DNA of 64,000 bases from Collinsella sp. An7. GTDB taxonomy: Bacteria > Actinomycetota > Coriobacteriia > Coriobacteriales > Coriobacteriaceae. The translations under genes and the position numbers were made by a program. The stretch covers positions 62,001 to 126,000 of the forward strand of contig NZ_NFHP01000003.1 of assembly GCF_002159335.1 (NCBI RefSeq), written 5' to 3'. Shown here one piece after another: positions 1 through 64,000 of this stretch; within the stretch, counting starts at the first letter, position 1; each line of letters begins with the position of its first letter. The notes beneath the pieces were generated by a model. That model made no database searches and was not told the DNA's origin. It was given only the letters and a program-made list of their open reading frames with translations.

Positions 1-1
1 C

Positions 2-1195
2 AAGTGCGGACCGCTTCTCGAGGCGGCCGGCGTGTCGTGGGCGCTCGTAACAGGTGCTACGCCGGTCGCCGAGCGCGAGGAGACGGTCGCGCGCCTGGCC
101 GCGGGGGAGCTCAGCGTGATCTTTGGCACGCAGGCCCTGCTCTCGGACGACGTGGTGTTCAAGCGCCTCACGCTCGTGGTCATCGATGAGCAGCACCGTT
201 TTGGCGTAGGGCAGCGCAACGCCCTGCGCGCCAAGGGGCCGGGGGCCGACCTCCTCGTCATGACGGCCACGCCCATCCCGCGTACGCTCGCGCTCTCGGT
301 CTACGGCGACCTCTCCACGAGCATCATCCGTCATCGGCCCGTTCCCGGAGCGGGTGTGACCACCAGGGTGCTCACCGAGGCCAACCGCGACCTTGCCTAT
401 GGTGCCATCCGCGAGGCGCTCGAGCATGGGCAGCGCGCCTATGTGGTCTGCCCGCTCGTTGAGGAGGGGGACGCCGGCGACGGGCTCGACGACGTGCCGG
501 GTGCCGAGTCTGATGACGCCTCGGAGGAGGCGAACGGCCGTGGCGCGGGCAAGGGCTCGGGCAAACCTGCAGCCCCGCCGCTTCACAATGTAGCGAGCGA
601 GGTCGAGCGGCTCCGTCAGGTTTTTCCCGAAGCATGGGTGGAGCCCCTTACGGGACGCATGCGCGCGCGTGAGAAGGACGAGGCCATCGCCGCGTTCCGT
701 GCCGGCGAGGTGCAGATTCTCGTCTCGACCACCGTCGTCGAGGTGGGCGTTGACGTGCCGGAGGCAACCGTGATGGTCATCGAGAACGGCGAGCGCTTCG
801 GTCTGGCAACCCTGCACCAGCTACGCGGCCGCGTGGGCCGCGGTGAGGTGCCCGGGCGCTGCTTCGTGATGACGCACGCCCGTAGCAACGGGCGGCGCTC
901 GACGGCGCAGGAGCGGCTCGAGGCGCTCGAGCGCACCTCGGACGGCTTTGCGCTCGCCGAGCTCGATTTGCGCCTGCGCCACGAGGGTGAAATTCTCGGG
1001 TTTCGGCAGAGTGGCGGCGTGACGCTCCGCTTTGTTGACCTCGACGCCGATACCCCTATTATTGAGGCGGCGCACGACGATGCGGAGGAGCTCCTCCGTT
1101 ATTCGCGCGACCTGGGTACCGTGGCCACGATGCCGCTGAGGCAGGAGGTCGTGCTGCGCTATGGAGACGTTTTTCGGGAGGTGAGCGGCGGATGA
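2..1195 (+). CDS. recG: ATP-dependent DNA helicase RecG, 3' part
   Basis: Carboxy-terminal 397 codons of the RecG branch-migration helicase; the gene enters from the left edge, so its start and wedge domain are not visible. RecG remodels stalled forks and Holliday junctions using ATP. Visible superfamily 2 motifs are DEQH (about base 185), TATPIPRTLAL (about 262) and QLRGRVGRG (about 818), in the order expected for RecG. Between VCPLVEE and the next conserved block (about bases 455-585) there is an acidic, Gly/Ala-rich insertion of about 40 residues. The stop overlaps the rsmD start (ATGA), so the two genes are probably translationally coupled, a common recG-rsmD-coaD arrangement. Confidence 0.96.
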   Translation, partial: KCGPLLEAAGVSWALVTGATPVAEREETVARLAAGELSVIFGTQALLSDDVVFKRLTLVVIDEQHRFGVGQRNALRAKGPGADLLVMTATPIPRTLALSVYGDLSTSIIRHRPVPGAGVTTRVLTEANRDLAYGAIREALEHGQRAYVVCPLVEEGDAGDGLDDVPGAESDDASEEANGRGAGKGSGKPAAPPLHNVASEVERLRQVFPEAWVEPLTGRMRAREKDEAIAAFRAGEVQILVSTTVVEVGVDVPEATVMVIENGERFGLATLHQLRGRVGRGEVPGRCFVMTHARSNGRRSTAQERLEALERTSDGFALAELDLRLRHEGEILGFRQSGGVTLRFVDLDADTPIIEAAHDDAEELLRYSRDLGTVATMPLRQEVVLRYGDVFREVSGG

Positions 1196-1776
1196 GGATC
1201 GTCGGCGGTATGTGGCGCGGCCGGAGGCTCTTTGAGCCCTCGGGGAGCGATGTCACGCGCCCCACAACGGACCGTGTGCGCGAGGCAATGGCCTCGATGG
1301 TCGATTCCGCGCTCCCGGAGGGTATCGAAGGCGCACGCGTGCTTGACGCCTTTGGCGGCTCGGGTGCGCTCGGGATCGAGGTGCTCTCGCGCGGGGCGGC
1401 GTCGGCCACGTTTTTTGAGGCAGACCGCCGCGCGGCGCAACTCATCCGCAAGAACCTCGACCTTGTGGGCGCTGGTGCCCCACAGGCGCGTGTGGTTGCG
1501 GGGGACGTGCTCGCTGCCGCCGAGCGCGGCCGGGTCCCCGGGGGTCCCTTTGACCTCGTGCTGCTCGACCCTCCCTATGCCTTCGGTCCAGAACCCGTGG
1601 AGCGGCTCCTTGAGGCCTTGGCCGCCGCCGGGACGCTCGCTCCGGGAGCGCTCGCCCTTCATGAGCATGCCGCTCGCGACGCAGGAGCCCGCCCGGAGGG
1701 ATTTGAGGTCGTGCGTGAGAAGCGCTACGGCATCACAGGTGTCGACCTCCTGCGGATGGTTGCAACCGCCGGTTGA
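1192..1776 (+). CDS. rsmD: 16S rRNA (guanine-966-N2)-methyltransferase RsmD
   Basis: 194-residue SAM-dependent enzyme that methylates G966 of 16S rRNA during 30S assembly in the cytoplasm. The family start MRIVGGMWRGR is present, followed by the SAM-binding glycine loop DAFGGSGALGIE (about residues 52-63) and the N-methyltransferase catalytic motif DPPY (about residue 126). Length matches the family (about 180-200). The ATG overlaps the recG stop by four bases, which fixes the start. It is followed about 100 bases later by coaD, its usual neighbour in many bacteria. Confidence 0.95.
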   Translation: MRIVGGMWRGRRLFEPSGSDVTRPTTDRVREAMASMVDSALPEGIEGARVLDAFGGSGALGIEVLSRGAASATFFEADRRAAQLIRKNLDLVGAGAPQARVVAGDVLAAAERGRVPGGPFDLVLLDPPYAFGPEPVERLLEALAAAGTLAPGALALHEHAARDAGARPEGFEVVREKRYGITGVDLLRMVATAG

Positions 1777-1877
1777 GTAGCGTGTTCGCGTTGCCGCGCG
1801 TCGTTACAGGCCGCCGAGTCGTACGCTCCCACCTCGCGAACGCATCCCCGTTAGACTTGAGTAACCAAGGAGCCCAC

Positions 1878-2375
1878 ATGGAACCCACCATCACCCATGT
1901 TCTCGTGCCCGGAACCTTTGACCCCATAACCTATGGACACATGGATGTGGCCCGCCGCGCGCGGCGCATCTGTCCGCGGGTGACTGTTGCGGTGGCCGCG
2001 TCGCTCGGCAAGCGCGGCGTGGGCACGACGTTTTCGCTCGAGGAGCGCGTGGAGCTTGCCCGCGAGGCGCTCGCCGACCTCGATGGGGTGGAGGTGCTGC
2101 CGTTCTCGGGGCTCCTCGTCGACTTTGCCCACGAGGTGGGGGCGCAGGCGGTCGTCAAGGGTTTGCGTGCCATGACCGACTTTGAGTACGAGCTCCAGCA
2201 GGCCGACCTCAACTACCGGCTCGACCCGGAGCTCGAGAGCATCTTCGTTATGAGCAGCCCGGAGTACGGGTACCTCTCGTCCTCCGCGGTGCGGCAGATC
2301 GCCTCGTTTGGTGGTGACGTCTCGACCTTCGTGCCGCCGTGTGTTGCCGCGGCGCTGCGAACGCGCTTCAAATAG
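1878..2375 (+). CDS. coaD: phosphopantetheine adenylyltransferase CoaD
   Basis: 165-residue nucleotidyltransferase that makes dephospho-CoA from 4'-phosphopantetheine and ATP, the penultimate CoA step. The signature GTFDPITYGH lies at residues 12-21 and the second conserved block, YLSSSAVRQIASFGG, near residue 135. The reading frame is open from base 1773, but ATG 1878 is chosen because a ribosome site (AAGGAG) lies 7 bases upstream and the protein then begins directly before the first beta strand, as in the family. Follows rsmD. CoA made here feeds the acyl carrier protein arm encoded downstream (acpP). Confidence 0.95.
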   Translation: MEPTITHVLVPGTFDPITYGHMDVARRARRICPRVTVAVAASLGKRGVGTTFSLEERVELAREALADLDGVEVLPFSGLLVDFAHEVGAQAVVKGLRAMTDFEYELQQADLNYRLDPELESIFVMSSPEYGYLSSSAVRQIASFGGDVSTFVPPCVAAALRTRFK

Positions 2376-2435
2376 CATCATCGCCGGTATGTGGTAGTAT
2401 CAAACGATGATATGCAACCAATGAAAGGAGACGGG

Positions 2436-2939
2436 ATGCCCGGCGAACCCCTTCCTGGCGAGCGCATCGAGAGCCTCGTGGACGAGCTCGAGGGAATCAT
2501 CGAGGACGCTAAGCCCCCGTTTGGTAAGAATGCGCAGTTCAAGGTCATCGAGACCGAGGTCTTCTTCAACATTCTTGACGAGATTCGCATGAGCTACCCC
2601 GAGGAGTGGCAAAAGTCGCGTCGGATTCTCCGCGAGCGCGACGAGCTCATCTCCTCGGCAACGGCGCAGGCCGATTCCATCGTGGCCGACGCGCAGCAGC
2701 AGGCGCTCACCATCGCCGGCGAGCAAGAGATCGTGCGACTCGCTCAGCAGCAGGCCGAGGATATCCGCGCCCGTGCCGACCAGTACGAGCGCGACACGCG
2801 CTACGCCGCCGAGGACTACGCCGAGCAGGTGTTCACGCATCTCGAGGAGAATCTCAAGAGCCTGACCGGCACCGTGGCGCGCTGCCGTCAGCAGCTGACG
2901 GAGCAGGCGAACAACCCCGGCCTTACGAGCGGATACTAA
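2436..2939 (+). CDS. coiled-coil protein of unknown function
   Basis: 167 residues, predicted to be almost entirely helical and soluble. Residues 1-40 are acidic (IESLVDELEGIIEDAK), then a helix with a PFGKNAQFKVIE stretch, and from about residue 70 a long Ala/Gln/Glu-rich heptad region (QADSIVADAQQQ, IVRLAQQQAEDIRARADQYE) resembling ATP synthase b-subunit or DivIVA-type helices. No catalytic motif or membrane segment is seen. ATG 2436 is preceded by GGAG at 6 bases; an earlier in-frame start at 2391 lacks a ribosome site. It ends 1 base before the DUF177 gene, so it is probably co-transcribed with it. Similar proteins seem to sit between coaD and DUF177 in related actinobacteria, but I cannot assign a function. 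Confidence 0.8.
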   Translation: MPGEPLPGERIESLVDELEGIIEDAKPPFGKNAQFKVIETEVFFNILDEIRMSYPEEWQKSRRILRERDELISSATAQADSIVADAQQQALTIAGEQEIVRLAQQQAEDIRARADQYERDTRYAAEDYAEQVFTHLEENLKSLTGTVARCRQQLTEQANNPGLTSGY

Positions 2940-2940
2940 G

Positions 2941-3492
2941 ATGGCGTTCATCGAGCCGCTCGTTATCGAGCTTGCCGATCGCGTTGAGAACCCCGGAGAG
3001 AGCTGGCAGACCTCCGGGACGATCGACGTTGCCGGCTACACGGTGGGGGAGAAGGAGTTCATGCTCGACCACGGTGTGAGCTACGACGCGGTCTTTACCA
3101 ACGCCGGGGACGGCATTCTGCTCACGGGGCTCGTGCGCGCCGAGGTCACGGGTACCTGCGACCGGTGCCTGGAGCCTGCGCACTTTGATGTGGCCGGTGA
3201 GCTCCAGGAGTACTACCTCTTCCATGAGCCCGAGGACGCCGACGAGGACGACGATTACGAGCTTTTGGGTGAGGAGCGCAAGGTTGACCTTGCCGAGCCC
3301 ATCGCCGACGCCATCGTGATGGATACGCCCTTTGTGGTGATCTGCAAGCCCGACTGCAAGGGGCTGTGCCCCCATTGCGGGTGCAACCTCAACGAGGAGA
3401 CCTGCGACTGCGCCGAGCGGGCCGAGGAGGAGCGCGTCATGGGCGACGACAACCCCTTTGCGGCGCTCAAGAATCTCAAGCTCGACGAGTAA
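2941..3492 (+). CDS. DUF177/YceD-family cysteine-rich protein
   Basis: 183-residue member of the DUF177 (YceD) family, which in most bacteria is encoded immediately before rpmF; the E. coli and plant members are linked to 23S rRNA accumulation. The family cysteine pair is in GTCDRCLEP (about residue 75). An extra carboxy-terminal cluster, CKPDCKGLCPHCGCN followed by CDC, looks like a zinc site and is typical of Gram-positive versions. Position one base after the coiled-coil gene and upstream of rpmF supports the call. A ribosomal RNA or ribosome assembly role is inferred from family and context. Confidence 0.85.
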   Translation: MAFIEPLVIELADRVENPGESWQTSGTIDVAGYTVGEKEFMLDHGVSYDAVFTNAGDGILLTGLVRAEVTGTCDRCLEPAHFDVAGELQEYYLFHEPEDADEDDDYELLGEERKVDLAEPIADAIVMDTPFVVICKPDCKGLCPHCGCNLNEETCDCAERAEEERVMGDDNPFAALKNLKLDE

Positions 3493-3499
3493 CGCACCG

Positions 3500-3552
3500 G
3501 GATTGCCAACAGCTTGGAGCGGGGCGGGCGCTTGCGTTCGCCCTTGTTGGTT
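3500..3552. repeat. imperfect hairpin after the DUF177 gene
   Basis: CCAACA near 3507 pairs with TGTTGG near 3544, enclosing GGGCG/CGCCC around a GCGCTTGCG apex. It could act as a terminator for the upstream gene (followed by TTATGG rather than a clean T run). The GCGCTTGCG apex recurs in other gaps of this window. Confidence 0.4.
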
Positions 3553-3643
3553 ATGGGCGATGGGGGTGACCTCGCGGCCGTGTAATCCCGCGCTGTTTGG
3601 CCCTTGTCCGAGTTTTGCAGCTCGTGTGGTGAGAAAATGCCCC

Positions 3644-3672
3644 TTATCAGGTGCGGGGTTCTGTGCTAATAT
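3644..3672 (+). promoter_or_regulatory. sigma-70-like promoter for rpmF-plsX
   Basis: TTATCA at 3644-3649 and TAATAT at 3667-3672, separated by 17 bases, 53 bases before the rpmF start. The -10 box is near consensus and the -35 is weak. It would separate rpmF-plsX from the upstream DUF177 gene. Confidence 0.55.
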
Positions 3673-3725
3673 CGCTACTTGCGCGTATTCGTGCCTGTTA
3701 GCATACCTATGTGAGGAAGGTCAAC

Positions 3726-3905
3726 ATGCCAGTACCTAAGCAAAAGAAGGGCCGCGGCGCCACGCATCGCCGTCGTTCTGCCAACATGAAGATCAGCGCC
3801 CCCGCGCGTTCCACCTGCCCCCGTTGTCACGCGGTGAAGCTTCCGCATCACGTGTGCCCCAACTGCGGCTACTACAAGGACCGCGAGGTCATCGTTACCG
3901 AGTAG
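3726..3905 (+). CDS. rpmF: 50S ribosomal protein bL32
   Basis: 59-residue bL32, a small zinc protein of the large subunit. The start MPVPKQKKGRG followed by the Arg-rich THRRRSANMK is diagnostic. Two CxxC pairs (CPRC and CPNC, about residues 31-47) form the zinc knuckle, so this is the zinc-binding paralogue. ATG 3726 has GAGGAAGG 7 bases upstream; the frame is open from 3711 but that start has no ribosome site. The rpmF-plsX pairing links ribosome and phospholipid synthesis in many bacteria. Confidence 0.97.
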   Translation: MPVPKQKKGRGATHRRRSANMKISAPARSTCPRCHAVKLPHHVCPNCGYYKDREVIVTE

Positions 3906-3954
3906 CCCTTCCATGCGGGTATGGCTCGACGCGCGAGCGTGATTGACTCATGAT

Positions 3955-3979
3955 ATGGCCGGCTCTGGGAGTCGGCCAT
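3955..3979 (+). terminator. hairpin between rpmF and plsX
   Basis: Eleven-base-pair stem (ATGGCCG...CGGCCAT extended inward by a G-U and CTC/GAG) with a 3-nt loop, 24 bases before plsX. There is no strong T run, so it may be an attenuator or processing site rather than a full terminator. Confidence 0.4.
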
Positions 3980-4002
3980 TCTGCTATCGAAAGGGGTTTA
4001 GT

Positions 4003-5022
4003 ATGAGCAAGGTGAGGGTGTGCGTCGACGCCATGGGCGGTGACGAGGAGCCGTCGGTCGTTCTCGAGGGCATCGCGGCGGCGCTGGCTGCCGATCAAGA
4101 ACTCGAGGTGCTTGTCGCGGGGCCGGAGGAGGTCATCTCGGACTTCTGCGCCTCCCACGACCGCGCCGAGGCGCTTATCGCGCCGCAGGTCATCACCATG
4201 GAGGACGACCCCATCAAGGCCGTCATGACCAAGCGCAAGTCGAGTATCGTGCTCGCCTGTCGCGCCATCAAGAAGGGCAACGCCCAGGGCTTCTTCTCTG
4301 CCGGCTCCACCGGCGCCGTCACCGCGGCGGCGACGGCCTACGTAACGCCCTTCCGCTATGAGGAGGGCGGCGAGCGCCGGCCCATCCGCCCCTGCATCAC
4401 CACGGCCTTCCCCAACGCCAAGGGCGGCAACACCGTGTTTGCCGACATGGGAGCCAACCCCGACGTCGAGCCTGAGGATATCGTGCGCTTTGCTCAGATG
4501 GCCTCCGCGTACGCGCGCGTGGTCTGCGGGATCGACCACCCGAGCGTGGGCCTGCTCTCCAACGGCACCGAGGAGCACAAGGGCTCGCGCTTCACCCAGG
4601 CGTGCTTCCCGCTCATGGCCGAGCAAGTTCCCGGCTTTGCGGGCAACTGCGAGGGCACCGATCTGCTCACGGGGCGTCTCGACGTGATCGTGTCCGACGG
4701 CTTTGCCGGCAACATCGCCCTCAAGGCCACCGAGGGCGCGGCCAAGTTCCTCCTGGGCGAGCTCAAGCGCACGCTCCTCGGCTCGCTCAAGGGCAAGATC
4801 GCGGCGCTCCTCGTTAAGGACTCGCTCTACGCCATCAAGGAGAAGCTCTCGGGCGATGAGTACGGCGGTGCCATCCTCTTGGGCCTTAAGGGCGTCGTGC
4901 TTATCGGGCACGGTGCGACCTCCGTCGAGGCCGTCAAGAACGGCACGCTCGCCACGGCTCGTGCCGTGCGCGCCGGCCTGGTGGACGAGGTTGCGAGTTC
5001 CATGGAGGGCATCGTCGCCTAG
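4003..5022 (+). CDS. plsX: phosphate acyltransferase PlsX
   Basis: 339 residues. PlsX converts acyl-ACP to acyl-phosphate, the acyl donor for PlsY in phosphatidic acid synthesis at the membrane surface. It begins with the family motif VCVDAMGGDEEP (residues 5-16) and carries STGAVTAAATAY, DMGANPDVEPEDIV and LSNGTEEHKGS, all characteristic. ATG 4003 is preceded by AAAGGGG; the frame is open upstream from 3943 without a good ribosome site. Between rpmF and acpP as in many bacteria, although the fabD/fabG genes often found between plsX and acpP are missing here. Confidence 0.96.
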   Translation: MSKVRVCVDAMGGDEEPSVVLEGIAAALAADQELEVLVAGPEEVISDFCASHDRAEALIAPQVITMEDDPIKAVMTKRKSSIVLACRAIKKGNAQGFFSAGSTGAVTAAATAYVTPFRYEEGGERRPIRPCITTAFPNAKGGNTVFADMGANPDVEPEDIVRFAQMASAYARVVCGIDHPSVGLLSNGTEEHKGSRFTQACFPLMAEQVPGFAGNCEGTDLLTGRLDVIVSDGFAGNIALKATEGAAKFLLGELKRTLLGSLKGKIAALLVKDSLYAIKEKLSGDEYGGAILLGLKGVVLIGHGATSVEAVKNGTLATARAVRAGLVDEVASSMEGIVA

Positions 5023-5077
5023 CCGGTACCGGTCCCGCGCGCACCGCTTGTCCCGCCCTGTCCGCCCGACCGTCCGG

Positions 5078-5106
5078 TTGAGCCCGTCCGGGCGAGAGGG
5101 TAGAAT
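5078..5106 (+). promoter_or_regulatory. sigma-70-like promoter for acpP
   Basis: TTGAGC at 5078-5083 and TAGAAT at 5101-5106 with a 17-base spacer, 57 bases before the acpP start, in the gap after plsX. Confidence 0.6.
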
Positions 5107-5162
5107 CAGATTCAGCAAAACCACCGGTCGGCCCCATCGCCGGCCTGCAGGAAGGAGACGCC

Positions 5163-5405
5163 ATGGAGCGCTCAGAGATGCTTGCCAAGGTCGCCGAGGT
5201 CGCGGCCGACGTGCTCGGAGTCAGCGAGGACCAGATTACCGAGCAAACCACCTTCGATGACCTCGATGCCAATTCGCTCGACCGCCTCCAGCTCGTCACC
5301 GCGTTTGAGGACGAGTTTGATATCGAGATCCCCGAGGACCGTCTGCTGGGGATTGCCTCCGTTGCCGATGCGCTCGACGCCATCGAGGCGTCCCAGGAGG
5401 CCTAA
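5163..5405 (+). CDS. acpP: acyl carrier protein
   Basis: 80-residue acidic acyl carrier protein that carries growing fatty acyl chains on a phosphopantetheine arm. The attachment serine is in DANSLDRLQLV (about residue 39), a variant of the usual DSLD motif with Asn before Ser. The helical pattern ending IPEDRLLGIASVADALDAIE is typical. GAAGGAGA lies 6 bases upstream of the ATG. It sits between plsX, whose substrate is acyl-ACP, and rnc, and ends 5 bases before the rnc start. Confidence 0.95.
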   Translation: MERSEMLAKVAEVAADVLGVSEDQITEQTTFDDLDANSLDRLQLVTAFEDEFDIEIPEDRLLGIASVADALDAIEASQEA

Positions 5406-5410
5406 GCGCG

Positions 5411-6136
5411 TTGGCCGTCTCGGAGAAGCTCGCCCGCATCGAGAAGATCTGCGGCCACGAGTTCCACGACAAACTGCTGCTGCGGCGCGCCCTCACACAT
5501 CCCTCTGCCGTTGAGGGCGAGCCGGTGGGCTCTTCCTATGAGCGCCTTGAGTTTTTAGGCGACTCCATCCTGGGTGCCATCGTGGCCGATGCGCTCTACC
5601 GCAGCTACCCCAACCTCAACGAGGGTCGCCTTACGCGGCTCAAGGTCTCGCTCGTCTCGGGCGCCATGCTCTCCGAGGTGGGCGAGGAGCTCGGTATCGG
5701 ACGCTGCATCATCTTTGGCGCCTCGGAGCGGGGTGCCGCCGCGCGCGGCATGCACTCCGCGCTCGAGAACGTCTATGAGTCGCTCGTGGGCGCGCTCTTT
5801 CTCGATGGTGGTTGGGAGGCCGCCTCGGCGTTCATCACCGCCACGCTCAAGCCGCACCTTGCGGCGGACCTCGCATGGCGTCCCGAGAACCCCAAGTCGT
5901 ACCTCCAGGAGTGTGTGCAGCGCGACGGCTTTACCTCGCCCGCCTATAAGCTCGTGGGTACCGAGGGCCCGGCCCATGCCCCGACCTTTACCGCCGTGGC
6001 AATCGTGGACGGCGTGCGCCGTGGCCGGGGGAGCGGTACCTCCAAGAAGGAGGCGGAGGCGGCGGCCGCGCTCGACGCGCTCGAGCGCATGGGCTACACC
6101 AAGGACGGGGCCATCCCCGCCCGTGGCGCAGAATAG
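5411..6136 (+). CDS. rnc: ribonuclease III
   Basis: 241-residue double-strand-specific endoribonuclease that processes rRNA precursors and structured mRNAs. The catalytic signature ERLEFLGDSILG is near residues 44-55 and the second acidic cluster is in ENVYESLVGALFLDGG (about 120-135). The double-stranded RNA-binding domain starts at NPKSYLQECVQ (about 160) and ends KKEAEAAAALDAL. TTG 5411 is the only start that keeps the full first helix, with AGGAGG 10 bases upstream overlapping the acpP end. rnc-smc-ftsY is a conserved order. Confidence 0.95.
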   Translation: MAVSEKLARIEKICGHEFHDKLLLRRALTHPSAVEGEPVGSSYERLEFLGDSILGAIVADALYRSYPNLNEGRLTRLKVSLVSGAMLSEVGEELGIGRCIIFGASERGAAARGMHSALENVYESLVGALFLDGGWEAASAFITATLKPHLAADLAWRPENPKSYLQECVQRDGFTSPAYKLVGTEGPAHAPTFTAVAIVDGVRRGRGSGTSKKEAEAAAALDALERMGYTKDGAIPARGAE

Positions 6137-6145
6137 GGGCGTGCC

Positions 6146-9100
6146 GTGTACCTCAAGTCGCTCACCCTCAAGGGCTTCAAGTCGTTTGCCGACCGCGCCC
6201 ATATGACCTTTGAGCCAGGCCTCACCGTTATCGTGGGGCCCAACGGCTCGGGCAAATCCAATATCTCCGACGCGATCCTCTGGGTCCTCGGCGAGCAGAG
6301 CGCCAAGCAGCTCCGCGGCCAGGCCATGGAGGACGTCATCTTCTCGGGCTCATCGGCGCGCCAGCCGGTGGGCGTGGCCGAGGTCACGCTTGTGCTTGAT
6401 AACGCCGACCACGTGCTTCCTGTCGACTTTGACGAGGTGGCCATCACCCGGCGCATGTACCGCTCGGGCGAGAGCGAATACCTCATCAACCAGAGCCCGT
6501 GCCGCCTCATGGATATTCAAGACATCCTGCACGACTCGGGCCTCGGCAAAGACACCCACTCCATCATCAGCCAGGGCAAGCTCGACGCCATCCTTCAGAG
6601 CCGCCCCGAGGAACGGCGCGCCCTCGTGGAGGAGGCCGCCGGCATCTCCAAGCACAAGCGCCGCAAGGAGCGCGCCGCCAAGAAGATCGCCTCGATGGAC
6701 GAACACCTCACCCGTGCCCGCGACATCTCGCGCGAGATCACGCGCCAGCTGCGCCCGCTCGAGCGCCAGGTAGACCGCGCTCGCACCTACAAGGAGCTTT
6801 CGGCCCGCGCGAGCGAGCTCACGCAGATTCTTGCCGTGGACGAGCTCCGGCGCCTGCAGGAGCAGTGGGCGGGCATGGAGACGCGCGCCAAGGAGAGCGC
6901 CGCGGCGCTGGAGCTTGCGCGCTACCGCCTCTCCGAGAAGGAGCGCGAGCTCGAGAAGCTCCAGGTGTTGCTCGAGGAGAAGGGCCTCTTTGTGGGCGAC
7001 CTCGGCGAGCAGCGCCGTCACATGCAGGACGTGGTGGGGCGCATCGGGTCCGACATGCGCCTGCTTGAGGAGAAGGGCCACAACATGGTTGCCCGCCTCT
7101 CCGAGATGCGCGGCACCCTCTCGAGCTCCGAGCATCAGCGCCGCCGCGTTGCCGATGAGCTCGAGGATGCGCGCCGCCAGCTCGATGAGGTTCGCGCTGC
7201 GCTCGCCGTCGCTGAGGCAGACGTGAAGCGCCTTGAGCCCGCGGCCGACGAGCTGCATGCGCGCCGCGTGGAGCTCGATGGGCGACAGTCCGAGCTCGGA
7301 CGGGCCCAGCGCGAGAGCCAGCGTGCGGCAGACGATGCGGCGCTCTCGCTCGCCAAGCTGAACGAGACGCTCGCCAATGCCGAGCTTGAGGACGAGATGT
7401 TTGCCTCACGGCTCTCCCAGCTCGATGAGGGGGCCGAGGAGGTCGAGGCCTCGCTCGAGCATCGTCGCGACCGCGCCGACGAGCTCGAGGTGCTGCTTGC
7501 CTCGGCGCGCGAGGCGGCCGACGACGCCCGCTCTGCGATCGAGACGGCTGAGGCGGCCCTTGCCGAGCGACGCGAGCGCGAGTCCGAGGCGCGCGCCCGT
7601 CTTTCTGACGTGCGCTCGGAGCTGCAGAGCCTGACGCGCTTGGACGAGCGCCTCGCGGACGCCTCGCCGCTTGCGGCGCGCGTGGCCGAGAAGGCTGCCG
7701 ACACGGTGGCGGGACGGCTCGGCGATGTGATCGAGGCGCCCCGGGAGCTCGAGGGGCTCGTGGAGACGCTCCTCGCCGGCGATATCGACGCGCTCGTTAC
7801 CGAGGATGTTTCCACGCTTGCGCGTGCTGCGGCGTGCGCCCTTGCCGAGGAGGATGTCTCGGGCGAGGCGCTTCTTGCCGCCCGGACGCTCGAGGCACCG
7901 GCTCCCGTCGCCGGTGCGGCGGGTTACCGCCTTGTCGATAAGCTCGCCGTGCGCGAGGGCTATGCCGGCGTGGTCGGTGCGCTCCTCGGCGGGCTCTATG
8001 TGGTGGATACGATCGAGGATGCGCTTGCGGCGCCGGTAATCGCCGGGGTGACCTACGTTACGCCCGAGGGCGCCCGCGTGAGCGTGGGTGGCGCGGTGCG
8101 CGTGGGCTCGCCCTCCGACGCAGCCGCCGGCACCCTCGAACGCAAGCGTCGCATCCGCGAGCTTTCGGGTCTGGAGCCCGACCTCGCGTCGGTCTTTGAA
8201 CATGCAGGCGAGCTCGTTGCCGAGGCGGACGCTGCCGTTGCTGCGGCGCGTCGCGAGGTCTCAGCTGCCCAGGGCAAGATCGCCGAGCTTGAGGGCGAGC
8301 AGCGCTCCCTGCTCTCCGAGATCGGGCGGCTTGAGCAGTCGCTTGCCGCCTCGAGGGCCGAGCGCCAGCAGATCGAGCAGCGCCGCACCAAGGCTGCCGC
8401 CCAGGTGGCCGAGGCTCGGCCGCGTGTTGAGGAACTCACCCGTTCGCGCGACGAGGCTCGCGCCCGCGTGGGCGAGCTCGCACAGCAGATCGCCGAGATC
8501 GCCGACGAGCTCGACCGCGTGCGTCGCGACGATGCGGAGGCTGCGAGCACGCTCGGCGATGCCCGCGTCCGCCTTGCGCAGGCGCGCGAGCGCCAGAAGA
8601 GCCTGGGCAATCGCGTGCCCGAGCTTGAGCGTCGTCTCGAGGGCATCGACCGGCGCATCCGCGCCACGCGCCAGGCCTCACGCTCGCTCGAGGTGCTGCG
8701 CCTGCGTGTCGACCCGCTGCACGACCGCTACACCGCGCTCTCCGAGAAGGCCATGGACTGGGCCGCGCGCCTGCGCGACCAGGCATCGCTCGAGGAGGCG
8801 GACTCCGCTTCGCTCAAGAAGACCATCGAGGATGCCAAGGCCGACGTTGCCGCCGCCAAGCAGGAGGTAGAGGCGGCCCAGGCTGGACAGGGCGAGGTCA
8901 AGGTCGAGCGCGGCAAGCTCGAGGTTCAGGTCGAGAACGCCATCAAGGCCATCACCGCGGACGGTACGACGGTGCTTGAGGAGGCGCTCAACCTCCCCGC
9001 GCCCGAGGACCGCGCCGCCGCCGAGCGCGAGCTCCGCACCCTAGTGACCAAGATCAACAACCTTGGGCCCGTCAACCAGGTGGCTATGGAGGAGTACGAG

Positions 9101-9682
9101 CGCCTGCGCGAGCGTGCCGACTACATCGACGCCCAGCTCTCCGACCTCGAGAGCGCCCGCAAGGCCCTCACCAAGATCACGGCAGCTATCGACCGCAAGA
9201 TGCGCCGGGCCTTCCTCACCACCTTTGAGAAGGTCGACGCCAACTTCCGCGAGATCTTTGCCATGCTCTTCCCGGGTGGCCAGGCGCACCTCGAGATGAC
9301 CGATCCTGAGCACCCGTCCGAGACGGGCATCGAGGTCGTGGCGCAACCGCGGGGCAAGCGCATCACCAAGATGATGCTCATGAGCGGCGGCGAGAAGTCC
9401 CTTACGGCGCTGGCGCTGCTCTTTGCCGTCTACAAGACGCGCACGGTGCCCTTCTACGTGCTCGACGAGGTTGAGGCCGCACTCGACGACTCCAACCTCT
9501 CCAAGCTCCTCGACGCCATCGACGTGCTGCGCCACCAGACGCAGCTCCTCGTGGTTTCGCATCAGCGCCGCACCATGGAGGACGCCGACGTCCTCTACGG
9601 CGTGTCCATGCAGGCAGACGGGGTGAGTCGCGTGGTGAGCCAGCGGCTCGACCGTGTGACGGGAAAGGTCGTGAACGCATAG
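6146..9682 (+). CDS. smc: chromosome segregation protein SMC
   Basis: 1178-residue structural maintenance of chromosomes ATPase, the core of the condensin that loads with ScpAB. Walker A GPNGSGKS is at residues 31-38, the ABC signature LMSGGEKSLTALALL near 1078 and Walker B FYVLDEVEAALDD near 1103. Between them are two long coiled-coil arms rich in Arg, Glu and Ala (about 170-490 and 680-980) with a globular hinge about residues 520-665 (GRLGDVIEAP to GGAVRVGSP). GTG 6146 begins MYLKSLTLKGFKSFAD, the family start. It lies 9 bases after rnc and directly abuts ftsY. Confidence 0.97.
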   Translation: MYLKSLTLKGFKSFADRAHMTFEPGLTVIVGPNGSGKSNISDAILWVLGEQSAKQLRGQAMEDVIFSGSSARQPVGVAEVTLVLDNADHVLPVDFDEVAITRRMYRSGESEYLINQSPCRLMDIQDILHDSGLGKDTHSIISQGKLDAILQSRPEERRALVEEAAGISKHKRRKERAAKKIASMDEHLTRARDISREITRQLRPLERQVDRARTYKELSARASELTQILAVDELRRLQEQWAGMETRAKESAAALELARYRLSEKERELEKLQVLLEEKGLFVGDLGEQRRHMQDVVGRIGSDMRLLEEKGHNMVARLSEMRGTLSSSEHQRRRVADELEDARRQLDEVRAALAVAEADVKRLEPAADELHARRVELDGRQSELGRAQRESQRAADDAALSLAKLNETLANAELEDEMFASRLSQLDEGAEEVEASLEHRRDRADELEVLLASAREAADDARSAIETAEAALAERRERESEARARLSDVRSELQSLTRLDERLADASPLAARVAEKAADTVAGRLGDVIEAPRELEGLVETLLAGDIDALVTEDVSTLARAAACALAEEDVSGEALLAARTLEAPAPVAGAAGYRLVDKLAVREGYAGVVGALLGGLYVVDTIEDALAAPVIAGVTYVTPEGARVSVGGAVRVGSPSDAAAGTLERKRRIRELSGLEPDLASVFEHAGELVAEADAAVAAARREVSAAQGKIAELEGEQRSLLSEIGRLEQSLAASRAERQQIEQRRTKAAAQVAEARPRVEELTRSRDEARARVGELAQQIAEIADELDRVRRDDAEAASTLGDARVRLAQARERQKSLGNRVPELERRLEGIDRRIRATRQASRSLEVLRLRVDPLHDRYTALSEKAMDWAARLRDQASLEEADSASLKKTIEDAKADVAAAKQEVEAAQAGQGEVKVERGKLEVQVENAIKAITADGTTVLEEALNLPAPEDRAAAERELRTLVTKINNLGPVNQVAMEEYERLRERADYIDAQLSDLESARKALTKITAAIDRKMRRAFLTTFEKVDANFREIFAMLFPGGQAHLEMTDPEHPSETGIEVVAQPRGKRITKMMLMSGGEKSLTALALLFAVYKTRTVPFYVLDEVEAALDDSNLSKLLDAIDVLRHQTQLLVVSHQRRTMEDADVLYGVSMQADGVSRVVSQRLDRVTGKVVNA

Positions 9683-10600
9683 ATGGGTTTCTTTGAGAAG
9701 CTGCAGCAGGGTCTCGAGCGCAGTCGCGAGGCTCTGAACGAGATCTTCTACTTTGGTGGAGAGGTCGACGAGTCGTTTTGGGAGGACCTTGAGGACACGC
9801 TCGTGATGGGCGACATGGGCGCCGACATCGCGCTTTCGGTCTCCGACGACTTGCGCGACCTTGCGGCACGCAAGAACCTCAAGACCGCTCCGCAGCTGCG
9901 CCGTGCCCTCGCCGAGCGTCTGTCCCAGATCTTTGTGACGCCCGAACGCGACCCCTTTGAGTCCACGCCCTCGTGCGTGCTCTTTGTGGGCATCAACGGT
10001 GCCGGCAAGACCACCACGGTGGGCAAGATCGCAAGCGCCGCGCACGAGGCGGGCAAGCGCGTGGTGATCGGCTCGGCCGACACCTTCCGCGCGGCCGCCA
10101 TCGAGCAGCTCGATGTGTGGGGCGAGCGCGCCGGCGTACCCGTGGTCAAGCGCGAGCGCGGCTCCGACCCGGCGAGCGTGTGCTACGACGTGCTCGACGA
10201 GGCGGACCGTACCGGTGCCGACCTCGTGCTCATCGATACCGCCGGACGCCTCCACACCTCGCCCGAGCTCATGCGCGAGCTCGCTAAGGTCGTCAATGTC
10301 ACGCGCAAGCGCGCCGCCAAGATGCGCGCCGGTGCTATGGACGTCTACGTGGTGCTCGTCATCGACGCCGCCACCGGCCAAAACGGCCTTACGCAGGCGG
10401 AGGAGTTCAACGAGGCGCTCGGCCTCGACGGCATCATCATGACCAAGCTCGACGGCACGGCCAAGGGAGGCATCGCGCTCGCGGTGGCGCAGAAGCTCCA
10501 TCTTCCCATCTACCGGGCGGGCGTGGGCGAGGCCATCGACGACTTGCAAGCCTTTGATCCGCTGGATTTCTGCAGAGCTCTCGTGGGCGATTCCGACTAG
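9683..10600 (+). CDS. ftsY: signal recognition particle receptor FtsY
   Basis: 305-residue SRP receptor GTPase that docks ribosome-nascent chain complexes at the membrane. It has a short N domain (residues 1-90) and the G domain with GINGAGKTTTVGKIA (about 101-115), DTAGRLHTSPELMREL and TKLDGTAKGG. The acidic A domain of enteric FtsY is absent, as usual in Gram-positive proteins; the amphipathic start MGFFEKLQQGLERSREAL may bind the membrane. The ATG follows the smc stop with no gap, so expression is coupled. Its partner Ffh is the next gene. Confidence 0.96.
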   Translation: MGFFEKLQQGLERSREALNEIFYFGGEVDESFWEDLEDTLVMGDMGADIALSVSDDLRDLAARKNLKTAPQLRRALAERLSQIFVTPERDPFESTPSCVLFVGINGAGKTTTVGKIASAAHEAGKRVVIGSADTFRAAAIEQLDVWGERAGVPVVKRERGSDPASVCYDVLDEADRTGADLVLIDTAGRLHTSPELMRELAKVVNVTRKRAAKMRAGAMDVYVVLVIDAATGQNGLTQAEEFNEALGLDGIIMTKLDGTAKGGIALAVAQKLHLPIYRAGVGEAIDDLQAFDPLDFCRALVGDSD

Positions 10601-10604
10601 CTTT

Positions 10605-10633
10605 TTCTTGTTTGTTCGGGGTCGAGGTAAGAT
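10605..10633 (+). promoter_or_regulatory. sigma-70-like promoter for ffh
   Basis: TTCTTG at 10605-10610 and TAAGAT at 10628-10633 with a 17-base spacer, immediately after ftsY. Hairpin element A would then lie in the ffh leader. Confidence 0.5.
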
Positions 10634-10701
10634 GACTCCAACCCCGCTGGTCCGTAGTCCGTTTGGCCCTTTTTCTTTAGCGAGCACGTAAGGTAGCGCC
10701 A

Positions 10702-10789
10702 GGGCTGGCGTCCGAAGGTTCACCACAAGTTCCGCAGCGAGCAGCGCGAGCGAGGACTGCCCGGGCGGGGAACCTTCGGACGTCAGCCC
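10702..10789. repeat. hairpin element A (variable arms, conserved loop class 1)
   Basis: Arms 10702-10721 and 10770-10789 are complementary at 19 of 20 positions (start GGGCTGGCGTCCGAAG), enclosing a 48-nt loop. The loop carries TTCCGCAG (10730-10737) and CGAGGAC (10751-10757), the same two blocks that bound the centre of the loop in elements F and G near 63 kb, although the arms are unrelated to theirs. It lies between ftsY and ffh and has no T run after it. Confidence 0.75.
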
Positions 10790-10818
10790 GACCGGGAGCA
10801 ATATACGATAGGAGCCCC

Positions 10819-12312
10819 ATGTTCAATAACCTTTCCGACCGCCTGAACGACACCTTTGACCGCCTGCGCGGCAAGGGCAAACTCACCGAGGCCGATATCA
10901 CGAGCGCGATGCGCGACATCCGCATGGCGCTTCTCGAGGCGGACGTTAACTTCAAGGTCGTCAAGGACTTCGTCGCCAAGACGAAGGAGCGCTGCATGAC
11001 CGCCGACGTCCTGGAGTCGCTCACGCCGGCCCAGAACGTCGTCAAGATCGTGCTCGATGAGCTCGTTGAGCTCCTCGGCTCCACCGAGAGCAAACTGGTG
11101 CTGTCGAGCCGCATCCCCAACGTCATCATGCTCGTGGGCCTGCAGGGCTCCGGTAAGACCACCGCGGCGGTAAAGCTTGCATACATGCTCAAGAAGCAGG
11201 GTCGCTCGCCGCTTCTCGCCGCGTGCGACGTCTACCGTCCCGCCGCCGCCGACCAGCTCGCCACGCTCGGCGGTGAGATTGGCGTGCCAGTCTTTCGCGG
11301 CGACGGTGCCCATCCGGTCGAGATCGCCCAGGGCGCCATCAAGGAGGCCGTCGACCACCTGCGCGATGTGGTGATCGTCGATACCGCCGGCCGCCTGCAG
11401 ATCGACGAGCAGATGATGCAGGAGGCCGTGGACATCAAGCGCGCGGTCAAGCCCGACCAGGTGCTCATGGTCGTCGACGCCATGACCGGCCAGGACATCG
11501 TCAACGTGGTCTCGACCTTTGCCGAGCGTACCGACTTTGACGGCGTCATCATCTCCAAGCTCGACGGCGATGCGCGCGGCGGCGGTGCCCTGTCGGTTCG
11601 CGCCGTGACGGGCAAGCCCATCAAGTTCGTCTCGATGGGCGAGAAGCCCGAGTCGCTCGAGGTGTTCAGCCCGGACCGCATGGCCAAGCGCATCCTTGGC
11701 ATGGGCGACGTGGTGGGCATCATCGAGAAGGCCCAGGAGGTCGCCGACGCCGAGCAGATGGAGGCCGCCGAGCGCATGCTGCGCGAGGGCCTTACCATGG
11801 ACGACATGCTCGAGCAGATGCGCGCCGTGCGCAAGATGGGCGGCATGAAGGGCATCTTGGGGATGCTGCCCGGCGGCCAGCGTGCGCTCAACCAGATGGG
11901 CGGCAACGTTGACGAGTCGATCCTCGACAAGAACGAGGCCATGATCCAGTCGATGACCAAGGCGGAGCGCCTCAACCCCAAGTGCATCAACGGCCAGCGT
12001 CGCGCGCGCATCGCCCGCGGCTCGGGCACCACGCCCACCGACGTGAACAACCTGCTCAAGCAGTGGGGCGAGATGAACAAGATGATGGGCAAGATGCGCG
12101 CGATGGCCCAGCAGGCCGGCGCCAAGAAGGGCAAAAAGGGCAAGAAGGGCAAGAAGATGCGTGTGCCCGGTATGCCCGGCATGGCCAACCTCGGCTCGCT
12201 CATGGGCGGCGGCAACCCGCTCGCCGGCATGGGCGGTATGGGTGGTTCGGGCTCGAGCGACATGGACATGCTGCGCGCCATGGAGCAGCAGATGAAGGGC
12301 CGCAAGTTCTAG
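10819..12312 (+). CDS. ffh: signal recognition particle protein Ffh
   Basis: 497-residue SRP54 GTPase that binds signal peptides and 4.5S RNA. The N domain is followed by the G domain with GLQGSGKTT (residues 107-115), DTAGRLQID and SKLDGDARGG; the Met-rich M domain runs from about 300 to 440 (DDMLEQMRAVRKMGGMKG, MNKMMGKMRAMAQQ). An unusual tail adds a KKGKKGKKGKK run and a Gly/Met-rich stretch (GMPGMANLGSLMGGG). TAGGAG lies 5 bases upstream of the ATG. Follows ftsY, its receptor, after a 218-base gap containing hairpin A. No 4.5S RNA gene was recognised nearby. Confidence 0.96.
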   Translation: MFNNLSDRLNDTFDRLRGKGKLTEADITSAMRDIRMALLEADVNFKVVKDFVAKTKERCMTADVLESLTPAQNVVKIVLDELVELLGSTESKLVLSSRIPNVIMLVGLQGSGKTTAAVKLAYMLKKQGRSPLLAACDVYRPAAADQLATLGGEIGVPVFRGDGAHPVEIAQGAIKEAVDHLRDVVIVDTAGRLQIDEQMMQEAVDIKRAVKPDQVLMVVDAMTGQDIVNVVSTFAERTDFDGVIISKLDGDARGGGALSVRAVTGKPIKFVSMGEKPESLEVFSPDRMAKRILGMGDVVGIIEKAQEVADAEQMEAAERMLREGLTMDDMLEQMRAVRKMGGMKGILGMLPGGQRALNQMGGNVDESILDKNEAMIQSMTKAERLNPKCINGQRRARIARGSGTTPTDVNNLLKQWGEMNKMMGKMRAMAQQAGAKKGKKGKKGKKMRVPGMPGMANLGSLMGGGNPLAGMGGMGGSGSSDMDMLRAMEQQMKGRKF

Positions 12313-12321
12313 ATGTGTCTG

Positions 12322-12356
12322 CGCCCGGGCAGAGCCGTGCTTGCGATGCTCGGGCG
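12322..12356 (+). terminator. rho-independent-type hairpin after ffh
   Basis: CGCCCGGGCA (12322-12331) pairs with TGCTCGGGCG (12347-12356) at 9 of 10 positions, followed by TTGTTG. It begins 10 bases after the ffh stop. Confidence 0.5.
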
Positions 12357-12377
12357 TTGTTGTGGGGGCGATGTGTT

Positions 12378-13025
12378 GTGGGGCATGAGGAGTCGGTAGC
12401 GCGAGCCGCACGTGCATGGGCGGCGCTCAAGGCGGGCGATATCGAGGGGGCGGCCGACCAGGCTGGTCGCTGGGTGCCGCTCGAGGAGGGCGTGCCTGCG
12501 CCGGATGTAGATCTCTGTCTTGCGCAGGCGCATATCGCGCTTGCCGAGGAGGCCTATCCTGCTGCGCTTGATGCCTCCATCGCGGCGCTCTCCGCGCTCG
12601 GCACCGGTGTAGCCCAGGTGGACGATGCCACCGCCTCGACGCTCGCCCGCTCCTTTCAGCGTGTGATCTGCGAGGCGGGCAACGGTGCGGCGGGGCTCGC
12701 GGGCATGCATTTTGCCGCGTTCTCGACGCCCGACGCCTGCAAGCGGGCAAGCGGTGTGTTCTCGGGGCTCTCCACGCGCCTCTACCTCACCAGGCCGATT
12801 GCCACGGAGGCCAAGGCGCCGCTCGTTAAACACTTTGCCCGGTGCGCCGTTGCCTGCGACACTGCACTCCTCGACCTTTGTCACAAACGGGGCGGGTTTT
12901 TGGACCGAATTCGCAAGCGCCGAGAGGCCCCTGTTGAGGATGCCTCGGGCCCGGGCTTGCGCCCCCTGCCCGAGCTTGCGGTTGAGGGGCCACTCCGCGA
13001 GGACGCCTGGGCGCAGCTGGTGTAG
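12378..13025 (+). CDS. hypothetical alpha-helical protein
   Basis: 215 residues, not recognised. Residues 1-130 are Ala-rich helices with a TPR-like rhythm (ARAWAALKAGDIEGAADQAG, AQAHIALAEEAYPAALDASIAAL); the rest contains RLYLTRPIATEAKAPLVKHFARC and a basic stretch FLDRIRKRRE before a Pro-rich tail. No signal peptide or membrane segment is evident. The start is uncertain: GTG 12378 is chosen for the upstream GGGGGCG; TTG 12357 or 12360 are alternatives. Codon use matches its neighbours, with the third position strongly G/C. It lies between ffh and thyA on the same strand, but nothing in the context gives its role. Confidence 0.65.
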   Translation: MGHEESVARAARAWAALKAGDIEGAADQAGRWVPLEEGVPAPDVDLCLAQAHIALAEEAYPAALDASIAALSALGTGVAQVDDATASTLARSFQRVICEAGNGAAGLAGMHFAAFSTPDACKRASGVFSGLSTRLYLTRPIATEAKAPLVKHFARCAVACDTALLDLCHKRGGFLDRIRKRREAPVEDASGPGLRPLPELAVEGPLREDAWAQLV

Positions 13026-13072
13026 CGCGCCGCTTTTTGTACCTGCAACTGCAACGCCGAGGAGGCACGATC

Positions 13073-13921
13073 ATGAGCAAGGCGGACGTTCAGTTTGTAA
13101 CGATGTGCCGCGACATCTTGGACCACGGCACCACGACGGAGGGCGAGAAAGTGCGCCCCCATTGGGAGGACGGCACGCCGGCCTACACCATCAAGAACTT
13201 TGGCGTGACGGCGCGCTACGACCTGCGCGAGGAGTTTCCCGCGCTCACGCTTCGACGCACGGCGCTCAAGTCGGCCATGGACGAGATCCTCTGGATCTAC
13301 CAGAAGAAGTCTAATAACATCCATGACCTCAAGAGCCACATTTGGGACGAGTGGGCAGACGAGACGGGCTCCATCGGCAAGGCGTACGGCTACCAGATCG
13401 GTCAGGTCTCGCACTATCCCGAGGGCGACTTCGATCAGATGGACCGTGTGCTGTACGACCTTACGCACACCCCGTTTTCGCGGCGCATCATGACCAACAT
13501 GTACACCTTCGCCGACCTCCACGAGATGAACCTCTACCCGTGCGCGTACAGCGTGACCTACAACGTCACCCACGCGGAGGGCGACGAGCGCCCGACGCTC
13601 AACATGTGCCTCATGCAGCGCAGCCAGGACATCCTCGCGGCGAACAACTGGAACGTGTGCCAGTACGCGATTCTGCTCATGATGGTCGCGCAGGTGACAG
13701 GCATGGTTGCGGGCGAGCTCCTGCACGTGATCGTGGACGCGCACATCTACGACCGGCACGTGCCCATCATCCGCGAGCTCATCGAGCGGCCGCAGTATCC
13801 GGCGCCCACCGTGCGGCTGAACCCCGAGGTCACTGACTTCTACGACTTTACGACCGATGACCTGATCGTGGAGAACTATCAGCACGGGCCGCAGATCAAG
13901 GGGATTCCCATTGCGGTGTAG
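13073..13921 (+). CDS. thyA: thymidylate synthase (divergent ThyA)
   Basis: 282 residues. ThyA makes dTMP from dUMP using methylene-tetrahydrofolate, leaving dihydrofolate for DHFR (folA, next gene). Landmarks are RADLREE-type start YDLREEFPALTLRRTALKS, IWDEWADETGSIGKAYGYQ, the active-site cysteine in NLYPCAYSVTYNV (about residue 157), RSQDILAANNWNVCQYA and HIYDRHVPIIREL. The classical PPCH motif is replaced by YPCA, so the residue after the nucleophile is Ala rather than His; I recall this as a subgroup seen in some Gram-positives. ATG 13073 has GAGGAGG upstream. The overlapping earlier frame start (13037) lacks support. Confidence 0.93.
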   Translation: MSKADVQFVTMCRDILDHGTTTEGEKVRPHWEDGTPAYTIKNFGVTARYDLREEFPALTLRRTALKSAMDEILWIYQKKSNNIHDLKSHIWDEWADETGSIGKAYGYQIGQVSHYPEGDFDQMDRVLYDLTHTPFSRRIMTNMYTFADLHEMNLYPCAYSVTYNVTHAEGDERPTLNMCLMQRSQDILAANNWNVCQYAILLMMVAQVTGMVAGELLHVIVDAHIYDRHVPIIRELIERPQYPAPTVRLNPEVTDFYDFTTDDLIVENYQHGPQIKGIPIAV

Positions 13922-13951
13922 CGCCTGTTGAAGCGGCGTCTGATGCCCGTC

Positions 13952-14032
13952 GGCCCCGAAGAGGGTATATCATCCCGTGCTCAAACAGCGCTTCGCGAAC
14001 CGCGCGCGGGACGATATACCCTCTCCGGGGCC
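13952..14032. repeat. hairpin element B
   Basis: Arms 13952-13977 and 14007-14032 pair at 24 of 26 positions (start GGCCCCGAAGAGGG), with a 29-nt loop that contains GCGCTTCGCG. Both mismatches are transitions that leave G-U pairs in a minus-strand transcript. The loop shares only the CTTCGC apex with elements F and I. Confidence 0.75.
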
Positions 14033-14047
14033 TCTGAGTAGGTGGTT

Positions 14048-14139
14048 GCCTCCCGGGTGGACGCGCCGCGCCGGGGCGCGAGTCGCGCAGCGAGCCGAAG
14101 GCGCCGAGCGAACCGGCGCGGCGCGTCCACCCGGGAGGC
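14048..14139. repeat. hairpin element C (conserved loop class 2)
   Basis: Perfect 27-bp arms at 14048-14074 and 14113-14139 (start GCCTCCCGGGTGGACG) with a 38-nt loop. Loop bases 14078-14110 match bases 35298-35330 of element H at 31 of 33 positions (core GAGTCGCG, then AGCGAGCCGAAGGCGCCGA), while the arms of the two elements are unrelated. Confidence 0.85.
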
Positions 14140-14244
14140 GGGGCTGCGAGGTCATCGGGCGCTTGCTTCGCTCGCGCGTGCTATTTTGTTCGTGGCGCGC
14201 ACTGTTGACGGAGTTTGTAACGGTGTTTGGGAAAGGGCGGATTT

Positions 14245-14784
14245 GTGGCTGAGATTATGCCGAACCTGAAGATCATTGTGGCTGTTTGCGATGACTGGGG
14301 GATTGGGCTTGCCGGTGACATGGTTGTTGCAAACCGGGCAGATATGAAGCACTTTGTGCGGTGCACGAAGGGGCATACCGTCATCATGGGGCGCAAAACC
14401 CTTCTGAGTTTTCCCGGGGGTCGGCCGCTTAAGGACCGGCGTAATATCGTGCTCTCGCGTGACCTTGTCTTTGCACTGGAGGAGGTTGAGGTTGCCCGGT
14501 CCGTTGGCGAGGCGCTCGCGTTGCTTGCGCCCGATGAGGTCGCCTGGGTCGTGGGTGGGGGAGCGGTCTATCGCGAGTTCTTGCCGTGGTGCTCTGAGGC
14601 GGTGGTTACGAAAAACCATTGCGTTCGCCCTTCGGACACGTTCTTTCCCAATCTGGATGCGGATCCTGCGTGGGAGGTCGTCCAGACTGACGGCCCTCAT
14701 GTTGTCGCTCCCGGCGAGGGTGATGAGGGGCTGCGCTTCGATTTTGTGACCTATCGGCATGTTCCGCGCCCGGGCACCGCTTAG
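14245..14784 (+). CDS. folA: dihydrofolate reductase
   Basis: 179 residues. Reduces dihydrofolate, the product of ThyA, to tetrahydrofolate with NADPH. Family features: LKIIVAVCDDWGIGLAGDM at the amino end (substrate loop with W and G), TVIMGRKTLLSFPGGRPLKDRRNIVLSRD (NADPH-binding GRKT) and WVVGGGAVYREFLP (GG motif near residue 100). Start choice: GTG 14245 has AAAGGGCGG 4-5 bases upstream; ATG 14257 would begin MPNLKII, equally fitting to the family, but has a poorer ribosome site. Pairs functionally with thyA, from which it is separated by the hairpin gap. Confidence 0.93.
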   Translation: MAEIMPNLKIIVAVCDDWGIGLAGDMVVANRADMKHFVRCTKGHTVIMGRKTLLSFPGGRPLKDRRNIVLSRDLVFALEEVEVARSVGEALALLAPDEVAWVVGGGAVYREFLPWCSEAVVTKNHCVRPSDTFFPNLDADPAWEVVQTDGPHVVAPGEGDEGLRFDFVTYRHVPRPGTA

Positions 14785-15106
14785 GGGGTTGCGGTCGGGT
14801 GCACCCCGAAGCGGTTTTTGTGCGCGCCGGGTGCGTTGCGGGCGCGCTTGACGGCGCTTTGGGCGCAATCGAGGTGCTCTCATTTCGACCGACCCGCGAA
14901 GTGAGTGTTTCTTTTTGGAATCGTCGACGATACTGCATCATGCTAAAGTGCGCACCTGGACGTATGAGAAGATTCAACTTTGTTAAACCCCCTATAACCC
15001 AGTTGGTCCAAAAGATACACTCACTTCCTGGGTCGAATTTTTCTTGCGCTCCCCAATTGGGCGCGATCGGCCCACGTTCATGCGCTACGAAAGGACGGAT
15101 GCCCTC
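14785..15106. other. gene-free gap between folA and the SpoU gene
   Basis: The 322 bases are dominated by element D, a long inverted repeat with an AT-richer interior. No convincing coding frame or tRNA was seen. Confidence 0.75.
14882..15040. repeat. MITE-like inverted repeat D
   Basis: Core arms 14898-14919 (GAAGTGAGTGT then TTCTTTTTGGA) and 15007-15027 (TCCAAAAGATACACTCACTT) pair with one mismatch and one single-base gap; pairing continues outward with indels (TTCGACC...GGGTCGAA) to about 14882 and 15040. The 87-bp interior is AT-richer than its surroundings and starts with a perfect 12-bp palindrome ATCGTCGACGAT (14920-14931). No transposase is encoded. Confidence 0.7.
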
Positions 15107-15994
15107 ATGGCGACAGTGCTTCATATCCATACGCTCGAGGATCCGCGGCTCGATGCGTATACGCGCCTCACCGAGCGGGAGCTACGCTCGGTGCTCGAGC
15201 CCGAGAAGGGCATCTTCATCGCCGAGAGCGCCAAGGTTATCGAGCGTGCCCTTAATGCTGGGCTCGAGCCGGTGAGCTTTCTTTTGGGGGAACGCTGGCT
15301 TGCGCAGCTTGAGCCGCTTTTAGCGACCTTGCCCGAGGAGGTTCCCGCCTTTATTGCCCCCATGGAGCTCATGGAGGAGCTGACGGGCTTTACGGTTACG
15401 CGCGGTGCACTTGCCGCGTTTCGGCGCCCGCCCCTTGCCGATCCCGCGGTGTTTCTGACGGACCTGTGCACACGGGCGGGGGAGCGCCCCGTGCGCGTAT
15501 GCGTGCTCGAGGGCATCGTCGATCACACCAATGTGGGGGCCATCTTCCGTTCGGCGGCGGCGCTCAACGTTGACGGCATCTTGGTGAGCCCAACCTGCTG
15601 TGACCCGCTCTACCGCCGCGCCGTGCGCGTGTCTATGGGCACGGTCTTTCAGGTGCCGTGGACGCGGCTGGGGAGCGATGCTCGGCATTGGCCGGCAGAC
15701 GGTTTTGCAACGCTGCACGATGCGGGCTTTACCTGCGCCGCGATGGCCTTGACGGACGATTCGCGCTCCCTCGACGACCCCTCGCTTGCGCACATTGAGC
15801 GTCTCGCACTCTTTATGGGCACCGAGGGGAAGGGGCTCACCGCTAAGACGGTTGCGGGGGCAGACCTCGCCATCCGAATCCCTATGGCCCATGGGGTGGA
15901 CTCCCTCAATGTGGCGGCGGCATCTGCCGTGGCCTTCTGGCAGCTCTGCCCGCATGCGAGCAACAGCTACCACTACCACCCCGGGATGTTTTAA
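15107..15994 (+). CDS. SpoU/TrmH-family RNA 2'-O-methyltransferase
   Basis: 295-residue SPOUT methyltransferase that would add a 2'-O-methyl group to a ribose in rRNA or tRNA. It has the amino-terminal substrate-binding domain (IFIAESAKVIERALNAG, about residues 36-52) and the catalytic knot with VDHTNVGAIFRSAAAL (motif 1), FMGTEGKGL (motif 2) and IRIPMAHGVDSLNVAAA (motif 3). ATG 15107 follows GAAAGGA by 12 bases; ATG 15080 in the same frame is an alternative without a ribosome site. The exact target nucleotide cannot be read from sequence. It is convergent with the MATE gene across a shared hairpin terminator. Confidence 0.9.
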   Translation: MATVLHIHTLEDPRLDAYTRLTERELRSVLEPEKGIFIAESAKVIERALNAGLEPVSFLLGERWLAQLEPLLATLPEEVPAFIAPMELMEELTGFTVTRGALAAFRRPPLADPAVFLTDLCTRAGERPVRVCVLEGIVDHTNVGAIFRSAAALNVDGILVSPTCCDPLYRRAVRVSMGTVFQVPWTRLGSDARHWPADGFATLHDAGFTCAAMALTDDSRSLDDPSLAHIERLALFMGTEGKGLTAKTVAGADLAIRIPMAHGVDSLNVAAASAVAFWQLCPHASNSYHYHPGMF

Positions 15995-16011
15995 CAGGGT
16001 CTGAGCTTCAC

Positions 16012-16056
16012 GAGAGAAGCCCCTCGTCTCATGTGCTGAGGTGAGGTGCTTCTCTC
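16012..16056. terminator. bidirectional terminator between convergent genes
   Basis: GAGAGAAGCCCCTC (16012-16025) pairs with GAGGTGCTTCTCTC (16043-16056) at 13 of 14 positions with a 17-nt loop, between the SpoU stop and the end of the minus-strand MATE gene. Confidence 0.65.
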
Positions 16057-16084
16057 TGTCTGGGACGGGCGACGTCAACACCCT

Positions 16085-17482
16085 CTAGATGTTGAGGGCC
16101 CGATGCGAGTCGGCTTCCAGCTTGGCGGCCCGCTGCTCGGCATGGCGCAGCCAGTGACCCCAGTGGTGGTAGGCCACAAAGAGCGCGGCGGTGAGGATCC
16201 ACGTTACGGGGTAGACCAGAAGCATCGTCTCGATGGTGTGATGGAGGGGTACCACCGCGAGGAGCCAAATCACCCTAAAGACAACCGTTCCCAAGATGGT
16301 AAGGAGCATCGGACGGAAGCTCTCACCCGACCCGCGGATGGCGCCCGAGGTGTTGTCCACAATGGAGTAGAAAACGTAGAACGGCGCGATAAAGTGGATC
16401 ATCGTGGTGGTGTAGGCCGTTACGTGGGTGTCGTCGATAAAGATGCGCGAGAGCGGTCCCACAAAGACCACGAGGAGGGCCGAGAGGCTGCCCACAAGCA
16501 CCACGGTGATGACGAGCGAGGTGTGGTAGCCGCGGCGCATGCGCGCGTAGTCGCGAGCGCCGAAGTTCTGTGCGGCAAAGGTCGTCATGGACACACCGAG
16601 CGCCTCCGTGACCATCCACACGATGGCGTCGAGCCTGGTCGAGAGGCCCCACCCCGTTACGGCGTCGGTACCAAAGGTGTTGACCGTCGACTGCAGGATA
16701 ATGTTGGAGACCGAGTAGACCGAAGACTGAATCCCCAGCGGCAGACCGGTGGCGAGCATGCTTTTACAGATGCGCCCGTCAATTCCAAGCCGGCTGAGCT
16801 CGAGCCGCCATGCACCGGGTGCCCGCATGAGGCGCGCGGTGATGAGCGCAGCGTTGATGCAGAGGGTGGTTGCGGTGGCGATGCCGCAGCCCATGGCCTC
16901 GAGCCTGAGAATCGCCACGAGCAGGTAGTCGAGCACGGCGTTGATGAGGCAGCCGCTCGCGATGATGAGGGCCGGGGTGCGGGTGTCGCCCACCGAGCGC
17001 AGAAGCGCCGAGCCCATATTGAGCACAAGCGAGAAGACCATGCCGGCCGCGTAGTAGCGCGCGTAGGGTACGGCCTCGGCCATGAGCTCGCCCGGTGTGC
17101 CCATGAGGGTGAGGATGTGCGGGATAAAGACCACGCCTGCCACCGAGATGACGAGCCCCATCGCGAGCGCGAGCGTCATGGCGGTGTGGATGGCGCGCGA
17201 GAGGCGCTCGTCGTCGTGGCTGCCAAAGAACTGCCCCGAGATCACGGCGCATCCTGCGCCCACGCCCACTGAGAAGCCGACCGCAAGCTCAAAGAGCGAT
17301 GCGGTGGCCTGCACGCCGCCGAGCGCGAGCTTGCCGCCAAACTGCCCCAAGATGAACGTGTTGATGAGCGCATGCGCCTGCTGAAAGAACGAACTGAAGA
17401 AGATGGGCACGCACAAGACAAGCAATTGCCGCCAGATAACCCCGTGCGTCACGTCGAGCGATTGTCCGTTCTCCCGTGCCAT
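16085..17482 (-). CDS. MATE-family multidrug/solute efflux transporter
   Basis: 465-residue integral membrane protein with about 12 hydrophobic helices in two homologous halves, the plan of MATE cation/drug antiporters. Typical features are LCVPIFFSSFFQQAHALINTF... in helix 1, GQFFGSHDDERLSRAIHTAM, LMGTPGELMAEAVPYARYY and, in the second half, GWGLSTRLDAIVWMVTEALG and AQNFGARDYARMRRGY. ATG 17482 is preceded on the coding strand by GGGGGG at 4 bases. It is the only minus-strand gene in the window and has its own promoter diverging from ftsH. Substrate unknown. Confidence 0.93.
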   Translation of the reverse strand: MARENGQSLDVTHGVIWRQLLVLCVPIFFSSFFQQAHALINTFILGQFGGKLALGGVQATASLFELAVGFSVGVGAGCAVISGQFFGSHDDERLSRAIHTAMTLALAMGLVISVAGVVFIPHILTLMGTPGELMAEAVPYARYYAAGMVFSLVLNMGSALLRSVGDTRTPALIIASGCLINAVLDYLLVAILRLEAMGCGIATATTLCINAALITARLMRAPGAWRLELSRLGIDGRICKSMLATGLPLGIQSSVYSVSNIILQSTVNTFGTDAVTGWGLSTRLDAIVWMVTEALGVSMTTFAAQNFGARDYARMRRGYHTSLVITVVLVGSLSALLVVFVGPLSRIFIDDTHVTAYTTTMIHFIAPFYVFYSIVDNTSGAIRGSGESFRPMLLTILGTVVFRVIWLLAVVPLHHTIETMLLVYPVTWILTAALFVAYHHWGHWLRHAEQRAAKLEADSHRALNI

Positions 17483-17524
17483 ATGCCCCCCGTTCCGTGT
17501 CCACACACCCGTGCAGCCGCGAAC

Positions 17525-17553
17525 ATTCTACGAGGGGGTGCTCTTTGATACAA
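17525..17553 (-). promoter_or_regulatory. sigma-70-like promoter for the MATE gene
   Basis: On the minus strand TTGTAT (17553-17548) and TAGAAT (17530-17525) are separated by 17 bases, 42 bases upstream of the MATE start. Confidence 0.6.
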
Positions 17554-17726
17554 GGCCGGGGGCAAGCGTTCGCTTTGCTTGCGAGCCACCTGCCGGCGCT
17601 TTTGTCTTGGCTTTGCTGGTTGCACCGCTCGGCTACGGGGTCGTTATCGCGCTCAGGTGCCGTGACTAGCTCCCGGGCTCTGGGGTATCCTGAGGTCATT
17701 GCATCGGCAGAAACGGAGTATCTACC

Positions 17727-19622
17727 ATGGAGATGGATGACCACAAGCGTAGACGGAACATGATCCTCTACGTGATCATCGCGATGGCGATCTATCTGGT
17801 CCTGAGCACGCTGCTGTTCCCCAACCTCGGGCAGCACGTGCAGATTTCGCAGGTGAGCTACACCCAGCTGCTCAAGGACCTCGAGGACAAGAAGGTCGAT
17901 ACGGTGCAGTACACCACCGACGACGCCTCGGTGGTCTACACGCGCAAGGGTGACGACGAGGGCATCGCCTACGAGACCACGGCTATGCCGACCGACGCGC
18001 AGCTCACCGACCGCATCAACGATGCGGGCGCCACGCTCGACGTCGTGGTTCCGAGCAACGACTCCAACATGCTGCTCTATTTCCTCATCTACTTCAGCCC
18101 CATCCTCATCTTCCTGCTCTTTGGCTGGTGGCTGAACCGCAAGATGAAGAAGTCGATGGGCGACGACGGCCCGTCGATGAACTTCGGCGGCGGTTTTGGC
18201 GGCATGGGCGGGGGCCTCGGCAAGAGCGGTGCGCGTATCGTGGCGTCTAAGGATGTGGGCGTGACCTTTAAAGATGTCGCGGGCCAGGAGGAGGCCAAGG
18301 AGTCGCTCAAGGAGGTCGTGGACTTCCTCGAGAACCCCAAGCGCTACGAGGACATCGGTGCGCGCCTGCCTCGCGGCGCCCTTCTGGTGGGACCTCCGGG
18401 TACCGGCAAGACGCTCCTTGCCAAGGCCGTTGCCGGCGAGGCCGGCGTGCCGTTCTTCTCCATCTCGGGCTCGGAGTTTGTCGAGATGTTCGTGGGCCGC
18501 GGTGCCGCCAAGGTGCGCGACCTCTTTAAGCAGGCCAACGAGAAGGCCCCCTGCATTGTCTTCATCGACGAGATCGACGCCGTGGGCAAGCGCCGCGACG
18601 CCGGGCTCTCCACCAACGACGAGCGCGAGCAGACCCTGAACCAGCTCCTCACCGAAATGGACGGCTTTGACAACCATAAGGGCATCGTGGTGCTCGCCGC
18701 CACCAACCGCCCCGACTCGCTCGACCCCGCACTCCTCCGTCCCGGTCGCTTTGACCGGCGCATTCCCGTCGAGCTGCCCGACCTTGCCGGGCGCAAGGCC
18801 ATACTTGAGCTCCACGCCAAGGACGTCAAGACGCAGCCGCCGATTGACCTCACCGCCATCGCGCGCGCCACGCCGGGTGCTTCGGGCGCCGACCTCTCCA
18901 ACATCATCAACGAGGGTGCGCTCCGCGCCGTGCGCATGGGCCGTGCGCGCGCCACGCAGGAGGACTTTGAGGAGTCGGTGGAGGTCGTCATCGCCGGTCA
19001 GCAGCGTAAGTCGACCATCCTCTCCGATCACGAGAAGCAGGTCGTCTCGTACCACGAGATCGGTCACGCCATCGTTGCGGCCAGCATGAAGGAAGGGGCG
19101 CCGGTCACCAAGATCACCATCGTGCCGCGCACCTCGGGCGCGCTCGGCTACACGATGCAGGTCGAGGAGGACGAGAAGTTCCTCACCACCAAGCAGGAGG
19201 TGCTCGACAAGCTCGCGGTCTACTGCGGTGGCCGCGCGGCAGAGGAGCTCATCTTTGGCGAGATGACCACCGGCGCTGCCAACGATATCGAGCAGGCGAC
19301 CAAGCTTGCGCGCAACATGATCACGCGCTTTGGTATGTCCGAGGAGTTTGGCATGATGGCGCTCGGCACGGTGCAGAACGCCTACCTCAACCAGGACACC
19401 TCGCTCACCTGCGCACCCGGCACCGCCGAGCGCGTGGACGACGCCGTGCTTAAGGTGATTGAGCAGGCGCACGCGCGGGCGCTTCAGGTGCTCAAGGAGA
19501 ACAAGTTCAAGCTCCACGAGCTTGCACGGTACCTCTACAAGAAGGAGACCATCACCGGCGAGGAGTTCATGACCCTACTGAAGCGCGAGAACCCGCTCAT
19601 GCCGCCTAAGCCGACGGCGTAG
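17727..19622 (+). CDS. ftsH: ATP-dependent zinc metalloprotease FtsH
   Basis: 631-residue membrane-anchored AAA+ protease that degrades misfolded membrane proteins and regulators. Two transmembrane helices (residues 12-32 and about 112-133) flank a small extracytoplasmic domain; a Gly/Met-rich linker precedes the AAA domain with GPPGTGKT (about 222-229), [12 protein letters not shown] (Walker B) and the second region of homology with RPGRFDRR. The zinc site HEIGH is near 443-447, with the third ligand region [15 protein letters not shown]. The start ATG 17727 has CGGAG upstream. Divergent from the MATE gene; hairpin I follows its stop. Confidence 0.97.
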
Positions 19623-19642
19623 GGGGACTGACCTGTAGGGTT

Positions 19643-19722
19643 GGGGCCGCCGGGTGCCACCTCCGGAGACGAGCGCTTCGCTCGTTACACGATCGTCTCC
19701 GAAGGTGGCACCCAGCGGCCCC
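19643..19722. repeat. hairpin element I
   Basis: Arms 19643-19672 and 19693-19722 pair at 28 of 30 positions (start GGGGCCGCCGGGTGCC) with a 20-nt loop. A second, nested 7-bp hairpin ACGAGCG-CTT-CGCTCGT sits at the apex. It starts 20 bases after the ftsH stop and could serve as a terminator, but lacks a T run. Confidence 0.75.
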
Positions 19723-19873
19723 TTCTGGTTGAACGATTCCTCGGGCCGGCGGAGGCGGAAATCGGGGTTCTCAGAGTGCTGGACGACCTCCACTTGCAGC
19801 CGGGGAGTTGGCTGGGGCGGGCGTTGGGGTGCGCGGGGCGTGGCCCGTGGTTGTGGGGGAGACGGCGCTCGTC

Positions 19874-20126
19874 GCTCGCGCCTCCGGCGCTTGCGCTACT
19901 GTGGAGCTCGCGCGTGTTCCGGGTTGTGAGGGTTTCCGACCTGGGCGCTTGCGCCTTCGGCGCTCGCGCGGTGGTGGGACGGCGCCCCTTCCCTTGTTGA
20001 TGGTGTGACTGAACTCCTTCGCTTGCGCCTTCGGCGCTCGCGCCTCTTTGGGGGTAGCGTCCTGTTCTCGGTTGTAACGGTTGCTGAGCTGTTTGCTTGC
20101 GCCGTTGGCGCTCGCGCTACTTTGGG
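19874..20126 (+). repeat. tandem array of four 73-74 bp units with palindromic cores
   Basis: A 23-bp near-palindrome of consensus GCTYGCGCCNNYGGCGCTYG plus CGC starts at 19874, 19947, 20021 and 20095 (spacings 73, 74, 74). Cores 1 and 4 are followed by TACTKTGGR. The intervening ~50 bases of units 1 and 3 are clearly related (both have TGTTC and TTGTRAVGGT at the same offsets); units 2 and 4 are more diverged. A fifth, isolated copy seems to lie at 14161-14232. Confidence 0.7.
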
Positions 20127-20231
20127 AACATGGGCGCCTTGTTCTTGATGCTTCTTCCTTCGTCCCTGTATGGTGGGATACCATGAGGGCTGGTTCTCGC
20201 GATCTTCTCGCAACGGGTGAGGGAGGTTCGA

Positions 20232-21974
20232 GTGGGTGAGACTCTAGCCGTCCCATCGGCACATGATGAGCGTTGGTATCGTCGGGGCTCTTGGGTTGTT
20301 GTCTGCCTCGTTGTACTGCTCTTGGTGGCCGGAGCGTTGCATGGGCAGATTTGGTTTGATGAGAGCTATTCGGTTGCCCTTGCTCGGGAATCGCTTGCGG
20401 ATATCTGGCGCATCGGGGCGGCCGATGTGCATCCGGTGCTGTATTACGTGGCGCTCCATGGACTCTATTTGATCTTTGGCGAGAACCTGGTGGTCTATCG
20501 GCTCTTTTCGTGCGCGGGGCTCGTTGCGGCGGTGATGCTGGGGCCTACGATCGTGCGGCGTGATTTTGGGGCGCGGGTTGGGTTCTGGTTTTCCCTGCTG
20601 GTGGGTTTTTGCCCCTATCTGCTTTACCTCGCAGAGCAGATTCGCATGTATTCGTGGACAATCGCCGCCATTGCCTATTGCCTTGTCATGGCCGTACGCG
20701 TGGCGAGCGCTGGCGCATCAGCCTCGCGGGCATCGTGGGCGGGGCTTGTGGCGTCAAGCTATCTTGCCGCCTGTCTGCACTATTACGGTGCCCTTACCGC
20801 GGCGGCACTCATGGTGGGCGTGCTTGTAGTGCTAGTGTTGCGCCGCGACCGTCTTGCTATCCGGCGACTTCTCGTCCTTTCGGCCTTGGAACTTGCGCTT
20901 TACCTGCCCCTTGCGCTCGTTCTGGTGCGCCAGGCGGGTTCGGTTTCGGGCGGGTTCTGGATCTCTTTCTCGCTGCCACGGACTATTTTTGAGCTTATCT
21001 GGTACCCCCTGCTCCCCGAGAGCATCTTGTCATGGTTGCGAACCCTGCCTACGCTTCCACGCTGCTCGGTGGAGTGGGGGCTTGTGGCGCTTGCGGTGGG
21101 TGGCGCATTTGCTGCGGCGTGGGCCTACGTTCGGTATCGGGCTGCGGGTAATACGTCCCCCACAGCTTGGAGGGACGCTCTCGCCAATCCGTCGCGCGTG
21201 GCAGTCTATCTCGGTGTCTTTGCCTATCTAGCGGTTCTCGCGCTCGGGGCTATCGCGTCTGCGGCGCTCGGCACGATGGTTCTCTACTATCGCTACCTTG
21301 CCATTGCGCTTGTCTGCCCCGCGCTCTCGCTTGCGGTGGTGCTTGGGGCGAACCCAGAGCGTTGCGCTACTTGGGGGAAGGCGCATGAGGCCCCTGCCCG
21401 GCGGTTCCAAATCGCTCTCGTCGCCGTGCTCGTGATGTGCGCGCTCGTGACGTTTACGCACGATGCGGTGAGCGCCTACGACCCGGCAAATGGGTGCGCC
21501 CTCGATACGGTCCGAGATGCCGCTGAGGCGGAAGGGGAGGGCGAGGTCCTTCCCGTCGTCAGCGCGCACATCACCGTGGGCGGCGTGCTCGCGGTCTCGG
21601 CCCCCGATGTGCCCCAGCTCTACCTCAACGAGCTTTTGCCCATGTGGGGCAAGGCGTACGAGGTGTATGTGCCTCCGCTCAGGAATATCGAGCACATTAC
21701 GGACGGCGCGTCGGAGCTTGAGGATGGCTTTATCTTCGTCTGCAAACCGGAGCCCGAGGAGCTCGCCGCCGCGGCAGATTCGGGCGATACCGGTGCGAGT
21801 GCGCTGGATAACGCAAGAGTTGCAGCGGGCGATTCGGATCGGGTGGTGCCGGACCTGCTGCGCAAGCTCGCAAAGCTCCCCGGGGTCACGGTGGACGAAG
21901 TGATCTACGTAGACCGGCCCTATGAGGGGACGTACTATGCCGTTGCGCGTTGCTCGTACCATCCCGGTGCATAA
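20232..21974 (+). CDS. membrane glycosyltransferase, GT39/GT-C (ArnT-like) fold
   Basis: 580-residue polytopic membrane protein. The motif FDESYS in the first external loop (after helix 1) fits the catalytic Asp-Glu site of GT-C transferases of the PMT/ArnT type, which use lipid-linked sugars. About 10-11 hydrophobic helices run to about residue 405 (LVVFLLLV-type segments, YLAACLHYYGALTAAALMVG), followed by a roughly 170-residue hydrophilic domain ending YAVARCSYHPGA. GTG 20232 has GAGGGAGG 6 bases upstream; GTG 20217 is an alternative. Codon use is less strictly G/C in the third position than in neighbours, and it stands alone between two repeat-rich gaps, which may point to acquisition. 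Donor and acceptor are unknown. Confidence 0.85.
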   Translation: MGETLAVPSAHDERWYRRGSWVVVCLVVLLLVAGALHGQIWFDESYSVALARESLADIWRIGAADVHPVLYYVALHGLYLIFGENLVVYRLFSCAGLVAAVMLGPTIVRRDFGARVGFWFSLLVGFCPYLLYLAEQIRMYSWTIAAIAYCLVMAVRVASAGASASRASWAGLVASSYLAACLHYYGALTAAALMVGVLVVLVLRRDRLAIRRLLVLSALELALYLPLALVLVRQAGSVSGGFWISFSLPRTIFELIWYPLLPESILSWLRTLPTLPRCSVEWGLVALAVGGAFAAAWAYVRYRAAGNTSPTAWRDALANPSRVAVYLGVFAYLAVLALGAIASAALGTMVLYYRYLAIALVCPALSLAVVLGANPERCATWGKAHEAPARRFQIALVAVLVMCALVTFTHDAVSAYDPANGCALDTVRDAAEAEGEGEVLPVVSAHITVGGVLAVSAPDVPQLYLNELLPMWGKAYEVYVPPLRNIEHITDGASELEDGFIFVCKPEPEELAAAADSGDTGASALDNARVAAGDSDRVVPDLLRKLAKLPGVTVDEVIYVDRPYEGTYYAVARCSYHPGA

Positions 21975-22385
21975 TTCTTGGGGTGCTAGCGCCTCTTTGC
22001 ATTCGGGCCACTGGCTCGAGCTTCGGATGGCCTGTTCCAGGGGGTCAGTATCAAAACTTCGCGTCAAGGTAAGGATGGAATCGGCCCCTCTCACGTAGAC
22101 CGGCACCATGGCTCGACGTTTTCGCAGGTAGAGAGCGCAACATATTTCGCTATACTCGGCATGCACCCATTTCCATCCTTACCTTGGCGCGAAGTTTTTA
22201 TCTCTGACCCCTCATGCGCGGTGCGATTCGTCCGCGCGCGAGCCCGTTGTCGCCGCGCCGTCAACTTCCCCGCAAGTCCCGTGCGATGCGGTTCTGTCCC
22301 GGCCTCATGCGTCGCCGTATCGCCTTGGATCAACGCTTCGGGCGAGTGGGTACAATGACCGAGATATTCCAAAGAAAGAGGTTTC
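21975..22385. other. 411-base gap upstream of the NYN gene
   Basis: Holds the long inverted repeat E (22041-22211), and a -10-like TACAAT near 22351 that may serve the NYN gene. A minus-strand frame that continues antisense through the glycosyltransferase gene is considered spurious. Confidence 0.7.
22041..22211. repeat. MITE-like inverted repeat E
   Basis: Forty-base arms at 22041-22080 and 22171-22211 start GGGGTCAG and end CTGACCCC; apart from one gap and a few mismatches near TATC/GATA they are complementary through AAAACTTCGCG and CAAGGTAAGGATGGAA. The 90-bp interior carries a -10-like TATACT (about 22151). Overall size (171 bp) and plan resemble element D, but the sequences are different. 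No transposase nearby. Confidence 0.8.
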
Positions 22386-23414
22386 ATGGCTTCCACCTTA
22401 GAGCGCGACCTGCGCTTTGCGATTCTCATCGACGCGGATAACATTGCGCCGAAGTACATCAAGATCATCCTCGACGAGGTCTCGAACCTCGGCATCGCCA
22501 CGTATAAACGCATCTACGGCGACTGGACGAGCCAGCGCCTGATGTCGTGGAAGGGCGTGCTGCTCGAGAACTCCATCATCCCTATGCAGCAGTACAGCTA
22601 CACCTACGGCAAGAGCTCGACCGATTCGGCCATGATCATCGACGCGATGGACATCCTCTATTCGGGCCACGTTGACGGGTTTGCCATCGTGAGCTCCGAC
22701 TCCGATTTCACGCGGCTCGCTGCCCGTCTGCGCGAGAGCGGCATGCAGGTGATCGGTATGGGCGAGCAGAAGACGCCCGAGCCCTTTATCTCTGCGTGCA
22801 ACCAGTTTAAGTACCTCGACCTGCTCTATGCCGCCCGCAAGGCAGAGGAGGCCGACGCGGACGATACGGATGCCGACGATGCATCGGAGGCTTCGGCTCA
22901 AAAGCAGAAGCGCCGCAAGAAGACCGTCAAAAAACGCGAACGGCAGGGGATCGCGGCGAACGCTGACGAGAGCGCAGAGGAGCCCGAGCCGGAGAGCGAC
23001 GCCTCCGATCTGGCTCAGGCGGAAGATTCATCAGCGCCCGAGGTTTCCGAGCAGCGCCCGCGGCGCCGCCCCGGGGATGCGGGCGGAGAGGCGCGTGCGA
23101 CGGAGGAGACCCAGGCAACCGCGGAGGTCATCGACTTTGCCGAGATGAGCCGCGCTGCCCGTCGCAACCACATGAAGCGCATTCGAACGACGGTCAACGC
23201 CATCATCGATAAGTTCTCAGACGACGAGGGATGGGTTGCACTCGGGCGCGTGGGCGATGAGCTCTCCAAGCGCCTGCCCGATTTTGACGTGCGCAACTAC
23301 GGCTTTAAGAAGCTCAGGCCGTTCTTAAAGTCGCTCGGCGTCTATGAGTTTGACGAGCCCGACGCCGCTTCCGGCCAGCGCCAGATCTATCTCCGCCTGC
23401 GCGAGGAGGATTAA
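22386..23414 (+). CDS. NYN-domain RNase with OST-HTH/LOTUS domain
   Basis: 342 residues. Residues 10-150 form a NYN (PIN-like) nuclease domain with the acidic metal site visible as IDADN (15-19), TDSAMIIDAMD (about D79) and VSSDSDF (about 105). A highly charged, disordered Lys/Glu/Ala linker (about 155-245) leads to a carboxy-terminal OST-HTH/LOTUS RNA-binding domain (RTTVNAIIDKFSDDEGWVAL to GQRQIYLRL). This limkain-b1-like architecture is known in bacteria and eukaryotes and suggests an RNA-processing or RNA-decay role in the cytoplasm; no substrate is known from sequence. ATG 22386 has AAAGAGG upstream. It appears to be transcribed alone. Confidence 0.88.
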   Translation: MASTLERDLRFAILIDADNIAPKYIKIILDEVSNLGIATYKRIYGDWTSQRLMSWKGVLLENSIIPMQQYSYTYGKSSTDSAMIIDAMDILYSGHVDGFAIVSSDSDFTRLAARLRESGMQVIGMGEQKTPEPFISACNQFKYLDLLYAARKAEEADADDTDADDASEASAQKQKRRKKTVKKRERQGIAANADESAEEPEPESDASDLAQAEDSSAPEVSEQRPRRRPGDAGGEARATEETQATAEVIDFAEMSRAARRNHMKRIRTTVNAIIDKFSDDEGWVALGRVGDELSKRLPDFDVRNYGFKKLRPFLKSLGVYEFDEPDAASGQRQIYLRLREED

Positions 23415-23513
23415 GGCGCCGCGCCCGGCTATCGCGGCCTCCTCTGGTGGCGGCGATGAGTCTGGACGCGGGAGCCGTTGTGTTCCCCGCAGGCCCTGCG
23501 CCTGCGTGCGCAC

Positions 23514-23543
23514 TTGGTGAACATCCTTGGTTCTTGCTAAAAT
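23514..23543 (+). promoter_or_regulatory. promoter for the cyclophilin-TPR operon
   Basis: TTGGTG at 23514-23519 and TAAAAT at 23538-23543 with an 18-base spacer; TGC directly before the -10 gives an extended -10. It is 37 bases before the cyclophilin start. Confidence 0.6.
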
Positions 23544-23579
23544 AGCGAGCGTACACGTACCGTTACGGGGAGGATTCGC

Positions 23580-24134
23580 ATGTTCGGCTTTACCCCAGAC
23601 CTGTATACACCGACCTATGAGCTTACGGGCGACGAGGAGGCGGTCATCGAGACCAGCAAGGGCACCATTCGCGTGCGCCTCGACGCCGAGGGTGCGCCCA
23701 TCCATGTGGCGAACTTCTGCGAACTCGCCACGATGGGCTTCTACGACGGGTTGAAGTTTCACCGCTACGTTCCGGGCTTTGTTATCCAGGGCGGGTGCCC
23801 TAACACGCGCGACATGACGCCCGAAGAGGTCGCCGCCGGTCGTCCCGGTCCGGACGGCATGCCCGGCACGGGTGGCCCGGGTTATCGCATCAAGGCTGAG
23901 TTTGCCACCAATCCGCGCAACAGTCATGTGGACGGCGCGCTCGCCATGGCACGCTCGCAGCATCCCGATTCGGCGGGGTCGCAGTTCTACTTCTGCCTTG
24001 GCCCGCAGCACAACCTCGACTCCGGGTACACGGTTTTTGGCACCACGGTTGAGGGCATCGAGGTCGAGCGTGAGCTTCGTGCCGGCGACGAGATCGTGCA
24101 TGTCGAGATCGTCCATTCCAACAAAGGGGAGTAA
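23580..24134 (+). CDS. peptidyl-prolyl cis-trans isomerase, cyclophilin type
   Basis: 184-residue cyclophilin that speeds proline isomerisation during folding. Core motifs are FHRYVPGFVIQGGCP (active-site region with FHR and Q), HVDGALAMARSQHPDSAGSQFYFCL and YTVFGTTVEGIEV. There is no signal peptide, so it is probably cytoplasmic. The insertion GRPGPDGMPGTGGPGY is of the kind seen in actinobacterial and clostridial small cyclophilins. GGGAGG lies 6 bases before ATG 23580. The next gene starts 3 bases after its stop. Confidence 0.94.
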   Translation: MFGFTPDLYTPTYELTGDEEAVIETSKGTIRVRLDAEGAPIHVANFCELATMGFYDGLKFHRYVPGFVIQGGCPNTRDMTPEEVAAGRPGPDGMPGTGGPGYRIKAEFATNPRNSHVDGALAMARSQHPDSAGSQFYFCLGPQHNLDSGYTVFGTTVEGIEVERELRAGDEIVHVEIVHSNKGE

Positions 24135-24137
24135 CTC

Positions 24138-25565
24138 ATGAACGCACAGTATCTCGATCAAGCCCGCTCTGCCTACCGCGCGGGCGATTTCTCCGCCGCG
24201 GCGCAGATGTTCGCCGCCGCGAAGGACCCCTCCGAGATTGCGGGCGAGGTGGACCACCTCCGCGGCAACGCGCTCATGAAGCTCGGCCTGTGGAACGAGG
24301 CCGCCGAGGCCTACAACCAGGCTCTCGCCGACACCGCTTACGGCAAGCGCGGCGCCCTGTACACCAACCTCGGTAAGGCCTATGCCGCCTCCGGTAGCCT
24401 CGACGCCGCTGCCGAGAGCTTCCGCGAGGCCGTGCGCGACACGACCTACGCCACGCCCTACAAGGCCTACCTCGGTCTTGGCAACGCGCTCCTTGCGCAG
24501 GGCAACATCGTCGAGGCTGGTACTGCCTTCCGTCAGGCTGCCATCGACGCTGCCAACCCCGCCCCCGCTATGGCCCTCTCCGAGCTCGCCGGCTGCTTCA
24601 TCAAGCTCGGGCGTCCCGGCGACGCTGTCGAGACCTATCGCACCGCGCTCGACTTTGCCGGTCCGCGCGACGACACGCGTGCGATCAACGCCGGCCTCGG
24701 CGAGGCCCTCTTTGCGCAGAACCGTCCCGCCGACGCCGTCGACGCGTTTACCACCGCCACCTCTGACGGCATCTACCAGCTCACGCCGGAGCAGCAGACG
24801 GCCTTTCAGCAGGCACAGGATGCACTCGATGCCCTTTCGGCCCAGCGCGCGATGGCGCCCGCCGGTGCGACGGCCTCGGCTCCCGTCGACCCGCTCGACC
24901 CTCTGGGCAAGTCGGGCGCGCTCATGCCCGATCCCTCTGATACCGGCTTCTTTGACATGAGCGAGGCTGAGCTTATCCAGCAGGATCGCCAGGAGGTCAA
25001 GGTGCGCCGCAAGAAGCGCCACACGGGCCTCAAGGTCTTCCTCGTGCTGATCGTGGTGCTTATTCTGGCAGCGGGCGGTCTGGGCTTTGCCTATACGCGC
25101 GGCCTGGGCTTCCCCTCGCAGCAGGACGCCCTCACCGGGCTCTTTAACGCTGTGACCGACGGTACCGATGCGAGCGCCTACCTCGCCCCCAACCTCGACG
25201 ACAGCGCCCGCTCACTCATTGAGTCCACGGTCCCTGAGGGCGCCACGCCCACCATCACCGCGATGGATCAGTCGATGACCTCCTCCACAGCTGAGGTTGA
25301 GGTGCAGCTCTCGCTCGGTGGCACGCAGACCTATAAGGTTGAGTTCGTCCGCTCCGCCAACTACATCGGCTGGGCCGTCGCCTCGATCGAGATCGACTTT
25401 AGCGGTTCCAACAACGTGACCGACGGTTCTGACACCACGGACGACAGCGCGGCCGCTACGGACGATGCCGCTACCGACGCGGATGCCGCCCCGGCTGACG
25501 GTGCCGACGCTGCTGGCACCGACGGGGCGGCAACGGACGCCTCGACCGAGGCGGATGCCGCCTAG
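24138..25565 (+). CDS. TPR-repeat protein with one transmembrane helix
   Basis: 475 residues. Residues 1-230 are tetratricopeptide-like helical pairs (GDFSAAAQMFAAAKDPSEIA, GLWNEAAEAYNQALADTAYG, GSLDAAAESFREAVRDTTYA, GRPGDAVETYRTAL). After a basic KVRRKKRHTG stretch a hydrophobic helix (about 295-318, VFLVLIVVLILAAGGLG) would span the membrane, putting the TPRs inside and a roughly 150-residue domain outside, which ends in an Ala/Asp-rich low-complexity tail (from about 425). It lies 3 bases after the cyclophilin gene and just before the mre cluster. A scaffold role is plausible for TPRs; the specific function is unknown. Confidence 0.8.
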   Translation: MNAQYLDQARSAYRAGDFSAAAQMFAAAKDPSEIAGEVDHLRGNALMKLGLWNEAAEAYNQALADTAYGKRGALYTNLGKAYAASGSLDAAAESFREAVRDTTYATPYKAYLGLGNALLAQGNIVEAGTAFRQAAIDAANPAPAMALSELAGCFIKLGRPGDAVETYRTALDFAGPRDDTRAINAGLGEALFAQNRPADAVDAFTTATSDGIYQLTPEQQTAFQQAQDALDALSAQRAMAPAGATASAPVDPLDPLGKSGALMPDPSDTGFFDMSEAELIQQDRQEVKVRRKKRHTGLKVFLVLIVVLILAAGGLGFAYTRGLGFPSQQDALTGLFNAVTDGTDASAYLAPNLDDSARSLIESTVPEGATPTITAMDQSMTSSTAEVEVQLSLGGTQTYKVEFVRSANYIGWAVASIEIDFSGSNNVTDGSDTTDDSAAATDDAATDADAAPADGADAAGTDGAATDASTEADAA

Positions 25566-25584
25566 TATGGGCTTTTTGAAGTAA

Positions 25585-25617
25585 GGCCGCGCCCGGTCTG
25601 AGCGGGTGCGGCCTTTG
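25585..25617 (+). terminator. terminator after the TPR gene
   Basis: GGCCGCGCCCG (25585-25595) pairs with CGGGTGCGGCC (25603-25613), 10 Watson-Crick pairs plus one G-U, 7-nt loop, followed by TTTGCT. Separates the TPR gene from mreB. Confidence 0.65.
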
Positions 25618-25690
25618 CTCTACACTAGCCCAGAGACGCCCCTCGCGGGGTGCCCACGCACATTGATTCGCGAGCTTCTGGGGAGCTGCT

Positions 25691-26734
25691 TTGTTTTCTC
25701 TGACGGATATGCTTTTTGGCCAGTATGCCGGCGACCTCGCCATCGACCTCGGCACCGCCAACACGCTGGTCTCGGTCCGCGGCAAGGGCATCGTCATTCG
25801 CGAGCCCTCCGTGGTTGCCATCGATAAGAACGACGAGCGCATCCTTGCCGTGGGCATCGAGGCCAAGCGCATGCTCGGCCGCACCCCCGGCAACATCGTC
25901 GCCGTGCGCCCCCTCAAAGACGGCGTCATCGCCGACTTCGACGTCACCGAGGCGATGCTGCGCTACTTTATCGATAAGGCGAGCGAGAAGCGCTATCCCT
26001 GGACGCCGCGCCCCCGCGTGGTGGTCTGCGTCCCCTCGGGCGTGACCTCGGTGGAGAAGCGCGCTGTCTTTGAGGCGACGATCTCTGCCGGTGCCCGCCA
26101 GGCCTACCTCATCGAGGAGCCCATGGCGGCGGCCATCGGCGCGGACCTGCCCGTCGAGGAACCCACGGGCTCGATGGTCATCGATATCGGCGGCGGCACC
26201 ACCGAGGTCGCCGTTATCGCCATGGGCGGCATCGTGGTCTCGCGCTCCATCCGCGTGGCCGGTGATGAGTTTGACCAGTCGATTCTCTCGCACGTCCGTG
26301 ACGCCTACAACCTTGCCATCGGCGAGCGCACGGCCGAGGACATCAAGATCAAAGTCGGCTCCGCCGTGCCCCTCAAAGACGAGCTCGACGTTGAGGTCAA
26401 TGGCCGCGACGTTATCTCCGGTCTGCCCAAGACGGTGCGCATCGAGAGCGAGGAGATTCGCCGAGCGCTCCAGAAGCCGCTCGACGAGATGACCAAGGCG
26501 GTCAAGGACGCGCTCGACGCCACGCCGCCCGACCTCGCCTCCGACCTCATGTACTACGGTATCCTCCTCACCGGCGGCGGTGCGCTGCTCCGCGGGCTCG
26601 ATGTACGCCTGCGCGACGAGACCGGCGTTGCCGTCAACGTGAGCCCCACCGCGCTCGACAACGTGGTCAACGGCTGCGCTCGCGTGCTCGAGGCCAACGC
26701 CTTTGACGGCGGCTTCGTGCAGAGCAACGCGTAA
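25691..26734 (+). CDS. mreB: rod shape-determining protein MreB
   Basis: 347-residue bacterial actin that forms membrane-associated filaments guiding the rod elongation complex. Actin-fold motifs are GDLAIDLGTANTLVSVRGKG (phosphate 1), IDIGGGTTEVAVIAMGG (phosphate 2) and ILLTGGGALLRGLD (adenosine). Starts at TTG 25691 with GGGGAG about 5 bases upstream; the amino end MFSLTDMLFG is an amphipathic membrane anchor type. First gene of a five-gene elongasome cluster mreB-mreC-mreD-PBP2-rodA. Confidence 0.97.
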   Translation: MFSLTDMLFGQYAGDLAIDLGTANTLVSVRGKGIVIREPSVVAIDKNDERILAVGIEAKRMLGRTPGNIVAVRPLKDGVIADFDVTEAMLRYFIDKASEKRYPWTPRPRVVVCVPSGVTSVEKRAVFEATISAGARQAYLIEEPMAAAIGADLPVEEPTGSMVIDIGGGTTEVAVIAMGGIVVSRSIRVAGDEFDQSILSHVRDAYNLAIGERTAEDIKIKVGSAVPLKDELDVEVNGRDVISGLPKTVRIESEEIRRALQKPLDEMTKAVKDALDATPPDLASDLMYYGILLTGGGALLRGLDVRLRDETGVAVNVSPTALDNVVNGCARVLEANAFDGGFVQSNA

Positions 26735-26750
26735 GGGAGGGTCGTAGCGC

Positions 26751-27734
26751 TTGCCGAAGTATCAGGGCTACTCCTCAAATTTGCATCCCAAACGACAGTC
26801 GACGGGTTTGCGCCCGTTGATTGTCCTGTCTATCGTGTCGGTCCTCCTGCTCACGTTCTATCTGCGTGAGGGGGATGCCGGCCCGATCCATACACTGCGC
26901 TCGGGCGTGACGACCGTCACCACGCCGGTGCGCCTTCTGGGCAGCGCCGTGGCGTCGCCCTTCAACGCGCTCGGCAACGTCTTTGGCAACCTCACCGCGT
27001 CGCGCGCGACCCTCGACGAGCTCGAGAAGGAGAACGCCGAGCTCACCGCGCGTGTGGCCGAGCTTTCTGAGGCCGAGGCCACTGCCCAGCGCCTCGAGGG
27101 CCTTCTGGGCCTGCAGTCCACCTATAACCTCCAGTCCACGGCTGCCCGTATCATCGGCCAGTCGTCCGACGCGTGGAGCCAGACCGTCACGATCGACAAG
27201 GGCTCTGCCGACGGGCTCGCCGTCAACATGCCGGTCGCCAACTCTGCCGGCGTGATTGGGCAGATCATCGAGGTTGCGCCCAACGCCGCCACCGTACGTC
27301 TGGTGACCGACGAGGCCTCGGGCATCTCGGCTATGGTGCAGGACACGCGTGCGCAGGGGATGGTCCAGGGTCAGCCCGACGGAACGCTCCGCATGGAATA
27401 CGTATCGGTTGATTCGGACGTGCAGGAGGGCGACATCATCATCACCTCCGGCATCGGCGGGGTGTACCCCAAGGGCCTGCCGATCGGCACCGTCGCCTCC
27501 GTTTCCAAGGCGTCCAACGACACGTACTACACCATCATCGTCAACCCGGCCTCTCGAACCGAGAACAACGAGGAGGTCCTCGTGATCACCTCGCTCACCG
27601 AGGAGCAGACCGCGACCGATGACGAGGTCGCCTCGGCCAACGACGCTCCGCAGGGCACGGCTCGCACCGACAACGCCGCTTCTGATGGCAATGCCGACGC
27701 GGGCGCAGACACAGACGCTGGAGAGGGGGAGTAG
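26751..27734 (+). CDS. mreC: rod shape-determining protein MreC
   Basis: 327-residue bitopic protein of the elongasome that links MreB and MreD to PBP2 outside the membrane. One transmembrane helix (about residues 21-39, PLIVLSIVSVLLLTFYL), a coiled coil (about 75-110, LDELEKENAELTARVAEL), then the twin beta-barrel MreC domain (VTIDKGSADGLAVNMPVAN, GVIGQIIEVAPNAATVRLVTD, GVYPKGLPIGTV). The tail from about 285 is acidic and disordered. TTG 26751 follows a GGGAGGG site. The stop is one base before the mreD start. Confidence 0.94.
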   Translation: MPKYQGYSSNLHPKRQSTGLRPLIVLSIVSVLLLTFYLREGDAGPIHTLRSGVTTVTTPVRLLGSAVASPFNALGNVFGNLTASRATLDELEKENAELTARVAELSEAEATAQRLEGLLGLQSTYNLQSTAARIIGQSSDAWSQTVTIDKGSADGLAVNMPVANSAGVIGQIIEVAPNAATVRLVTDEASGISAMVQDTRAQGMVQGQPDGTLRMEYVSVDSDVQEGDIIITSGIGGVYPKGLPIGTVASVSKASNDTYYTIIVNPASRTENNEEVLVITSLTEEQTATDDEVASANDAPQGTARTDNAASDGNADAGADTDAGEGE

Positions 27735-27735
27735 C

Positions 27736-28290
27736 ATGCCGCTCGATCATCGCGACACCGGCCGTGGACGGCGCTCGGTTGTTGTTGCCGGTCTCATCGC
27801 CTTCATCCTCCAGGTGGCGCTCGGCCCGCAGATCGCCCTTTTTGGCGGGCGTATCAACTTTATGGCGGCCTTCGCCTGCGCCGTGGCGCTCCAGGGCGAG
27901 GCGGGCCCCGCGGTTATCGCAGGGTTTATTTCGGGCCTTTGCTACGACCTTACCGCGGCCGTGCCCGTGGGCCTTATGACGCTTGTGCTCACCATCGGCT
28001 CGTTTGTGCTGGCGAGCATGTCCGCCGGGATGGGCGGTGGGCTCAGCGCGCGTTCGTTCCAACTTCTTGCGATCACCGTCGTTCTGGAATGTGTGATTTA
28101 TGGGCTGGCGCTTGTGATCATGGGCATCGAGGGTAGCCTCCTTACGGGACTTCTGGTGCACGGCGTGGTAACGGGTGTGCTCTCGTCTGCGGTAGGGGCT
28201 CTCTTTGTACTAGGACTTGGAGGCGGCTCGAGCACGGGCCGCGGCTTCTCGGCGCGTGGCAAGGGGACGCGCTATAAATCGATCCGCTAG
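27736..28290 (+). CDS. mreD: rod shape-determining protein MreD
   Basis: 184-residue hydrophobic protein with five to six transmembrane helices, the membrane subunit of MreBCD. Helices include VVVAGLIAFILQVALGP, FMAAFACAVALQGEAGPAV, GLMTLVLTIGSFVLASMS and LLAITVVLECVIYGLALVI; the conserved GFISGLCYDL between helices is the usual MreD feature. The tail is Gly/Ser/Arg-rich. ATG 27736 is preceded by GGGGGAG; the open frame extends upstream over mreC but without support. Position between mreC and the PBP gene confirms the identity. Confidence 0.9.
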   Translation: MPLDHRDTGRGRRSVVVAGLIAFILQVALGPQIALFGGRINFMAAFACAVALQGEAGPAVIAGFISGLCYDLTAAVPVGLMTLVLTIGSFVLASMSAGMGGGLSARSFQLLAITVVLECVIYGLALVIMGIEGSLLTGLLVHGVVTGVLSSAVGALFVLGLGGGSSTGRGFSARGKGTRYKSIR

Positions 28291-28300
28291 GAGCGAGCTC

Positions 28301-30367
28301 ATGAATGCCCAGCTCATCGTTCTTATCGCGGGCCTCATCCTCTTGGTTGCGGTGGTTGGCTCGCTTATCTTTTTGCGGGGGTACTCCGGTAAGTACACCT
28401 ACGACACCAAGACGGGCACGCGTCCGCGGGCGTCGGAGGGGGAGGGCAACACCCTCGGCGTAACCTATAAGGGGCGCTTCCGCCTACTCATGGCCGGCGT
28501 GGGCGCCATGTTCTCGGCGCTCGTGGTCAAGCTCTGGAGCATGCAGATGGTAAGCTCCGACTACTACGACACGCTTGCCCAGCAGAACCAGACCCGCACC
28601 GTGCGCACCTCGGCGCCCCGCGGCCGCATTCTCGACCGCAACGGTGTCGCGCTCGTCACCAACCGCCCCTCGCTTGCCGTCACCGCCTACCGCGACCTCG
28701 CCGACGACACCGTGCTCGTGCGGCACTTGGCAAACGTGCTCGGCATTCCCTACGTAGCCGCGCTCCGCAACATCCAGGACAACACCGAGGGCGCTCAAGC
28801 GCGCCATACCATCGCCACCGACGTGCGCCGCTCCACGGTTGCCTTTATCCAGGAGCACGCCGCCGACTTTGACGGCGTGGAGGTCGACGAGCGCACCGAG
28901 CGGCAGTACCCCTACGGCACGCTCGCCGCGCACGTGCTCGGCTATACGGGCACCATCACCCAAGAGCAACTCGATGCCCAGGAGAAGGACGAGGCGGACG
29001 ATCCCGAGGCCGCCAACCGCATCACCTATAGCTCGGGCGACGTGGTGGGTCAGGCCGGTGTGGAGTACCAGTACGAGTCGCTCCTCCAGGGTATCAAGGG
29101 CGAGCAGGAGGTCACGGTTGACGCTACAGGCAACGTGACCGGCCAGAACTCCTCGGTGGAGGCGCGTGCCGGCTCGGATATTCGCCTCACGCTCGATGTG
29201 ACGATTCAGCAGGCCTGCGAGCAGGGCCTTGCGCATGCGATCGAGGTTGCCCAGAACGCCGGGTACGAGAACGCGGGCGCCGGCGCGTGCGTGTGCATCG
29301 ATCCCACCAACGGCGAGATCTTGGGCCTTGCGAGCGCGCCGTCCTTTGACCCGAGCGTCTTTGTGGGCGGCGTTTCCTCAGAGGTGTGGGGCCAGCTCAA
29401 CAGCGAGGACAGCGGCACGCCGCTCCTTAACCGCGCTATCAACGGTCAGTACATGTCCGCTTCCACCATCAAGCCGCTCTCTGCCCTCGCCGGGTTGGAG
29501 TACGGTATCTACTCGAGCACCCGCACCACCAACTGCACCGGCTGGTGGACGGGCAACGGCGAGGCCAACGGCAAGGCCTGCTGGCTCACCACGGGCCACG
29601 GCACCATGACGCTGCAATCGGGTATCGCCAACTCCTGCGACCCGGTCTTCTACGACATCGGCCGCGACTTCTTCTACAACGACAAGAACCCCGAGGGGCT
29701 GCAGGAGATGTTTAGGCGCTGGGGCCTCGGCTCCAAGACGGGGGTCGACCTTCCGAGTGAGGCAGCGGGACGTGTGCCCGATGCCGCGTGGAAGGAGGAG
29801 TACTTCTCGAGCTGGCCGGCCGAGCAGCGCGCCTGGAACGCCGGCGATATGACCAACATCGTCATCGGCCAGGGCGACATTCTCGTCACCCCGTTGCAGA
29901 TGGCCTGCGTCTATGCGGGTCTTGCCACGGGCGGTGTGGAGTACACCCCGCACATCCTCTACTCGGCCGTCTCGCGCGATGGCGAGGGCGACGCCTACCG
30001 TTACAACGGTACGGGCTCCAAGGAGCGGCTCACCGCCTCCATCAACAGCGATGCCGATCTTGCGCTCGTGCGCGGCGGACTGCACGACATGGTCTACTCC
30101 ACCGACGCCGCCACGGCGGCGCACTTTAACAGCCTGCCCGTTGAGGTTGCCGCCAAGTCGGGTACCGGCCAGAAGACGGGTGAGGACGACTACGCGTGGT
30201 TCTGCGCCTATGCGCCCGCCGACGACCCCAAGTACGTCGTCGCCTGCGTGCTCGAGCAGGGCGGAGGCGGCTCCAGTACGGCCTTGCGCGCTGTGCGCGA
30301 CGTGCTCGGCGCCATCTACAGCGCGCCGGACGACTCGTCCTCGGCCGGCAACAGCTCGGTGCGGTAG
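28301..30367 (+). CDS. mrdA: penicillin-binding protein 2 (elongasome transpeptidase)
   Basis: 688-residue class B PBP that cross-links peptidoglycan during rod elongation with RodA. The dimerisation domain begins after SAPRGRILDRNGVAL (about residue 110). The transpeptidase triad is visible: STIK (about 388-391), SCD in IANSCDPVFYDIG (the SxD form typical of PBP2 rather than SxN) and KSG in AAKSGTGQ (about 618). Two hydrophobic segments are seen at the amino end, residues 4-26 and about 60-80, where PBP2 usually has one. ATG 28301 has AGGAGCG upstream, 10 bases after mreD. Confidence 0.94.
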   Translation: MNAQLIVLIAGLILLVAVVGSLIFLRGYSGKYTYDTKTGTRPRASEGEGNTLGVTYKGRFRLLMAGVGAMFSALVVKLWSMQMVSSDYYDTLAQQNQTRTVRTSAPRGRILDRNGVALVTNRPSLAVTAYRDLADDTVLVRHLANVLGIPYVAALRNIQDNTEGAQARHTIATDVRRSTVAFIQEHAADFDGVEVDERTERQYPYGTLAAHVLGYTGTITQEQLDAQEKDEADDPEAANRITYSSGDVVGQAGVEYQYESLLQGIKGEQEVTVDATGNVTGQNSSVEARAGSDIRLTLDVTIQQACEQGLAHAIEVAQNAGYENAGAGACVCIDPTNGEILGLASAPSFDPSVFVGGVSSEVWGQLNSEDSGTPLLNRAINGQYMSASTIKPLSALAGLEYGIYSSTRTTNCTGWWTGNGEANGKACWLTTGHGTMTLQSGIANSCDPVFYDIGRDFFYNDKNPEGLQEMFRRWGLGSKTGVDLPSEAAGRVPDAAWKEEYFSSWPAEQRAWNAGDMTNIVIGQGDILVTPLQMACVYAGLATGGVEYTPHILYSAVSRDGEGDAYRYNGTGSKERLTASINSDADLALVRGGLHDMVYSTDAATAAHFNSLPVEVAAKSGTGQKTGEDDYAWFCAYAPADDPKYVVACVLEQGGGGSSTALRAVRDVLGAIYSAPDDSSSAGNSSVR

Positions 30368-30379
30368 GGAGGAGCGTCT

Positions 30380-31585
30380 ATGCCTGCAAGTTCGACAACG
30401 CGCGCCCAGGGGAGCCTTAAGCGCGTCAACCGCTCCATGAGTTCGGCCAAAGGGAGCTGGCGCTCCACCGTGCAGATGGGGGTGCTTGCCGCCTGGGTGG
30501 GGCTCATGGCCTTCGGCGCGCTCGTGGTGTGGTCGGCCTCGCTCACCATCGCCGACGCCTCCTTTCCGCGGCATCTCTTGGGCATGGGCCTTGGCATTAT
30601 CTGCGCCATCGCTGTCTGGCGTACCGATCTGCGCAACCTCGCCAACATCTCGACGGTGCTCCTTGTGGCCGACATCGTCTGCATCTTTCTGCCCTTTGTG
30701 CCGGGCCTCTCGCATAACGCGCAGGGCATGACGGGTTGGATTCGCGTGCCGCTCATCGGCCTCACCTTCCAGCCGGTCGAGATCGCCAAGCTCCTCACCG
30801 TGTTCTTCATGGCGTCGCTCGGGGCGCAATACAACGGCAAGATCGACACGGTGCGCGATTACATCAAACTCTGTGCCATGCTCGCCGTGCCGTTTATCTG
30901 CATCATCATTCAGGGCGACTTGGGCAGCTCGCTCGTGGTCTTCTTCTCCGGGGCGATTGTGATCATGATGAGCGGGGCGCGCAAAGAGTGGGTGCTCTCG
31001 ACCATCGCGCTCATCATCGGCCTCGTCTCGCTCATCTTGGCTACGGATTCGATCATCGACAGCGTCTTTGACGACTCGGTCTCGCTCATCAAGAACTATC
31101 AGATGAACCGCCTGCTCGTCTTCATCGACCCCGCGTCCGGGCAGAGCGACGAGGCGTATAACCTCCTGCAGTCGCTCATCGCGGTGGGTTCGGGCGGCTT
31201 TTTTGGCAAGGGCATCGGCAACGCCACGCAGTCGGGCTCGGGGTTTCTCCCCGAGGCGCATACCGACTTTGTCTTTGCCCTGCTCTCCGAGACCTTTGGC
31301 TTTGCCGGTGCGGTGCTCGTACTTGGCCTCTTTGCCCTGCTTATGCTCTCCACCATCCGCGTTGCGGTAAAGAGCGACAACCTCTTTCTCAGGCTCGTCT
31401 GCGTGGGGATCGTCGGCATGTGGATGTTCCAGATCTTTGAGAACATCGGCATGTGCATCGGCCTCATGCCCATCACGGGCATCCCACTGCCGTTTATCAG
31501 CTTTGGGTCATCTTCTATGATCGCCCAGTGCATCGCGGTAGGCATCGTGCAGTCGTGCTGGCGCTGCAGGAGCAAGGCCGCCTAG
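30380..31585 (+). CDS. rodA: peptidoglycan polymerase RodA (SEDS family)
   Basis: 401-residue SEDS glycosyltransferase with about 10 membrane helices that polymerises lipid II. Family motifs are GWIRVPLIGLTFQPVEIAKL, QGDLGSSLVVFFSG, YQMNRLLVFIDPASGQSDEAYN (RL..F.DP) and the strongly conserved end GIPLPFISFGSSSMIAQ. A ~28-residue basic amino-terminal tail precedes helix 1. It lies 12 bases after the PBP2 gene, the canonical SEDS-PBP pair; the first gene after the cluster is a DUF697-like protein. Confidence 0.95.
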   Translation: MPASSTTRAQGSLKRVNRSMSSAKGSWRSTVQMGVLAAWVGLMAFGALVVWSASLTIADASFPRHLLGMGLGIICAIAVWRTDLRNLANISTVLLVADIVCIFLPFVPGLSHNAQGMTGWIRVPLIGLTFQPVEIAKLLTVFFMASLGAQYNGKIDTVRDYIKLCAMLAVPFICIIIQGDLGSSLVVFFSGAIVIMMSGARKEWVLSTIALIIGLVSLILATDSIIDSVFDDSVSLIKNYQMNRLLVFIDPASGQSDEAYNLLQSLIAVGSGGFFGKGIGNATQSGSGFLPEAHTDFVFALLSETFGFAGAVLVLGLFALLMLSTIRVAVKSDNLFLRLVCVGIVGMWMFQIFENIGMCIGLMPITGIPLPFISFGSSSMIAQCIAVGIVQSCWRCRSKAA

Positions 31586-31615
31586 ATTCGGGTAACCCTC
31601 AACGAAGGGAGCGAT

Positions 31616-32608
31616 ATGAAGATCCCCTGGGAACAGCTTCCCCTGAGCAGCTTTATCAAGGCCCTCAGGCTCGGTATGGATGCGACGCTCGAGTCCGATA
31701 CGCCGGTGCGCGTGGCCGTCTACGTCGACGCTACCGCCCCGCACGGCATGGTGGCCGCGGTGCGCGATGCGTTTGTGCCTCAGACAACGTCCGCTCTCGT
31801 GCGCGTGGAGCGTCTTGCGGCCGACCCGGTGCCGCCCAAGGCCGATACCGACGTCGTGCTCGTACTGACCTCCGGGTCCGATGTGCTTGAGGATGCCGTT
31901 CAGCGCCTCGTAATCGGTGGCGCACCCGTCTGCGTGGTGGCCGAGTCGAGCGTTGAGGCGCCCTTTATCGAGGCTGACACGCCGCTCCTCGGGCTGATCT
32001 GCGCGAGCGACCCCGCGCATCTGCGCGACGCGCTCGCGCGGTGGATCCTCGACCGCACGGACAAGGACTCGGCCTTTGCCGCGAATTTCCCCTTTATGCG
32101 CGAGGCCGCTGCCAACCGCATCGTCACCACCACCGCGCTCGCCAACATGGCCACGGGCGTGCTCGTCTTTATGCCGGGTTCGAACTTCCCCGTGATGGCC
32201 TTTGCCGAGGCGGGGATGGCGCTCAAGCTCGCCTCGACCTATGGTTACCGCATGCGCCCCGAGCGCGGGTACGAGATCGCCGGCGTGCTTGTGTCGGGTC
32301 TGGTGCTCCGTGGCATCTCGCGCGCGGTTTGCGGTCAGGTCCCGCGTCTTGCCTTTGTGGTCAAGGGACTCATCGGTGGCTTTGGCACCTACGGGATGGG
32401 CATGGCGCTCGCAGCGCTCTATACGCGCGGGCTCGACTACGAGCGGATGAACGAGATTCTTGGAGAGGCGTTCTCGGGGGCGCGCACGGCCGTCCGCCGC
32501 GGTGCCACGGTGGCGCGGCAAGCGGCCGACGCCGCCTCGAACGCAGGCGCGGGGGCGGTCTCTGCTGTTGCCTCCGTCCGCTCCGCCGGGGCCGAGGGGA
32601 GGGCCTAA
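31616..32608 (+). CDS. DUF697-like membrane-associated protein
   Basis: 330 residues, function unknown. The first 150 residues look like a mixed alpha/beta fold (VRVAVYVDATAPHGMVAAVRD, DVVLVLTSGSDVLEDAVQRL, APVCVVAESSVEAPF), reminiscent of a degenerate nucleotide-binding half without a Walker A motif. The second half (NRIVTTTALANMATGVLVFM, FAEAGMALKLASTYGYRM, VVKGLIGGFGTYGMGMALAAL) has the hydrophobic pattern of DUF697, often fused to GTPases. The tail is Ala/Arg-rich. ATG 31616 follows GAAGGGAG. It lies 30 bases after rodA and 2 bases before the radical SAM gene, so it is probably in the same operon. Confidence 0.75.
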   Translation: MKIPWEQLPLSSFIKALRLGMDATLESDTPVRVAVYVDATAPHGMVAAVRDAFVPQTTSALVRVERLAADPVPPKADTDVVLVLTSGSDVLEDAVQRLVIGGAPVCVVAESSVEAPFIEADTPLLGLICASDPAHLRDALARWILDRTDKDSAFAANFPFMREAAANRIVTTTALANMATGVLVFMPGSNFPVMAFAEAGMALKLASTYGYRMRPERGYEIAGVLVSGLVLRGISRAVCGQVPRLAFVVKGLIGGFGTYGMGMALAALYTRGLDYERMNEILGEAFSGARTAVRRGATVARQAADAASNAGAGAVSAVASVRSAGAEGRA

Positions 32609-32610
32609 TC

Positions 32611-34488
32611 GTGCGCGTTGCCTACGAGAATCGCTTTGCCGAGATCGAGCCGTTGCTGGCCAAGGTGGAGAAGCCGAGCCGCTATCTCAACCACGAGTGG
32701 GGCACCCGTTCCCACGCCGACGCCGACTACCGGGCATGCCTCATCTACCCCGACACCTATGAGGTCGGTCTGCCCAACCAGGGCATCGCCATTCTCTACG
32801 CGGCGCTCAACCAGGCCGCGGGTATCTCGTGCGAGCGCGGCTACATCCCGTGGGTTGACATGGCCGACGCCATGCGCGCGGCGCACGTGCCGCTGCTTTC
32901 GCTCGAGGGCGCGGCCCCCGTGGCATCCTTTGATATCGTGGGCTTTCACATCCCGCACGAGATGGCCGTGACCAACTTCCTTGAGGGGCTCGACCTCGCG
33001 GGCATTCCGCTTATGGCCGAGGACCGCGGCGAGGACGATCCCATTGTGGTTGCGGGCGGTCCCTCGGTCTACAACCCCGAGCCCTATGCCGCCTTCTTTG
33101 ACGCCCTGCTCATCGGCGAGGGCGAGGAGTCGATCGTTGAGGTGTGCGAGCGCCACCGGGAGCTCCGCGATGCGGGGGCCTCGCGCGCCGAGATTCTCCG
33201 CGGGCTCGCTGAGGTGCCGGGAACCTACGTGCCCTCGCTCTACGAGGTCTCGCACGAGGAGCCGTGCACGCGCTGGGGCTACACCGTGCCCAAGCCGGGC
33301 TCCGGTGCGCCCGAGGTCATTTATAAGCGCGTCGCCACCAACTTTGGCGAGACCGATCCGCTTTCGCAGTCCATCGTGCCCTATACCGAGCTCGTGCACG
33401 ACCGCCTCTCCGTCGAGGTGCTGCGCGGGTGCGCACGTGGCTGCCGCTTCTGCCAGGCGGGCATCACCTACCGTCCCGTTCGCGAACGCTCGGCCGACCA
33501 GGTGGTCTCCTCGGTGGTGCAGGGCCTTGCGCGCACGGGCTACGACGAGGTCTCGCTCACCTCGCTCTCCACGACCGACCACTCCGCCTGCAAGGAGATT
33601 CTCTCGCGCCTGAACCGAAGGCTCGAAGGCACGGGCATCTCGGTCTCGGTGCCCTCGCAGCGCCTCGATGCCTTTGGCGTTGAGATGGCGCTCGCCGTGG
33701 CGGGCGAGAAGAAGGGCGGGCTCACCTTTGCCCCCGAGGCGGGTAGCCAGCGCCTGCGCGACATCATCAACAAGAACGTCACCGAGGAGGACCTCGAGCG
33801 AGCCGTGCGGGCGGGCTTTGAGGCCGGCTGGCACCGCGTGAAGCTCTACTTCATGATGGGGCTCCCTGGCGAGACGGACGAGGACATTGTGGCCATCGCC
33901 GAGCTTGCCGACCGGGTGCTCGAGATCGGTCGCGAGGTGCTGCCCAAGGGCCAGCGCGGCGGCCTTTCGGTTTCGGTATCGGTGGCGGTCTTTATCCCCA
34001 AAGCGTGGACGCCCTTCCAGTGGTGCGCGCAGCTTGACGACGATGAGGTGCGCCGCCGCCAGCAGCTCCTTATCCACAGCGTGCGCAATAAGCAGGTACG
34101 TGTGCACTACCACGACGCAGCTACTTCGCTCATCGAGGCCGTCCTCTCGCGCGGCGGGCGCGATCTCGCCCCGGTGATATTGGGCGCATGGCAGCGTGGA
34201 CAGCGCTTTGACGCGTGGACCGAGCACTTTGACCTTGCCCGGTGGGAGGAGGCCGCCCGTGCGTGCGGTATCGACCTGCGCGAGGTTGCCCACGAGACCT
34301 TCCCGCTCGAGGCGCGCCTGCCGTGGGAGCACACGAGCCCGGGCGTGTCGCGGGGCTTTTTGGAACGCGAGTGGCGTCGCTCCCTTGAGGGTAAGACGAC
34401 GGCCGATTGCACACGCGAGAGCTGCACGGGCTGCGGGGTCTGCTCGACGCTCGACGCACAGAACGAGCTTATGGGGGTGCGTGTCTGA
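32611..34488 (+). CDS. B12-binding-type radical SAM protein (TIGR03960 family)
   Basis: 625-residue iron-sulfur enzyme. An amino-terminal cobalamin-binding-like Rossmann region (about 40-200, CLIYPDTYEVGLPNQG, VVAGGPSVYNPEPYA, FDALLIGEGEES) is followed by the radical SAM domain with the cluster motif CARGCRFC (about residue 275) and a carboxy-terminal domain ending with CTRESCTGCGVC, a second cysteine cluster. GTG 32611 has GGGAGG 8 bases upstream. Its stop overlaps the start of the DUF2344 gene (TGATG); the two are partners or fused in many bacteria, usually near rplU. The reaction is not established. Confidence 0.92.
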   Translation: MRVAYENRFAEIEPLLAKVEKPSRYLNHEWGTRSHADADYRACLIYPDTYEVGLPNQGIAILYAALNQAAGISCERGYIPWVDMADAMRAAHVPLLSLEGAAPVASFDIVGFHIPHEMAVTNFLEGLDLAGIPLMAEDRGEDDPIVVAGGPSVYNPEPYAAFFDALLIGEGEESIVEVCERHRELRDAGASRAEILRGLAEVPGTYVPSLYEVSHEEPCTRWGYTVPKPGSGAPEVIYKRVATNFGETDPLSQSIVPYTELVHDRLSVEVLRGCARGCRFCQAGITYRPVRERSADQVVSSVVQGLARTGYDEVSLTSLSTTDHSACKEILSRLNRRLEGTGISVSVPSQRLDAFGVEMALAVAGEKKGGLTFAPEAGSQRLRDIINKNVTEEDLERAVRAGFEAGWHRVKLYFMMGLPGETDEDIVAIAELADRVLEIGREVLPKGQRGGLSVSVSVAVFIPKAWTPFQWCAQLDDDEVRRRQQLLIHSVRNKQVRVHYHDAATSLIEAVLSRGGRDLAPVILGAWQRGQRFDAWTEHFDLARWEEAARACGIDLREVAHETFPLEARLPWEHTSPGVSRGFLEREWRRSLEGKTTADCTRESCTGCGVCSTLDAQNELMGVRV

Positions 34489-35252
34489 TGCCGATCGAAC
34501 CGACGCTCTTTCGTCTGCGTGTCCGCTACGTTAAGCAGGGGCGCCTGCGCTATCTCGGTCATTTGGAGGTTGCCCGCACCGTTGAGCGAAGCGTCCGCCG
34601 TGCCGGTCTGCCCTATGCGGTGACGCAGGGCTTCTCGCCGCACATGCGCGTGGCCTTTACCGCGGCTTTGCCGGTGGGGACGTCGAGCATCTGCGAGTGG
34701 TACGACTTGGTGCTCACCGAGTATGTGCCGGCTGACGAAGCCCTGGCGGGGCTGGTCGCGGCCACGCCTGCGGACCTTGCACCGCGGCAGGCGGGCTACG
34801 TCGACATGCGTGCCGAGACGCTGGGACTGCTCGTCACGCGCCAAGACTATCGGATCGACCTTTCCCTTACCGGGGTTCGCTCAGCCGCAGAGCTGCTTCC
34901 CGCCGCGCGCGCCGCACTCGATGGGCTTATTGCCGAGGGGACGATCCGTTACCTGCGCGGTCACAAGGAGAAGACGCTCGACCTCGCAGCGCTTCTGACT
35001 GAGGCCAAACTTGAGGCGCGTGCCGACGATGCTGGGTTTGTCCTTGAGCTCAAGACGCGCTCGAGCAATGCCGGATCACTCAGACCCGAGATTCTCCTCT
35101 CGGCCTGGGATGCGCGCTTTGGCGCAGGTGACTCCGACGAGCCGATCGTGTCGACAGGCATTCCGCACCTCGCCAACTTTGAGCGCGCCGAGGTGGAGCG
35201 CATAGATCAGTACGGCGAGGACGAATCCGGCAACCGCGTCGACCCGCTCTAA
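34488..35252 (+). CDS. DUF2344 (TIGR03936) protein
   Basis: 254-residue partner of the preceding radical SAM protein. Family start LFRLRVRYVKQGRLRYLGHLEVARTVERSVRRAGLPYA (seen at residues 5-42) and the motif QGFSPHMRVAFTAALPVG (about 47-64) are characteristic, with a C-terminal tRNA- or RNA-binding-like part of weaker conservation. The ATG shares one base with the upstream stop. In many genomes an RNase E/G gene lies between this gene and rplU; none is present here. Function is inferred only as part of an RNA- or ribosome-linked radical SAM system. Confidence 0.88.
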   Translation: MPIEPTLFRLRVRYVKQGRLRYLGHLEVARTVERSVRRAGLPYAVTQGFSPHMRVAFTAALPVGTSSICEWYDLVLTEYVPADEALAGLVAATPADLAPRQAGYVDMRAETLGLLVTRQDYRIDLSLTGVRSAAELLPAARAALDGLIAEGTIRYLRGHKEKTLDLAALLTEAKLEARADDAGFVLELKTRSSNAGSLRPEILLSAWDARFGAGDSDEPIVSTGIPHLANFERAEVERIDQYGEDESGNRVDPL

Positions 35253-35275
35253 CATCCTCGTTGCCGGTCTCCCGT

Positions 35276-35354
35276 GGGGTCGGGTGTCCCCTTGGGGGCG
35301 AGTCGCGAAGCGAGCCGAAGGCGCCGAACGCCCGGGGAACGCCCGGCTACCCCG
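35276..35354. repeat. hairpin element H (conserved loop class 2, eroded arms)
   Basis: The loop 35298-35330 matches element C at 31 of 33 positions (differences at the 11th and 31st base). The arms (GTGGGGTCGGGTGTCCCC before, GGGGAACGCCCGGCTACC after) pair at about 19 positions with bulges, so this copy is the most decayed of the set. It lies between the DUF2344 gene and the rplU promoter. Confidence 0.7.
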
Positions 35355-35426
35355 ACCTCGCCCAACCCCCGCAGCGGCATTCGCGGGCAAGTTGTGTGTA
35401 TGCAGGGAATTTGCCGAGAATGGTCG

Positions 35427-35455
35427 TTGACGCGCGTGCGGCCGGCTGCTAACAT
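35427..35455 (+). promoter_or_regulatory. sigma-70 promoter for rplU-rpmA
   Basis: TTGACG at 35427-35432 and TAACAT at 35450-35455 with a 17-base spacer, giving a leader of about 35 nt before rplU. Confidence 0.7.
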
Positions 35456-35496
35456 ATCCGGCTGTTGCACTAACAGATGCATGAAGGGTCTAGAGA

Positions 35497-35856
35497 ATGT
35501 ACGCAATCGTTTCCACCGGCGGCAAGCAGTACAAAGTCGCCACCGACGACGTCATCACCGTCGAGAAGCTCGAGGGCGAGGTCGGCACCAAGGTCGAGCT
35601 CCCCGTCATCTTCCTCAACGATGGCAAGAAGATCGTCACCGACGCCGCAAAGCTCGCCAAGGCCAAGGTCACGGCCGAGATCGTCGACCAGTTCAAGGGT
35701 GAGAAGCAGCTCGTCTTCAAGTTCAAGAAGCGCAAGCGCTATCGTCGCCTCAAGGGTCATCGTCAGCAGCTCACCAAGCTGAAGATTACCAAGGTCCAGG
35801 CCACCTCGCGCGCTGCGAAGAAGACCGCTGAGGCCGAGGCCCCGGCAGCTGAGTAA
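35497..35856 (+). CDS. rplU: 50S ribosomal protein bL21
   Basis: 119 residues. bL21 binds 23S rRNA near bL20. The start [20 protein letters not shown] and the core [23 protein letters not shown] are diagnostic. The tail is extended by about 15 Ala/Glu residues beyond the usual length of 102-105. GAAGGG upstream. First gene of the rplU-rpmA-obgE block, with its own strong promoter. Confidence 0.97.
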
Positions 35857-35891
35857 GCACACGCCGTTCATTTGAAAGAGCAGGTACAGAC

Positions 35892-36158
35892 ATGGCACAC
35901 AAAAAAGGACTCGGTTCCTCCCGCAACGGCCGTGACTCCCGCGCGCAGCGTCTTGGTTGCAAGCGCTTTGCCGGTCAGACCGTGACCACGGGCACGATTC
36001 TCGTTCGTCAGCGCGGCACTCACATCCACCCCGGCCTCAACGTTGGCCGCGGCAAGGACGATACGCTCTTTGCCCTCGTGGATGGTACCGTTCAGTATCA
36101 CAAGGGCACCAAGCACCGCGTGAGTGTGGTTCCCGCCGCCGAGGCTGTCGAGGCTTAA
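35892..36158 (+). CDS. rpmA: 50S ribosomal protein bL27
   Basis: 88-residue bL27, whose amino end reaches the peptidyl transferase centre. It begins [20 protein letters not shown], i.e. the AHKKG form without the cleaved Firmicutes-type leader. [20 protein letters not shown] is the conserved core. It lies 35 bases after rplU, with GAAAGAGCAGG upstream. Confidence 0.97.
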
Positions 36159-36174
36159 GAGCTACCCTTCATAA

Positions 36175-37692
<1,518 letters not shown>

Positions 37693-37708
37693 GCGCAAGG
37701 AGGACGGC

Positions 37709-38377
37709 GTGAGCACGCGTTCGCAGCAGCTGCCCGAGCTCGGGCGGGATCCGGGTAGGGAGTACCGCCTCGGGATCATGGGCGGTACGTTCGACCCCAT
37801 CCACTACGGGCATCTCGTTACCGCCGAGCAGGCGCGCGAGGCGCTCAACCTCGACCTTGTGCTTTTTATGCCAGCGGGGAGCCCCGCATTTAAGCAGGAC
37901 CGAACCGTGACGAGCCCGGAGGACCGCTATGCGATGACGGTGCTCGCCACCGCGGCGAACCCCGCGTTTTACGCGAGCCGCTTTGAGATCGACCGGCCCG
38001 GCGTGACCTACACGGTGGACACCTTAAAGGCGCTTCGTGCCCACTACCCGGCCAACGTTCGTCTCTACTTCATCACCGGTGCCGATGCCATCCTCGATAT
38101 CGTGAGCTGGCACGACGCTGCTTCGATCGCGAGCTTGGCCACGCTCATCGCCGCGACCCGCCCGGGGTACGACATCGAGCAGGCGCAAGCTCGCATCGCG
38201 CGCTCGGGCATTCACTTCGACGTCCGCTATATCCAGATCCCCGCGCTCGCCATCAGTTCCACCAACATCCGCGACCGCGTGAGGCTGGGCAAGAGCGCGC
38301 GCTATCTTACGAGTGAGTCGGTGATCGGGTACATGCACAAAAACGGGCTCTACCGCATGCCGGTGCCCGAGGGTTAG
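37709..38377 (+). CDS. nadD: nicotinate-nucleotide adenylyltransferase NadD
   Basis: 222 residues. NadD adenylates nicotinate mononucleotide in NAD synthesis. Signature GIMGGTFDPIHYGHLV (residues 24-39), EIDRPGVTYTVDTLKAL, FITGADAILDIVSWHD and the second nucleotide motif ISSTNIRDRVRLGKS are all present. GTG 37709 has AAGGAGG upstream; the amino end is extended by about 20 residues before the first strand. The nadD-yqeK-rsfS order after obgE is widely conserved. Confidence 0.95.
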   Translation: MSTRSQQLPELGRDPGREYRLGIMGGTFDPIHYGHLVTAEQAREALNLDLVLFMPAGSPAFKQDRTVTSPEDRYAMTVLATAANPAFYASRFEIDRPGVTYTVDTLKALRAHYPANVRLYFITGADAILDIVSWHDAASIASLATLIAATRPGYDIEQAQARIARSGIHFDVRYIQIPALAISSTNIRDRVRLGKSARYLTSESVIGYMHKNGLYRMPVPEG

Positions 38378-38386
38378 GAGGCTGCC

Positions 38387-39028
38387 ATGAGCCGAGATTG
38401 GATGATGGGGGAGGACGGCATCTCTTTCCCGCCGGAGCAGGAAGCCGTGTGCGAGCGGATTCGCGGTTTGCTCGCGGTGCGAATGAAGGACGCTCCAAAG
38501 CGGCACCGGCATTCGCTCGGGGTTGCCCAGACGGCTGCCTCGCTTGCGGCTGTGTACGGGGTCGATGTTTTTGAGGCCTATGCCGCTGGCCTCGTGCACG
38601 ACTGGGACAAGGTCCTCGCCGACGATGAGCTTGTGGCGCGTGCCATCCGCTACCAGGTACCCATCGAGGGCTCGCCTGCGCTCGCGACCCCGCTTCTGCA
38701 CGGCCCCGTGGCCGCCCGCGAGCTCCCGGAGCTCTTTCCCGAGCTTCCCGCCGGGGTCTTTCAGGCGGTGGCGCGTCACACCACGGCCGCCTGCGACATG
38801 ACCCCACTCGACATGGTGGTCTTTGTGGCGGACGCGATCGAGCCCAACCGCCGGGGCGACTATGCCGAGGTGCTGCGGGACCTTGTGGGCGAGGTGAGCC
38901 TTGACGAGCTCTTCTTCCGCTCGTTTACGCAGGGTCTTGTTTACGTGCTCGAGACCGGCCGATACCTGTATCCAACCGCTATCACCATCTACAACCATTA
39001 CGTTCTGAACCAGAAAGGCAACGCATGA
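38387..39028 (+). CDS. yqeK: HD-domain hydrolase YqeK
   Basis: 213 residues. YqeK-family HD enzymes hydrolyse diadenosine tetraphosphate (Ap4A) symmetrically in Gram-positives. The metal-binding pattern is RHRHSLGVAQTA (first His), AYAAGLVHDWDK (HD pair, about residues 69-71), LLHGPVAA and DMVVFVADAIEPNRRGD (last Asp). ATG 38387 has TTAGGAGG upstream. It overlaps rsfS by ATGA, so translation is probably coupled. Confidence 0.92.
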   Translation: MSRDWMMGEDGISFPPEQEAVCERIRGLLAVRMKDAPKRHRHSLGVAQTAASLAAVYGVDVFEAYAAGLVHDWDKVLADDELVARAIRYQVPIEGSPALATPLLHGPVAARELPELFPELPAGVFQAVARHTTAACDMTPLDMVVFVADAIEPNRRGDYAEVLRDLVGEVSLDELFFRSFTQGLVYVLETGRYLYPTAITIYNHYVLNQKGNA

Positions 39029-39483
39029 GCGACGAGATGATCGAGACCCAAACCCCTGAGCTTTCCGTGGACCGGGATGCGAGCTTTGCCGCCACGTCCG
39101 ACCGCGGTGCCGCTTCGCTCTCGAGCCGTGGCGTGGACGCACGCGAGGTTGCCCTCGTGGCGGCATGTGCCGGCGATGATAAGAAGGCCGACGACGTGCT
39201 CGTGCTCGACCTGAGCCAGCTCTCCGACGTGTGCGACTACTTTGTGATCATGTCGGGCTCCAACGCACGGCTCGTCGATGCTGTGGTGGACGAGATCGAG
39301 GAGCGCGTAGCCAAGCAGTGCGGCGAGCACCCGTTCTCCATTGAGGGGCGCGACGAGCGCACGTGGATTCTCATGGACTACGGCTCGGTGATCGTACACG
39401 TCTTTACGCCCGAGGCGCGCGAGTACTATCGGCTGGAGAAGCTGTGGGCCGACGCTCCGCGGGTCGATGCTGCGGAGGCGTGA
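39025..39483 (+). CDS. rsfS: ribosomal silencing factor RsfS
   Basis: 152 residues. RsfS binds uL14 and blocks subunit joining when translation should be shut down. The family core runs from about residue 40: KKADDVLVLDLSQLSDVCDYFVIMSG and WILMDYGSVIVHVFTPEAREYYRLEKLW. The first 35 residues are a disordered, Ser/Ala/Asp-rich extension not found in the usual 105-120-residue proteins. The start overlaps the yqeK stop. Confidence 0.94.
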   Translation: MSDEMIETQTPELSVDRDASFAATSDRGAASLSSRGVDAREVALVAACAGDDKKADDVLVLDLSQLSDVCDYFVIMSGSNARLVDAVVDEIEERVAKQCGEHPFSIEGRDERTWILMDYGSVIVHVFTPEAREYYRLEKLWADAPRVDAAEA

Positions 39484-39509
39484 GGCACCCCATCTTGCCG
39501 CTCAGCTTC

Positions 39510-39538
39510 GGAGGCATGGCCCTTAGGCCTATGCCTCC
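39510..39538 (+). terminator. hairpin after rsfS
   Basis: GGAGGCATGGCC (39510-39521) pairs with GGCC and ATGCCTCC (39526-39538, one bulged T), 12 bp with a 4-nt loop. It is 26 bases after the rsfS stop; no T run follows. Confidence 0.5.
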
Positions 39539-39700
39539 TCACTTCGTGGCAACCTGGGGCACCTCACGTCTCCTCGCTTCCGTGACGGAACTAATATTTC
39601 GGAATTAACGGAAGGCCTATCCCTCCACCGTTTCGCGCCGACCTGGACCCTCTCTGGCCTCCTCGCTTCCGTGACGGATTAGGGATATGACCATTTTGGG

Positions 39701-39766
39701 ACGGGGTTAAAATGGGTCACTTGGAACACGTCCCCAACTGACCCATCACGTCCCCAACTGACCCAT
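39701..39766. repeat. GGGGACG-type palindromic element K with a 20-bp tandem duplication
   Basis: CACGTCCCCAACTGACCCAT is repeated exactly at 39727-39746 and 39747-39766. Just upstream, ATGGGTCACTTGG (39712-39724) is an inverted partial copy that pairs with CCAACTGACCCAT at 12 of 13 positions. A further ATTTT...AAAAT inverted repeat around GGGACGGGG lies at its left side. It resembles REP-like palindromes. Confidence 0.7.
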
Positions 39767-39831
39767 TGACCGGCTGTGCCGTCGCTTTGTGAGGGCGGGG
39801 CGGCCGGTCTGGTTTTGTTGCTCTCAGCTGC

Positions 39832-39837
39832 TATACT
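39832..39837 (+). promoter_or_regulatory. extended -10 box of dinB, leaderless type
   Basis: TGCTATACT is an extended -10 box ending at 39837; transcription would begin about 6-7 bases later, at or next to the dinB ATG (39844). No convincing -35 or ribosome site is seen, which fits a leaderless mRNA. Confidence 0.55.
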
Positions 39838-39843
39838 CGATGC

Positions 39844-41154
39844 ATGGATGCTATCGAACAGACATACGGTTCTGTGGATGCGCAGCTTGGCATGTCCGGG
39901 CTGTTCGCCGGGTGGGAGGGGCCGGCTATCGGCCTCATGGACCTCGATGCCTTCTTTGCGAGCGTCGAGCAGCTCGATCATCCCGAATGGCGCGGCAAGC
40001 CCGTGATCGTCGGCGGATCGCCCGACGAGCGGGGCGTGGTCTCCACGGCTTCCTATGAGGCGCGCCCCTATGGCGTCCACTCGGCCATGCCATCGGCGCA
40101 GGCAAAGCGGCTCTGTCCCAACGCCATCTGGACCCACGGGCACTTCGACCGCTATCGCGAGATGAGCGCAAAGGTCATGGCGATCCTTGCCGATGAGACC
40201 CCTTATATCGACCAGGTCTCCATTGACGAGGCCTTCTTTGACATCACCCCGGGTCGATTCTCGCGCGAGAGCCCCATCTCCATCGCGCAGCGCATCTCGG
40301 CGCGTGTTGCAGAGCTCGGCATCACCTGTTCGATCGGCCTCGGCTGCAACAAGACGGTGGCCAAAATCGCGAGCGAGCGCGATAAGCCCCGTGGCCTTAC
40401 GGTCGTGCTCCCCGGTACCGAGGCGGCCTTTCTGGCCCCGCTTCCCGTGCGTGCCATGAGCGGTATCGGCGGCTCGGCGGAGACAGCGCTTAAGCGGGCC
40501 GGTATCCACACCTTGGGCGCGCTTGCGCAGGCACCCCTTGAGCGGCTGCGTCCCGTGTTTGGAACCAATGCAGAGGCCATGCGTCTCAGGGCGGCGGGCC
40601 GCGAGGTGAGCTCGGTCTCCGCGGTCGATGCGCCCGACGACGTCAAGTCGGTCAGCAACGAGCGCACCTTTGCCCACGACCTTACCGAGCGCGCCGACGT
40701 GGAGGCTGCGCTCGCCCTGCTGGGGGAGTCGGTGGGGCGCCGTCTGCGGAGGAAGGGCCTTGCGGGCCGTACGGTCACCGTCAAGCTGAGGTATACCTAC
40801 GGCTCGGGCCACACCGCCCAACGCAAGCTCCCGCACCCCACCGATGACGAGAACCTCTTTGTGCCTGTGGCTCGCGAGCTTCTCAATACCATCTGGCAGC
40901 CCGGCATGCCGGTGCGCCTCCTCGGGGTGGGTGTGAGCGACTTTGCGCAGGAGGGCGGCGTGCAAACCGACCTGTTCTGCGAGGTGGACGAGCGCGGAGC
41001 CATGTCGAGCGATCGGCGCGACCTCGCTGTTGCCATGGACCGGGTGCGCGAGCGCTTTGGCAACGCCTCGGTGAGTTTTGGACGTGCGGCGCGCTTTGGG
41101 AGCGACATCGTGCGCCCGGACAAGTTCCTCAATCAGAACAAGCCGCGCGACTGA
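39844..41154 (+). CDS. dinB: DNA polymerase IV (Y family)
   Basis: 436-residue translesion polymerase. Palm and finger motifs: LMDLDAFFASVEQ (about residues 32-44), ASYEARPYGVHSAMPSAQAKRLCP, SIDEAFFDIT (catalytic acids, about 128) and SIGLGCNKTVAKIASERDKPRGL. The little-finger domain runs from about 250, and QTDLF (about residue 379) is a beta-clamp-binding motif. About 28 residues precede the first strand, an amino-terminal extension compared with E. coli; the promoter position supports ATG 39844. It stands alone between two repeat-containing gaps. No LexA-type site was recognised. Confidence 0.95.
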   Translation: MDAIEQTYGSVDAQLGMSGLFAGWEGPAIGLMDLDAFFASVEQLDHPEWRGKPVIVGGSPDERGVVSTASYEARPYGVHSAMPSAQAKRLCPNAIWTHGHFDRYREMSAKVMAILADETPYIDQVSIDEAFFDITPGRFSRESPISIAQRISARVAELGITCSIGLGCNKTVAKIASERDKPRGLTVVLPGTEAAFLAPLPVRAMSGIGGSAETALKRAGIHTLGALAQAPLERLRPVFGTNAEAMRLRAAGREVSSVSAVDAPDDVKSVSNERTFAHDLTERADVEAALALLGESVGRRLRRKGLAGRTVTVKLRYTYGSGHTAQRKLPHPTDDENLFVPVARELLNTIWQPGMPVRLLGVGVSDFAQEGGVQTDLFCEVDERGAMSSDRRDLAVAMDRVRERFGNASVSFGRAARFGSDIVRPDKFLNQNKPRD

Positions 41155-41226
41155 CGCAGTCGCGTTGCCGATTTCCCCCTCACGCGCCTTTTGCCGTTCA
41201 CCCACCGTTTGTGCCTTTCCGTTTTA

Positions 41227-41279
41227 CCGTTCACGCGCCGTTTGTGCAGAATCGGGTCCCATAATGCGCAACGGGTGAG
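41227..41279. repeat. conserved 53-bp intergenic motif, copy 1
   Basis: Matches 63289-63341 without gaps at 34 of 53 positions, concentrated in blocks CCGTTC, TTTGTGC, GAAT, TGCGCA and GGTGAG. TTGTGC and GCGCAA form an imperfect inverted repeat as in an operator. A partial third copy, CCGTTCACCCACCGTTTGTG plus C, is at 41194-41214. Confidence 0.6.
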
Positions 41280-41382
41280 CAAATCGCGTTTTGGCGGCGT
41301 GCGTGATCGTAGGGCGAGCGTGCGCGGGGGGGGTGGCGGCCGCCTTGGCACGCTGGGGGTTCATCTGCCCACGACCCGCCCC

Positions 41383-41410
41383 TTGCAACTTCTCCAGAAT
41401 CGCGTAATAT
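41383..41410 (+). promoter_or_regulatory. sigma-70-like promoter for rpsP-rimM-trmD
   Basis: TTGCAA at 41383-41388 and TAATAT at 41405-41410 with a 16-base spacer, about 130 bases before rpsP. Confidence 0.65.
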
Positions 41411-41539
41411 GTGGTCCGCCTGCGGAAATCCCGAAGTTCCTGCGCGTTGGCAGGGCACAAGCCCATCCGTTGGCGTATCATTCCATCTTGTTTGTCTGTC
41501 GTTGCAGCCGCTTGGGCTGCCTGGTTGGAGGAGTTTTCA

Positions 41540-41875
41540 TTGGCAGTCAAGATTCGTCTCGCCCGTCACGGCTCTAAGAAGCGTCCGTACTACCGTGTCG
41601 TGGTCGCCGATTCCCGTTCGCCCCGCGATGGTCGTCTGATCGAGGAGGTGGGCCGCTACAACCCGCTCACCAACCCCAAGACCATCGACCTCGACATCGA
41701 GAAGATCAATGAGTGGCGCGGCAAGGGCGCCCAGGTGACCGATGCCGTGGCTGCGCTCATCAAGGCCGCCGAGGAGGGCCCCAAGGCCGAGACTGCCGTT
41801 AAGAAGTCCAAGAAGCAGCTCGCCAAGGAGGCCGAGGCTGCTAAGGCCGCCGAGGCCGAGGGCGCCGAGGAGTAA
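41540..41875 (+). CDS. rpsP: 30S ribosomal protein bS16
   Basis: 111 residues. The family start [20 protein letters not shown] and [14 protein letters not shown] are diagnostic. The last 30 residues are an Ala/Glu/Lys-rich tail beyond the usual length of about 80. TTG 41540 is preceded by GGAGGAG; the frame is open further upstream but the upstream part does not resemble the family. It heads the rpsP-KH-rimM-trmD operon, usual except that rplS is displaced to 47.4 kb. Confidence 0.96.
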
Positions 41876-41878
41876 GGC

Positions 41879-42163
41879 GTGTCTGAGGAGCTCACCGACG
41901 TGCTCGAGGGCGAGGAGTTGCTCTCCGATCGCATCGCCGATCTGGTGGAGTACCTCGTGGTGAGCATCGTCGACGATCCGGACGCCGTGAGCCTCGAGGT
42001 CATCGACCGCGCGGATGCCTCCACGATCGAGGTTTCCGTGGCCGAGTCCGATGTCGCCAAGGTCATCGGACGGCACGGTCGCACCATCAAGGCCATCCGC
42101 ACGCTCGCGCGTGCCCTTGCGGCCCGTCTGGGGACGGCCGTTGAGGTCGAGGTTCTGGGTTAG
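41879..42163 (+). CDS. khpA: KH-domain RNA-binding protein KhpA
   Basis: 94-residue KH protein (YlqC family). The type II KH GxxG loop is in VIGRHGRTIKAIRTLARAL (about residues 62-80). In Firmicutes KhpA with KhpB binds RNAs and affects cell elongation. An acidic amino-terminal stretch (SEELTDVLEGEELL) adds about 15 residues. GTG 41879 starts 3 bases after the rpsP stop; conserved position between rpsP and rimM. Confidence 0.93.
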   Translation: MSEELTDVLEGEELLSDRIADLVEYLVVSIVDDPDAVSLEVIDRADASTIEVSVAESDVAKVIGRHGRTIKAIRTLARALAARLGTAVEVEVLG

Positions 42164-42169
42164 AGTACC

Positions 42170-42724
42170 TTGCCTATCCGGTATCGAAATATCGCCCGTG
42201 TGGTACGCCCGCACGGCAAGCGGGGGGAGGTCGCCGTCGTTCCGGTGCGCGGCCTCCCTCTCGTTGTGCGTCGGGGGCTCACCGTGGCGCTTACGCCGCC
42301 CGCCCTCGAGCGCGACCGCTTCTGCACCGTGGAGGACGTGAGCGAGCTTGGGCGGGAGGCGCTCGTGCGCTTCTCGGGCATCGACTCCATGACCGACGCG
42401 GAGGCAATCGCGGGATGCTATGTGCTCGCACGCGACGCCGACCTCGACCTTGGTCCGCTCGAGGCGTCGGTTGAGGAGCTGCGCGGTCGGCCCGTGGTCG
42501 ACGCCCGCTACGGCGCGCTCGGCACCGTGGTCGACGTGCTCGAGAATCCCGCCAACGACGTATGGGTCGTGGACGGTGGTCCCTATGGCGAGGTGCTCAT
42601 CCCCGTGATCGATGAGGTCGTGGAGGAGCTTCCCGCCGACGGCACCATTTCCGTCCGCATCATGAACGGTCTGATCGACGTAGAGCCGCCTCGGAGCGCG
42701 GCGGGGGAGGAGGCGACATGCTGA
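42170..42724 (+). CDS. rimM: ribosome maturation factor RimM
   Basis: 184 residues. RimM helps assemble the 30S head and binds uS19. The amino RimM domain has IARVVRPHGKRGEVAVVP (residues 7-24) and the PRC-barrel domain begins about residue 100 (LRGRPVVDARYGALGTVVDVLE...VWVV...EVLIPVIDEVV). TTG 42170 is the only start preserving the first strand, though its ribosome site is weak. The end overlaps the trmD start by 7 bases. Confidence 0.93.
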   Translation: MPIRYRNIARVVRPHGKRGEVAVVPVRGLPLVVRRGLTVALTPPALERDRFCTVEDVSELGREALVRFSGIDSMTDAEAIAGCYVLARDADLDLGPLEASVEELRGRPVVDARYGALGTVVDVLENPANDVWVVDGGPYGEVLIPVIDEVVEELPADGTISVRIMNGLIDVEPPRSAAGEEATC

Positions 42725-43551
42725 TCGAGGCCCTCTCGGTCTTTCCCGAGATGTTTGAGCCCGTGATGTCGACCTCCATCTTGGGCCGCGCGCGCCGTGC
42801 GGGTCTCTTTGACTTTTGCGCCTACGACCTCCGGGACTGGACGCACGACCGGCACCGCACGGTCGACGATGCCCCCTTTGGCGGCGGCCAGGGCATGCTC
42901 ATGAAGGTGACCCCTATCGCCGAGGCGCTCGAGAGCATCTCTGCCGAGGGGCCGCGTCCGCACGTTGTCTTCTTCACCCCGTGCGGCACACCCTTTACCC
43001 AATCGGTTGCCGAACGGCTGAGCCATGAGGAGCGCCTGCTCTTTGTCTGTGGGCGCTACGAGGGAATCGACGAGCGCGCCTACGCCTTTGCCGACGAGCG
43101 TCTTTCTATCGGCGACTATGTGCTCACGGGCGGTGAGCTTGGCGCCATGGTCGTCGCCGACGCCGTTGTACGGCTCATTCCGGGGGCACTGGGCGACGAG
43201 ATGAGCAACGTGGACGAGTCGTTTGCCACGGGCGCCGGTGGAGGCTTGCTTGAGTACGCGCAGTACACGCGGCCGGCGGACTTCCGTGGTGTTGAGGCGC
43301 CGGCGGTGCTGCTTTCGGGCGACCACGCCAAGGTCGCTCAGTGGCGGCGCGCCAACGCTATCGAGCGCACCTGTCGTTGGCGACCCGACCTTATCGCCAC
43401 GGCCGACCTCACACCCGGGGAGCGGGCACGTGCGGAGGCTCTGATCGAGGAGCTGCATACCGGCGGTCAGGTTGTCCTGTGTGACGACGCCGAGACCGGG
43501 ACACCTACACGGGCCGCTGCGCCCGAGATGTCGGAGGTGCGCCATGGATGA
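42718..43551 (+). CDS. trmD: tRNA (guanine-37-N1)-methyltransferase TrmD
   Basis: 277-residue SPOUT enzyme that makes m1G37 in tRNAs reading CNN and GGN-type codons, preventing frameshifts. Trefoil-knot motifs: LFVCGRYEGIDERA (about residues 101-114), LSIGDYVLTGGELGAMVVADAV and the catalytic Asp region DYRTxxDDAPFGGGQGM-like RTVDDAPFGGGQGMLMK (about 50-66). The carboxy end HAKVAQWRR is typical. GGAGGAGG-type site inside rimM precedes ATG 42718. Confidence 0.96.
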   Translation: MLIEALSVFPEMFEPVMSTSILGRARRAGLFDFCAYDLRDWTHDRHRTVDDAPFGGGQGMLMKVTPIAEALESISAEGPRPHVVFFTPCGTPFTQSVAERLSHEERLLFVCGRYEGIDERAYAFADERLSIGDYVLTGGELGAMVVADAVVRLIPGALGDEMSNVDESFATGAGGGLLEYAQYTRPADFRGVEAPAVLLSGDHAKVAQWRRANAIERTCRWRPDLIATADLTPGERARAEALIEELHTGGQVVLCDDAETGTPTRAAAPEMSEVRHG

Positions 43552-44104
43552 GCGCAGGGGCTTTTTCAGTGGTCTCATAGAGTGGATCGTCATCTTTATC
43601 ATCGCGTGCGCGGTGATGCTCTTTCTTAGGGCCTTCGTGGTGGAGAACTACTACGTTCCCACCGGCTCGATGGAGCCCACCATCATGGTCGGCGACCAGG
43701 TGCTCGGGCAGAAGGTCACGCTCGGGCTCGGCCAGGGGGTTGAGCCTGGGCAGATTGTGGTCTTTGCCAACCCGACGGTCGACGCCGAGCATGACATCCT
43801 CGTCAAGCGCGTGATCGCCGTGGGCGGCCAGACGGTCGACCTGCGCGACGGCAAGGTCTACGTCGATGGCGTCGAGCTCGACGAGCCGTACGCGGCCGGT
43901 CTTACCTACGAGCTTCCGCAGCAGGCGCCTGGCGTCTCGGTGCGCTTTCCCTATACGGTGCCCGAAGGATACGTGTGGGTGATGGGCGATAACCGCGGCA
44001 ACTCCGCCGACTCCCGTTACTTTGGCGCCGTGCCCGAGCGCAACATCATCGCCATCGCCTTTGTGCGGTACTGGCCGCTCGATCGAATCGGCTTCCTCGA
44101 GTAG
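43544..44104 (+). CDS. lepB: type I signal peptidase LepB
   Basis: 186 residues. It removes Sec and Tat signal peptides outside the membrane. One amino-terminal transmembrane helix (residues 11-32), catalytic Ser42 in VPTGSMEPT, catalytic Lys88 in DILVKRVIAVGG, and the conserved MGDNRGNSADSRYFGAVP. Length fits Gram-positive single-anchor peptidases. ATG 43544 overlaps the trmD end by 8 bases, so the enzyme is co-expressed with the rpsP operon. Confidence 0.95.
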   Translation: MDERRGFFSGLIEWIVIFIIACAVMLFLRAFVVENYYVPTGSMEPTIMVGDQVLGQKVTLGLGQGVEPGQIVVFANPTVDAEHDILVKRVIAVGGQTVDLRDGKVYVDGVELDEPYAAGLTYELPQQAPGVSVRFPYTVPEGYVWVMGDNRGNSADSRYFGAVPERNIIAIAFVRYWPLDRIGFLE

Positions 44105-44231
44105 CGCAGCTCGCGGACGGGGCACTTTGTCATCCTCATAAAACTCGCCGCTCATGGCCGTTTGCACCGGGCGCTTGGGCTACCATACCAACCGTTTCCT
44201 ATCCACCACGTCGAGGGGACCGAAGAGGCGC

Positions 44232-45143
44232 ATGAACGCATCTGCACTCACCTTCCAAGACATCATCCTCAAGCTCCAGCAGTACTGGGGCAGCCAGGGC
44301 TGCGTCATCATGCAGCCCTACGACTCCGAGGTTGGCGCCGGCACCTTCCACACCGCCACGACCCTTCGCTCGCTTGGGCCCGCTGCGTGGCGCACCTGCT
44401 ATGCGCAGCCCTGCCGTCGCCCGGCGGATGGTCGCTACGGCGAGAACCCTAACCGCCTACAGCAGTACTATCAGTTCCAGGTGCTCCTCAAGCCGAGTCC
44501 GGCAAACTCGCAGGAGCTCTACCTCGACTCTCTCAAGGCCATCGGTATCGACCCGGCCGACCACGATGTTCGCTTTGTCGAGGACGACTGGGAGAGCCCC
44601 ACGCTTGGTGCCTGGGGCCTTGGCTGGGAGGTCTGGCTCAACGGCATGGAGGTCACGCAGTTCACCTACTTCCAGCAGGTGGGCGGTATCGAGGTCGACC
44701 CTGTGCCGGTGGAGATCACCTATGGTCTCGAGCGCCTGGCCATGTACGTCCAGGGCGTTAATTCCGTCTACGACCTGGTGTGGAGCTATCTACCCGATGG
44801 CACCCCCATGACCTACGGCGACGTTTTCCTGGAGAACGAATGTGAGTTCTCGGCTTATAACTTTGAGGTTGCCGACGTGGCCATGATGCGCCAGAAGTTT
44901 GACGACTATGAGCGCGAGTGCCACTCCTGCCTTGCAGCCAAGCTGCCGCTCCCTGCCTACGACTGCGTCATGAAGTGCAGCCACGCCTTCAACATCCTCG
45001 ATGCGCGCGGCGCCCTTTCGGCCGTCGAGCGCGCCAACTACATCCTGCGCGTGCGTACCGTTGCCAAGGCCTGCTGTGAGGCCTATCTCGCCGAGGTGGC
45101 GGGCAAGACCGATGATTGCGACCAGGAAGGGGAGGTGGCGTAA
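44232..45143 (+). CDS. glyQ: glycyl-tRNA synthetase alpha subunit
   Basis: 303-residue catalytic subunit of the alpha2-beta2 bacterial GlyRS. The family start [19 protein letters not shown] and the class II motifs [27 protein letters not shown] and [15 protein letters not shown] are clear. ATG 44232 has GAAGAGG upstream. The stop directly abuts glyS. Most actinobacteria use the one-subunit GlyRS, so this two-gene type supports a deep-branching (Coriobacteriia) placement. No T-box leader is visible in the 127-base gap upstream. Confidence 0.96.
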
Positions 45144-47237
45144 ATGGCCGAGACCCGTGATTTCCTGTTTGAGATCGGCACCGAGGAGATGCCCTCTGCA
45201 CCGCTCATGAACGCCGTCAAGCAGTTTGGTCCGCTTGTGGAGCGCGGCCTTTCCGAGGCCGGGCTCGCCCATGGCGAGGCGCGCGTCATCTCGTCGCCGC
45301 GCCGCCTTGCCGTGATCGTGGCGGACGTTGCCACCGCGACCGACGAGGTCCATGAGGTCAAGCGCGGCCCCGCGGCGTCCATCGCATTCGACGCGGACGG
45401 CAACCCCACCAAGGCGGCCGAAGGCTTTGCGCGCAAGTGCGGCGTGCCCGCGACCGAGCTTATCCGTCGCGAGGACACCGACGGTCGCGAGTACGTCTTT
45501 GCCGAGAAGAACATCCCCTCCGCCCCGGCCGAGCCTATCCTTTCCGCGCTCTGCGAGCGCGCGATCGCCGGGCTCGAGTGGCCCAACTACCGCAGCCAAC
45601 GCTGGGGCTCCACGCACGAGACCTTCGTTCGACCGATCCGCTGGCTCTGCGTGCTCCTGGGGAGCGAGGTCGTGCCCGTCCGTTATGCAGACGTTGTCTC
45701 GGGGAATACCACTCGTGGGCACCGCGTGCTGGGGCCGGGCGAGCATGTCGTGGCCGAGCCCGCCGTCTACGAGCAGGTGCTCGAGGAGGCCGGCGTGCTC
45801 TCCGAGGAGCGCCGCCGCGCCGTCATCGCCGAGGGTATCGCACGCGTTGAGGCCGAGCGTTCGGGCGCGCACGTCGACACGCCCAAGAAGGTGCTCGACG
45901 AGGTCGTGAACCTCTGCGAGTGGCCGACGGTGCTCGTGGGACGCTTCGATGAGGAGTTCCTCGCCGTCCCGCACGAGATCATCTGCGAGTCGATGCTCTC
46001 CAACCAGCGCTATTTCCCCATCTACGACGCTTCGGGCGCGCTCACCCGTGAGTTCGTGGTGGTCGCCAACGGGCGCCCCGAGTGCGCCGAGACCATCATC
46101 GACGGCAACGAGCGCGTGGTCCGCGCCCGCCTCTACGACGCTAAATTCTTCTACGACGAGGACCTCAAGGTCTCGCTCGAGGAGTTCCGCTCGCGTCTGG
46201 CTGAGGTCGCCTTCCAGGAGAAGCTCGGGAGCGTCCTTGCCAAGTCTGAGCGCATCGAGGACCTTGCCCTCGCCATCGCGCACGAGGCGCGCGTGGGCGC
46301 CAACACCGCCTCCGACGCGCAGCGCGCCGCCCACTTCGCCAAGGCCGACCTCGTATCCGGCGCGGTGGTGGAGTTTACGAGCCAGCAGGGCGTCATGGGC
46401 GGCTACTATGCGCTTGCTGCGGGCGAGACGCCTGCGGTGGCCGCAGCCATTCGCGACCACTACCGTCCGCGTTTTGCCGGCGATGCCCTTCCCGAGGGCA
46501 CGGCCGGTTGCATCGTGGCCGTGGCCGATAAGCTCGACACCATCGCCGGCATGTTTGCCATCGGCGAGCCCCCGACGGGCTCCAAGGACCCGTTTGCGCT
46601 CCGTCGCTCGGCCATCGGCGTGATCAACATCCTGCGCGAGCGCCTGGGCTGCGGCTATGAGGCCCTTGTGGCGGCCGCACTCCACGCGTACGCCGAGCAG
46701 GGCATCGTTTTTGATAAAGACGAGGTCGCGGTGGCCGTGTGCGGTTTTTTGAAGGGCCGCATGGAGCAGATGGCGCGCGACGCGCACGTGCCGGCCGACG
46801 TTGTGACCGCGGTCTCGGCGGGCAGCGTCTCCGCCCCGGCCGATTTCTTCGCGCTCGCCGAGGCGCTCCGCGACGCGCGCGAGAGCGACCCCGAGACCTT
46901 TGAGAACCTCGCCGTTGCCTACGCCCGCGCAAGCCATCTCGCCGATACGACGCTGGGTGTGGAGGTTGACGAGTCGCTTATGGGCGAGGCCGAGCGCGAG
47001 CTCCTCCTCGCTACGGACGCCGCCCGCGACGCCGTTGCGCTTGCGCTCGAGAAGAAGGATTTCGCTGCGGTCATCGCCTCGCTCGCGGCGCTCCGCGAGC
47101 CCATCGACCGCTTCTTTGAGGACGTCATGGTCATGGACGAGGACCCGGCGCTCCGTTCGAACCGCCTCAAGCTTCTCAACCGCTTCGAGACCGTCTTTGC
47201 CGACGTGGCCGACATGGGCGCACTCGCCAAGAAGTGA
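45144..47237 (+). CDS. glyS: glycyl-tRNA synthetase beta subunit
   Basis: 697-residue beta subunit that contributes tRNA binding. Family features are [15 protein letters not shown] at the start, [55 protein letters not shown] and [15 protein letters not shown]; the DALR-like anticodon-binding part ends with [23 protein letters not shown] 45144 follows the glyQ stop without a gap. The stop lies inside hairpin J. Confidence 0.96.
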
Positions 47238-47303
47238 GAATCCGGGGACGGGTGCGTTTTTCTCACTTTTGAGAAAAACGCACCCGTCCCCATATTCTCA
47301 CTT
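47232..47303. repeat. long near-perfect hairpin J overlapping the glyS stop
   Basis: Arms 47232-47265 and 47270-47303 pair at 32 of 34 positions (only CC/AT unpaired at 47242-47243), with a 4-nt CTTT loop. The arm contains GGGGACGGGTGCG and TTTTTCTCA. It covers the glyS stop codon and ends inside the -35 box of the rplS promoter. It shares the GGGGACG motif with element K. Confidence 0.85.
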
Positions 47304-47329
47304 GCGTGCTGAGAACACTTGCGTATACT
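47302..47329 (+). promoter_or_regulatory. sigma-70-like promoter for rplS
   Basis: TTGCGT at 47302-47307 and TATACT at 47324-47329 with a 16-base spacer, 71 bases before rplS. The -35 overlaps the end of hairpin J by two bases. Confidence 0.65.
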
Positions 47330-47400
47330 TATTTCGTTTGTCAGACCCATGTGTCGGCCCACGGGTGCGGCACCTCTGGAGTAAGAGTAAGGAACGAGAA

Positions 47401-47742
47401 ATGGACTACATCCGCGCCATCGAGCGTCAGCAGATCCGCGAGGACATCCCCCAGGTCCGCGTCGGCGACAACGTCAAGGTGCATTACCGCATCAAGGAGG
47501 GCGACCGCGAGCGCATCCAGGTCTTCCAGGGTGACGTTATCCGCATGAGCGGCGCTGGTGCCCGCGAGACCTTCACCGTCCGCAAGATCTCCTTCGGCGT
47601 GGGCGTTGAGCGCACCTTCCCGCTTCACAGCCCCAAGATCGGCAAGCTCGAGGTCGTCCGTCACGGCCGCGTGCGTCGCGCCAAGCTCTACTACCTGCGC
47701 GATCGCGTGGGCAAGGCTGCGCGCATCCCCGAGAAGCGCTAA
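47401..47742 (+). CDS. rplS: 50S ribosomal protein bL19
   Basis: 113 residues. bL19 sits at the subunit interface. Diagnostic stretches are [35 protein letters not shown] and [15 protein letters not shown], ending [28 protein letters not shown] precedes ATG 47401. In most bacteria it directly follows trmD; here lepB and glyQS intervene and it has its own promoter and terminator. Confidence 0.97.
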
Positions 47743-47765
47743 GCGCCAACCGCGTTGTTCTGTCT

Positions 47766-47796
47766 GGGCCGTCCTCAGGGGCGGCCCTTTCTTTTC
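47766..47796 (+). terminator. rho-independent terminator after rplS
   Basis: GGGCCG (47766-47771) pairs with CGGCCC (47782-47787), 10-nt loop, followed by TTTCTTTTC. Confidence 0.75.
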
Positions 47797-47827
47797 TGCG
47801 TCGTCCGCACGTTCAGGGAGTGGTCCC

Positions 47828-48616
47828 ATGGCAAACCAGCACACGTCGTCTTCCGCTTCGCAGATCGCGGGCGAGCTTGCGAGCGCCTCCTTTGAGGAGA
47901 TTCCCGCGCTTGTGGCCCGCTATGCAGACGACCCCCGATCGCAGGTGCGCAAGGCGTGCGAGCGCGCGGAGCGTCGCCATGCTAAGGAGGAGGGCGAGCG
48001 CGAGCGGGTACGGGGGATGTACGCCACCATGCGCGACCTCGGTGGTTCGGGCGTTGTGGTGGGAGTCGACGAGGTCGGCCGCGGCTCGGTGGCGGGACCG
48101 CTCATGGTGTGCGCGGTCTGTCTCCCCGATGAGCCGATCATCTGGGGGCTCAACGATTCCAAAAAGCTATCTGCCGCACGGCGCGAGCTTTTGGCCGAGG
48201 AGATTGCCGAGCACGCCATCGCCATCGGCTTTGGGCAGGTGCCGGCAGCCGATATCGATAGCATGGGCATGGCACAGGCCCTCCGGTGCGCCGTGGCCGA
48301 CGCCGTGGCCGATACGGGGCTTACGCCCGACTGCGTGCTTATGGACGGCAACCCGCTCCATGCCGTCCCCGGGGAGCGCGACGTGGTGCACGGCGACGCC
48401 ACCGTGGCCTGCATTGCCGCCGCCTCGATCGTGGCAAAGGTCACCCGTGACGAGCTCATGGTGGAGCTCGATGCCGAGTACCCCGGTTATCACTTTGCTC
48501 AATCCAAGGGTTACGCCTCACCCGAGCATATCGCCGCCATCAAGGAGCGCGGCCTTACCGAGCAGCACCGCGTGAGCTTCTGTGGAAACTTTCTGGAGAC
48601 AGCCTCGCTCTTTTAG
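47828..48616 (+). CDS. rnhB: ribonuclease HII
   Basis: 262 residues. It cleaves the RNA strand of RNA-DNA hybrids and removes misincorporated ribonucleotides. Catalytic acids are in VVGVDEVGRGSVAGPL (about residues 75-90) and DCVLMDGNPL; GDATVACIAAASIVAKVTRD and YHFAQSKGYASPEH are typical. The ~74-residue helical amino-terminal extension (IAGELASASFEEIPALVARY, RSQVRKACERAERRHAKEE) matches the kind known from Firmicutes RNase HII. CAGGGAG upstream. First in rnhB-yraN-comM-dprA order. Confidence 0.95.
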   Translation: MANQHTSSSASQIAGELASASFEEIPALVARYADDPRSQVRKACERAERRHAKEEGERERVRGMYATMRDLGGSGVVVGVDEVGRGSVAGPLMVCAVCLPDEPIIWGLNDSKKLSAARRELLAEEIAEHAIAIGFGQVPAADIDSMGMAQALRCAVADAVADTGLTPDCVLMDGNPLHAVPGERDVVHGDATVACIAAASIVAKVTRDELMVELDAEYPGYHFAQSKGYASPEHIAAIKERGLTEQHRVSFCGNFLETASLF

Positions 48617-48757
48617 CGACGCGTTGTGGATGCTTGCGCGGTTTGCCGTGTATTTTGATAGCTCTTAGCTGCACGGTTAGAAAAGGGAGAATCCTGGTTA
48701 GATTTTGGTCAGACCTGTGCCAGAAACGGTCAGGTATCTGTCAGATTGCCCGTGGAA

Positions 48758-48791
48758 CATGTCCGTACCTTCAACGAGAGGAGCGGACATG
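48758..48791 (+). promoter_or_regulatory. putative RNA hairpin masking the yraN ribosome site and start
   Basis: CATGTCCG (48758-48765) pairs with CGGACATG (48784-48791), which includes the yraN start codon; inside, CCTT (48768-48771) can pair with the Shine-Dalgarno bases GAGG (48778-48781). Translation of yraN could therefore be kept low unless the hairpin is opened. Confidence 0.45.
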
Positions 48792-49322
48792 GAACGTCGA
48801 CGCACGATGCGCGAGCAGTGGGACCTGGAGGACATCGACTTTGAGGATGTCTTCTCGGTCGATGACCCAGACACCGACGAGTCGGAGGACGGTATCCTCG
48901 ATGACCCTGCCGGACCAGACGAGTTGGGCGTTCACAGCCTAACACCTGGTGAGCTGGGGCGCCTTGGGGAGTCTGTGGCGGGGATCTTCCTCACGCATGA
49001 GGGATACGAGCTCATCGAGCACGGGTACCGATGCCCCGAGGGCGAGGCGGACTATATCGCCTACGACCCGGTGGAGGAGTGCGTCGTCCTCGTGGAGGTT
49101 AAGACGAGGCGCGCGCGAAGAATCCCTTCGGAGTCGTACCCCGAGGAGGCGGTCGATGCGCGCAAGCAGCGCCGATATCGCCGGATCGCCTCGTGCTACC
49201 TTATGGACAACTTTCCCGTGCCGGCCATACGCTTTGACGTGATCGGCGTCACCTTTGTGGGGTCCCATGTGGTGGACATCGTCCATCGCTACGAAGCCTT
49301 CGATTGGGAGTGCGACCGGTGA
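48789..49322 (+). CDS. yraN: YraN-family (UPF0102) nuclease-like protein
   Basis: 177 residues. The UPF0102 core (about residue 60 on) has LGRLGESVAGIFLTHEGYELIEHGYRC, then the PD-(D/E)XK-type pattern GEADYIAYDP...VLVEVKTRRA (Asp and Glu-x-Lys). A ~55-residue acidic amino-terminal extension (LEDIDFEDVFSVDDPDTDES) is unusual for a family of about 120 residues. ATG 48789 has GAGAGGAG upstream, within a possible masking hairpin. It overlaps the comM start (GTGA) and sits with comM and dprA, suggesting a role in DNA uptake or recombination; biochemical activity is not established. Confidence 0.9.
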   Translation: MERRRTMREQWDLEDIDFEDVFSVDDPDTDESEDGILDDPAGPDELGVHSLTPGELGRLGESVAGIFLTHEGYELIEHGYRCPEGEADYIAYDPVEECVVLVEVKTRRARRIPSESYPEEAVDARKQRRYRRIASCYLMDNFPVPAIRFDVIGVTFVGSHVVDIVHRYEAFDWECDR

Positions 49323-50821
49323 GCGGTGGGTTCGTGGCGATTCACGCGGCGTTTCTGCGGGGTGTGGAGGCGCTGCCCGTTACGGTGGAGGTTTCGCTCG
49401 CCGGCGGCATCCCCTCGATTCACCTTGCCGGGCAGCCGGACCTTTCCGTTAACGAGGGGCGGCTGAGGGTGAGAAACGCCCTGCGCTCCGCAGGCTATGA
49501 GATGCCGCGTCAGAGCATCGTGGTCAATCTCGCCCCCGGCGATGTACGTAAATCGGGATCAGGGCTCGACCTTCCCATGGCGGTGGGGATTCTCGCCGCC
49601 TCAGGCCAGATTCCCCTTAACGGGCTCGACGGCGCGCTCTTTGTGGGCGAGCTTGCGCTCGATGGTGCGGTGAGCCCTGTGCGGGGCGAGGTTGCCTATC
49701 AGCTGCTTGCACGCGAGAGCGACCTTACGCTCGTCGGGGCATGGTCTTCAGAGCACGTCTCGCTCGAGGGGGTGCGGACGGGATACCTTTCGAGCATCTC
49801 GCGTCTTCGCGCGGGGGTTGCCGCTGCTGTTGCGCCCTTTCCCGAGCGGGATGAGACGCCGCTGCGCCCGACGCCACTCGACTTTGCTGATGTGGTGGGG
49901 CAGGAGGTCGCCAAGCGCGCCTGTGCCATCGCTGCAGCCGGTGAGCTCGGGCTCCTCATGGTGGGTGCGCCCGGGTCGGGCAAGACCATGCTCGCCCGCC
50001 GGATGACGACCATCCTGCCGCCGCTCGATGAGGAGCTTAAGCAGGAAGCGCTCTGCATCTATTCGGTGGTGGGAGAGCCTATCGAGGGGTTGCTTGCCGG
50101 AGAACGACCGTTTCGGAGCCCGCACCACAGCACCTCGTCGGCCGGGCTCATTGGCGGTGGCAGGCCCGTGCGCCCGGGAGAGGTGAGCCTGGCACACGGC
50201 GGGGTGCTCTTTCTGGACGAGCTGGCCGAGTTTCCCACCAACGTGCTCCAGATGCTCCGGCAGCCCATCGAGGAGGGGCATGTGCGGATCGTCCGCGCCG
50301 ACGGGCTCTACACCTTCCCCTGCGCCTTCCAGCTGTTGGCGGCGAGCAATCCCTGCCCCTGCGGTTATCTGGGCGATGCCGAGGTGTCCTGTACCTGCAG
50401 CGCCACGGCGATCGAGCGGTACCAGGCGCGTCTTGCGGGGCCGCTCATCGACCGCATCGACATTGTCATGGATATCGCACGCCCAGACCCCGACCTTATC
50501 CTTCGGGGCGAGGAGGGGCTCACCTCTTCAGACCTTGCCGCGATGGTCGAGCGCGGACGGGCGTTTCGGTCGTGGCGCCGTGCGCGCGAGGGAGATGTCG
50601 AGGCGGAGCGCGTGCTCGATCCGGCGCTTGCGGACTACCGGCTCGATGATGAGGCGTCCGACCTCGCCCTCTCCATTGCGCGTGCGAGCCACCTCACGGG
50701 GCGCGGGCTTGCGCGTCTCTGCAAGGTCGCGCGCGCGATCGCAGACATTGACGAGTCGGAGCGCATCGGACGCTCGCATCTGCTCGAGGCATCAATCTAC
50801 CGGGGAAGGAGGGCTGCATGA
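49319..50821 (+). CDS. comM: ComM-like AAA+ helicase (YifB / Mg-chelatase-like)
   Basis: 500 residues. ComM promotes branch migration during natural transformation. The amino-terminal Lon-S5-like domain (VEVSLAGGIPSIHLAGQPD, GLDLPMAVGILAASGQIPL) is followed by the AAA+ domain with GAPGSGKT (about residues 221-228), FRSPHHSTSSAGLIGGG, VLFLDELAEF and a cysteine motif PCPCGYLGD...CTCS, then the Mg-chelatase C domain. GTG 49319 overlaps the yraN stop; ATGA overlap with dprA. Whether this organism is naturally transformable is not shown by the window. Confidence 0.94.
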   Translation: MSGGFVAIHAAFLRGVEALPVTVEVSLAGGIPSIHLAGQPDLSVNEGRLRVRNALRSAGYEMPRQSIVVNLAPGDVRKSGSGLDLPMAVGILAASGQIPLNGLDGALFVGELALDGAVSPVRGEVAYQLLARESDLTLVGAWSSEHVSLEGVRTGYLSSISRLRAGVAAAVAPFPERDETPLRPTPLDFADVVGQEVAKRACAIAAAGELGLLMVGAPGSGKTMLARRMTTILPPLDEELKQEALCIYSVVGEPIEGLLAGERPFRSPHHSTSSAGLIGGGRPVRPGEVSLAHGGVLFLDELAEFPTNVLQMLRQPIEEGHVRIVRADGLYTFPCAFQLLAASNPCPCGYLGDAEVSCTCSATAIERYQARLAGPLIDRIDIVMDIARPDPDLILRGEEGLTSSDLAAMVERGRAFRSWRRAREGDVEAERVLDPALADYRLDDEASDLALSIARASHLTGRGLARLCKVARAIADIDESERIGRSHLLEASIYRGRRAA

Positions 50822-51750
50822 TGGGGCTTGGCGCACAGGGTGACGGATGGGTTATCAACTGCGGCGAGGACGGGTATCCGAGAATGCTCGAGGACCTTTC
50901 CGACCCGCCGGCGCGCATCTATGGGCGGGGGCGGTTATCTGCCCTGATGGAGCCCTGCTTTGCGATTGTAGGGACGAGGCGCATCACGCCCTATGGCGCT
51001 GCGCTCTGTGAACTCGCGGCGAAACTCGCGGTCGAGAGCGGGCTCACCGTGGTCTCTGGCGGTGCGATCGGGTGTGACCAGGTGGCTGGGCGCGCGGCAC
51101 TCGATGCGGGCGGGGTGCACATCGTTGTCCTCGGCACGGGGGCAGACGTTGTCTATCCCGCCCGGAGCGGGCCGCTCATCGAGCTTGCGCTCGCGCGGGG
51201 CGGGGCGGTCATCTCCCTTGAGCCGTGGGGGATGGGGCCGCGGCGGTATGCGTTTCCCAAACGCAACCGGGTCATCGCGGCGCTCTCACAGGCTGTCTTC
51301 GTTGCAGAGGCGGGCATGCCTTCGGGTACTTTCTCCACGGCGGAGGTTGCCGGCGCCATCGGGCGCGAGCTCCTCGTGGCTCCGGGTTCGGTGTTCTCGG
51401 CGGAATCGCGCGGGACCAACTATCTCATCGAGGCCGGGGCGACGATCATCCCCGATGAGGAGGCCCTCTCATGCGCCATCTCGCGTATCTACGAGACGCT
51501 TCGGACGCAGGCGTTGGGGCATACCAAGCCCGTTGGCGCCACGGCTGAGGAGCGAGAGGCCATTCGCGTTCTCACGGCAACGCCGCTCAGGGCAGACGAG
51601 GTTGCGCGAGCGCTTTCTCTCGATACTCGTGCGTGCCTCGAGCTTTTGAGTGCACTCTCGGTGCAGAGCCTCGTGGAGCGAACGGTCGATGGACGTTACG
51701 CGGCGTCGAGCATCGCGCTCGCCGCACAGACCTCGTTTGGGGCACAATGA
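50818..51750 (+). CDS. dprA: DNA-processing protein DprA
   Basis: 310 residues. DprA loads RecA on incoming single-stranded DNA. The Rossmann core has FAIVGTRRITPYG, VVSGGAIGCDQVAGRAAL (usually SGLARGID), VVLGTGADVVYPARSG, FPKRNRVIAALS and EAGMPSGTFSTAEVA; a winged-helix-like C-terminal domain follows (REAIRVLTATPLRADEVARAL). Start ATG 50818 overlaps the comM stop; ATG 50821 is next. The usual topA neighbour is missing and trmFO follows. Confidence 0.94.
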   Translation: MMGLGAQGDGWVINCGEDGYPRMLEDLSDPPARIYGRGRLSALMEPCFAIVGTRRITPYGAALCELAAKLAVESGLTVVSGGAIGCDQVAGRAALDAGGVHIVVLGTGADVVYPARSGPLIELALARGGAVISLEPWGMGPRRYAFPKRNRVIAALSQAVFVAEAGMPSGTFSTAEVAGAIGRELLVAPGSVFSAESRGTNYLIEAGATIIPDEEALSCAISRIYETLRTQALGHTKPVGATAEEREAIRVLTATPLRADEVARALSLDTRACLELLSALSVQSLVERTVDGRYAASSIALAAQTSFGAQ

Positions 51751-51801
51751 GGTGCACGATTCCGAGGCGGTCCGCCGCCGTGGCAGAAAGGTGGGGGAGC
51801 G

Positions 51802-53130
51802 ATGTCTTTTGAGACCGTGACCGTGGTGGGTGGAGGCCTTGCCGGCTCTGAATGCGCGCTGGCGCTCGCCGCGCGCGGCGTGCCCGTTCGGCTCTTTGAG
51901 ATGCGTCCCGGCACGCAGTCCCCGGCGCACCATACGGGCCATCTTGCGGAGCTCGTCTGCTCCAACTCGCTCAAGGCAACGCGTCTCGATTCTGCCGCGG
52001 GACTCCTTAAGGAGGAGCTCCGGCGCATGGGCAGCACGCTCATCGCGTGCGCGGAGGAGGCTGCCGTCCCGGCAGGTGGAGCGCTTGCGGTCGACCGCGA
52101 AGCCTTCTCGCGCGCGGTGGAGGAGCGCGTTGCGGCTGAGCCTTTCATCGAGGTTGTGCACGAGGAGGTGACCTCCATCCCCGAGGGTAGGGTTGTCATC
52201 GCCGCGGGCCCGCTGTGCTCTCCCGAGCTTGCCGCTCGGGTGCAAGGACTTGTGGGCGGGGAGGCGCTCTCGTTCTTCGATGCCGCGGCACCCATTGTGG
52301 ACGCTGCGACGCTCGACCGCTCGGTTCTCTTCACGCAGTCGCGCTACGACGATGCCGCGGGCGGCGACTACCTCAACGCCCCCTTCAACAAGGAGGAGTA
52401 TGAGCGCTTCATCGACGAGCTTCTCGCCGCCGAGCGTGTGGTGCAGAAGGACTTCGAGCGGCGGGACCTCTTCCAGGCGTGCCAGCCCATCGAGGAGGTG
52501 GCGCGCACGGGGCGCGACGCGGTGCGCTTTGGCGCGCTCAAGCCCGTGGGGCTCACCGATCCGCGGACCGGGCATCGTCCTTGGGCAGCGGTTCAGCTGC
52601 GCGCGGAGAACCGCGAGGGCACCGCGTACAACCTCGTCGGTTTTCAGACCAACCTCACCTGGCCCGAGCAGCGGCGTGTCTTCCGCTTGATTCCCGGGCT
52701 CGAGCAGGCGGAGTTCTTCCGCTATGGCGTGATGCACCGCAACACCTTCGTGGATGCGCCGCACGTGCTCGATCGCACGTTTGCGGTTCCGGGCACGACG
52801 GTGCGCCTTGCCGGGCAGATCTGCGGAACGGAGGGGTATGTGGAGGCGATTGCCTCGGGGCTCCTCGCTGCGCTCAACACGTATGCCGAGCTTATCGGTG
52901 CGCCGGCAGTGGAGCTTCCCGCTACGGGTGCCCTGGGCTCCCTCGTGGCCTATGCGACCGACCCCGCCACGCAGGGTTACCAGCCCATGCATGTGAACTT
53001 CGGTCTCGTGCCGCCGCTTACGGATGGCAAGCGCCGCTCCAAACGCGACCGCTACGCTGCCTACAGTTCCCGTGCGCTGGCAGACCTCGATGCCTATCTC
53101 GCCACCCGCGGGGACGTGTTCCGGTCGTGA
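51802..53130 (+). CDS. trmFO: folate/FAD-dependent tRNA (uracil-54-C5)-methyltransferase TrmFO
   Basis: 442 residues. It makes ribothymidine at position 54 of tRNA with methylene-tetrahydrofolate and FAD, unlike SAM-dependent TrmA. The dinucleotide loop VVGGGLAGSECAL (residues 8-20), RPGTQSPAHHTGHLAELVCSNSLK and GYVEAIASGLLAALN are family features. ATG 51802 follows GGTGGGGG. Its stop overlaps the xerC start (GTGA). Confidence 0.95.
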   Translation: MSFETVTVVGGGLAGSECALALAARGVPVRLFEMRPGTQSPAHHTGHLAELVCSNSLKATRLDSAAGLLKEELRRMGSTLIACAEEAAVPAGGALAVDREAFSRAVEERVAAEPFIEVVHEEVTSIPEGRVVIAAGPLCSPELAARVQGLVGGEALSFFDAAAPIVDAATLDRSVLFTQSRYDDAAGGDYLNAPFNKEEYERFIDELLAAERVVQKDFERRDLFQACQPIEEVARTGRDAVRFGALKPVGLTDPRTGHRPWAAVQLRAENREGTAYNLVGFQTNLTWPEQRRVFRLIPGLEQAEFFRYGVMHRNTFVDAPHVLDRTFAVPGTTVRLAGQICGTEGYVEAIASGLLAALNTYAELIGAPAVELPATGALGSLVAYATDPATQGYQPMHVNFGLVPPLTDGKRRSKRDRYAAYSSRALADLDAYLATRGDVFRS

Positions 53131-54200
53131 GCGGCTCTGTAGGCGAGACTGCCCGCGTAGGGATGCCGGCAGACCAAGGGTTGAGCGGCGGCTTGCCGGA
53201 GGTTCAGGCGGCTGGTGATACGCCGGATGGTGAGGTCCCTCGAGCACGGGGGGCTTCGCCCACGGTCGGATCGGGCGCATCGGGGGATGCGGCGTATCTC
53301 CAAGCGCTCGACGGCTTTATCGCCTACATCTCGCGCGTCGCGGGGCTTTCTCCCGAGACTGTCCGTGCCTATGAGGGGCATCTCGAGGCCTACGGTGCTT
53401 GGGTCGCGCGAGCGGGGGTAGACCCGCTCAGGCCGAGCGTGCGCGAGCTCAGACGCTACCTCGCCGACTTCCGTGCCGCGCGGTATGCCCCGCGCACCGT
53501 GGCCGCGCACCTTTCGGCGATCCGGTCGTTCTTCAAATGGTGCGAGCTCGAGGGAATCGTCACCGCGTCGGTGGTCTCCACCATCCAGACGCCCAAGATT
53601 CCGCAGACGCTCCCCAAGACGATCGAGGGCTCCCAGATGGACCGCCTCCTTGCCGCGCCCGACCTCACCTGTCCGGAGGGGCTCCGCGATGCCTGCATGC
53701 TCGAGCTCTTCTATGCCACGGGCGCCCGCATCTCGGAGCTTGCCGCGCTCGACCTTGAGAGCTTCGACGCCTCTGACCGTACAGTCAGGCTCTTCGGCAA
53801 AGGGTCCAAGGAGCGCGTAGTGCCCGTCTACCGGCGCGCTTTCGATGCCATGCGGCGCTATGTGACCGAGGGTCGGGGAGAGCTTCTTGCGGGGGCTGGG
53901 CGTCACGAGAACACGGCCGGGCTGCACGCGCTCTTCATCTCCCGGCGGGGCAACCGTATGGATGCGGCGGCACTGCGGTATCGCTTTCGGGCGCTCGCCC
54001 GAAAGGCGGGGCTCCCCGCGGACATCACGCCCCACGCGATGCGCCACACCTTCGCGACCGATCTCCTCGCAGGCGGCGCAGACCTGCGGAGCGTTCAGGA
54101 GCTTCTTGGCCACGCGAGTCTTTCCACCACGCAGCTCTACACCCACCTCACGCCCGAGCGACTCAAAGCTGCGGTTCACCAGGCTCATCCGCGTGGGTAG
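53127..54200 (+). CDS. xerC: tyrosine recombinase XerC/XerD
   Basis: 357 residues. Site-specific recombinase that resolves chromosome dimers at dif. The SAM-like core-binding domain (about 55-140) is followed by the catalytic domain with GARISELAAL (Arg, about 200), HAMRHTFATDLL (His-x-x-Arg, about 302), LGHASLSTTQLYTH (His and nucleophilic Tyr, about 337). The first ~50 residues are Gly/Ala/Pro-rich and probably disordered. GTG 53127 overlaps the trmFO stop; ATG 53163 is an alternative. Context (trmFO-xerC-rpsB) favours XerC, without the hslVU-codY genes often seen in Firmicutes. Confidence 0.92.
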   Translation: MSGSVGETARVGMPADQGLSGGLPEVQAAGDTPDGEVPRARGASPTVGSGASGDAAYLQALDGFIAYISRVAGLSPETVRAYEGHLEAYGAWVARAGVDPLRPSVRELRRYLADFRAARYAPRTVAAHLSAIRSFFKWCELEGIVTASVVSTIQTPKIPQTLPKTIEGSQMDRLLAAPDLTCPEGLRDACMLELFYATGARISELAALDLESFDASDRTVRLFGKGSKERVVPVYRRAFDAMRRYVTEGRGELLAGAGRHENTAGLHALFISRRGNRMDAAALRYRFRALARKAGLPADITPHAMRHTFATDLLAGGADLRSVQELLGHASLSTTQLYTHLTPERLKAAVHQAHPRG

Positions 54201-54284
54201 GGCGTACGCTGTAGGCGCGCTGGGCACGGCCCAGCGCGAGGTTGCGGTTCTCGTGACGAAACCGTCGCGACCCAAATTCTTACC

Positions 54285-54313
54285 TTGGAATGAGCCGCGC
54301 AACCTGCTATCAT
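54285..54313 (+). promoter_or_regulatory. sigma-70 promoter for rpsB-tsf
   Basis: TTGGAA at 54285-54290 and TATCAT at 54308-54313 with a 17-base spacer; TGC directly before the -10 gives an extended -10. The leader to rpsB is about 135 nt, long enough for the S2 autoregulatory structure known in other bacteria, which I did not resolve. Confidence 0.65.
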
Positions 54314-54453
54314 TTCGACCGTTGCCGCAAGGCAGCGCGTATTCATCACACACGTGCGGCTACTTTCGCGCCGTGGTGCCCAGAGCTGGTAGCACTATCT
54401 GGGTGGCGACGGGAGGCTGACCCCGCACGGAGGCGAACCACAGGAGGTTTGAC

Positions 54454-55224
54454 ATGGCTACCAAGATCAACATTCGCACGCTCCTCGAGGCCGGGTGCCA
54501 CTTCGGTCACCAGACCCGCCGCTGGAACCCCAAGATGAAGCCCTACATCTTCGGTGAGCGCAACGGCATCTACATCCTCGACCTCAAGCAGACCATCATC
54601 AACGCCGACCAGGCCTACACCTTCCTGCGCAACGCCGCCAAGAGCGGCAAGGTGCTCTTCGTCGGCACCAAGAAGCAGGCTCAGGAGCCTGTCAAGGCCG
54701 CGGCTGAGCGTGCCGGCATGCCCTACATCAACCAGCGCTGGCTCGGTGGCATGCTCACCAACTTCGTGACCATCCGCTCCCGCATCAACCGCATGGAGGA
54801 GCTCGAGGCCATGGTCGCCGACGGTCGCATGGCGGTTCTGCCCAAGAAGGAGCAGGCTGTCCTCGGCAAGGAGCTCGCTAAGCTCCAGACCAACCTCGGT
54901 GGCGCTCGTGACCTCAAGACCCTTCCGGCCGCTCTCTTTGTGATCGACACTAAGCGCGAGGAGAACGCCATCAAGGAGGCCCGCCGTCTCAACATCCCGG
55001 TTGTCGCCCTCATCGACACCAACTCCGACCCCGACGAGGTCGACTACGGCATCCCCTGCAACGACGATGCCATCTCCGCCGTCACCCTTATGTGCGAGCT
55101 CATGGCCGATGCCTGCCTCGCCGGTGCCGGCAAGGAGCAGATCTCTGAGGCCGAGATGGCCGGCACCGCTCCGGCCGAGGAGGCCGCGCCTGTCGCCGAG
55201 GCCGCTGCGGCCGACGCCGAGTAA
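54454..55224 (+). CDS. rpsB: 30S ribosomal protein uS2
   Basis: 256 residues. Diagnostic segments are [62 protein letters not shown] and [20 protein letters not shown]. The last 25 residues form an Ala/Glu-rich tail. CAGGAGG precedes ATG 54454. Followed by tsf 46 bases later, the usual pair. Confidence 0.97.
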
Positions 55225-55270
55225 GACGCTTAGACGCAACGACTCACTTCTATCTCTGAAAGGACAGAAC

Positions 55271-56143
55271 ATGGCTCAGATTACCGCCGCTATGGTCAAA
55301 GAGCTCCGCGAGATGACCGACTCTCCGATGATGGAGTGCAAGAAGGCTCTCGTCGAGGCTGACGGCGACATGAACGCCGCCGTGGACATCCTCCGCAAGA
55401 ACGGCCTTGCCGCTGCTGCCAAGAAGGCCGGTCGCGAGACCAACGAGGGTGCCGTGGGTGCCTACGTCTCGGCCGACGGCCGTGAGGGCGCGCTCGTCGA
55501 GGTCGCCTGCGAGACCGACTTCGTGGGCTCCAACCCCAAGTTCACCGGCTTTGCCACCAACGTGGCCGAGATCGCCGCTGCCAACGAGCCGGCCGACGTC
55601 GACGCCCTTCTCGCCTGCACCATGGCCGGCGAGACCGTCCAGGCTGAGCTCACCGAGCTCATTCACACCATGGGCGAGAATATGAAGATCTCACGCTTCG
55701 CTGTGCGCAAGCCCGCTGCCGGTGCCGTTTCGAGCTACGTCCACATGGGCGGCAAGATCGGCGTTCTCGTTGAGTTCTCCTTCGAGAAGCCCGAGACCGC
55801 CGAGGCCGAGGCCTTTAAGACCTTTGCTCACGACGTTGCCATGCAGGTCGCTGCCACCGCTCCCATCTGCGCTGTTCGCGAGGACGTTCCGCAGGAGACC
55901 ATCGACCACGAGGTCTCGATCTACAAGGCGCAGGCTGCCGAGTCCGGTAAGCCCGAGGCCATCCAGGAGAAGATGGCTGTCGGCCGCCTCGAGAAGTTCT
56001 ACAAGGGCGTTGTGCTCAACGAGCAGGAGTTCATCAAGGATTCCAGCATGACCATCTCGCAGTATGCTGCCAAGGTCAGCAAGGAGCTCGGCGACACCAT
56101 CAAGGTGTGCGGCTTCGATCGTCTCGCCCGCGGCGAGGAGTAA
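55271..56143 (+). CDS. tsf: translation elongation factor Ts
   Basis: 290-residue nucleotide exchange factor for EF-Tu. The start ITAAMVKELREMTDSPMMEC and the TDFV loop in EVACETDFVGSNPKF (about residues 78-92) are the EF-Tu-contact motifs; the two-lobed core and SMTISQYAAKVSKELG near the end are typical. AAAGGA upstream. The open frame extends upstream over rpsB without support. Ends at a clear terminator. Confidence 0.97.
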   Translation: MAQITAAMVKELREMTDSPMMECKKALVEADGDMNAAVDILRKNGLAAAAKKAGRETNEGAVGAYVSADGREGALVEVACETDFVGSNPKFTGFATNVAEIAAANEPADVDALLACTMAGETVQAELTELIHTMGENMKISRFAVRKPAAGAVSSYVHMGGKIGVLVEFSFEKPETAEAEAFKTFAHDVAMQVAATAPICAVREDVPQETIDHEVSIYKAQAAESGKPEAIQEKMAVGRLEKFYKGVVLNEQEFIKDSSMTISQYAAKVSKELGDTIKVCGFDRLARGEE

Positions 56144-56166
56144 GCGCTAACACATCGCGCAGGAGG

Positions 56167-56194
56167 GGAGGGGCCTTCGGGTCCCTCCTTTTTT
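56167..56194 (+). terminator. rho-independent terminator after tsf
   Basis: A 9-bp stem (56167-56175 with 56180-56188) capped by a TTCG tetraloop and followed by six T residues. Confidence 0.9.
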
Positions 56195-56340
56195 ATGCCG
56201 CTGAGGGGTGGCTTCCTCAGGCTGTGCACCGCCATGCGGTGGGGGCTCGGTAAAATCCGGCCCTTCACGCTCGCGGCATGCCCCTTCGGTGTTCTTTGCT
56301 AGAATGTTACAAGTTATACCATCGGGTAAGGAGGGACCCT

Positions 56341-57063
56341 GTGTCCGACTACCAGTACCAGCGCGTGCTCCTCAAGCTTTCTGGCGAGGCACTCATGGGC
56401 GAGGGCGACTACGGCATCGACCCTGCCGTCACCGACCGGCTCGCCCGTGACATCAAGGCCCTGCACGATGAGGGTCTTCAGATCGGCATTGTCGTCGGCG
56501 GCGGAAACATTTTCCGCGGTATCGCCGGCGCTGCGGGTGGCATGGACCGCGCGCAGGCCGACTATATCGGCATGCTCGCCACGGTCATGAACGCACTTGC
56601 CCTCCAGGATGCCTTCGAGCGGGTCGACTGCTCCTGCCGCGTGATGAGCGCCATCCAGATGAACGAGGTTTGCGAGCCCTACATTCGCCGTCGCGCGATG
56701 CACCACCTTGAGAAGGGCGATATCGTCATCTTTGCCGCCGGTTCGGGCAACCCCTACTTCACTACCGATACCGCCGCGGCGCTCCGCGCCTGCGAGATCG
56801 ACGCCGACTGTCTCATCAAGGCCACCAAGGTTAACGGTATCTACGACAAGGATCCTGCCAAGTTTGACGATGCGGTGCGCTTCGATCGCATCTCCTACCA
56901 CGAGGTCCTGCTTCGCGGGCTTCAGGTCATGGACTCCACGGCCACAGCCCTTTGTCAGGACAATCGCATGCCCATCATCGTCCTCAACATCGAGGGCGAG
57001 AACCATATCAAGCGCGCCCTCATGGGCGAGGCCATCGGCACCGTCGTCGTACAGGAGGATTAG
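56341..57063 (+). CDS. pyrH: UMP kinase PyrH
   Basis: 240-residue hexameric kinase that phosphorylates UMP to [23 protein letters not shown] (residues 8-27), [33 protein letters not shown] and [15 protein letters not shown] are the amino-acid-kinase-fold motifs. GTG 56341 has AAGGAGGG upstream. An extended -10 box TGCTAGAAT (56297-56305) may be its promoter. Starts the pyrH-frr-uppS-cdsA-dxr-rseP-ispG run. Confidence 0.96.
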
Positions 57064-57065
57064 CA

Positions 57066-57599
57066 ATGGCAGACATCACCGCTCATATGGACAAGTCCCT
57101 CGAGGCGCTGCGTCATAACTTCTCTAAGGTCCGCACCGGCCGTGCGAACCCCAACATCTTGGGCGATATCACGGTCGATTACTACGGTGTAGCCACCCCC
57201 ATCACCCAGGTTGCCGCCGTCAAGGTGCCTGAGGCTCACATGCTCATGGTCGAGCCTTGGGATAAATCGATCCTCAACGCCATCGTGCACGCCATCAACG
57301 CCTCAGACCTTGGCATCACGCCGAGCTCCGATGGCACCGTGGTGCGCCTGCCCTTCCCGGCGCCCACCGAGGAGCGTCGTCGCGAGCTCGTCAAGGAGTG
57401 CCGTGAGCTTGCCGAGCAGGCGCGCGTCTCGATCCGCAACATCCGTCGCGACTTCAACAACAAGCTCGAGCGCGACGAGGAGCTCTCCGAGGACGAGATT
57501 CGTCGCGAGCAGGCTAAGGTCCAGAAGCACACCGATGAGTACATCAAGAAGATCGACGAGATGCTCAAGGCCAAAGAGGCCGAGGTTATGGAGATCTAG
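57066..57599 (+). CDS. frr: ribosome recycling factor
   Basis: 177-residue RRF, which with EF-G splits post-termination ribosomes. Family motifs: LRHNFSKVRTGRANPNIL (residues 15-32), YYGVATPITQVAAV, PWDKSILNAI, LPFPAPTEERRRELVK and SIRNIRRDFNNKLE. It is slightly shorter than usual (about 185). It starts 2 bases after pyrH; the upstream open frame is antisense-free but unsupported. Confidence 0.97.
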   Translation: MADITAHMDKSLEALRHNFSKVRTGRANPNILGDITVDYYGVATPITQVAAVKVPEAHMLMVEPWDKSILNAIVHAINASDLGITPSSDGTVVRLPFPAPTEERRRELVKECRELAEQARVSIRNIRRDFNNKLERDEELSEDEIRREQAKVQKHTDEYIKKIDEMLKAKEAEVMEI

Positions 57600-57602
57600 A
57601 CC

Positions 57603-58403
57603 ATGACCGATACCGTAGACGACTCGACCTTCGAGACGTATTTCTCTCATGCGCCGGCGGGCGTGGACATCTCCGCGCTCGACCGGTCGCGTATCCCGCG
57701 GCACATCTCGTGCATCATGGACGGCAATGGCCGCTGGGCAACCGCCCAGGGCCTGCCGCGCGGTGAGGGGCACAAGGCGGGCATCGTCTCGCTTCGCGAG
57801 ATCATCACGGCCTGCGTGCGCCTTGAGGTCGAGGTGCTCTCGGCCTACGCGTTCTCGACCGAGAATTGGTCGCGGCCCCAGGCTGAGGTCAACCTGCTGA
57901 TGCACCTTTTTGCCCAGACGTTTATCCAGGAGTTGCCGCTTCTGAAGCGCGAGAACGTCCGCGTGGTCTTTCTGGGTGATATCTCGGCACTTCCGGCCGA
58001 GACGCGCGAGGTGTTTGAGCGCGGTCTTGCCGAGACGGCCGCTCACACCGGCATGGTTCTCGCCCTCGCGGTGAACTATGGGGCTCGTGCCGAACTGGCG
58101 CGAGCCGCCCGCAGGCTTGCCGAGCGTGCCGTTGCCGGCGAGCTCGATCCTGCGCAGATTGACGAGGACGCCGTGGCGGGTGAGCTCTACACCGCGGGCC
58201 TGCCCGACCCAGAACTCGTTATCCGCACCTCCGGCGAGATGCGGCTTTCCAACTACCTTCTGTGGCAGGTCGCCTACGCCGAGTTCTATATCACCGATAC
58301 CTACTGGCCCGATTTCAACCGGTGGGAGCTCGTCCAGGCCATTATCGCGTTCCAGCAGCGTGATAGGCGCTTTGGCGGACTCTCCAAGAAAGAAGAAGCG
58401 TGA
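57603..58403 (+). CDS. uppS: undecaprenyl diphosphate synthase
   Basis: 266 residues. Cis-prenyltransferase that makes the C55 lipid carrier for wall synthesis from IPP. HISCIMDGNGRWATAQGLPR (about residues 35-54, catalytic Asp), AFSTENWSRP, and RTSGEMRLSNYLLWQVAYAE plus FYITDTYWPDF near the end are diagnostic. An amino-terminal extension of about 30 residues precedes the core. It starts 3 bases after frr; substrates come from the Dxr/IspG pathway encoded just downstream. Confidence 0.96.
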   Translation: MTDTVDDSTFETYFSHAPAGVDISALDRSRIPRHISCIMDGNGRWATAQGLPRGEGHKAGIVSLREIITACVRLEVEVLSAYAFSTENWSRPQAEVNLLMHLFAQTFIQELPLLKRENVRVVFLGDISALPAETREVFERGLAETAAHTGMVLALAVNYGARAELARAARRLAERAVAGELDPAQIDEDAVAGELYTAGLPDPELVIRTSGEMRLSNYLLWQVAYAEFYITDTYWPDFNRWELVQAIIAFQQRDRRFGGLSKKEEA

Positions 58404-58406
58404 CCG

Positions 58407-59306
58407 ATGGAGCAGCCTGATTCCGCCCCGTCATCTTCATCCAGACCGCGAACCGAGCGCTTGAAGCGCGTTGCGCCCCGGCAGGATGCTCCTAAAGACA
58501 GCACCTCCGCGTTTGCCACGCGCGTAGTCTCGGGAGTGGTGTACGCGGTCCTCTTTATCGCGTGCCTCATCGCAGGGTCTCTTACAACGGCTGGCTTCGT
58601 CGCGCTCATCAGCGCGCTTTGCTGCTACGAGTTCTTCCAGATGATGCGCCTCGACGGTAAGGTTCCCAACATGCTCCTGGGCGTCGCCGCCGCGGCACTC
58701 TTTCCCCTTGCCGCGCTTGGCGAGAGCATCGCCATGACGGCGCTCATCTTTATCTTTGTGCTCTCGTGCGGGCTCTGGTATGTCTACACGCCGCGCACGC
58801 GCATCGCCGATGTTGCCGTGACCCTCATGGGGCCGCTCTACACGGGATTTATGCTCTCGTCGATCGTGCTCCTGCGCGATGCCGAGCCGGGGCTTGCCGG
58901 AGCGCTTCTGGCCATCGGGTCGTGTGCATCGCTGTGGGTGTCCGACTCGCTCGCCTACCTCGTGGGCCGGCAGTTCGGCCGGCATAAGATGGCGCCCAAG
59001 ATCTCTCCCAAAAAGTCGTGGGAAGGCTTTGCGGGCGGCATCGCGGGGGCAGTCATCATCTGGCTCATTGTGTGGGCCACACATTTCTTCCCGCTCGAGC
59101 TCTGGTACGCCGTCCTCACAGGCGTGGTGGTGTCGGTGCTCGGGGTTTTCGGCGACCTCATCGAGAGCCGCATCAAGCGCGGTGTTGGCGTCAAGGACTC
59201 GGGGAACCTCATCCCCGGCCACGGTGGCATGCTCGACCGGTGCGATTCGCTTATCTTTGGATGCATCACCGCTCAGCTCATGCTTGTGATCGGAGGCATT
59301 TTATGA
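58407..59306 (+). CDS. cdsA: phosphatidate cytidylyltransferase CdsA
   Basis: 299-residue membrane enzyme that makes CDP-diacylglycerol from phosphatidate and CTP. After a hydrophilic, basic first 30 residues there are about eight membrane helices. The signature segment GVKDSGNLIPGHGGMLDRCDS (about residues 261-281) and SDSLAYLVGRQFGRHKMAPKISPKKSWEG are characteristic. ATG 58407 starts 3 bases after uppS and the stop overlaps dxr (ATGA). Confidence 0.95.
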   Translation: MEQPDSAPSSSSRPRTERLKRVAPRQDAPKDSTSAFATRVVSGVVYAVLFIACLIAGSLTTAGFVALISALCCYEFFQMMRLDGKVPNMLLGVAAAALFPLAALGESIAMTALIFIFVLSCGLWYVYTPRTRIADVAVTLMGPLYTGFMLSSIVLLRDAEPGLAGALLAIGSCASLWVSDSLAYLVGRQFGRHKMAPKISPKKSWEGFAGGIAGAVIIWLIVWATHFFPLELWYAVLTGVVVSVLGVFGDLIESRIKRGVGVKDSGNLIPGHGGMLDRCDSLIFGCITAQLMLVIGGIL

Positions 59307-60517
59307 TCTCCAACCCCACTGCTTCTTCCTGCGAAGCATATTCCTCGTCTGTTGTGGGTGCGCCCCGTCAACGCGTTACCATTTTGGGGTGCACCGGCTC
59401 CATCGGCGCCCAGGCGCTCGATGTCTGCCGGCAGCATGCCGACAGGCTCCAGGTTGTCGCGCTTTCGGCCCACTCCCGCACCGAGGAGCTGGTCCGGGCC
59501 GCACGGGAGTTTACCGTGCCCATCGTGGCCGTTACAGACCCGGCACATGCGGAGGACTCCTGTCTTTCCGAGCTTCCGGAGGGCACGAAGCTTTTGGTGG
59601 GGGAGAGCGCCCTTGAAGAGCTTGCGGTGCTCCCCGAGGCCGACACCGTGGTCGTCTCGGTGGTGGGGGCTGTGGGTCTTCGTGCGAGCTATGCGGTCCT
59701 CAAAGCGGGGAAGCGCCTCGCTCTCGCCAACAAGGAGTCGCTCGTGGTGGGCGGCGACCTGCTCATGCCGCTCGCGCAACCGGGTCAACTCCTGCCCGTC
59801 GATTCTGAGCACAGCGCCATCTTCCAGTGCCTCTTGGGGGAGCGCGCCGCAGAGATTCACTGCATCTGGCTCACCTGCTCGGGCGGTCCCTTCTTTGGGC
59901 GGAACCGAGAGGAGCTCGAGGGCGTTACGCGCGCACAGGCGCTGGCTCATCCCACGTGGAATATGGGCGCCAAGATTACCATCGATTCGGCCACGCTCAT
60001 GAACAAGGGTTTTGAGCGCATCGAGGCAGCGCAGCTCTTTGGACTGCCCATGGAGCGCATCCCGGTCCTCATCCAGCGTGAGAGCCGCGTCCACTCCATG
60101 GTGGAGTACGTCGACGGTGCCGTGATCGCGCATCTTGGCGCCTCGGACATGCGCCTTCCCATCCAGTACGCCCTGTCGTATCCTGAGCGGTGGGAGACTC
60201 CTGCCGAGCGGATCGACTTCCGCACGATCGGATCGCTCACCTTTGACGCGCCTGACCCCGAGGTGTTTCGCTGCCTTGCGCTCGCTGAGGAGGCCGGCCG
60301 CACGGGCGGTACGGCCCCCTGCGTGCTCAATGCGGCCAACGAGGTCGCGGTGGCGGCGTTCCTGGCGGAGTCGTGTTCTTTCACGGCAATCGATGCCTGC
60401 GTGGCCCATTGCCTGGAGCTCCATGATGCTCGGCGGGTAGAATCGCTGGAGCAACTGCACGACATCGACCGCTGGGCTCGTGCCGAGGCCTCTTGCTTTT
60501 TGGCTGGGCTGAGCTAG
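59303..60517 (+). CDS. dxr: 1-deoxy-D-xylulose 5-phosphate reductoisomerase
   Basis: 404 residues. First committed enzyme of the MEP/DXP isoprenoid pathway, NADPH-dependent. VTILGCTGSIGAQALDVC (about residues 28-45) is the NADPH loop; ALANKESLVVGGDLLMPLA, PVDSEHSAIFQCL and SGGPFFGRNREEL (metal and substrate loops) plus NMGAKITIDSATLMNKG are diagnostic. The first ~25 residues are a Ser-rich extension. ATG 59303 overlaps the cdsA stop. Confidence 0.96.
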   Translation: MISNPTASSCEAYSSSVVGAPRQRVTILGCTGSIGAQALDVCRQHADRLQVVALSAHSRTEELVRAAREFTVPIVAVTDPAHAEDSCLSELPEGTKLLVGESALEELAVLPEADTVVVSVVGAVGLRASYAVLKAGKRLALANKESLVVGGDLLMPLAQPGQLLPVDSEHSAIFQCLLGERAAEIHCIWLTCSGGPFFGRNREELEGVTRAQALAHPTWNMGAKITIDSATLMNKGFERIEAAQLFGLPMERIPVLIQRESRVHSMVEYVDGAVIAHLGASDMRLPIQYALSYPERWETPAERIDFRTIGSLTFDAPDPEVFRCLALAEEAGRTGGTAPCVLNAANEVAVAAFLAESCSFTAIDACVAHCLELHDARRVESLEQLHDIDRWARAEASCFLAGLS

Positions 60518-60544
60518 CGGTCCTGCATAAGGGAGCTCCTCTTC

Positions 60545-61906
60545 ATGGAAGCCATCCTCGGAATCTTTCGGCCTCTCTTCTGGGGCCTACTCATGCTTTC
60601 CGTCCTCGTCTTTGTCCACGAGGGCGGGCACTTTCTCGCCTCGCGCGCCGTCGGTGTGCGCGTAACGGAATTCTTCCTCGGCCTGCCCTGCCGTTTTAAC
60701 CTGCACCACGTGTCCAAGCGCATCGGCACCAAGTTTGGCGTGACGCCCCTTCTCCTCGGTGGCTACGCCATGGTCTGCGGTATGGAGCCGGAGGGTGACG
60801 CCGGCGTTGCAACGCGCGTGCTCTCGGCTGTCCACCGGCACGGCACGGTCGGGGTTGAGGAGCTTGCTGAGGAGCTGGGCGTCACCGAGGACGAGGCCAT
60901 GGAGGCCTGCGTCCAGCTGGCCGACTGGGGCTCCATCGCGCCGGTGTACGCCGAGGGCGAGAAGCCCGGGGTCTACTACGCCACCACCTATGCCGCCATG
61001 CCGCGCGATGCCGCCGGCGATACCATGTACGATGGCCGCCGCTTCCGCCGCGACGCGGCCACCTCAGAGGGCGAGGTCTGGGAGCCGCCCATGAGCGCCG
61101 AGGCGTTCTATGCGCAGGAGCGATCGCGCACGTATGCCGGCAAGGGCTTCTGGGCCCGTGCTTTCATCCTCGTCGCGGGCGTGGCGGTTAACCTTCTCTC
61201 GGGTTTCCTACTGCTCATGAGCATCTATATGATCGTCGGCGTCAACGTCTCGATCGATGTCAACCAGGTCGGTGCCGTTCAGGCGGACTCTCCTGCGGCG
61301 GTGGCCGGCATCGAGGCGGGCGACACCATTACCGCCGTCAACGGGATCGAAGTCGATTCGTTTACGGCCATCAGTTCGGCGCTGGCGGGGTGCGATCCGG
61401 CGGAGCCGATCTCGGTGACGGTCGAGCGCGGTGGGAGCGAGCAGAACCTGAGCGTCAACCTCGATGGCGCCTCGATGTTCGGCATCTCCGCTCCGGTCGA
61501 GACGGTGCATCTCAACCCGGTGCAGGCTGCCACGGTCACATGGGGATACGTCTCGATGACAGCCGACTCCATCGTACAGCTCTTCAACCCGCAGCACACG
61601 ATGGAGGTGCTCGACAACTCCACCTCGGTGGTGGGCATCATGGCGCTCTCTGCTGAGGCCGCTTCCGCCGGAGCTGCCACCTACCTTACCTTCGCGGCCC
61701 TCATCTCCTTCTCGCTCGGTTTTATGAACCTGCTGCCCATCCCGCCGCTCGATGGCGGCAAGCTCGTTATCGAGATCATTCAGGCCATCATTCGCCGCCC
61801 CGTGCCGGCAAAGGTGCAAGCTGCGCTCTCCTATGTGGGCGTGGGGCTCTTTATCCTGCTCTTCATCTACATGCTCCGAGCGGACCTCATCCGCTTCGTG
61901 CTGTAG
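60545..61906 (+). CDS. rseP: site-2 protease RseP/RasP with an atypical insertion
   Basis: 453-residue intramembrane zinc protease. HEGGH (residues 25-29) in helix 1 and NLLPIPPLDGGKL near 400 (Asp ligand) form the active site; a PDZ domain is at about 235-310 (VQADSPAAVAGIEAGDTITAVNG). Between GGYAMVCGMEPEG and the next conserved block RTYAGKGFWARAFILVAG (about residues 84-195) there is an insertion of about 100 residues. Part of it (RVLSAVHRHGTVGVEELAEELGVTEDEAMEA in two overlapping stretches, about 95-125) looks like a winged-helix unit. Position between dxr and ispG is the usual one. Confidence 0.93.
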   Translation: MEAILGIFRPLFWGLLMLSVLVFVHEGGHFLASRAVGVRVTEFFLGLPCRFNLHHVSKRIGTKFGVTPLLLGGYAMVCGMEPEGDAGVATRVLSAVHRHGTVGVEELAEELGVTEDEAMEACVQLADWGSIAPVYAEGEKPGVYYATTYAAMPRDAAGDTMYDGRRFRRDAATSEGEVWEPPMSAEAFYAQERSRTYAGKGFWARAFILVAGVAVNLLSGFLLLMSIYMIVGVNVSIDVNQVGAVQADSPAAVAGIEAGDTITAVNGIEVDSFTAISSALAGCDPAEPISVTVERGGSEQNLSVNLDGASMFGISAPVETVHLNPVQAATVTWGYVSMTADSIVQLFNPQHTMEVLDNSTSVVGIMALSAEAASAGAATYLTFAALISFSLGFMNLLPIPPLDGGKLVIEIIQAIIRRPVPAKVQAALSYVGVGLFILLFIYMLRADLIRFVL

Positions 61907-61984
61907 TCAACCGCTTGGATTCGGCGCCCGTCCCGGGTCTAAGCGGCAGAGGTATCGGCGGGCTTGCGACCTTGGGAGGCTGCC

Positions 61985-63049
61985 ATGGCTGATACGCTGC
62001 CGCGTGAGAAGACCCGTCCGGTACGGGTGGGGTCAGTTACGATCGGTGGCGGCGCGCCCGTGGTGGTCCAGTCGATGACCTCGACCGATACCGCCGATGC
62101 TATGGCCACGCTCGAGCAGGTGCGCGCCCTAGCCGCGGCGGGGTGCGACGTGGTTCGGATTTCTGTCCCCACGCGCGAGGCCGTTGAGGGGTTCCGAGAG
62201 GTGTGCGCCTCGTCTCCCGTGCCTATCGTAGCCGACATTCACTTCGACTATCGTCTTGCGCTCGCCGCCCTCGAGGCGGGGGCGGCCAAACTCCGCATCA
62301 ACCCCGGCAACATCGGCTCATGGGAGAAGGTCGACGCCGTCATCGATGCAGCGGGGGAGGCGGGTGCTGCCATCCGCATCGGCGTGAACGCGGGCTCCCT
62401 TGAGGATGACATCGCCTCGCGCGAGGAGCTGACTCTCCCCGAGAAGCTCGTCATGTCATCTGAGCGCTTTGTGGAGCACTTCGAGGCGCGCGGATTTACC
62501 GATATCGTGCTCTCGGCTAAAGCACACGACGTACGCACCACGATCGACACGTACCGTGCGCTCTCGCGCGAGCTTCCGCAGGTGCCGCTCCATCTGGGCG
62601 TTACGGAGGCGGGTACCGTTCGCCAGGGCACGATCAAGAGCTCGGTGGGTCTCGGCGTGCTTCTGGCTGAGGGTATCGGCGACACGCTCCGTGTCTCGCT
62701 CACTGCAGACCCGGTTGAAGAGCCGCCTGTTGCATGGGGCATCCTCGAGTGCCTGGGGATTCGCCGCCGGGGCCCCGAGCTTGTGAGCTGTCCCACCTGC
62801 GGACGCACGCAGGTCGACCTGATCGCTCTTGCGGAGGAGGTCGAGCGCCAGCTCACTGGTGTTACCAAGCCGATCTCTGTGGCCGTGATGGGCTGCGTGG
62901 TCAATGGGCCGGGTGAGGCGTCGGGCGCCGACGTGGGCGTGGCCTGCGGACGCGGCTGCGGGCTCATCTTCAAGCACGGGGAGGTCGTGCGCAAGGTCCC
63001 GGAGGATCGGATCGTGGACGAGCTCATGGCTGAGATCGATCGGCTGTAA
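61985..63049 (+). CDS. ispG: 4-hydroxy-3-methylbut-2-enyl diphosphate synthase IspG
   Basis: 354 residues. Converts MEcPP to HMBPP in the MEP pathway using a [4Fe-4S] cluster. The TIM-barrel half begins VGSVTIGGGAPVVVQSMTSTDT; KLRINPGNIG and HLGVTEAG are conserved; the cluster cysteines are CPTCGRTQVDL (two) and MGCVVNGPGEA (one) with a Glu ligand nearby. ATG 61985 has TTGGGAGG upstream; the open frame starts at 61964 without need. Follows rseP by 78 bases. Confidence 0.95.
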   Translation: MADTLPREKTRPVRVGSVTIGGGAPVVVQSMTSTDTADAMATLEQVRALAAAGCDVVRISVPTREAVEGFREVCASSPVPIVADIHFDYRLALAALEAGAAKLRINPGNIGSWEKVDAVIDAAGEAGAAIRIGVNAGSLEDDIASREELTLPEKLVMSSERFVEHFEARGFTDIVLSAKAHDVRTTIDTYRALSRELPQVPLHLGVTEAGTVRQGTIKSSVGLGVLLAEGIGDTLRVSLTADPVEEPPVAWGILECLGIRRRGPELVSCPTCGRTQVDLIALAEEVERQLTGVTKPISVAVMGCVVNGPGEASGADVGVACGRGCGLIFKHGEVVRKVPEDRIVDELMAEIDRL

Positions 63050-63084
63050 TGGGTCAAATCAGCTGTCACCTTGTCTAACCGCCC

Positions 63085-63170
63085 GGCGTGGGGCACGGTT
63101 GTTCTTTCCTCGCTGGTCCTCGGGCTTCGCCCTGCGGAATCGCTCGGAAAGAACAACCGTGCCCCACGCC
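63085..63170. repeat. hairpin element F (conserved loop class 1)
   Basis: Perfect 25-bp arms at 63085-63109 and 63146-63170 (start GGCGTGGGGCACGG) with a 36-nt loop at 63110-63145. The loop is the exact reverse complement of the loop of element G; its centre is GGGCTTCGCCC, a small nested hairpin. Confidence 0.9.
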
Positions 63171-63288
63171 TGCGTTTGCAATGCTGGTCTGGTCCGACCG
63201 GCCCATGGGGGAAAGTCAATATCGCATGGGTGACGTTGTTGATGCGTTGACGGATTCCCTTGTGGCCACTAGGGCCAATACACCTTTG

Positions 63289-63341
63289 CCGTTCGCCCAG
63301 CTTTTGTGCGGAATGAACGTATATTTTGCGCACTAGGTGAG
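63289..63341. repeat. conserved 53-bp intergenic motif, copy 2
   Basis: Ungapped match to 41227-41279 at 34 of 53 positions with blocks CCGTTC, TTTGTGC, GAAT, TGCGCA and GGTGAG. Here it lies between hairpins F and G, about 320 bases upstream of proS. Confidence 0.6.
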
Positions 63342-63505
63342 TGAACGACATAACTAAGGGTCGGGGTGCGTCTGCAATGTCTCCCTTCCGGCCAACCTCA
63401 TCGTCTCAATCTTTTGTCCCTTAATCTTTCTTCACCATGCGTCGCGACCGGGCTACTGCCATGTATAACTCTGCAGATTGACCTAGGTTTGGGCACGGTG
63501 CACGA

Positions 63506-63591
63506 TCCCGGGGCGGGCGAGCTGTATTCTGAGCGATTCCGCAGGGCGAAGCCCGAGGACCAGCGAAGAATTCAGCCCGCCCGCCCCGGGA
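63506..63591. repeat. hairpin element G (conserved loop class 1)
   Basis: Arms 63506-63530 and 63567-63591 pair at 23 of 25 positions (start TCCCGGGGCGGGCG). The 36-nt loop 63531-63566, with TTCCGCAG and CGAGGAC around GGGCGAAGCCC, is identical to that of element F in inverted orientation, while the arms share no similarity with F. Confidence 0.9.
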
Positions 63592-63660
63592 CCCCAAGCC
63601 GCAACGAGCACGTGGTATCATCTTGCAGCGTTTTAAACCAGCCTGTCAGGAGGTCGCCTC

Positions 63661-64000
63661 ATGGTGATGAAGATGTCCCGTCTCTATGCACCCACCCTCA
63701 AGGAGGACCCGGCCGAGGCCGAGCTTGCGAGCCATAAGCTCATGCTCCGCGCTGGCATGATCCGCAAGCAGGCCGCCGGTCTCTACAGCTACCTGCCGCT
63801 CGCGTGGCGCTCGCTGCGCAAGATCGAGGCCATCGTGCGCGACGAGATGGATGCCGCGGGCGCCCAGGAGATGCTCCTACCCATCCTCACCGACGCCGAT
63901 CTCTGGCGCGAGAGCGGCCGCTGGAACGCCTACGGCCCCGAGCTCATGCGCGTGACCGACCGTCACGGCCGCGAGTTCGCCCTCGGCCCTACGCACGAGG
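63661..64000 (+). CDS. proS: prolyl-tRNA synthetase, 5' part
   Basis: First 113 codons of bacterial-type (ProS type 1) prolyl-tRNA synthetase; the gene continues past the right edge. The start [19 protein letters not shown], then [20 protein letters not shown] and [33 protein letters not shown] and the class II motif 2 approach FALGPTHE are diagnostic. AGGAGGT lies 6 bases before ATG 63661; ATG 63667 is an alternative. Absent from the middle of the window is the editing domain, which would lie further right. Confidence 0.95.

Follow-up and report, generated by a model that had tools for sequence, protein, structure and literature searches.

In the genome of Collinsella sp. An7 the gap between ftsY (9683..10600, plus strand; named in the initial annotation and by cross-match with Ffh) and ffh (10819..12312, plus strand; from gene calls) holds a hairpin, element A (10702-10789, plus strand), with two short blocks that also occur in two other hairpins of the window, by which we mean the whole 64 000 nt stretch of DNA analysed. 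Do these blocks mark a genuine family of elements and, if so, what keeps them constant while the arms around them differ?

A hairpin family in the window

The outer arms of A were located by repeat search at 10702..10724 and 10767..10789 (plus strand); the left arm is also apparent from covariation at the ffh locus and the right one from the fold z-score of A, -4.8. The initial annotation had described arms of 20 bp; the inverted repeat stands, the length does not, as the arms are 23 nt long and 91% complementary. Block 1, TTCCGCAG (10730..10737, plus strand), and block 2, CGAGGAC (10751..10757, plus strand), are near-invariant in alignments and form the 5′ and 3′ sides of a conserved internal loop; the spacer between them (10738..10750, plus strand) forms a weak hairpin in A and a perfect one in the majority of the other copies. 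Weak flank motifs were observed in the window's family, CGCA at the left base and GGGAG a few bases to the right of the right arm; judged by sequence, their local forms at A are GCGCCA (10696..10701, plus strand) and GACCGGGAG (10790..10798, plus strand).

Element F (63085..63170, minus strand) runs antisense to the 3′ end of ispG, the gene before it, and element G (63506..63591, plus strand; TTCCGCAG at 63537-63544, CGAGGAC at 63554-63560) lies in sense orientation upstream of proS. Comparison of all three bore out that the arms of A are unrelated to those of F and G, and that TTCCGCAG and CGAGGAC follow each other in A in the order and orientation seen in G and, on the minus strand, F. The spacer, read initially as an apex of different length, indeed differs, with 13 nt in A as opposed to 9 nt in both F and G.

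A covariance-model search had been proposed in the initial annotation. As A was among the training sequences of our model R1, we relied on a second model, R2, trained on 19 sequences, none of them from the family to which the window's genome belongs (Eggerthellaceae, Atopobiaceae, Omnitrophota and others). R2 recovered F, G and A (E-values 1.3e-7, 2.8e-6 and 1.2e-5, respectively), thus placing A in the same family as F and G. Could two short GC-rich words simply recur by chance in the gaps? Taken singly, the words are common (9 and 41 matches), but the joint pattern block1-N{3,25}-block2 had three matches in the window versus 0.01 expected from dinucleotide shuffles, and 11 in the 2.37-Mb genome versus 0 for the reversed pattern, so that the test named initially as able to overturn the family fails to do so and, with the E-value of A from the independent model, we reject chance as having practically no probability left. 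One of the 11 genomic matches (G000:C15:82452), inside a gene and without arms, is itself a chance match. The blocks are strongly constrained, as had been proposed. An unselected test was provided by 81 distinct block matches drawn from all prokaryote species regardless of arms; complementary arms were present in 95% of them, compared with 7% when flanks were exchanged between copies.

R2 also matched a fourth, block-poor copy in the window at 13962-14024 (minus strand; E = 5e-6). This copy, a class-c relative spanning 13952..14032 (minus strand), is antisense, 31 nt past a stop codon; it has retained the TGTTTGAGCACGGG side and lost TTCCGCAG/CGAGGAC. The region 13952-14139, past the gene ending at 13921, contains two long hairpins with 16 nt between them, the second of which (14048-14139) received a weak R2 score (E = 0.07).

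Several other structures were seen in the window. A hairpin at 19643-19722, past ftsH, has a different conserved loop, GACGAGCGCTTCGCTCGTTACACGATCGTC; at the ftsH site of genome G008 there is nearly the same GACGAGCGCTTCGCTCGTTACACGATCGTC-type loop with other arms, and at that of G003 and G005 the TTCCGCAG class is found instead. This comparison suggests that several loop classes may compete for the same sites. A MITE-like inverted repeat of 34 bp, 94% complementary with a 4-nt loop (AAGTGAGAATCC...GGTGCGTTTTTCTCA), lies at 47232-47303, and inverted repeats of 26-31 bp with ∼90 nt between them, similar to MITE or IS ends, are at 22050-22201 and 14890-15035.

Conserved loop and covarying arms

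Copies of the element are hairpins some 85-120 bp long, in which the arms vary in sequence yet remain complementary, the internal loop is near-invariant and the inner hairpin is free in sequence. The initial annotation had placed the blocks in a single-stranded loop around an apex. In nearly all copies, though, the nucleotides separating the blocks, free in sequence, fold into a perfect hairpin of their own; therefore the blocks make up the opposite strands of an asymmetric internal loop, UUCCGCAG / CGAGGAC, which separates the long outer stem from the inner hairpin. They face each other, with UCC paired to GGA and GCA/GA unpaired. In the commonest class the outer part consists of the variable arm, GC, a G / GUUUGA loop and AG paired with CU, followed inwards by a bulged U, the UCC-GGA pairing, the GCA / GA loop, a G-C pair and the inner hairpin. 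Neighbours of the loop are class-specific, e.g. AG/CUGUUUGAGC; other classes have GCGAACA...GTTCGC or, as in F and G, GAGCGA...CAGCGAA, and keep TTCCGCAG/CGAGGAC. The invariance of the loop in our sets A1 and A3 is partly built in, as their sequences were found via the loop and copies with good arms were preferred.

A longer subclass, present in G224, G193 and the genome of the window itself, has an extra module with a CAGTG-type tip. At loci L299-L318 and L333-L338 the inner stem is capped by CCAGTGG/CAGTG in many copies, and a second module lies below this tip. Possibly related diverged cores (TCCGCTG...CGAGGGG), apparently in the opposite orientation, were seen at L340 (G006, 3′ end of fba) and at L251/L252, at the same site as the G003 and G005 copies. 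L346 (G007, 3′ end of ftsH), with its far half deleted, is an apparent decay product.

The arms had been thought free to vary; they covary instead. In 42 copies, 17 of the 19 arm pairs showed changes on both sides, and the covariation score was 0.419, compared with 0.148 +/- 0.012 for shuffled alignments and at most 0.283 for slid registers. The ffh leader has the element in eight species of four genera; the arm sequences are largely unrelated, pairing is kept at this orthologous site (standard pairs in 90% of pair cells) and the score reaches 0.581 (0.213 shuffled, at most 0.122 slid). In the thrB leader, where seven species have the element, GGGCCC/GGGCCC of G001 corresponds to GTGCCC/GGGCAC of G002, and at ftsH of G002 the conserved helix carries a compensatory C-G to U-A change. 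The element is absent where ffh (after ftsY) or thrB follows its upstream neighbour at a short distance.

The candidate -10 box of an ffh promoter, TAAGAT (10628..10633, plus strand), corresponds in position to TAGAGT, TACAAT or TATACT upstream of ffh in relatives and would place A in the ffh leader. At A itself no sigma-70 promoter was found by consensus scan and no terminator was called in either direction. Conservation of position and pairing at ffh and thrB across species and genera suggests a local function, which a purely selfish repeat would not need; a role of A in ffh expression is putative. The covarying leaders of both genes, the loss of the element together with the leader where the gene directly adjoins the one upstream, the compensatory change at ftsH and the fold z-score of A all speak for an element acting at the RNA level, regulatory or stabilising, the loop of which an RNA-binding protein or a nuclease would recognise in leaders and 3′ UTRs.

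Position, polarity and distribution

Polarity was determined for 121 deduplicated intergenic copies, with genes called by a codon-usage model written for this work. The 3′ end of a gene was on the CGAGGAC side in 63 cases and on the other side in 8 (p = 1e-11); a start codon was on the CGAGGAC side in 29 cases and on the other in 5 (p = 4e-5). As the CGAGGAC side faces the gene at both ends, copies are antisense just past stop codons and sense before start codons, and orientation by direction of transcription alone was rejected. Back-to-back copies occur in many intergenic regions (F and G, leuC, leuD, infA). In leaders, sense copies of ffh, leuC, leuD, cysS and thrB have 47-82 nt between core and start codon; for proS, infA, purL and ybaB this distance is 100-145 nt and the copies lie upstream of a TATCAT-like box, a promoter read from sequence only. 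Copies at 3′ ends begin 10-20 nt past the stop codon, often with TGCGTTT next in the sense of the gene. In rubrerythrin orthologs without the element, other GC-rich hairpins occupy the same place, several being plain T-run terminators. The adjoining genes, named from sequence, are generic housekeeping genes unrelated to each other, and a common regulon was rejected.

In a collection with one genome per species, R2 counted about 20 copies in the majority of genomes from the genus and between 0 and 23 in the family's other genera. The related genome G224 has 50, and copy number is patchy between close species. R1 had matches in 16 of the 198 genomes of the phylum sample, mostly in Coriobacteriia. 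A scan of 85 000 species with the strict pattern gave 96 stretches, in Coriobacteriia and also in Lachnospiraceae, Omnitrophota and Dormibacterota. Relatives are present in Eggerthellaceae, Atopobiaceae, Lachnospiraceae and Omnitrophota, and the loop is identical from Coriobacteriia to Lachnospiraceae and Omnitrophota.

IMG/VR had no match to the strict pattern and, for the relaxed one, a single viral contig, where the match lacks hairpin arms; no plasmid or phage record covered 80% of the core. A phage- or plasmid-borne MITE was rejected on these grounds. Apparent matches in T-even-like phages and Salmonella plasmids were also rejected, having only AGCGAAGCGA-like words in common, without arms. 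With no Rfam match at gathering score in the window, and chance-level miRNA/snoRNA matches for A, F and G, a known RNA family was rejected as well. The literature search yielded no relevant paper quoting the core sequence. The palindromic element family is previously undescribed.

In G224 and two Lachnospiraceae genomes, paralogous copies share the core and the inner arms, the outer arms being unique and complementary. Such paralogs suggest that the core has been copied into new hairpin contexts. An autonomous copy, i.e. an ORF between half-elements, was sought in G224, G193 and two Lachnospiraceae genomes and rejected, since the candidates were mostly diverged or contig-end copies; none was present in the 30 loci checked. 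Right halves without the left-half pattern made up 7 of 36, most of them diverged or at contig ends.

Maintenance and proposed spread of the element

The RNA-level explanation, to which the leaders point, is weakened by polarity: a transcript would have the sense loop in leaders and its reverse complement in 3′ UTRs, and yet invariance of the loop is the same in the two settings. Some sense copies (proS, infA, purL) are upstream of the likely promoter, the adjoining genes share no regulon, and the arms have no preference for G.U. Overall, arm mismatches comprised 63 G.U and 75 A.C, thus without the excess of G.U over A.C that would mark a structure-selected RNA, a comparison made without a positive control from known RNA. 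The balance does not differ between sense 5′ copies (29 vs 34) and antisense 3′ copies (34 vs 41); a strand-specific wobble signature of RNA selection, present as a weak trend in a smaller set (p = 0.09), disappeared in the larger one and was rejected. We consider RNA-level function unlikely, while still giving it appreciable weight.

Rearrangement of the DNA itself was observed upstream of purL, where, between conserved flanks, G003 has the interior of the element in the inverse orientation to that of G002 and G007; between G002 and G007, in nearly identical surroundings, a block difference is confined to one arm. Homogenisation of arms and inversion of the spacer are two known products of template switching (PMC8604942), and PMC8794818 likewise documents this mechanism in quasipalindromes. 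The lack of a strand preference in wobble pairs, the in-place inversion and the one-arm block change make it probable that template switching, acting on the DNA, maintains the pairing of the arms.

One could then suppose that copies are ordinary long intrinsic terminators or leader hairpins, shaped by template switching and gene conversion alone with no dedicated factor. The rearrangements at purL, of the kind described in PMC8604942 and PMC8794818, would fit, as would the 3′ copies that start 10-20 nt past the stop codon and often run into TGCGTTT, and the other GC-rich hairpins or plain terminators found in their place in element-free orthologs. Intrinsic terminators are GC-rich hairpins with a T run immediately after them on the transcribed strand; the 3′ copies of the element are GC-rich hairpins just past stop codons, often with a partial U tract (TGCGTTT) beyond the hairpin. 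What sets the element apart is its invariant internal loop, together with the copies of opposite orientation in leaders or ahead of promoters, positions in which a simple terminator is excluded; leaders need read-through, and no terminator was called at A. Also, like the quasipalindromes of these two sources, the element has arms homogenised in blocks and an interior that inverts, but its asymmetric loop, unchanged across phyla, is not explained by that process alone. Left to itself, template switching would be expected to remove asymmetric loops; hence the loop must either be selected or be spreading. Ordinary hairpins are a distinctly unlikely explanation.

Mobilisation of a known REP superfamily member by a RAYT (TnpA-REP) transposase is improbable. 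In that superfamily GTAG (GYAG) or CGTC is present at one hairpin end in >90% of the members of most families. Here, GYAG at the left base was found in 25/87 copies in f1 and 11/54 in others (1-2 in controls; 2/87 at the right base in f1); it is enriched, but the GTAG/GYAG tag is missing in about 70%. Y1 genes occur in most, not all, f1 genomes, but copy number is independent of them: Y1/RAYT (PF01797) is absent from the copy-bearing genomes G001, G224, G048, G053, G182 and G079, and as G001 has 23 copies and G224 has 50, RAYT/Y1 was rejected as the mobiliser. Nor was a Y1 gene seen adjoining an element, and arm sequence is not conserved. Similarity to REP, BIME and REPIN sequences (GTAG and CGTC families; PMC3733652) is seen in the small dispersed intergenic palindromes, here about 20 and up to 50 copies per genome, in the frequent inverted pairs (35-400 nt apart) and in stems with alternative complementary residues and internal mismatches. 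The arms of our element are much longer (20-30 bp) and site-specific in sequence, an asymmetric internal loop is conserved rather than stem or terminal tag, and the element is strictly oriented with respect to genes and shows no association with those for RAYT.

The reading we tentatively prefer, with not quite an even chance of being right, is that A belongs to a dispersed, REP-like family of palindromic DNA elements with a loop recognised by a putative trans-acting factor. The loop, suggested from the start as a protein or RNA binding site, would be the recognition site of a factor reading the extruded or single-stranded hairpin, and the same putative factor would spread the element between genomes. 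The arms would merely scaffold the loop, their complementarity being kept largely by template switching during replication, with homogenisation of arms and occasional inversion of the interior. Copies at gene borders may act as, or be harmless within, a terminator hairpin that follows a stop codon or a leader or upstream hairpin before start codons, and may persist there because they are useful or harmless. Counting against this REP-like reading, no mobiliser, binding protein or other partner of the loop was identified in our searches, and plain insertion as a model does not account for the strict polarity.

A bolder version, which we regard as somewhat unlikely, is a new class of structure-recognised mobile palindromes in Actinomycetota, Bacillota and Omnitrophota with arms re-made by template switching. 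A putative enzyme would recognise the folded strand by its internal loop alone, and the element would enter gene-border hairpins with fixed polarity; continual re-synthesis of the arms would make copies look unrelated except for the loop. In integron attC sites the arms vary freely but must pair, and the folded strand with a few unpaired bases is recognised. Our element resembles attC in its freely varying yet paired arms and differs in the lack of cassette arrays, in inverted pairs rather than direct repeats and in the bases conserved.

Since only about 15 bases and the fold are common to all copies, the family is missed by ordinary similarity searches, and it has no Rfam entry. The element joins two questions commonly treated apart: whether selection or template switching keeps long perfect hairpins perfect, and which features delimit transcription units in Coriobacteriia. 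We know of no REP or terminator model that explains its strict polarity; that the same side of the element is turned towards the gene at both start and end is directly testable.

Follow-up and report, generated by a model that had tools for sequence, protein, structure and literature searches.

A probable REPIN-like miniature element of the TIR/TIRYT type at the end of glyS in Collinsella sp. An7

The closest described counterparts of the palindrome considered here are short inverted repeats associated with Y1 transposases. TIRYT proteins are Y1 transposases with a Y---NP motif and a C-terminal helix-turn-helix (HTH), and are flanked by inverted repeats bearing a GGGG[AT][CG].. motif, according to the relevant sections of PMC3733652 and of PMC6006769, where they form subclass 2.1. 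The corresponding TIR repeats, or TIRtrons, are described in the same sections as dispersed singles and dimers, some of them self-complementary (Di Nocera 2013, PMC3733652; Quentin 2018, PMC6006769). Among the repeats with GTAG feet, compensatory changes in REPIN hairpins have already been reported in the pertinent part of PMC3116915, while the account in PMC3733652 has the termini of GTAG REPs often supplying the stop codon TAG of the flanking ORF and REPs lying close to gene ends. The CGTC REPs of Di Nocera carry CGTC or a variant at one unpaired end, have a stem of 8–9 bp and are listed in the passages concerned of PMC3733652 as having no associated transposase. For E. coli, PMC12306157 cites Liang 2015 in its discussion for the observation that REPs less than 16 nt from a stop codon stall ribosomes (260 of 496 REPs), this stalling being reported to lead to mRNA cleavage; the count given by PMC12306157 itself places 446 of 4,072 predicted REPs within that distance. 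The main text of PMC3733652 contains no mention of Actinobacteria, Collinsella or Eggerthella, and none of the best-ranked matches in the open-licence literature linked Coriobacteriaceae with RAYT, TIRYT or REPIN elements. The host of the repeat described here, a member of the Coriobacteriaceae, differs from those treated in that main text.

The window analyzed is a stretch of 64,000 nucleotides from Collinsella sp. An7. Within it, glyS (45144–47237, + strand; 697 aa), named in an earlier note as the glycyl-tRNA synthetase beta chain and having full-length or nearly full-length relatives at 80 loci, is followed by the coding region of rplS (47401–47742, + strand), the name of which has the same origin. 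Between the two lies a palindrome of 72 nt (47232–47303) with arms of 34 nt each (47232–47265 and 47270–47303), which are 94% complementary, and a loop of 4 nt. Its score of 28 compares with 8 or less for the best palindromes in 40 dinucleotide shuffles of 46900–47600, which excludes chance, and the predicted RNA fold has an energy of −62.7 kcal/mol (z = −12). The near-perfect palindrome that the earlier note had recognized from the letters is therefore borne out. The same holds for its placement of the glyS stop codon within one arm (TGA at 47235–47237, + strand, as given by the reading frame and the comparison of copies), and the end of the other arm does coincide with the start of the rplS −35 box, the inferred hexamer extending over the final two palindrome bases. 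Comparison of 23 copies places the element proper at 47235–47300, as an inverted pair of 31-nt units running from TGAGAA to TTCTCA. The core sequence GGGGACGGGTGCG matches exactly in the left unit (47244–47256, + strand) and in the right unit (47279–47291, − strand), and nowhere else in the window. At either side of the 72 nt, the outer 2 bp probably extend the element by chance. Over the 23 copies, only the first base past TGAGAA/TTCTCA pairs clearly above chance (16 of 23 copies versus 9.4 expected, p 0.001), the second pairing in 11 of 23 versus 7.4 (p 0.07). A candidate explanation in which the element inserts into pre-existing palindromes, hinted at by the AAG/CTT flanks, was rejected, as flank pairing at positions 2–5 totalled 26 in the 23 copies versus 25.9 after shuffling.

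A search of the organism's own genome (G000) with the palindrome region listed 60 matching pieces. The repeat family comprises 23 loci, and its unit has the form TGAGAA-nnn-GGGGACGGGTGCG-TTTTTCTCA. Eighteen loci have two units, namely 11 short inverted pairs whose core starts are 35–36 nt apart, the glyS copy included, and seven long pairs (66–70 nt apart) with a central segment, mostly a hairpin, in between; the other five are single units. The count leaves out C1:357822 and C11:118228, which match a 17-base pattern with one and two mismatches, respectively, and are without the stem, as well as the TIR of the transposase itself and matches to other cores. The family resembles the REPINs formed by GTAG REPs with RAYTs in being a repeated inverted pair of short palindromic units, and, by the part of Bertels and Rainey 2011 (PMC3116915) that treats these features, in having compensatory changes between the two sides and many repeats per few transposases. 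Unlike GTAG REPINs, it has a constant motif inside the hairpin, only 23 copies and no GTAG foot; the foot is mostly (G/C)TGAGAA, and a GT[AG]G foot was encountered among the 23 copies only as GTGG at C11:206709 (GTGGGAA), a variant of GTGAGAA. It is also unlike the CGTC REPs, since its CGTC is internal to the unit and the genome has a transposase that shares the core. As with the TIR repeats, the glyS-type repeat is dispersed in single and paired units. At one copy, C11:253163 (G000:C11:253130–253175; about 1466–1510 of L002), a tandem GTGAGAATCCGGGG lies alongside the repeat and looks like slippage at the edge of a hairpin.

A Y1_Tnp profile search of this genome gave one match, the only Y1/HUH tyrosine transposase gene detected. 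It is an open frame of 271 aa with the motifs NHVH and YIHANP and a C-terminal HTH (HTH_7, 28.3 versus a cut-off of 23.8), and the protein scored 75.6 bits against NF047646 (REP_Tyr_transpos), just below the cut-off of 80. In its HuH and Y---NP motifs and its C-terminal HTH it is like TIRYT of subclass 2.1. The gene is flanked by GGGGACGGGTACA and GGGGACGGGTGCG in inverted orientation and, taken more widely, by inverted GGGGACGGGTACAAATTGTGCCA and GGGGACGGGTGCGATTTGTGCCA, which share their core with the repeats and differ from them in the remainder. The 13-nt core of the repeats is exact in one of these TIRs and has two mismatches in the other, and the shorter core GGGGACGGGT is found in inverted copies on both sides. 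So is GGGGACGG, which is one base off the TIRYT consensus GGGG[AT][CG]A[CG] (GGGGWSAS). Unlike in the described TIRYT elements, the stem of the repeats differs from the TIR of the TIRYT in the same genome. Since these TIRs share the core with the repeats and are without the TGAGAA/TTCTCA stem, a matching autonomous partner may have been lost or may be a different one.

A match to the Y1 protein was obtained in 53 of 65 genomes of the family Coriobacteriaceae. At 30 Y1 loci of the family, the best flanking inverted repeat had a GGGAC[GA] core in 19 (counted by eye, two of them one-sided) and a GGGTC or GGGGCC form in three more, and such a TIR was not found at the remaining eight; many of these inverted repeats are hairpins, each with a different stem. 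Within the genus, all six genomes with a Y1 match contain one or both of two repeat patterns, with 11 to 41 pattern matches, whereas G001, G004 and G008 have neither a Y1 protein match nor an exact match to either pattern (6/6 versus 0/3; Fisher 0.012), three of the nine genomes being only 81–89% complete, including one of the three without a Y1 match. Taken with the structure of the repeat, we regard it as highly probable that the glyS–rplS palindrome is a non-autonomous, REPIN-like miniature element of the TIR/TIRYT type, probably spread by the Y1/HUH transposase of the genome. An origin as a MITE of an ordinary DDE insertion sequence, or by template switching at hairpins with no transposase involved, is improbable. 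Arm-to-arm templating would explain why, in 14 of 18 pairs, the two arms carry the same four bases before the core, against an expectation of 4.0 with arms exchanged at random among loci (the glyS copy, with ATCC and ATAT, being among the four that differ), and the tandem run beside the C11:253163 copy fits the same origin. Matched arms are, however, also expected if whole pairs are copied, and both the core common to the TIRs of the Y1 gene and the co-occurrence of gene and repeats across the genus argue against it. Nor was a target duplication evident at C12:272978, the one nearly clean empty site, where comparison with G005 and G006 leaves one base of difference and puts the insertion one codon before a TGA.

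Across the 65 family genomes, the 18-mer GGGGACGGGTGCGTTTTT was counted 37 times in G000 and once each in G005 and G039, the remaining 62 having no copy, and its reversed form gave no match in any of them. The G005 copy is at the same gene end as the C12:207901 copy of G000, and a search of 21 genomes with a 66-base query added a weak match in G009 (77%). By these counts, the expansion of the family is specific to the species. The element is present between glyS and rplS in none of the eight congeneric genomes, about 330 bases upstream of rplS having been read in G008. This absence, together with the 23 dispersed copies, supports the suggestion of the earlier note that the palindrome might be a recent insertion tolerated at the boundary. 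In G002, G003 and G007, a different GGGGAC element (TTTGGGGACGGGGTCGTTTCGTGC) lies 10 nt past the TAA of glyS, and the TIR core of the G007 transposase is similar to it. In G005 and G006, the junction consists of AAGAAGAAGTAG, 26 nt and CTTGCC, versus AAGAAG, the element and CTTGCG in G000, so that, relative to these two, G000 is short of about 32 nt, the native stop and one codon among them. Bases would have been lost on insertion at glyS, with the congeners too distant for a precise insertion there to be proven. Congeneric glyS genes whose end was read terminate in TAA or TAG, most of them one codon later than in G000. Other features were seen at this junction. The glyS–rplS gap of G004 (L200) contains GAGAATTCTC, which is like the two ends of the element fused, and perhaps a deletion scar; it could also be due to chance. 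After glyS, Collinsella stercoris and a MAG from the Coriobacteriaceae (L030 and L035) have palindromes that are perfect and of a different type, GTTTGGGGTCAGACCCCAAAC and ATTTAGGGTCAGACCCTAAAT.

The window contains further hairpins. Two long ones at 63085–63170 and 63506–63591, about 415 bp apart, have the centre CTCGGGCTTCGCCCTGCGGAATCG in common, in opposite orientation, and each has its own, different and nearly perfect outer stem; with up to three mismatches allowed, this centre had no other match in G000 and none in the eight congeners. Another hairpin, with arms of 33 nt, lies at 19643–19722. Its centre, GACGAGCGCTTCGCTCGTTACACGATCGTC, is found once or twice in seven of the nine genus genomes (up to three mismatches) and, in G002, G007 and G008, follows serS with other outer stems.

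The inferred rplS promoter (47302–47329, + strand) consists of a −35 hexamer TTGCGT (47302–47307) and a −10 hexamer TATACT (47324–47329) with a spacer of 16. Its identification derives from comparison with relatives, several of which have a putative counterpart (TTGCCA, TATACT) at the same place; a consensus promoter scan did not list it. The same scan returned two overlapping promoter-like matches within the palindrome itself (47269–47298; average of 0.0 in shuffles), with TTGAGA at 47269 and a second hexamer ending at 47296 or 47298. They are directed towards rplS and could add some transcription in that direction. The earlier note had proposed that the palindrome may couple 3' end formation of glyS with initiation at rplS, i.e., a regulatory hairpin specific to this locus which terminates glyS. 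The great stability of the predicted fold, its position between the end of glyS and the −35 box, the other hairpins at this junction in some relatives and the promoter-like matches would all suit such a role. We nevertheless consider it very improbable, and the proposal finds little support, because the same sequence stands next to other, unrelated genes at 22 further loci and is missing from all eight congeneric junctions, while relatives without it still have the promoter at the expected place. Moreover, on the strand tested, the promoter-like pattern occurs in just five of the 23 copies and is therefore not a trait of the family. An intrinsic terminator was likewise rejected, as the sequence past 47303 (GCGTGCTG) has no run of T after the full hairpin; the single terminator-like site is a five-pair match in the left arm (0.6 in shuffles). 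An effect of the element on rplS is thus unlikely.

Returning to the REPIN-like element, its most regular feature is its position relative to stop codons. In 13 of the 23 copies, the adjacent gene terminates with the TGA at the end of the element, in five further copies a native stop lies within 6 nt, and the remaining five are elsewhere. Thus, 18 of 23 copies are within 6 nt of a stop codon, a distance picked after the data were seen, versus 7.4% of the intergenic and gene-end positions of the window, or 10.2% once divergent gaps are omitted (binomial P about 1e-16 and 3e-14, respectively). Gene ends were called with a codon-usage score of our own, without annotation, which missed rplS and took an opposite-strand frame there. 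This score yields 12 of the 13 stop-donor loci, C11:221640 being assigned from its open frame and eight relatives with the same gene end. TGA-ending frames at C12:272978 (left), C1:377, C1:384875 and C16:107279 (left) are probably not genes and were excluded. At most stop-proximal loci, the same gene in relatives ends within one or two codons of the element. For C11:221640, C14:150174 and C12:30861, it ends exactly there in all relatives read, while for C1:154850, and in half of the relatives read for C15:32109, it runs four or more codons further. The 80 relative stretches were hand-picked, mostly as best matches, with one relative each for C12:51451 and C11:334161 and none for C11:206709. 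A native TGA stop as the general target was rejected, since most relatives read end these genes in TAG or TAA and, at C12:272978, the TGA at the native place persists past the element. Some of the genes with copies near their ends we take, from their C-termini, to be recF, glmM and serS.

As with the GTAG REPs, a repeat terminus gives the stop codon of the flanking ORF; here it is TGA in place of TAG, and it is present at both ends of the element. The family is a new one of an already known kind, stop donation having been published for GTAG REPs, and what seems unusual is the strictness of the placement. Like the stop-proximal REPs of E. coli, the hairpin lies within 15 nt of a stop codon; by contrast with them, the element provides the stop codon in 13 of the 23 copies.

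In relatives, a second family had its core within 20 nt of a stop at 20 of 40 places examined in G003, G005 and G006, out of 83 matches listed in six genomes, with distances taken from the core and not from the edge of the element and no gene end called at one place (L363). In G005 and G006 (L269 and L270), the gene read as recF has a TGA directly followed by a unit of the second family (CGTGTTTTGACCCCGTCCCCAAA in G005). The end of recF thus carries this other family in G005 and G006 and the family of the palindrome in G000, i.e., different families at the same gene end, depending on the species.

That the stop-codon habit reflects survivorship only, with random insertion and loss of copies in coding sequence or near promoters, is quite possible, if somewhat short of an even chance. 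The in-frame TGA is the only way to read the element without additional residues, so that selection would keep that reading, and at C12:272978 the insertion one codon ahead of a TGA which is still there after the element is compatible with this view. Survival in gaps alone is nevertheless insufficient for an excess of 18 in 23 over 7.4–10.2% of available positions, and the second family is also found near stops. Tentatively, and as a rather doubtful extension, we speculate that hairpins moved by single-strand transposases have translation stop codons as preferred insertion sites and carry a TGA of their own at each end. They would re-end genes cleanly with a strong hairpin placed on the terminating ribosome, and would act as mobile translation-termination attenuators turning over between closely related gut species.

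In the pathway that we propose for the TIR/TIRYT-type element, two inverted 31-nt hairpin units, each with a GGGGACGGGTGCG core, would spread within the species, probably by means of the TIRYT encoded elsewhere in the same genome acting on single-stranded hairpins, and the pair would most likely be copied by a single-strand HUH/Y1 reaction. Copies would survive where they lie at a gene end with their TGA in frame. In glyS, the element occupies the 3' end in place of about 32 nt that, in G005 and G006, include the final codon and native stop, and it is the TGA of the element that now terminates glyS. In the RNA, a very stable hairpin would start from the glyS stop codon, and at most the 3' stability of the glyS mRNA or its translation would be affected. 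Any such effect on glyS expression is suggested by analogy with the stop-proximal REPs of E. coli.

The palindrome is in this way placed in a known class, probably as a member of the TIR/TIRYT type, to which it adds a measurable regularity, that copies sit on stop codons, in frame, well beyond what the space open to them would give. Copies lie near the ends of important genes, i.e., glyS and the putative recF, glmM and serS. The site choice of Y1 transposases becomes testable through closely related genomes with and without the transposase and through shared gene ends that are occupied by different families.
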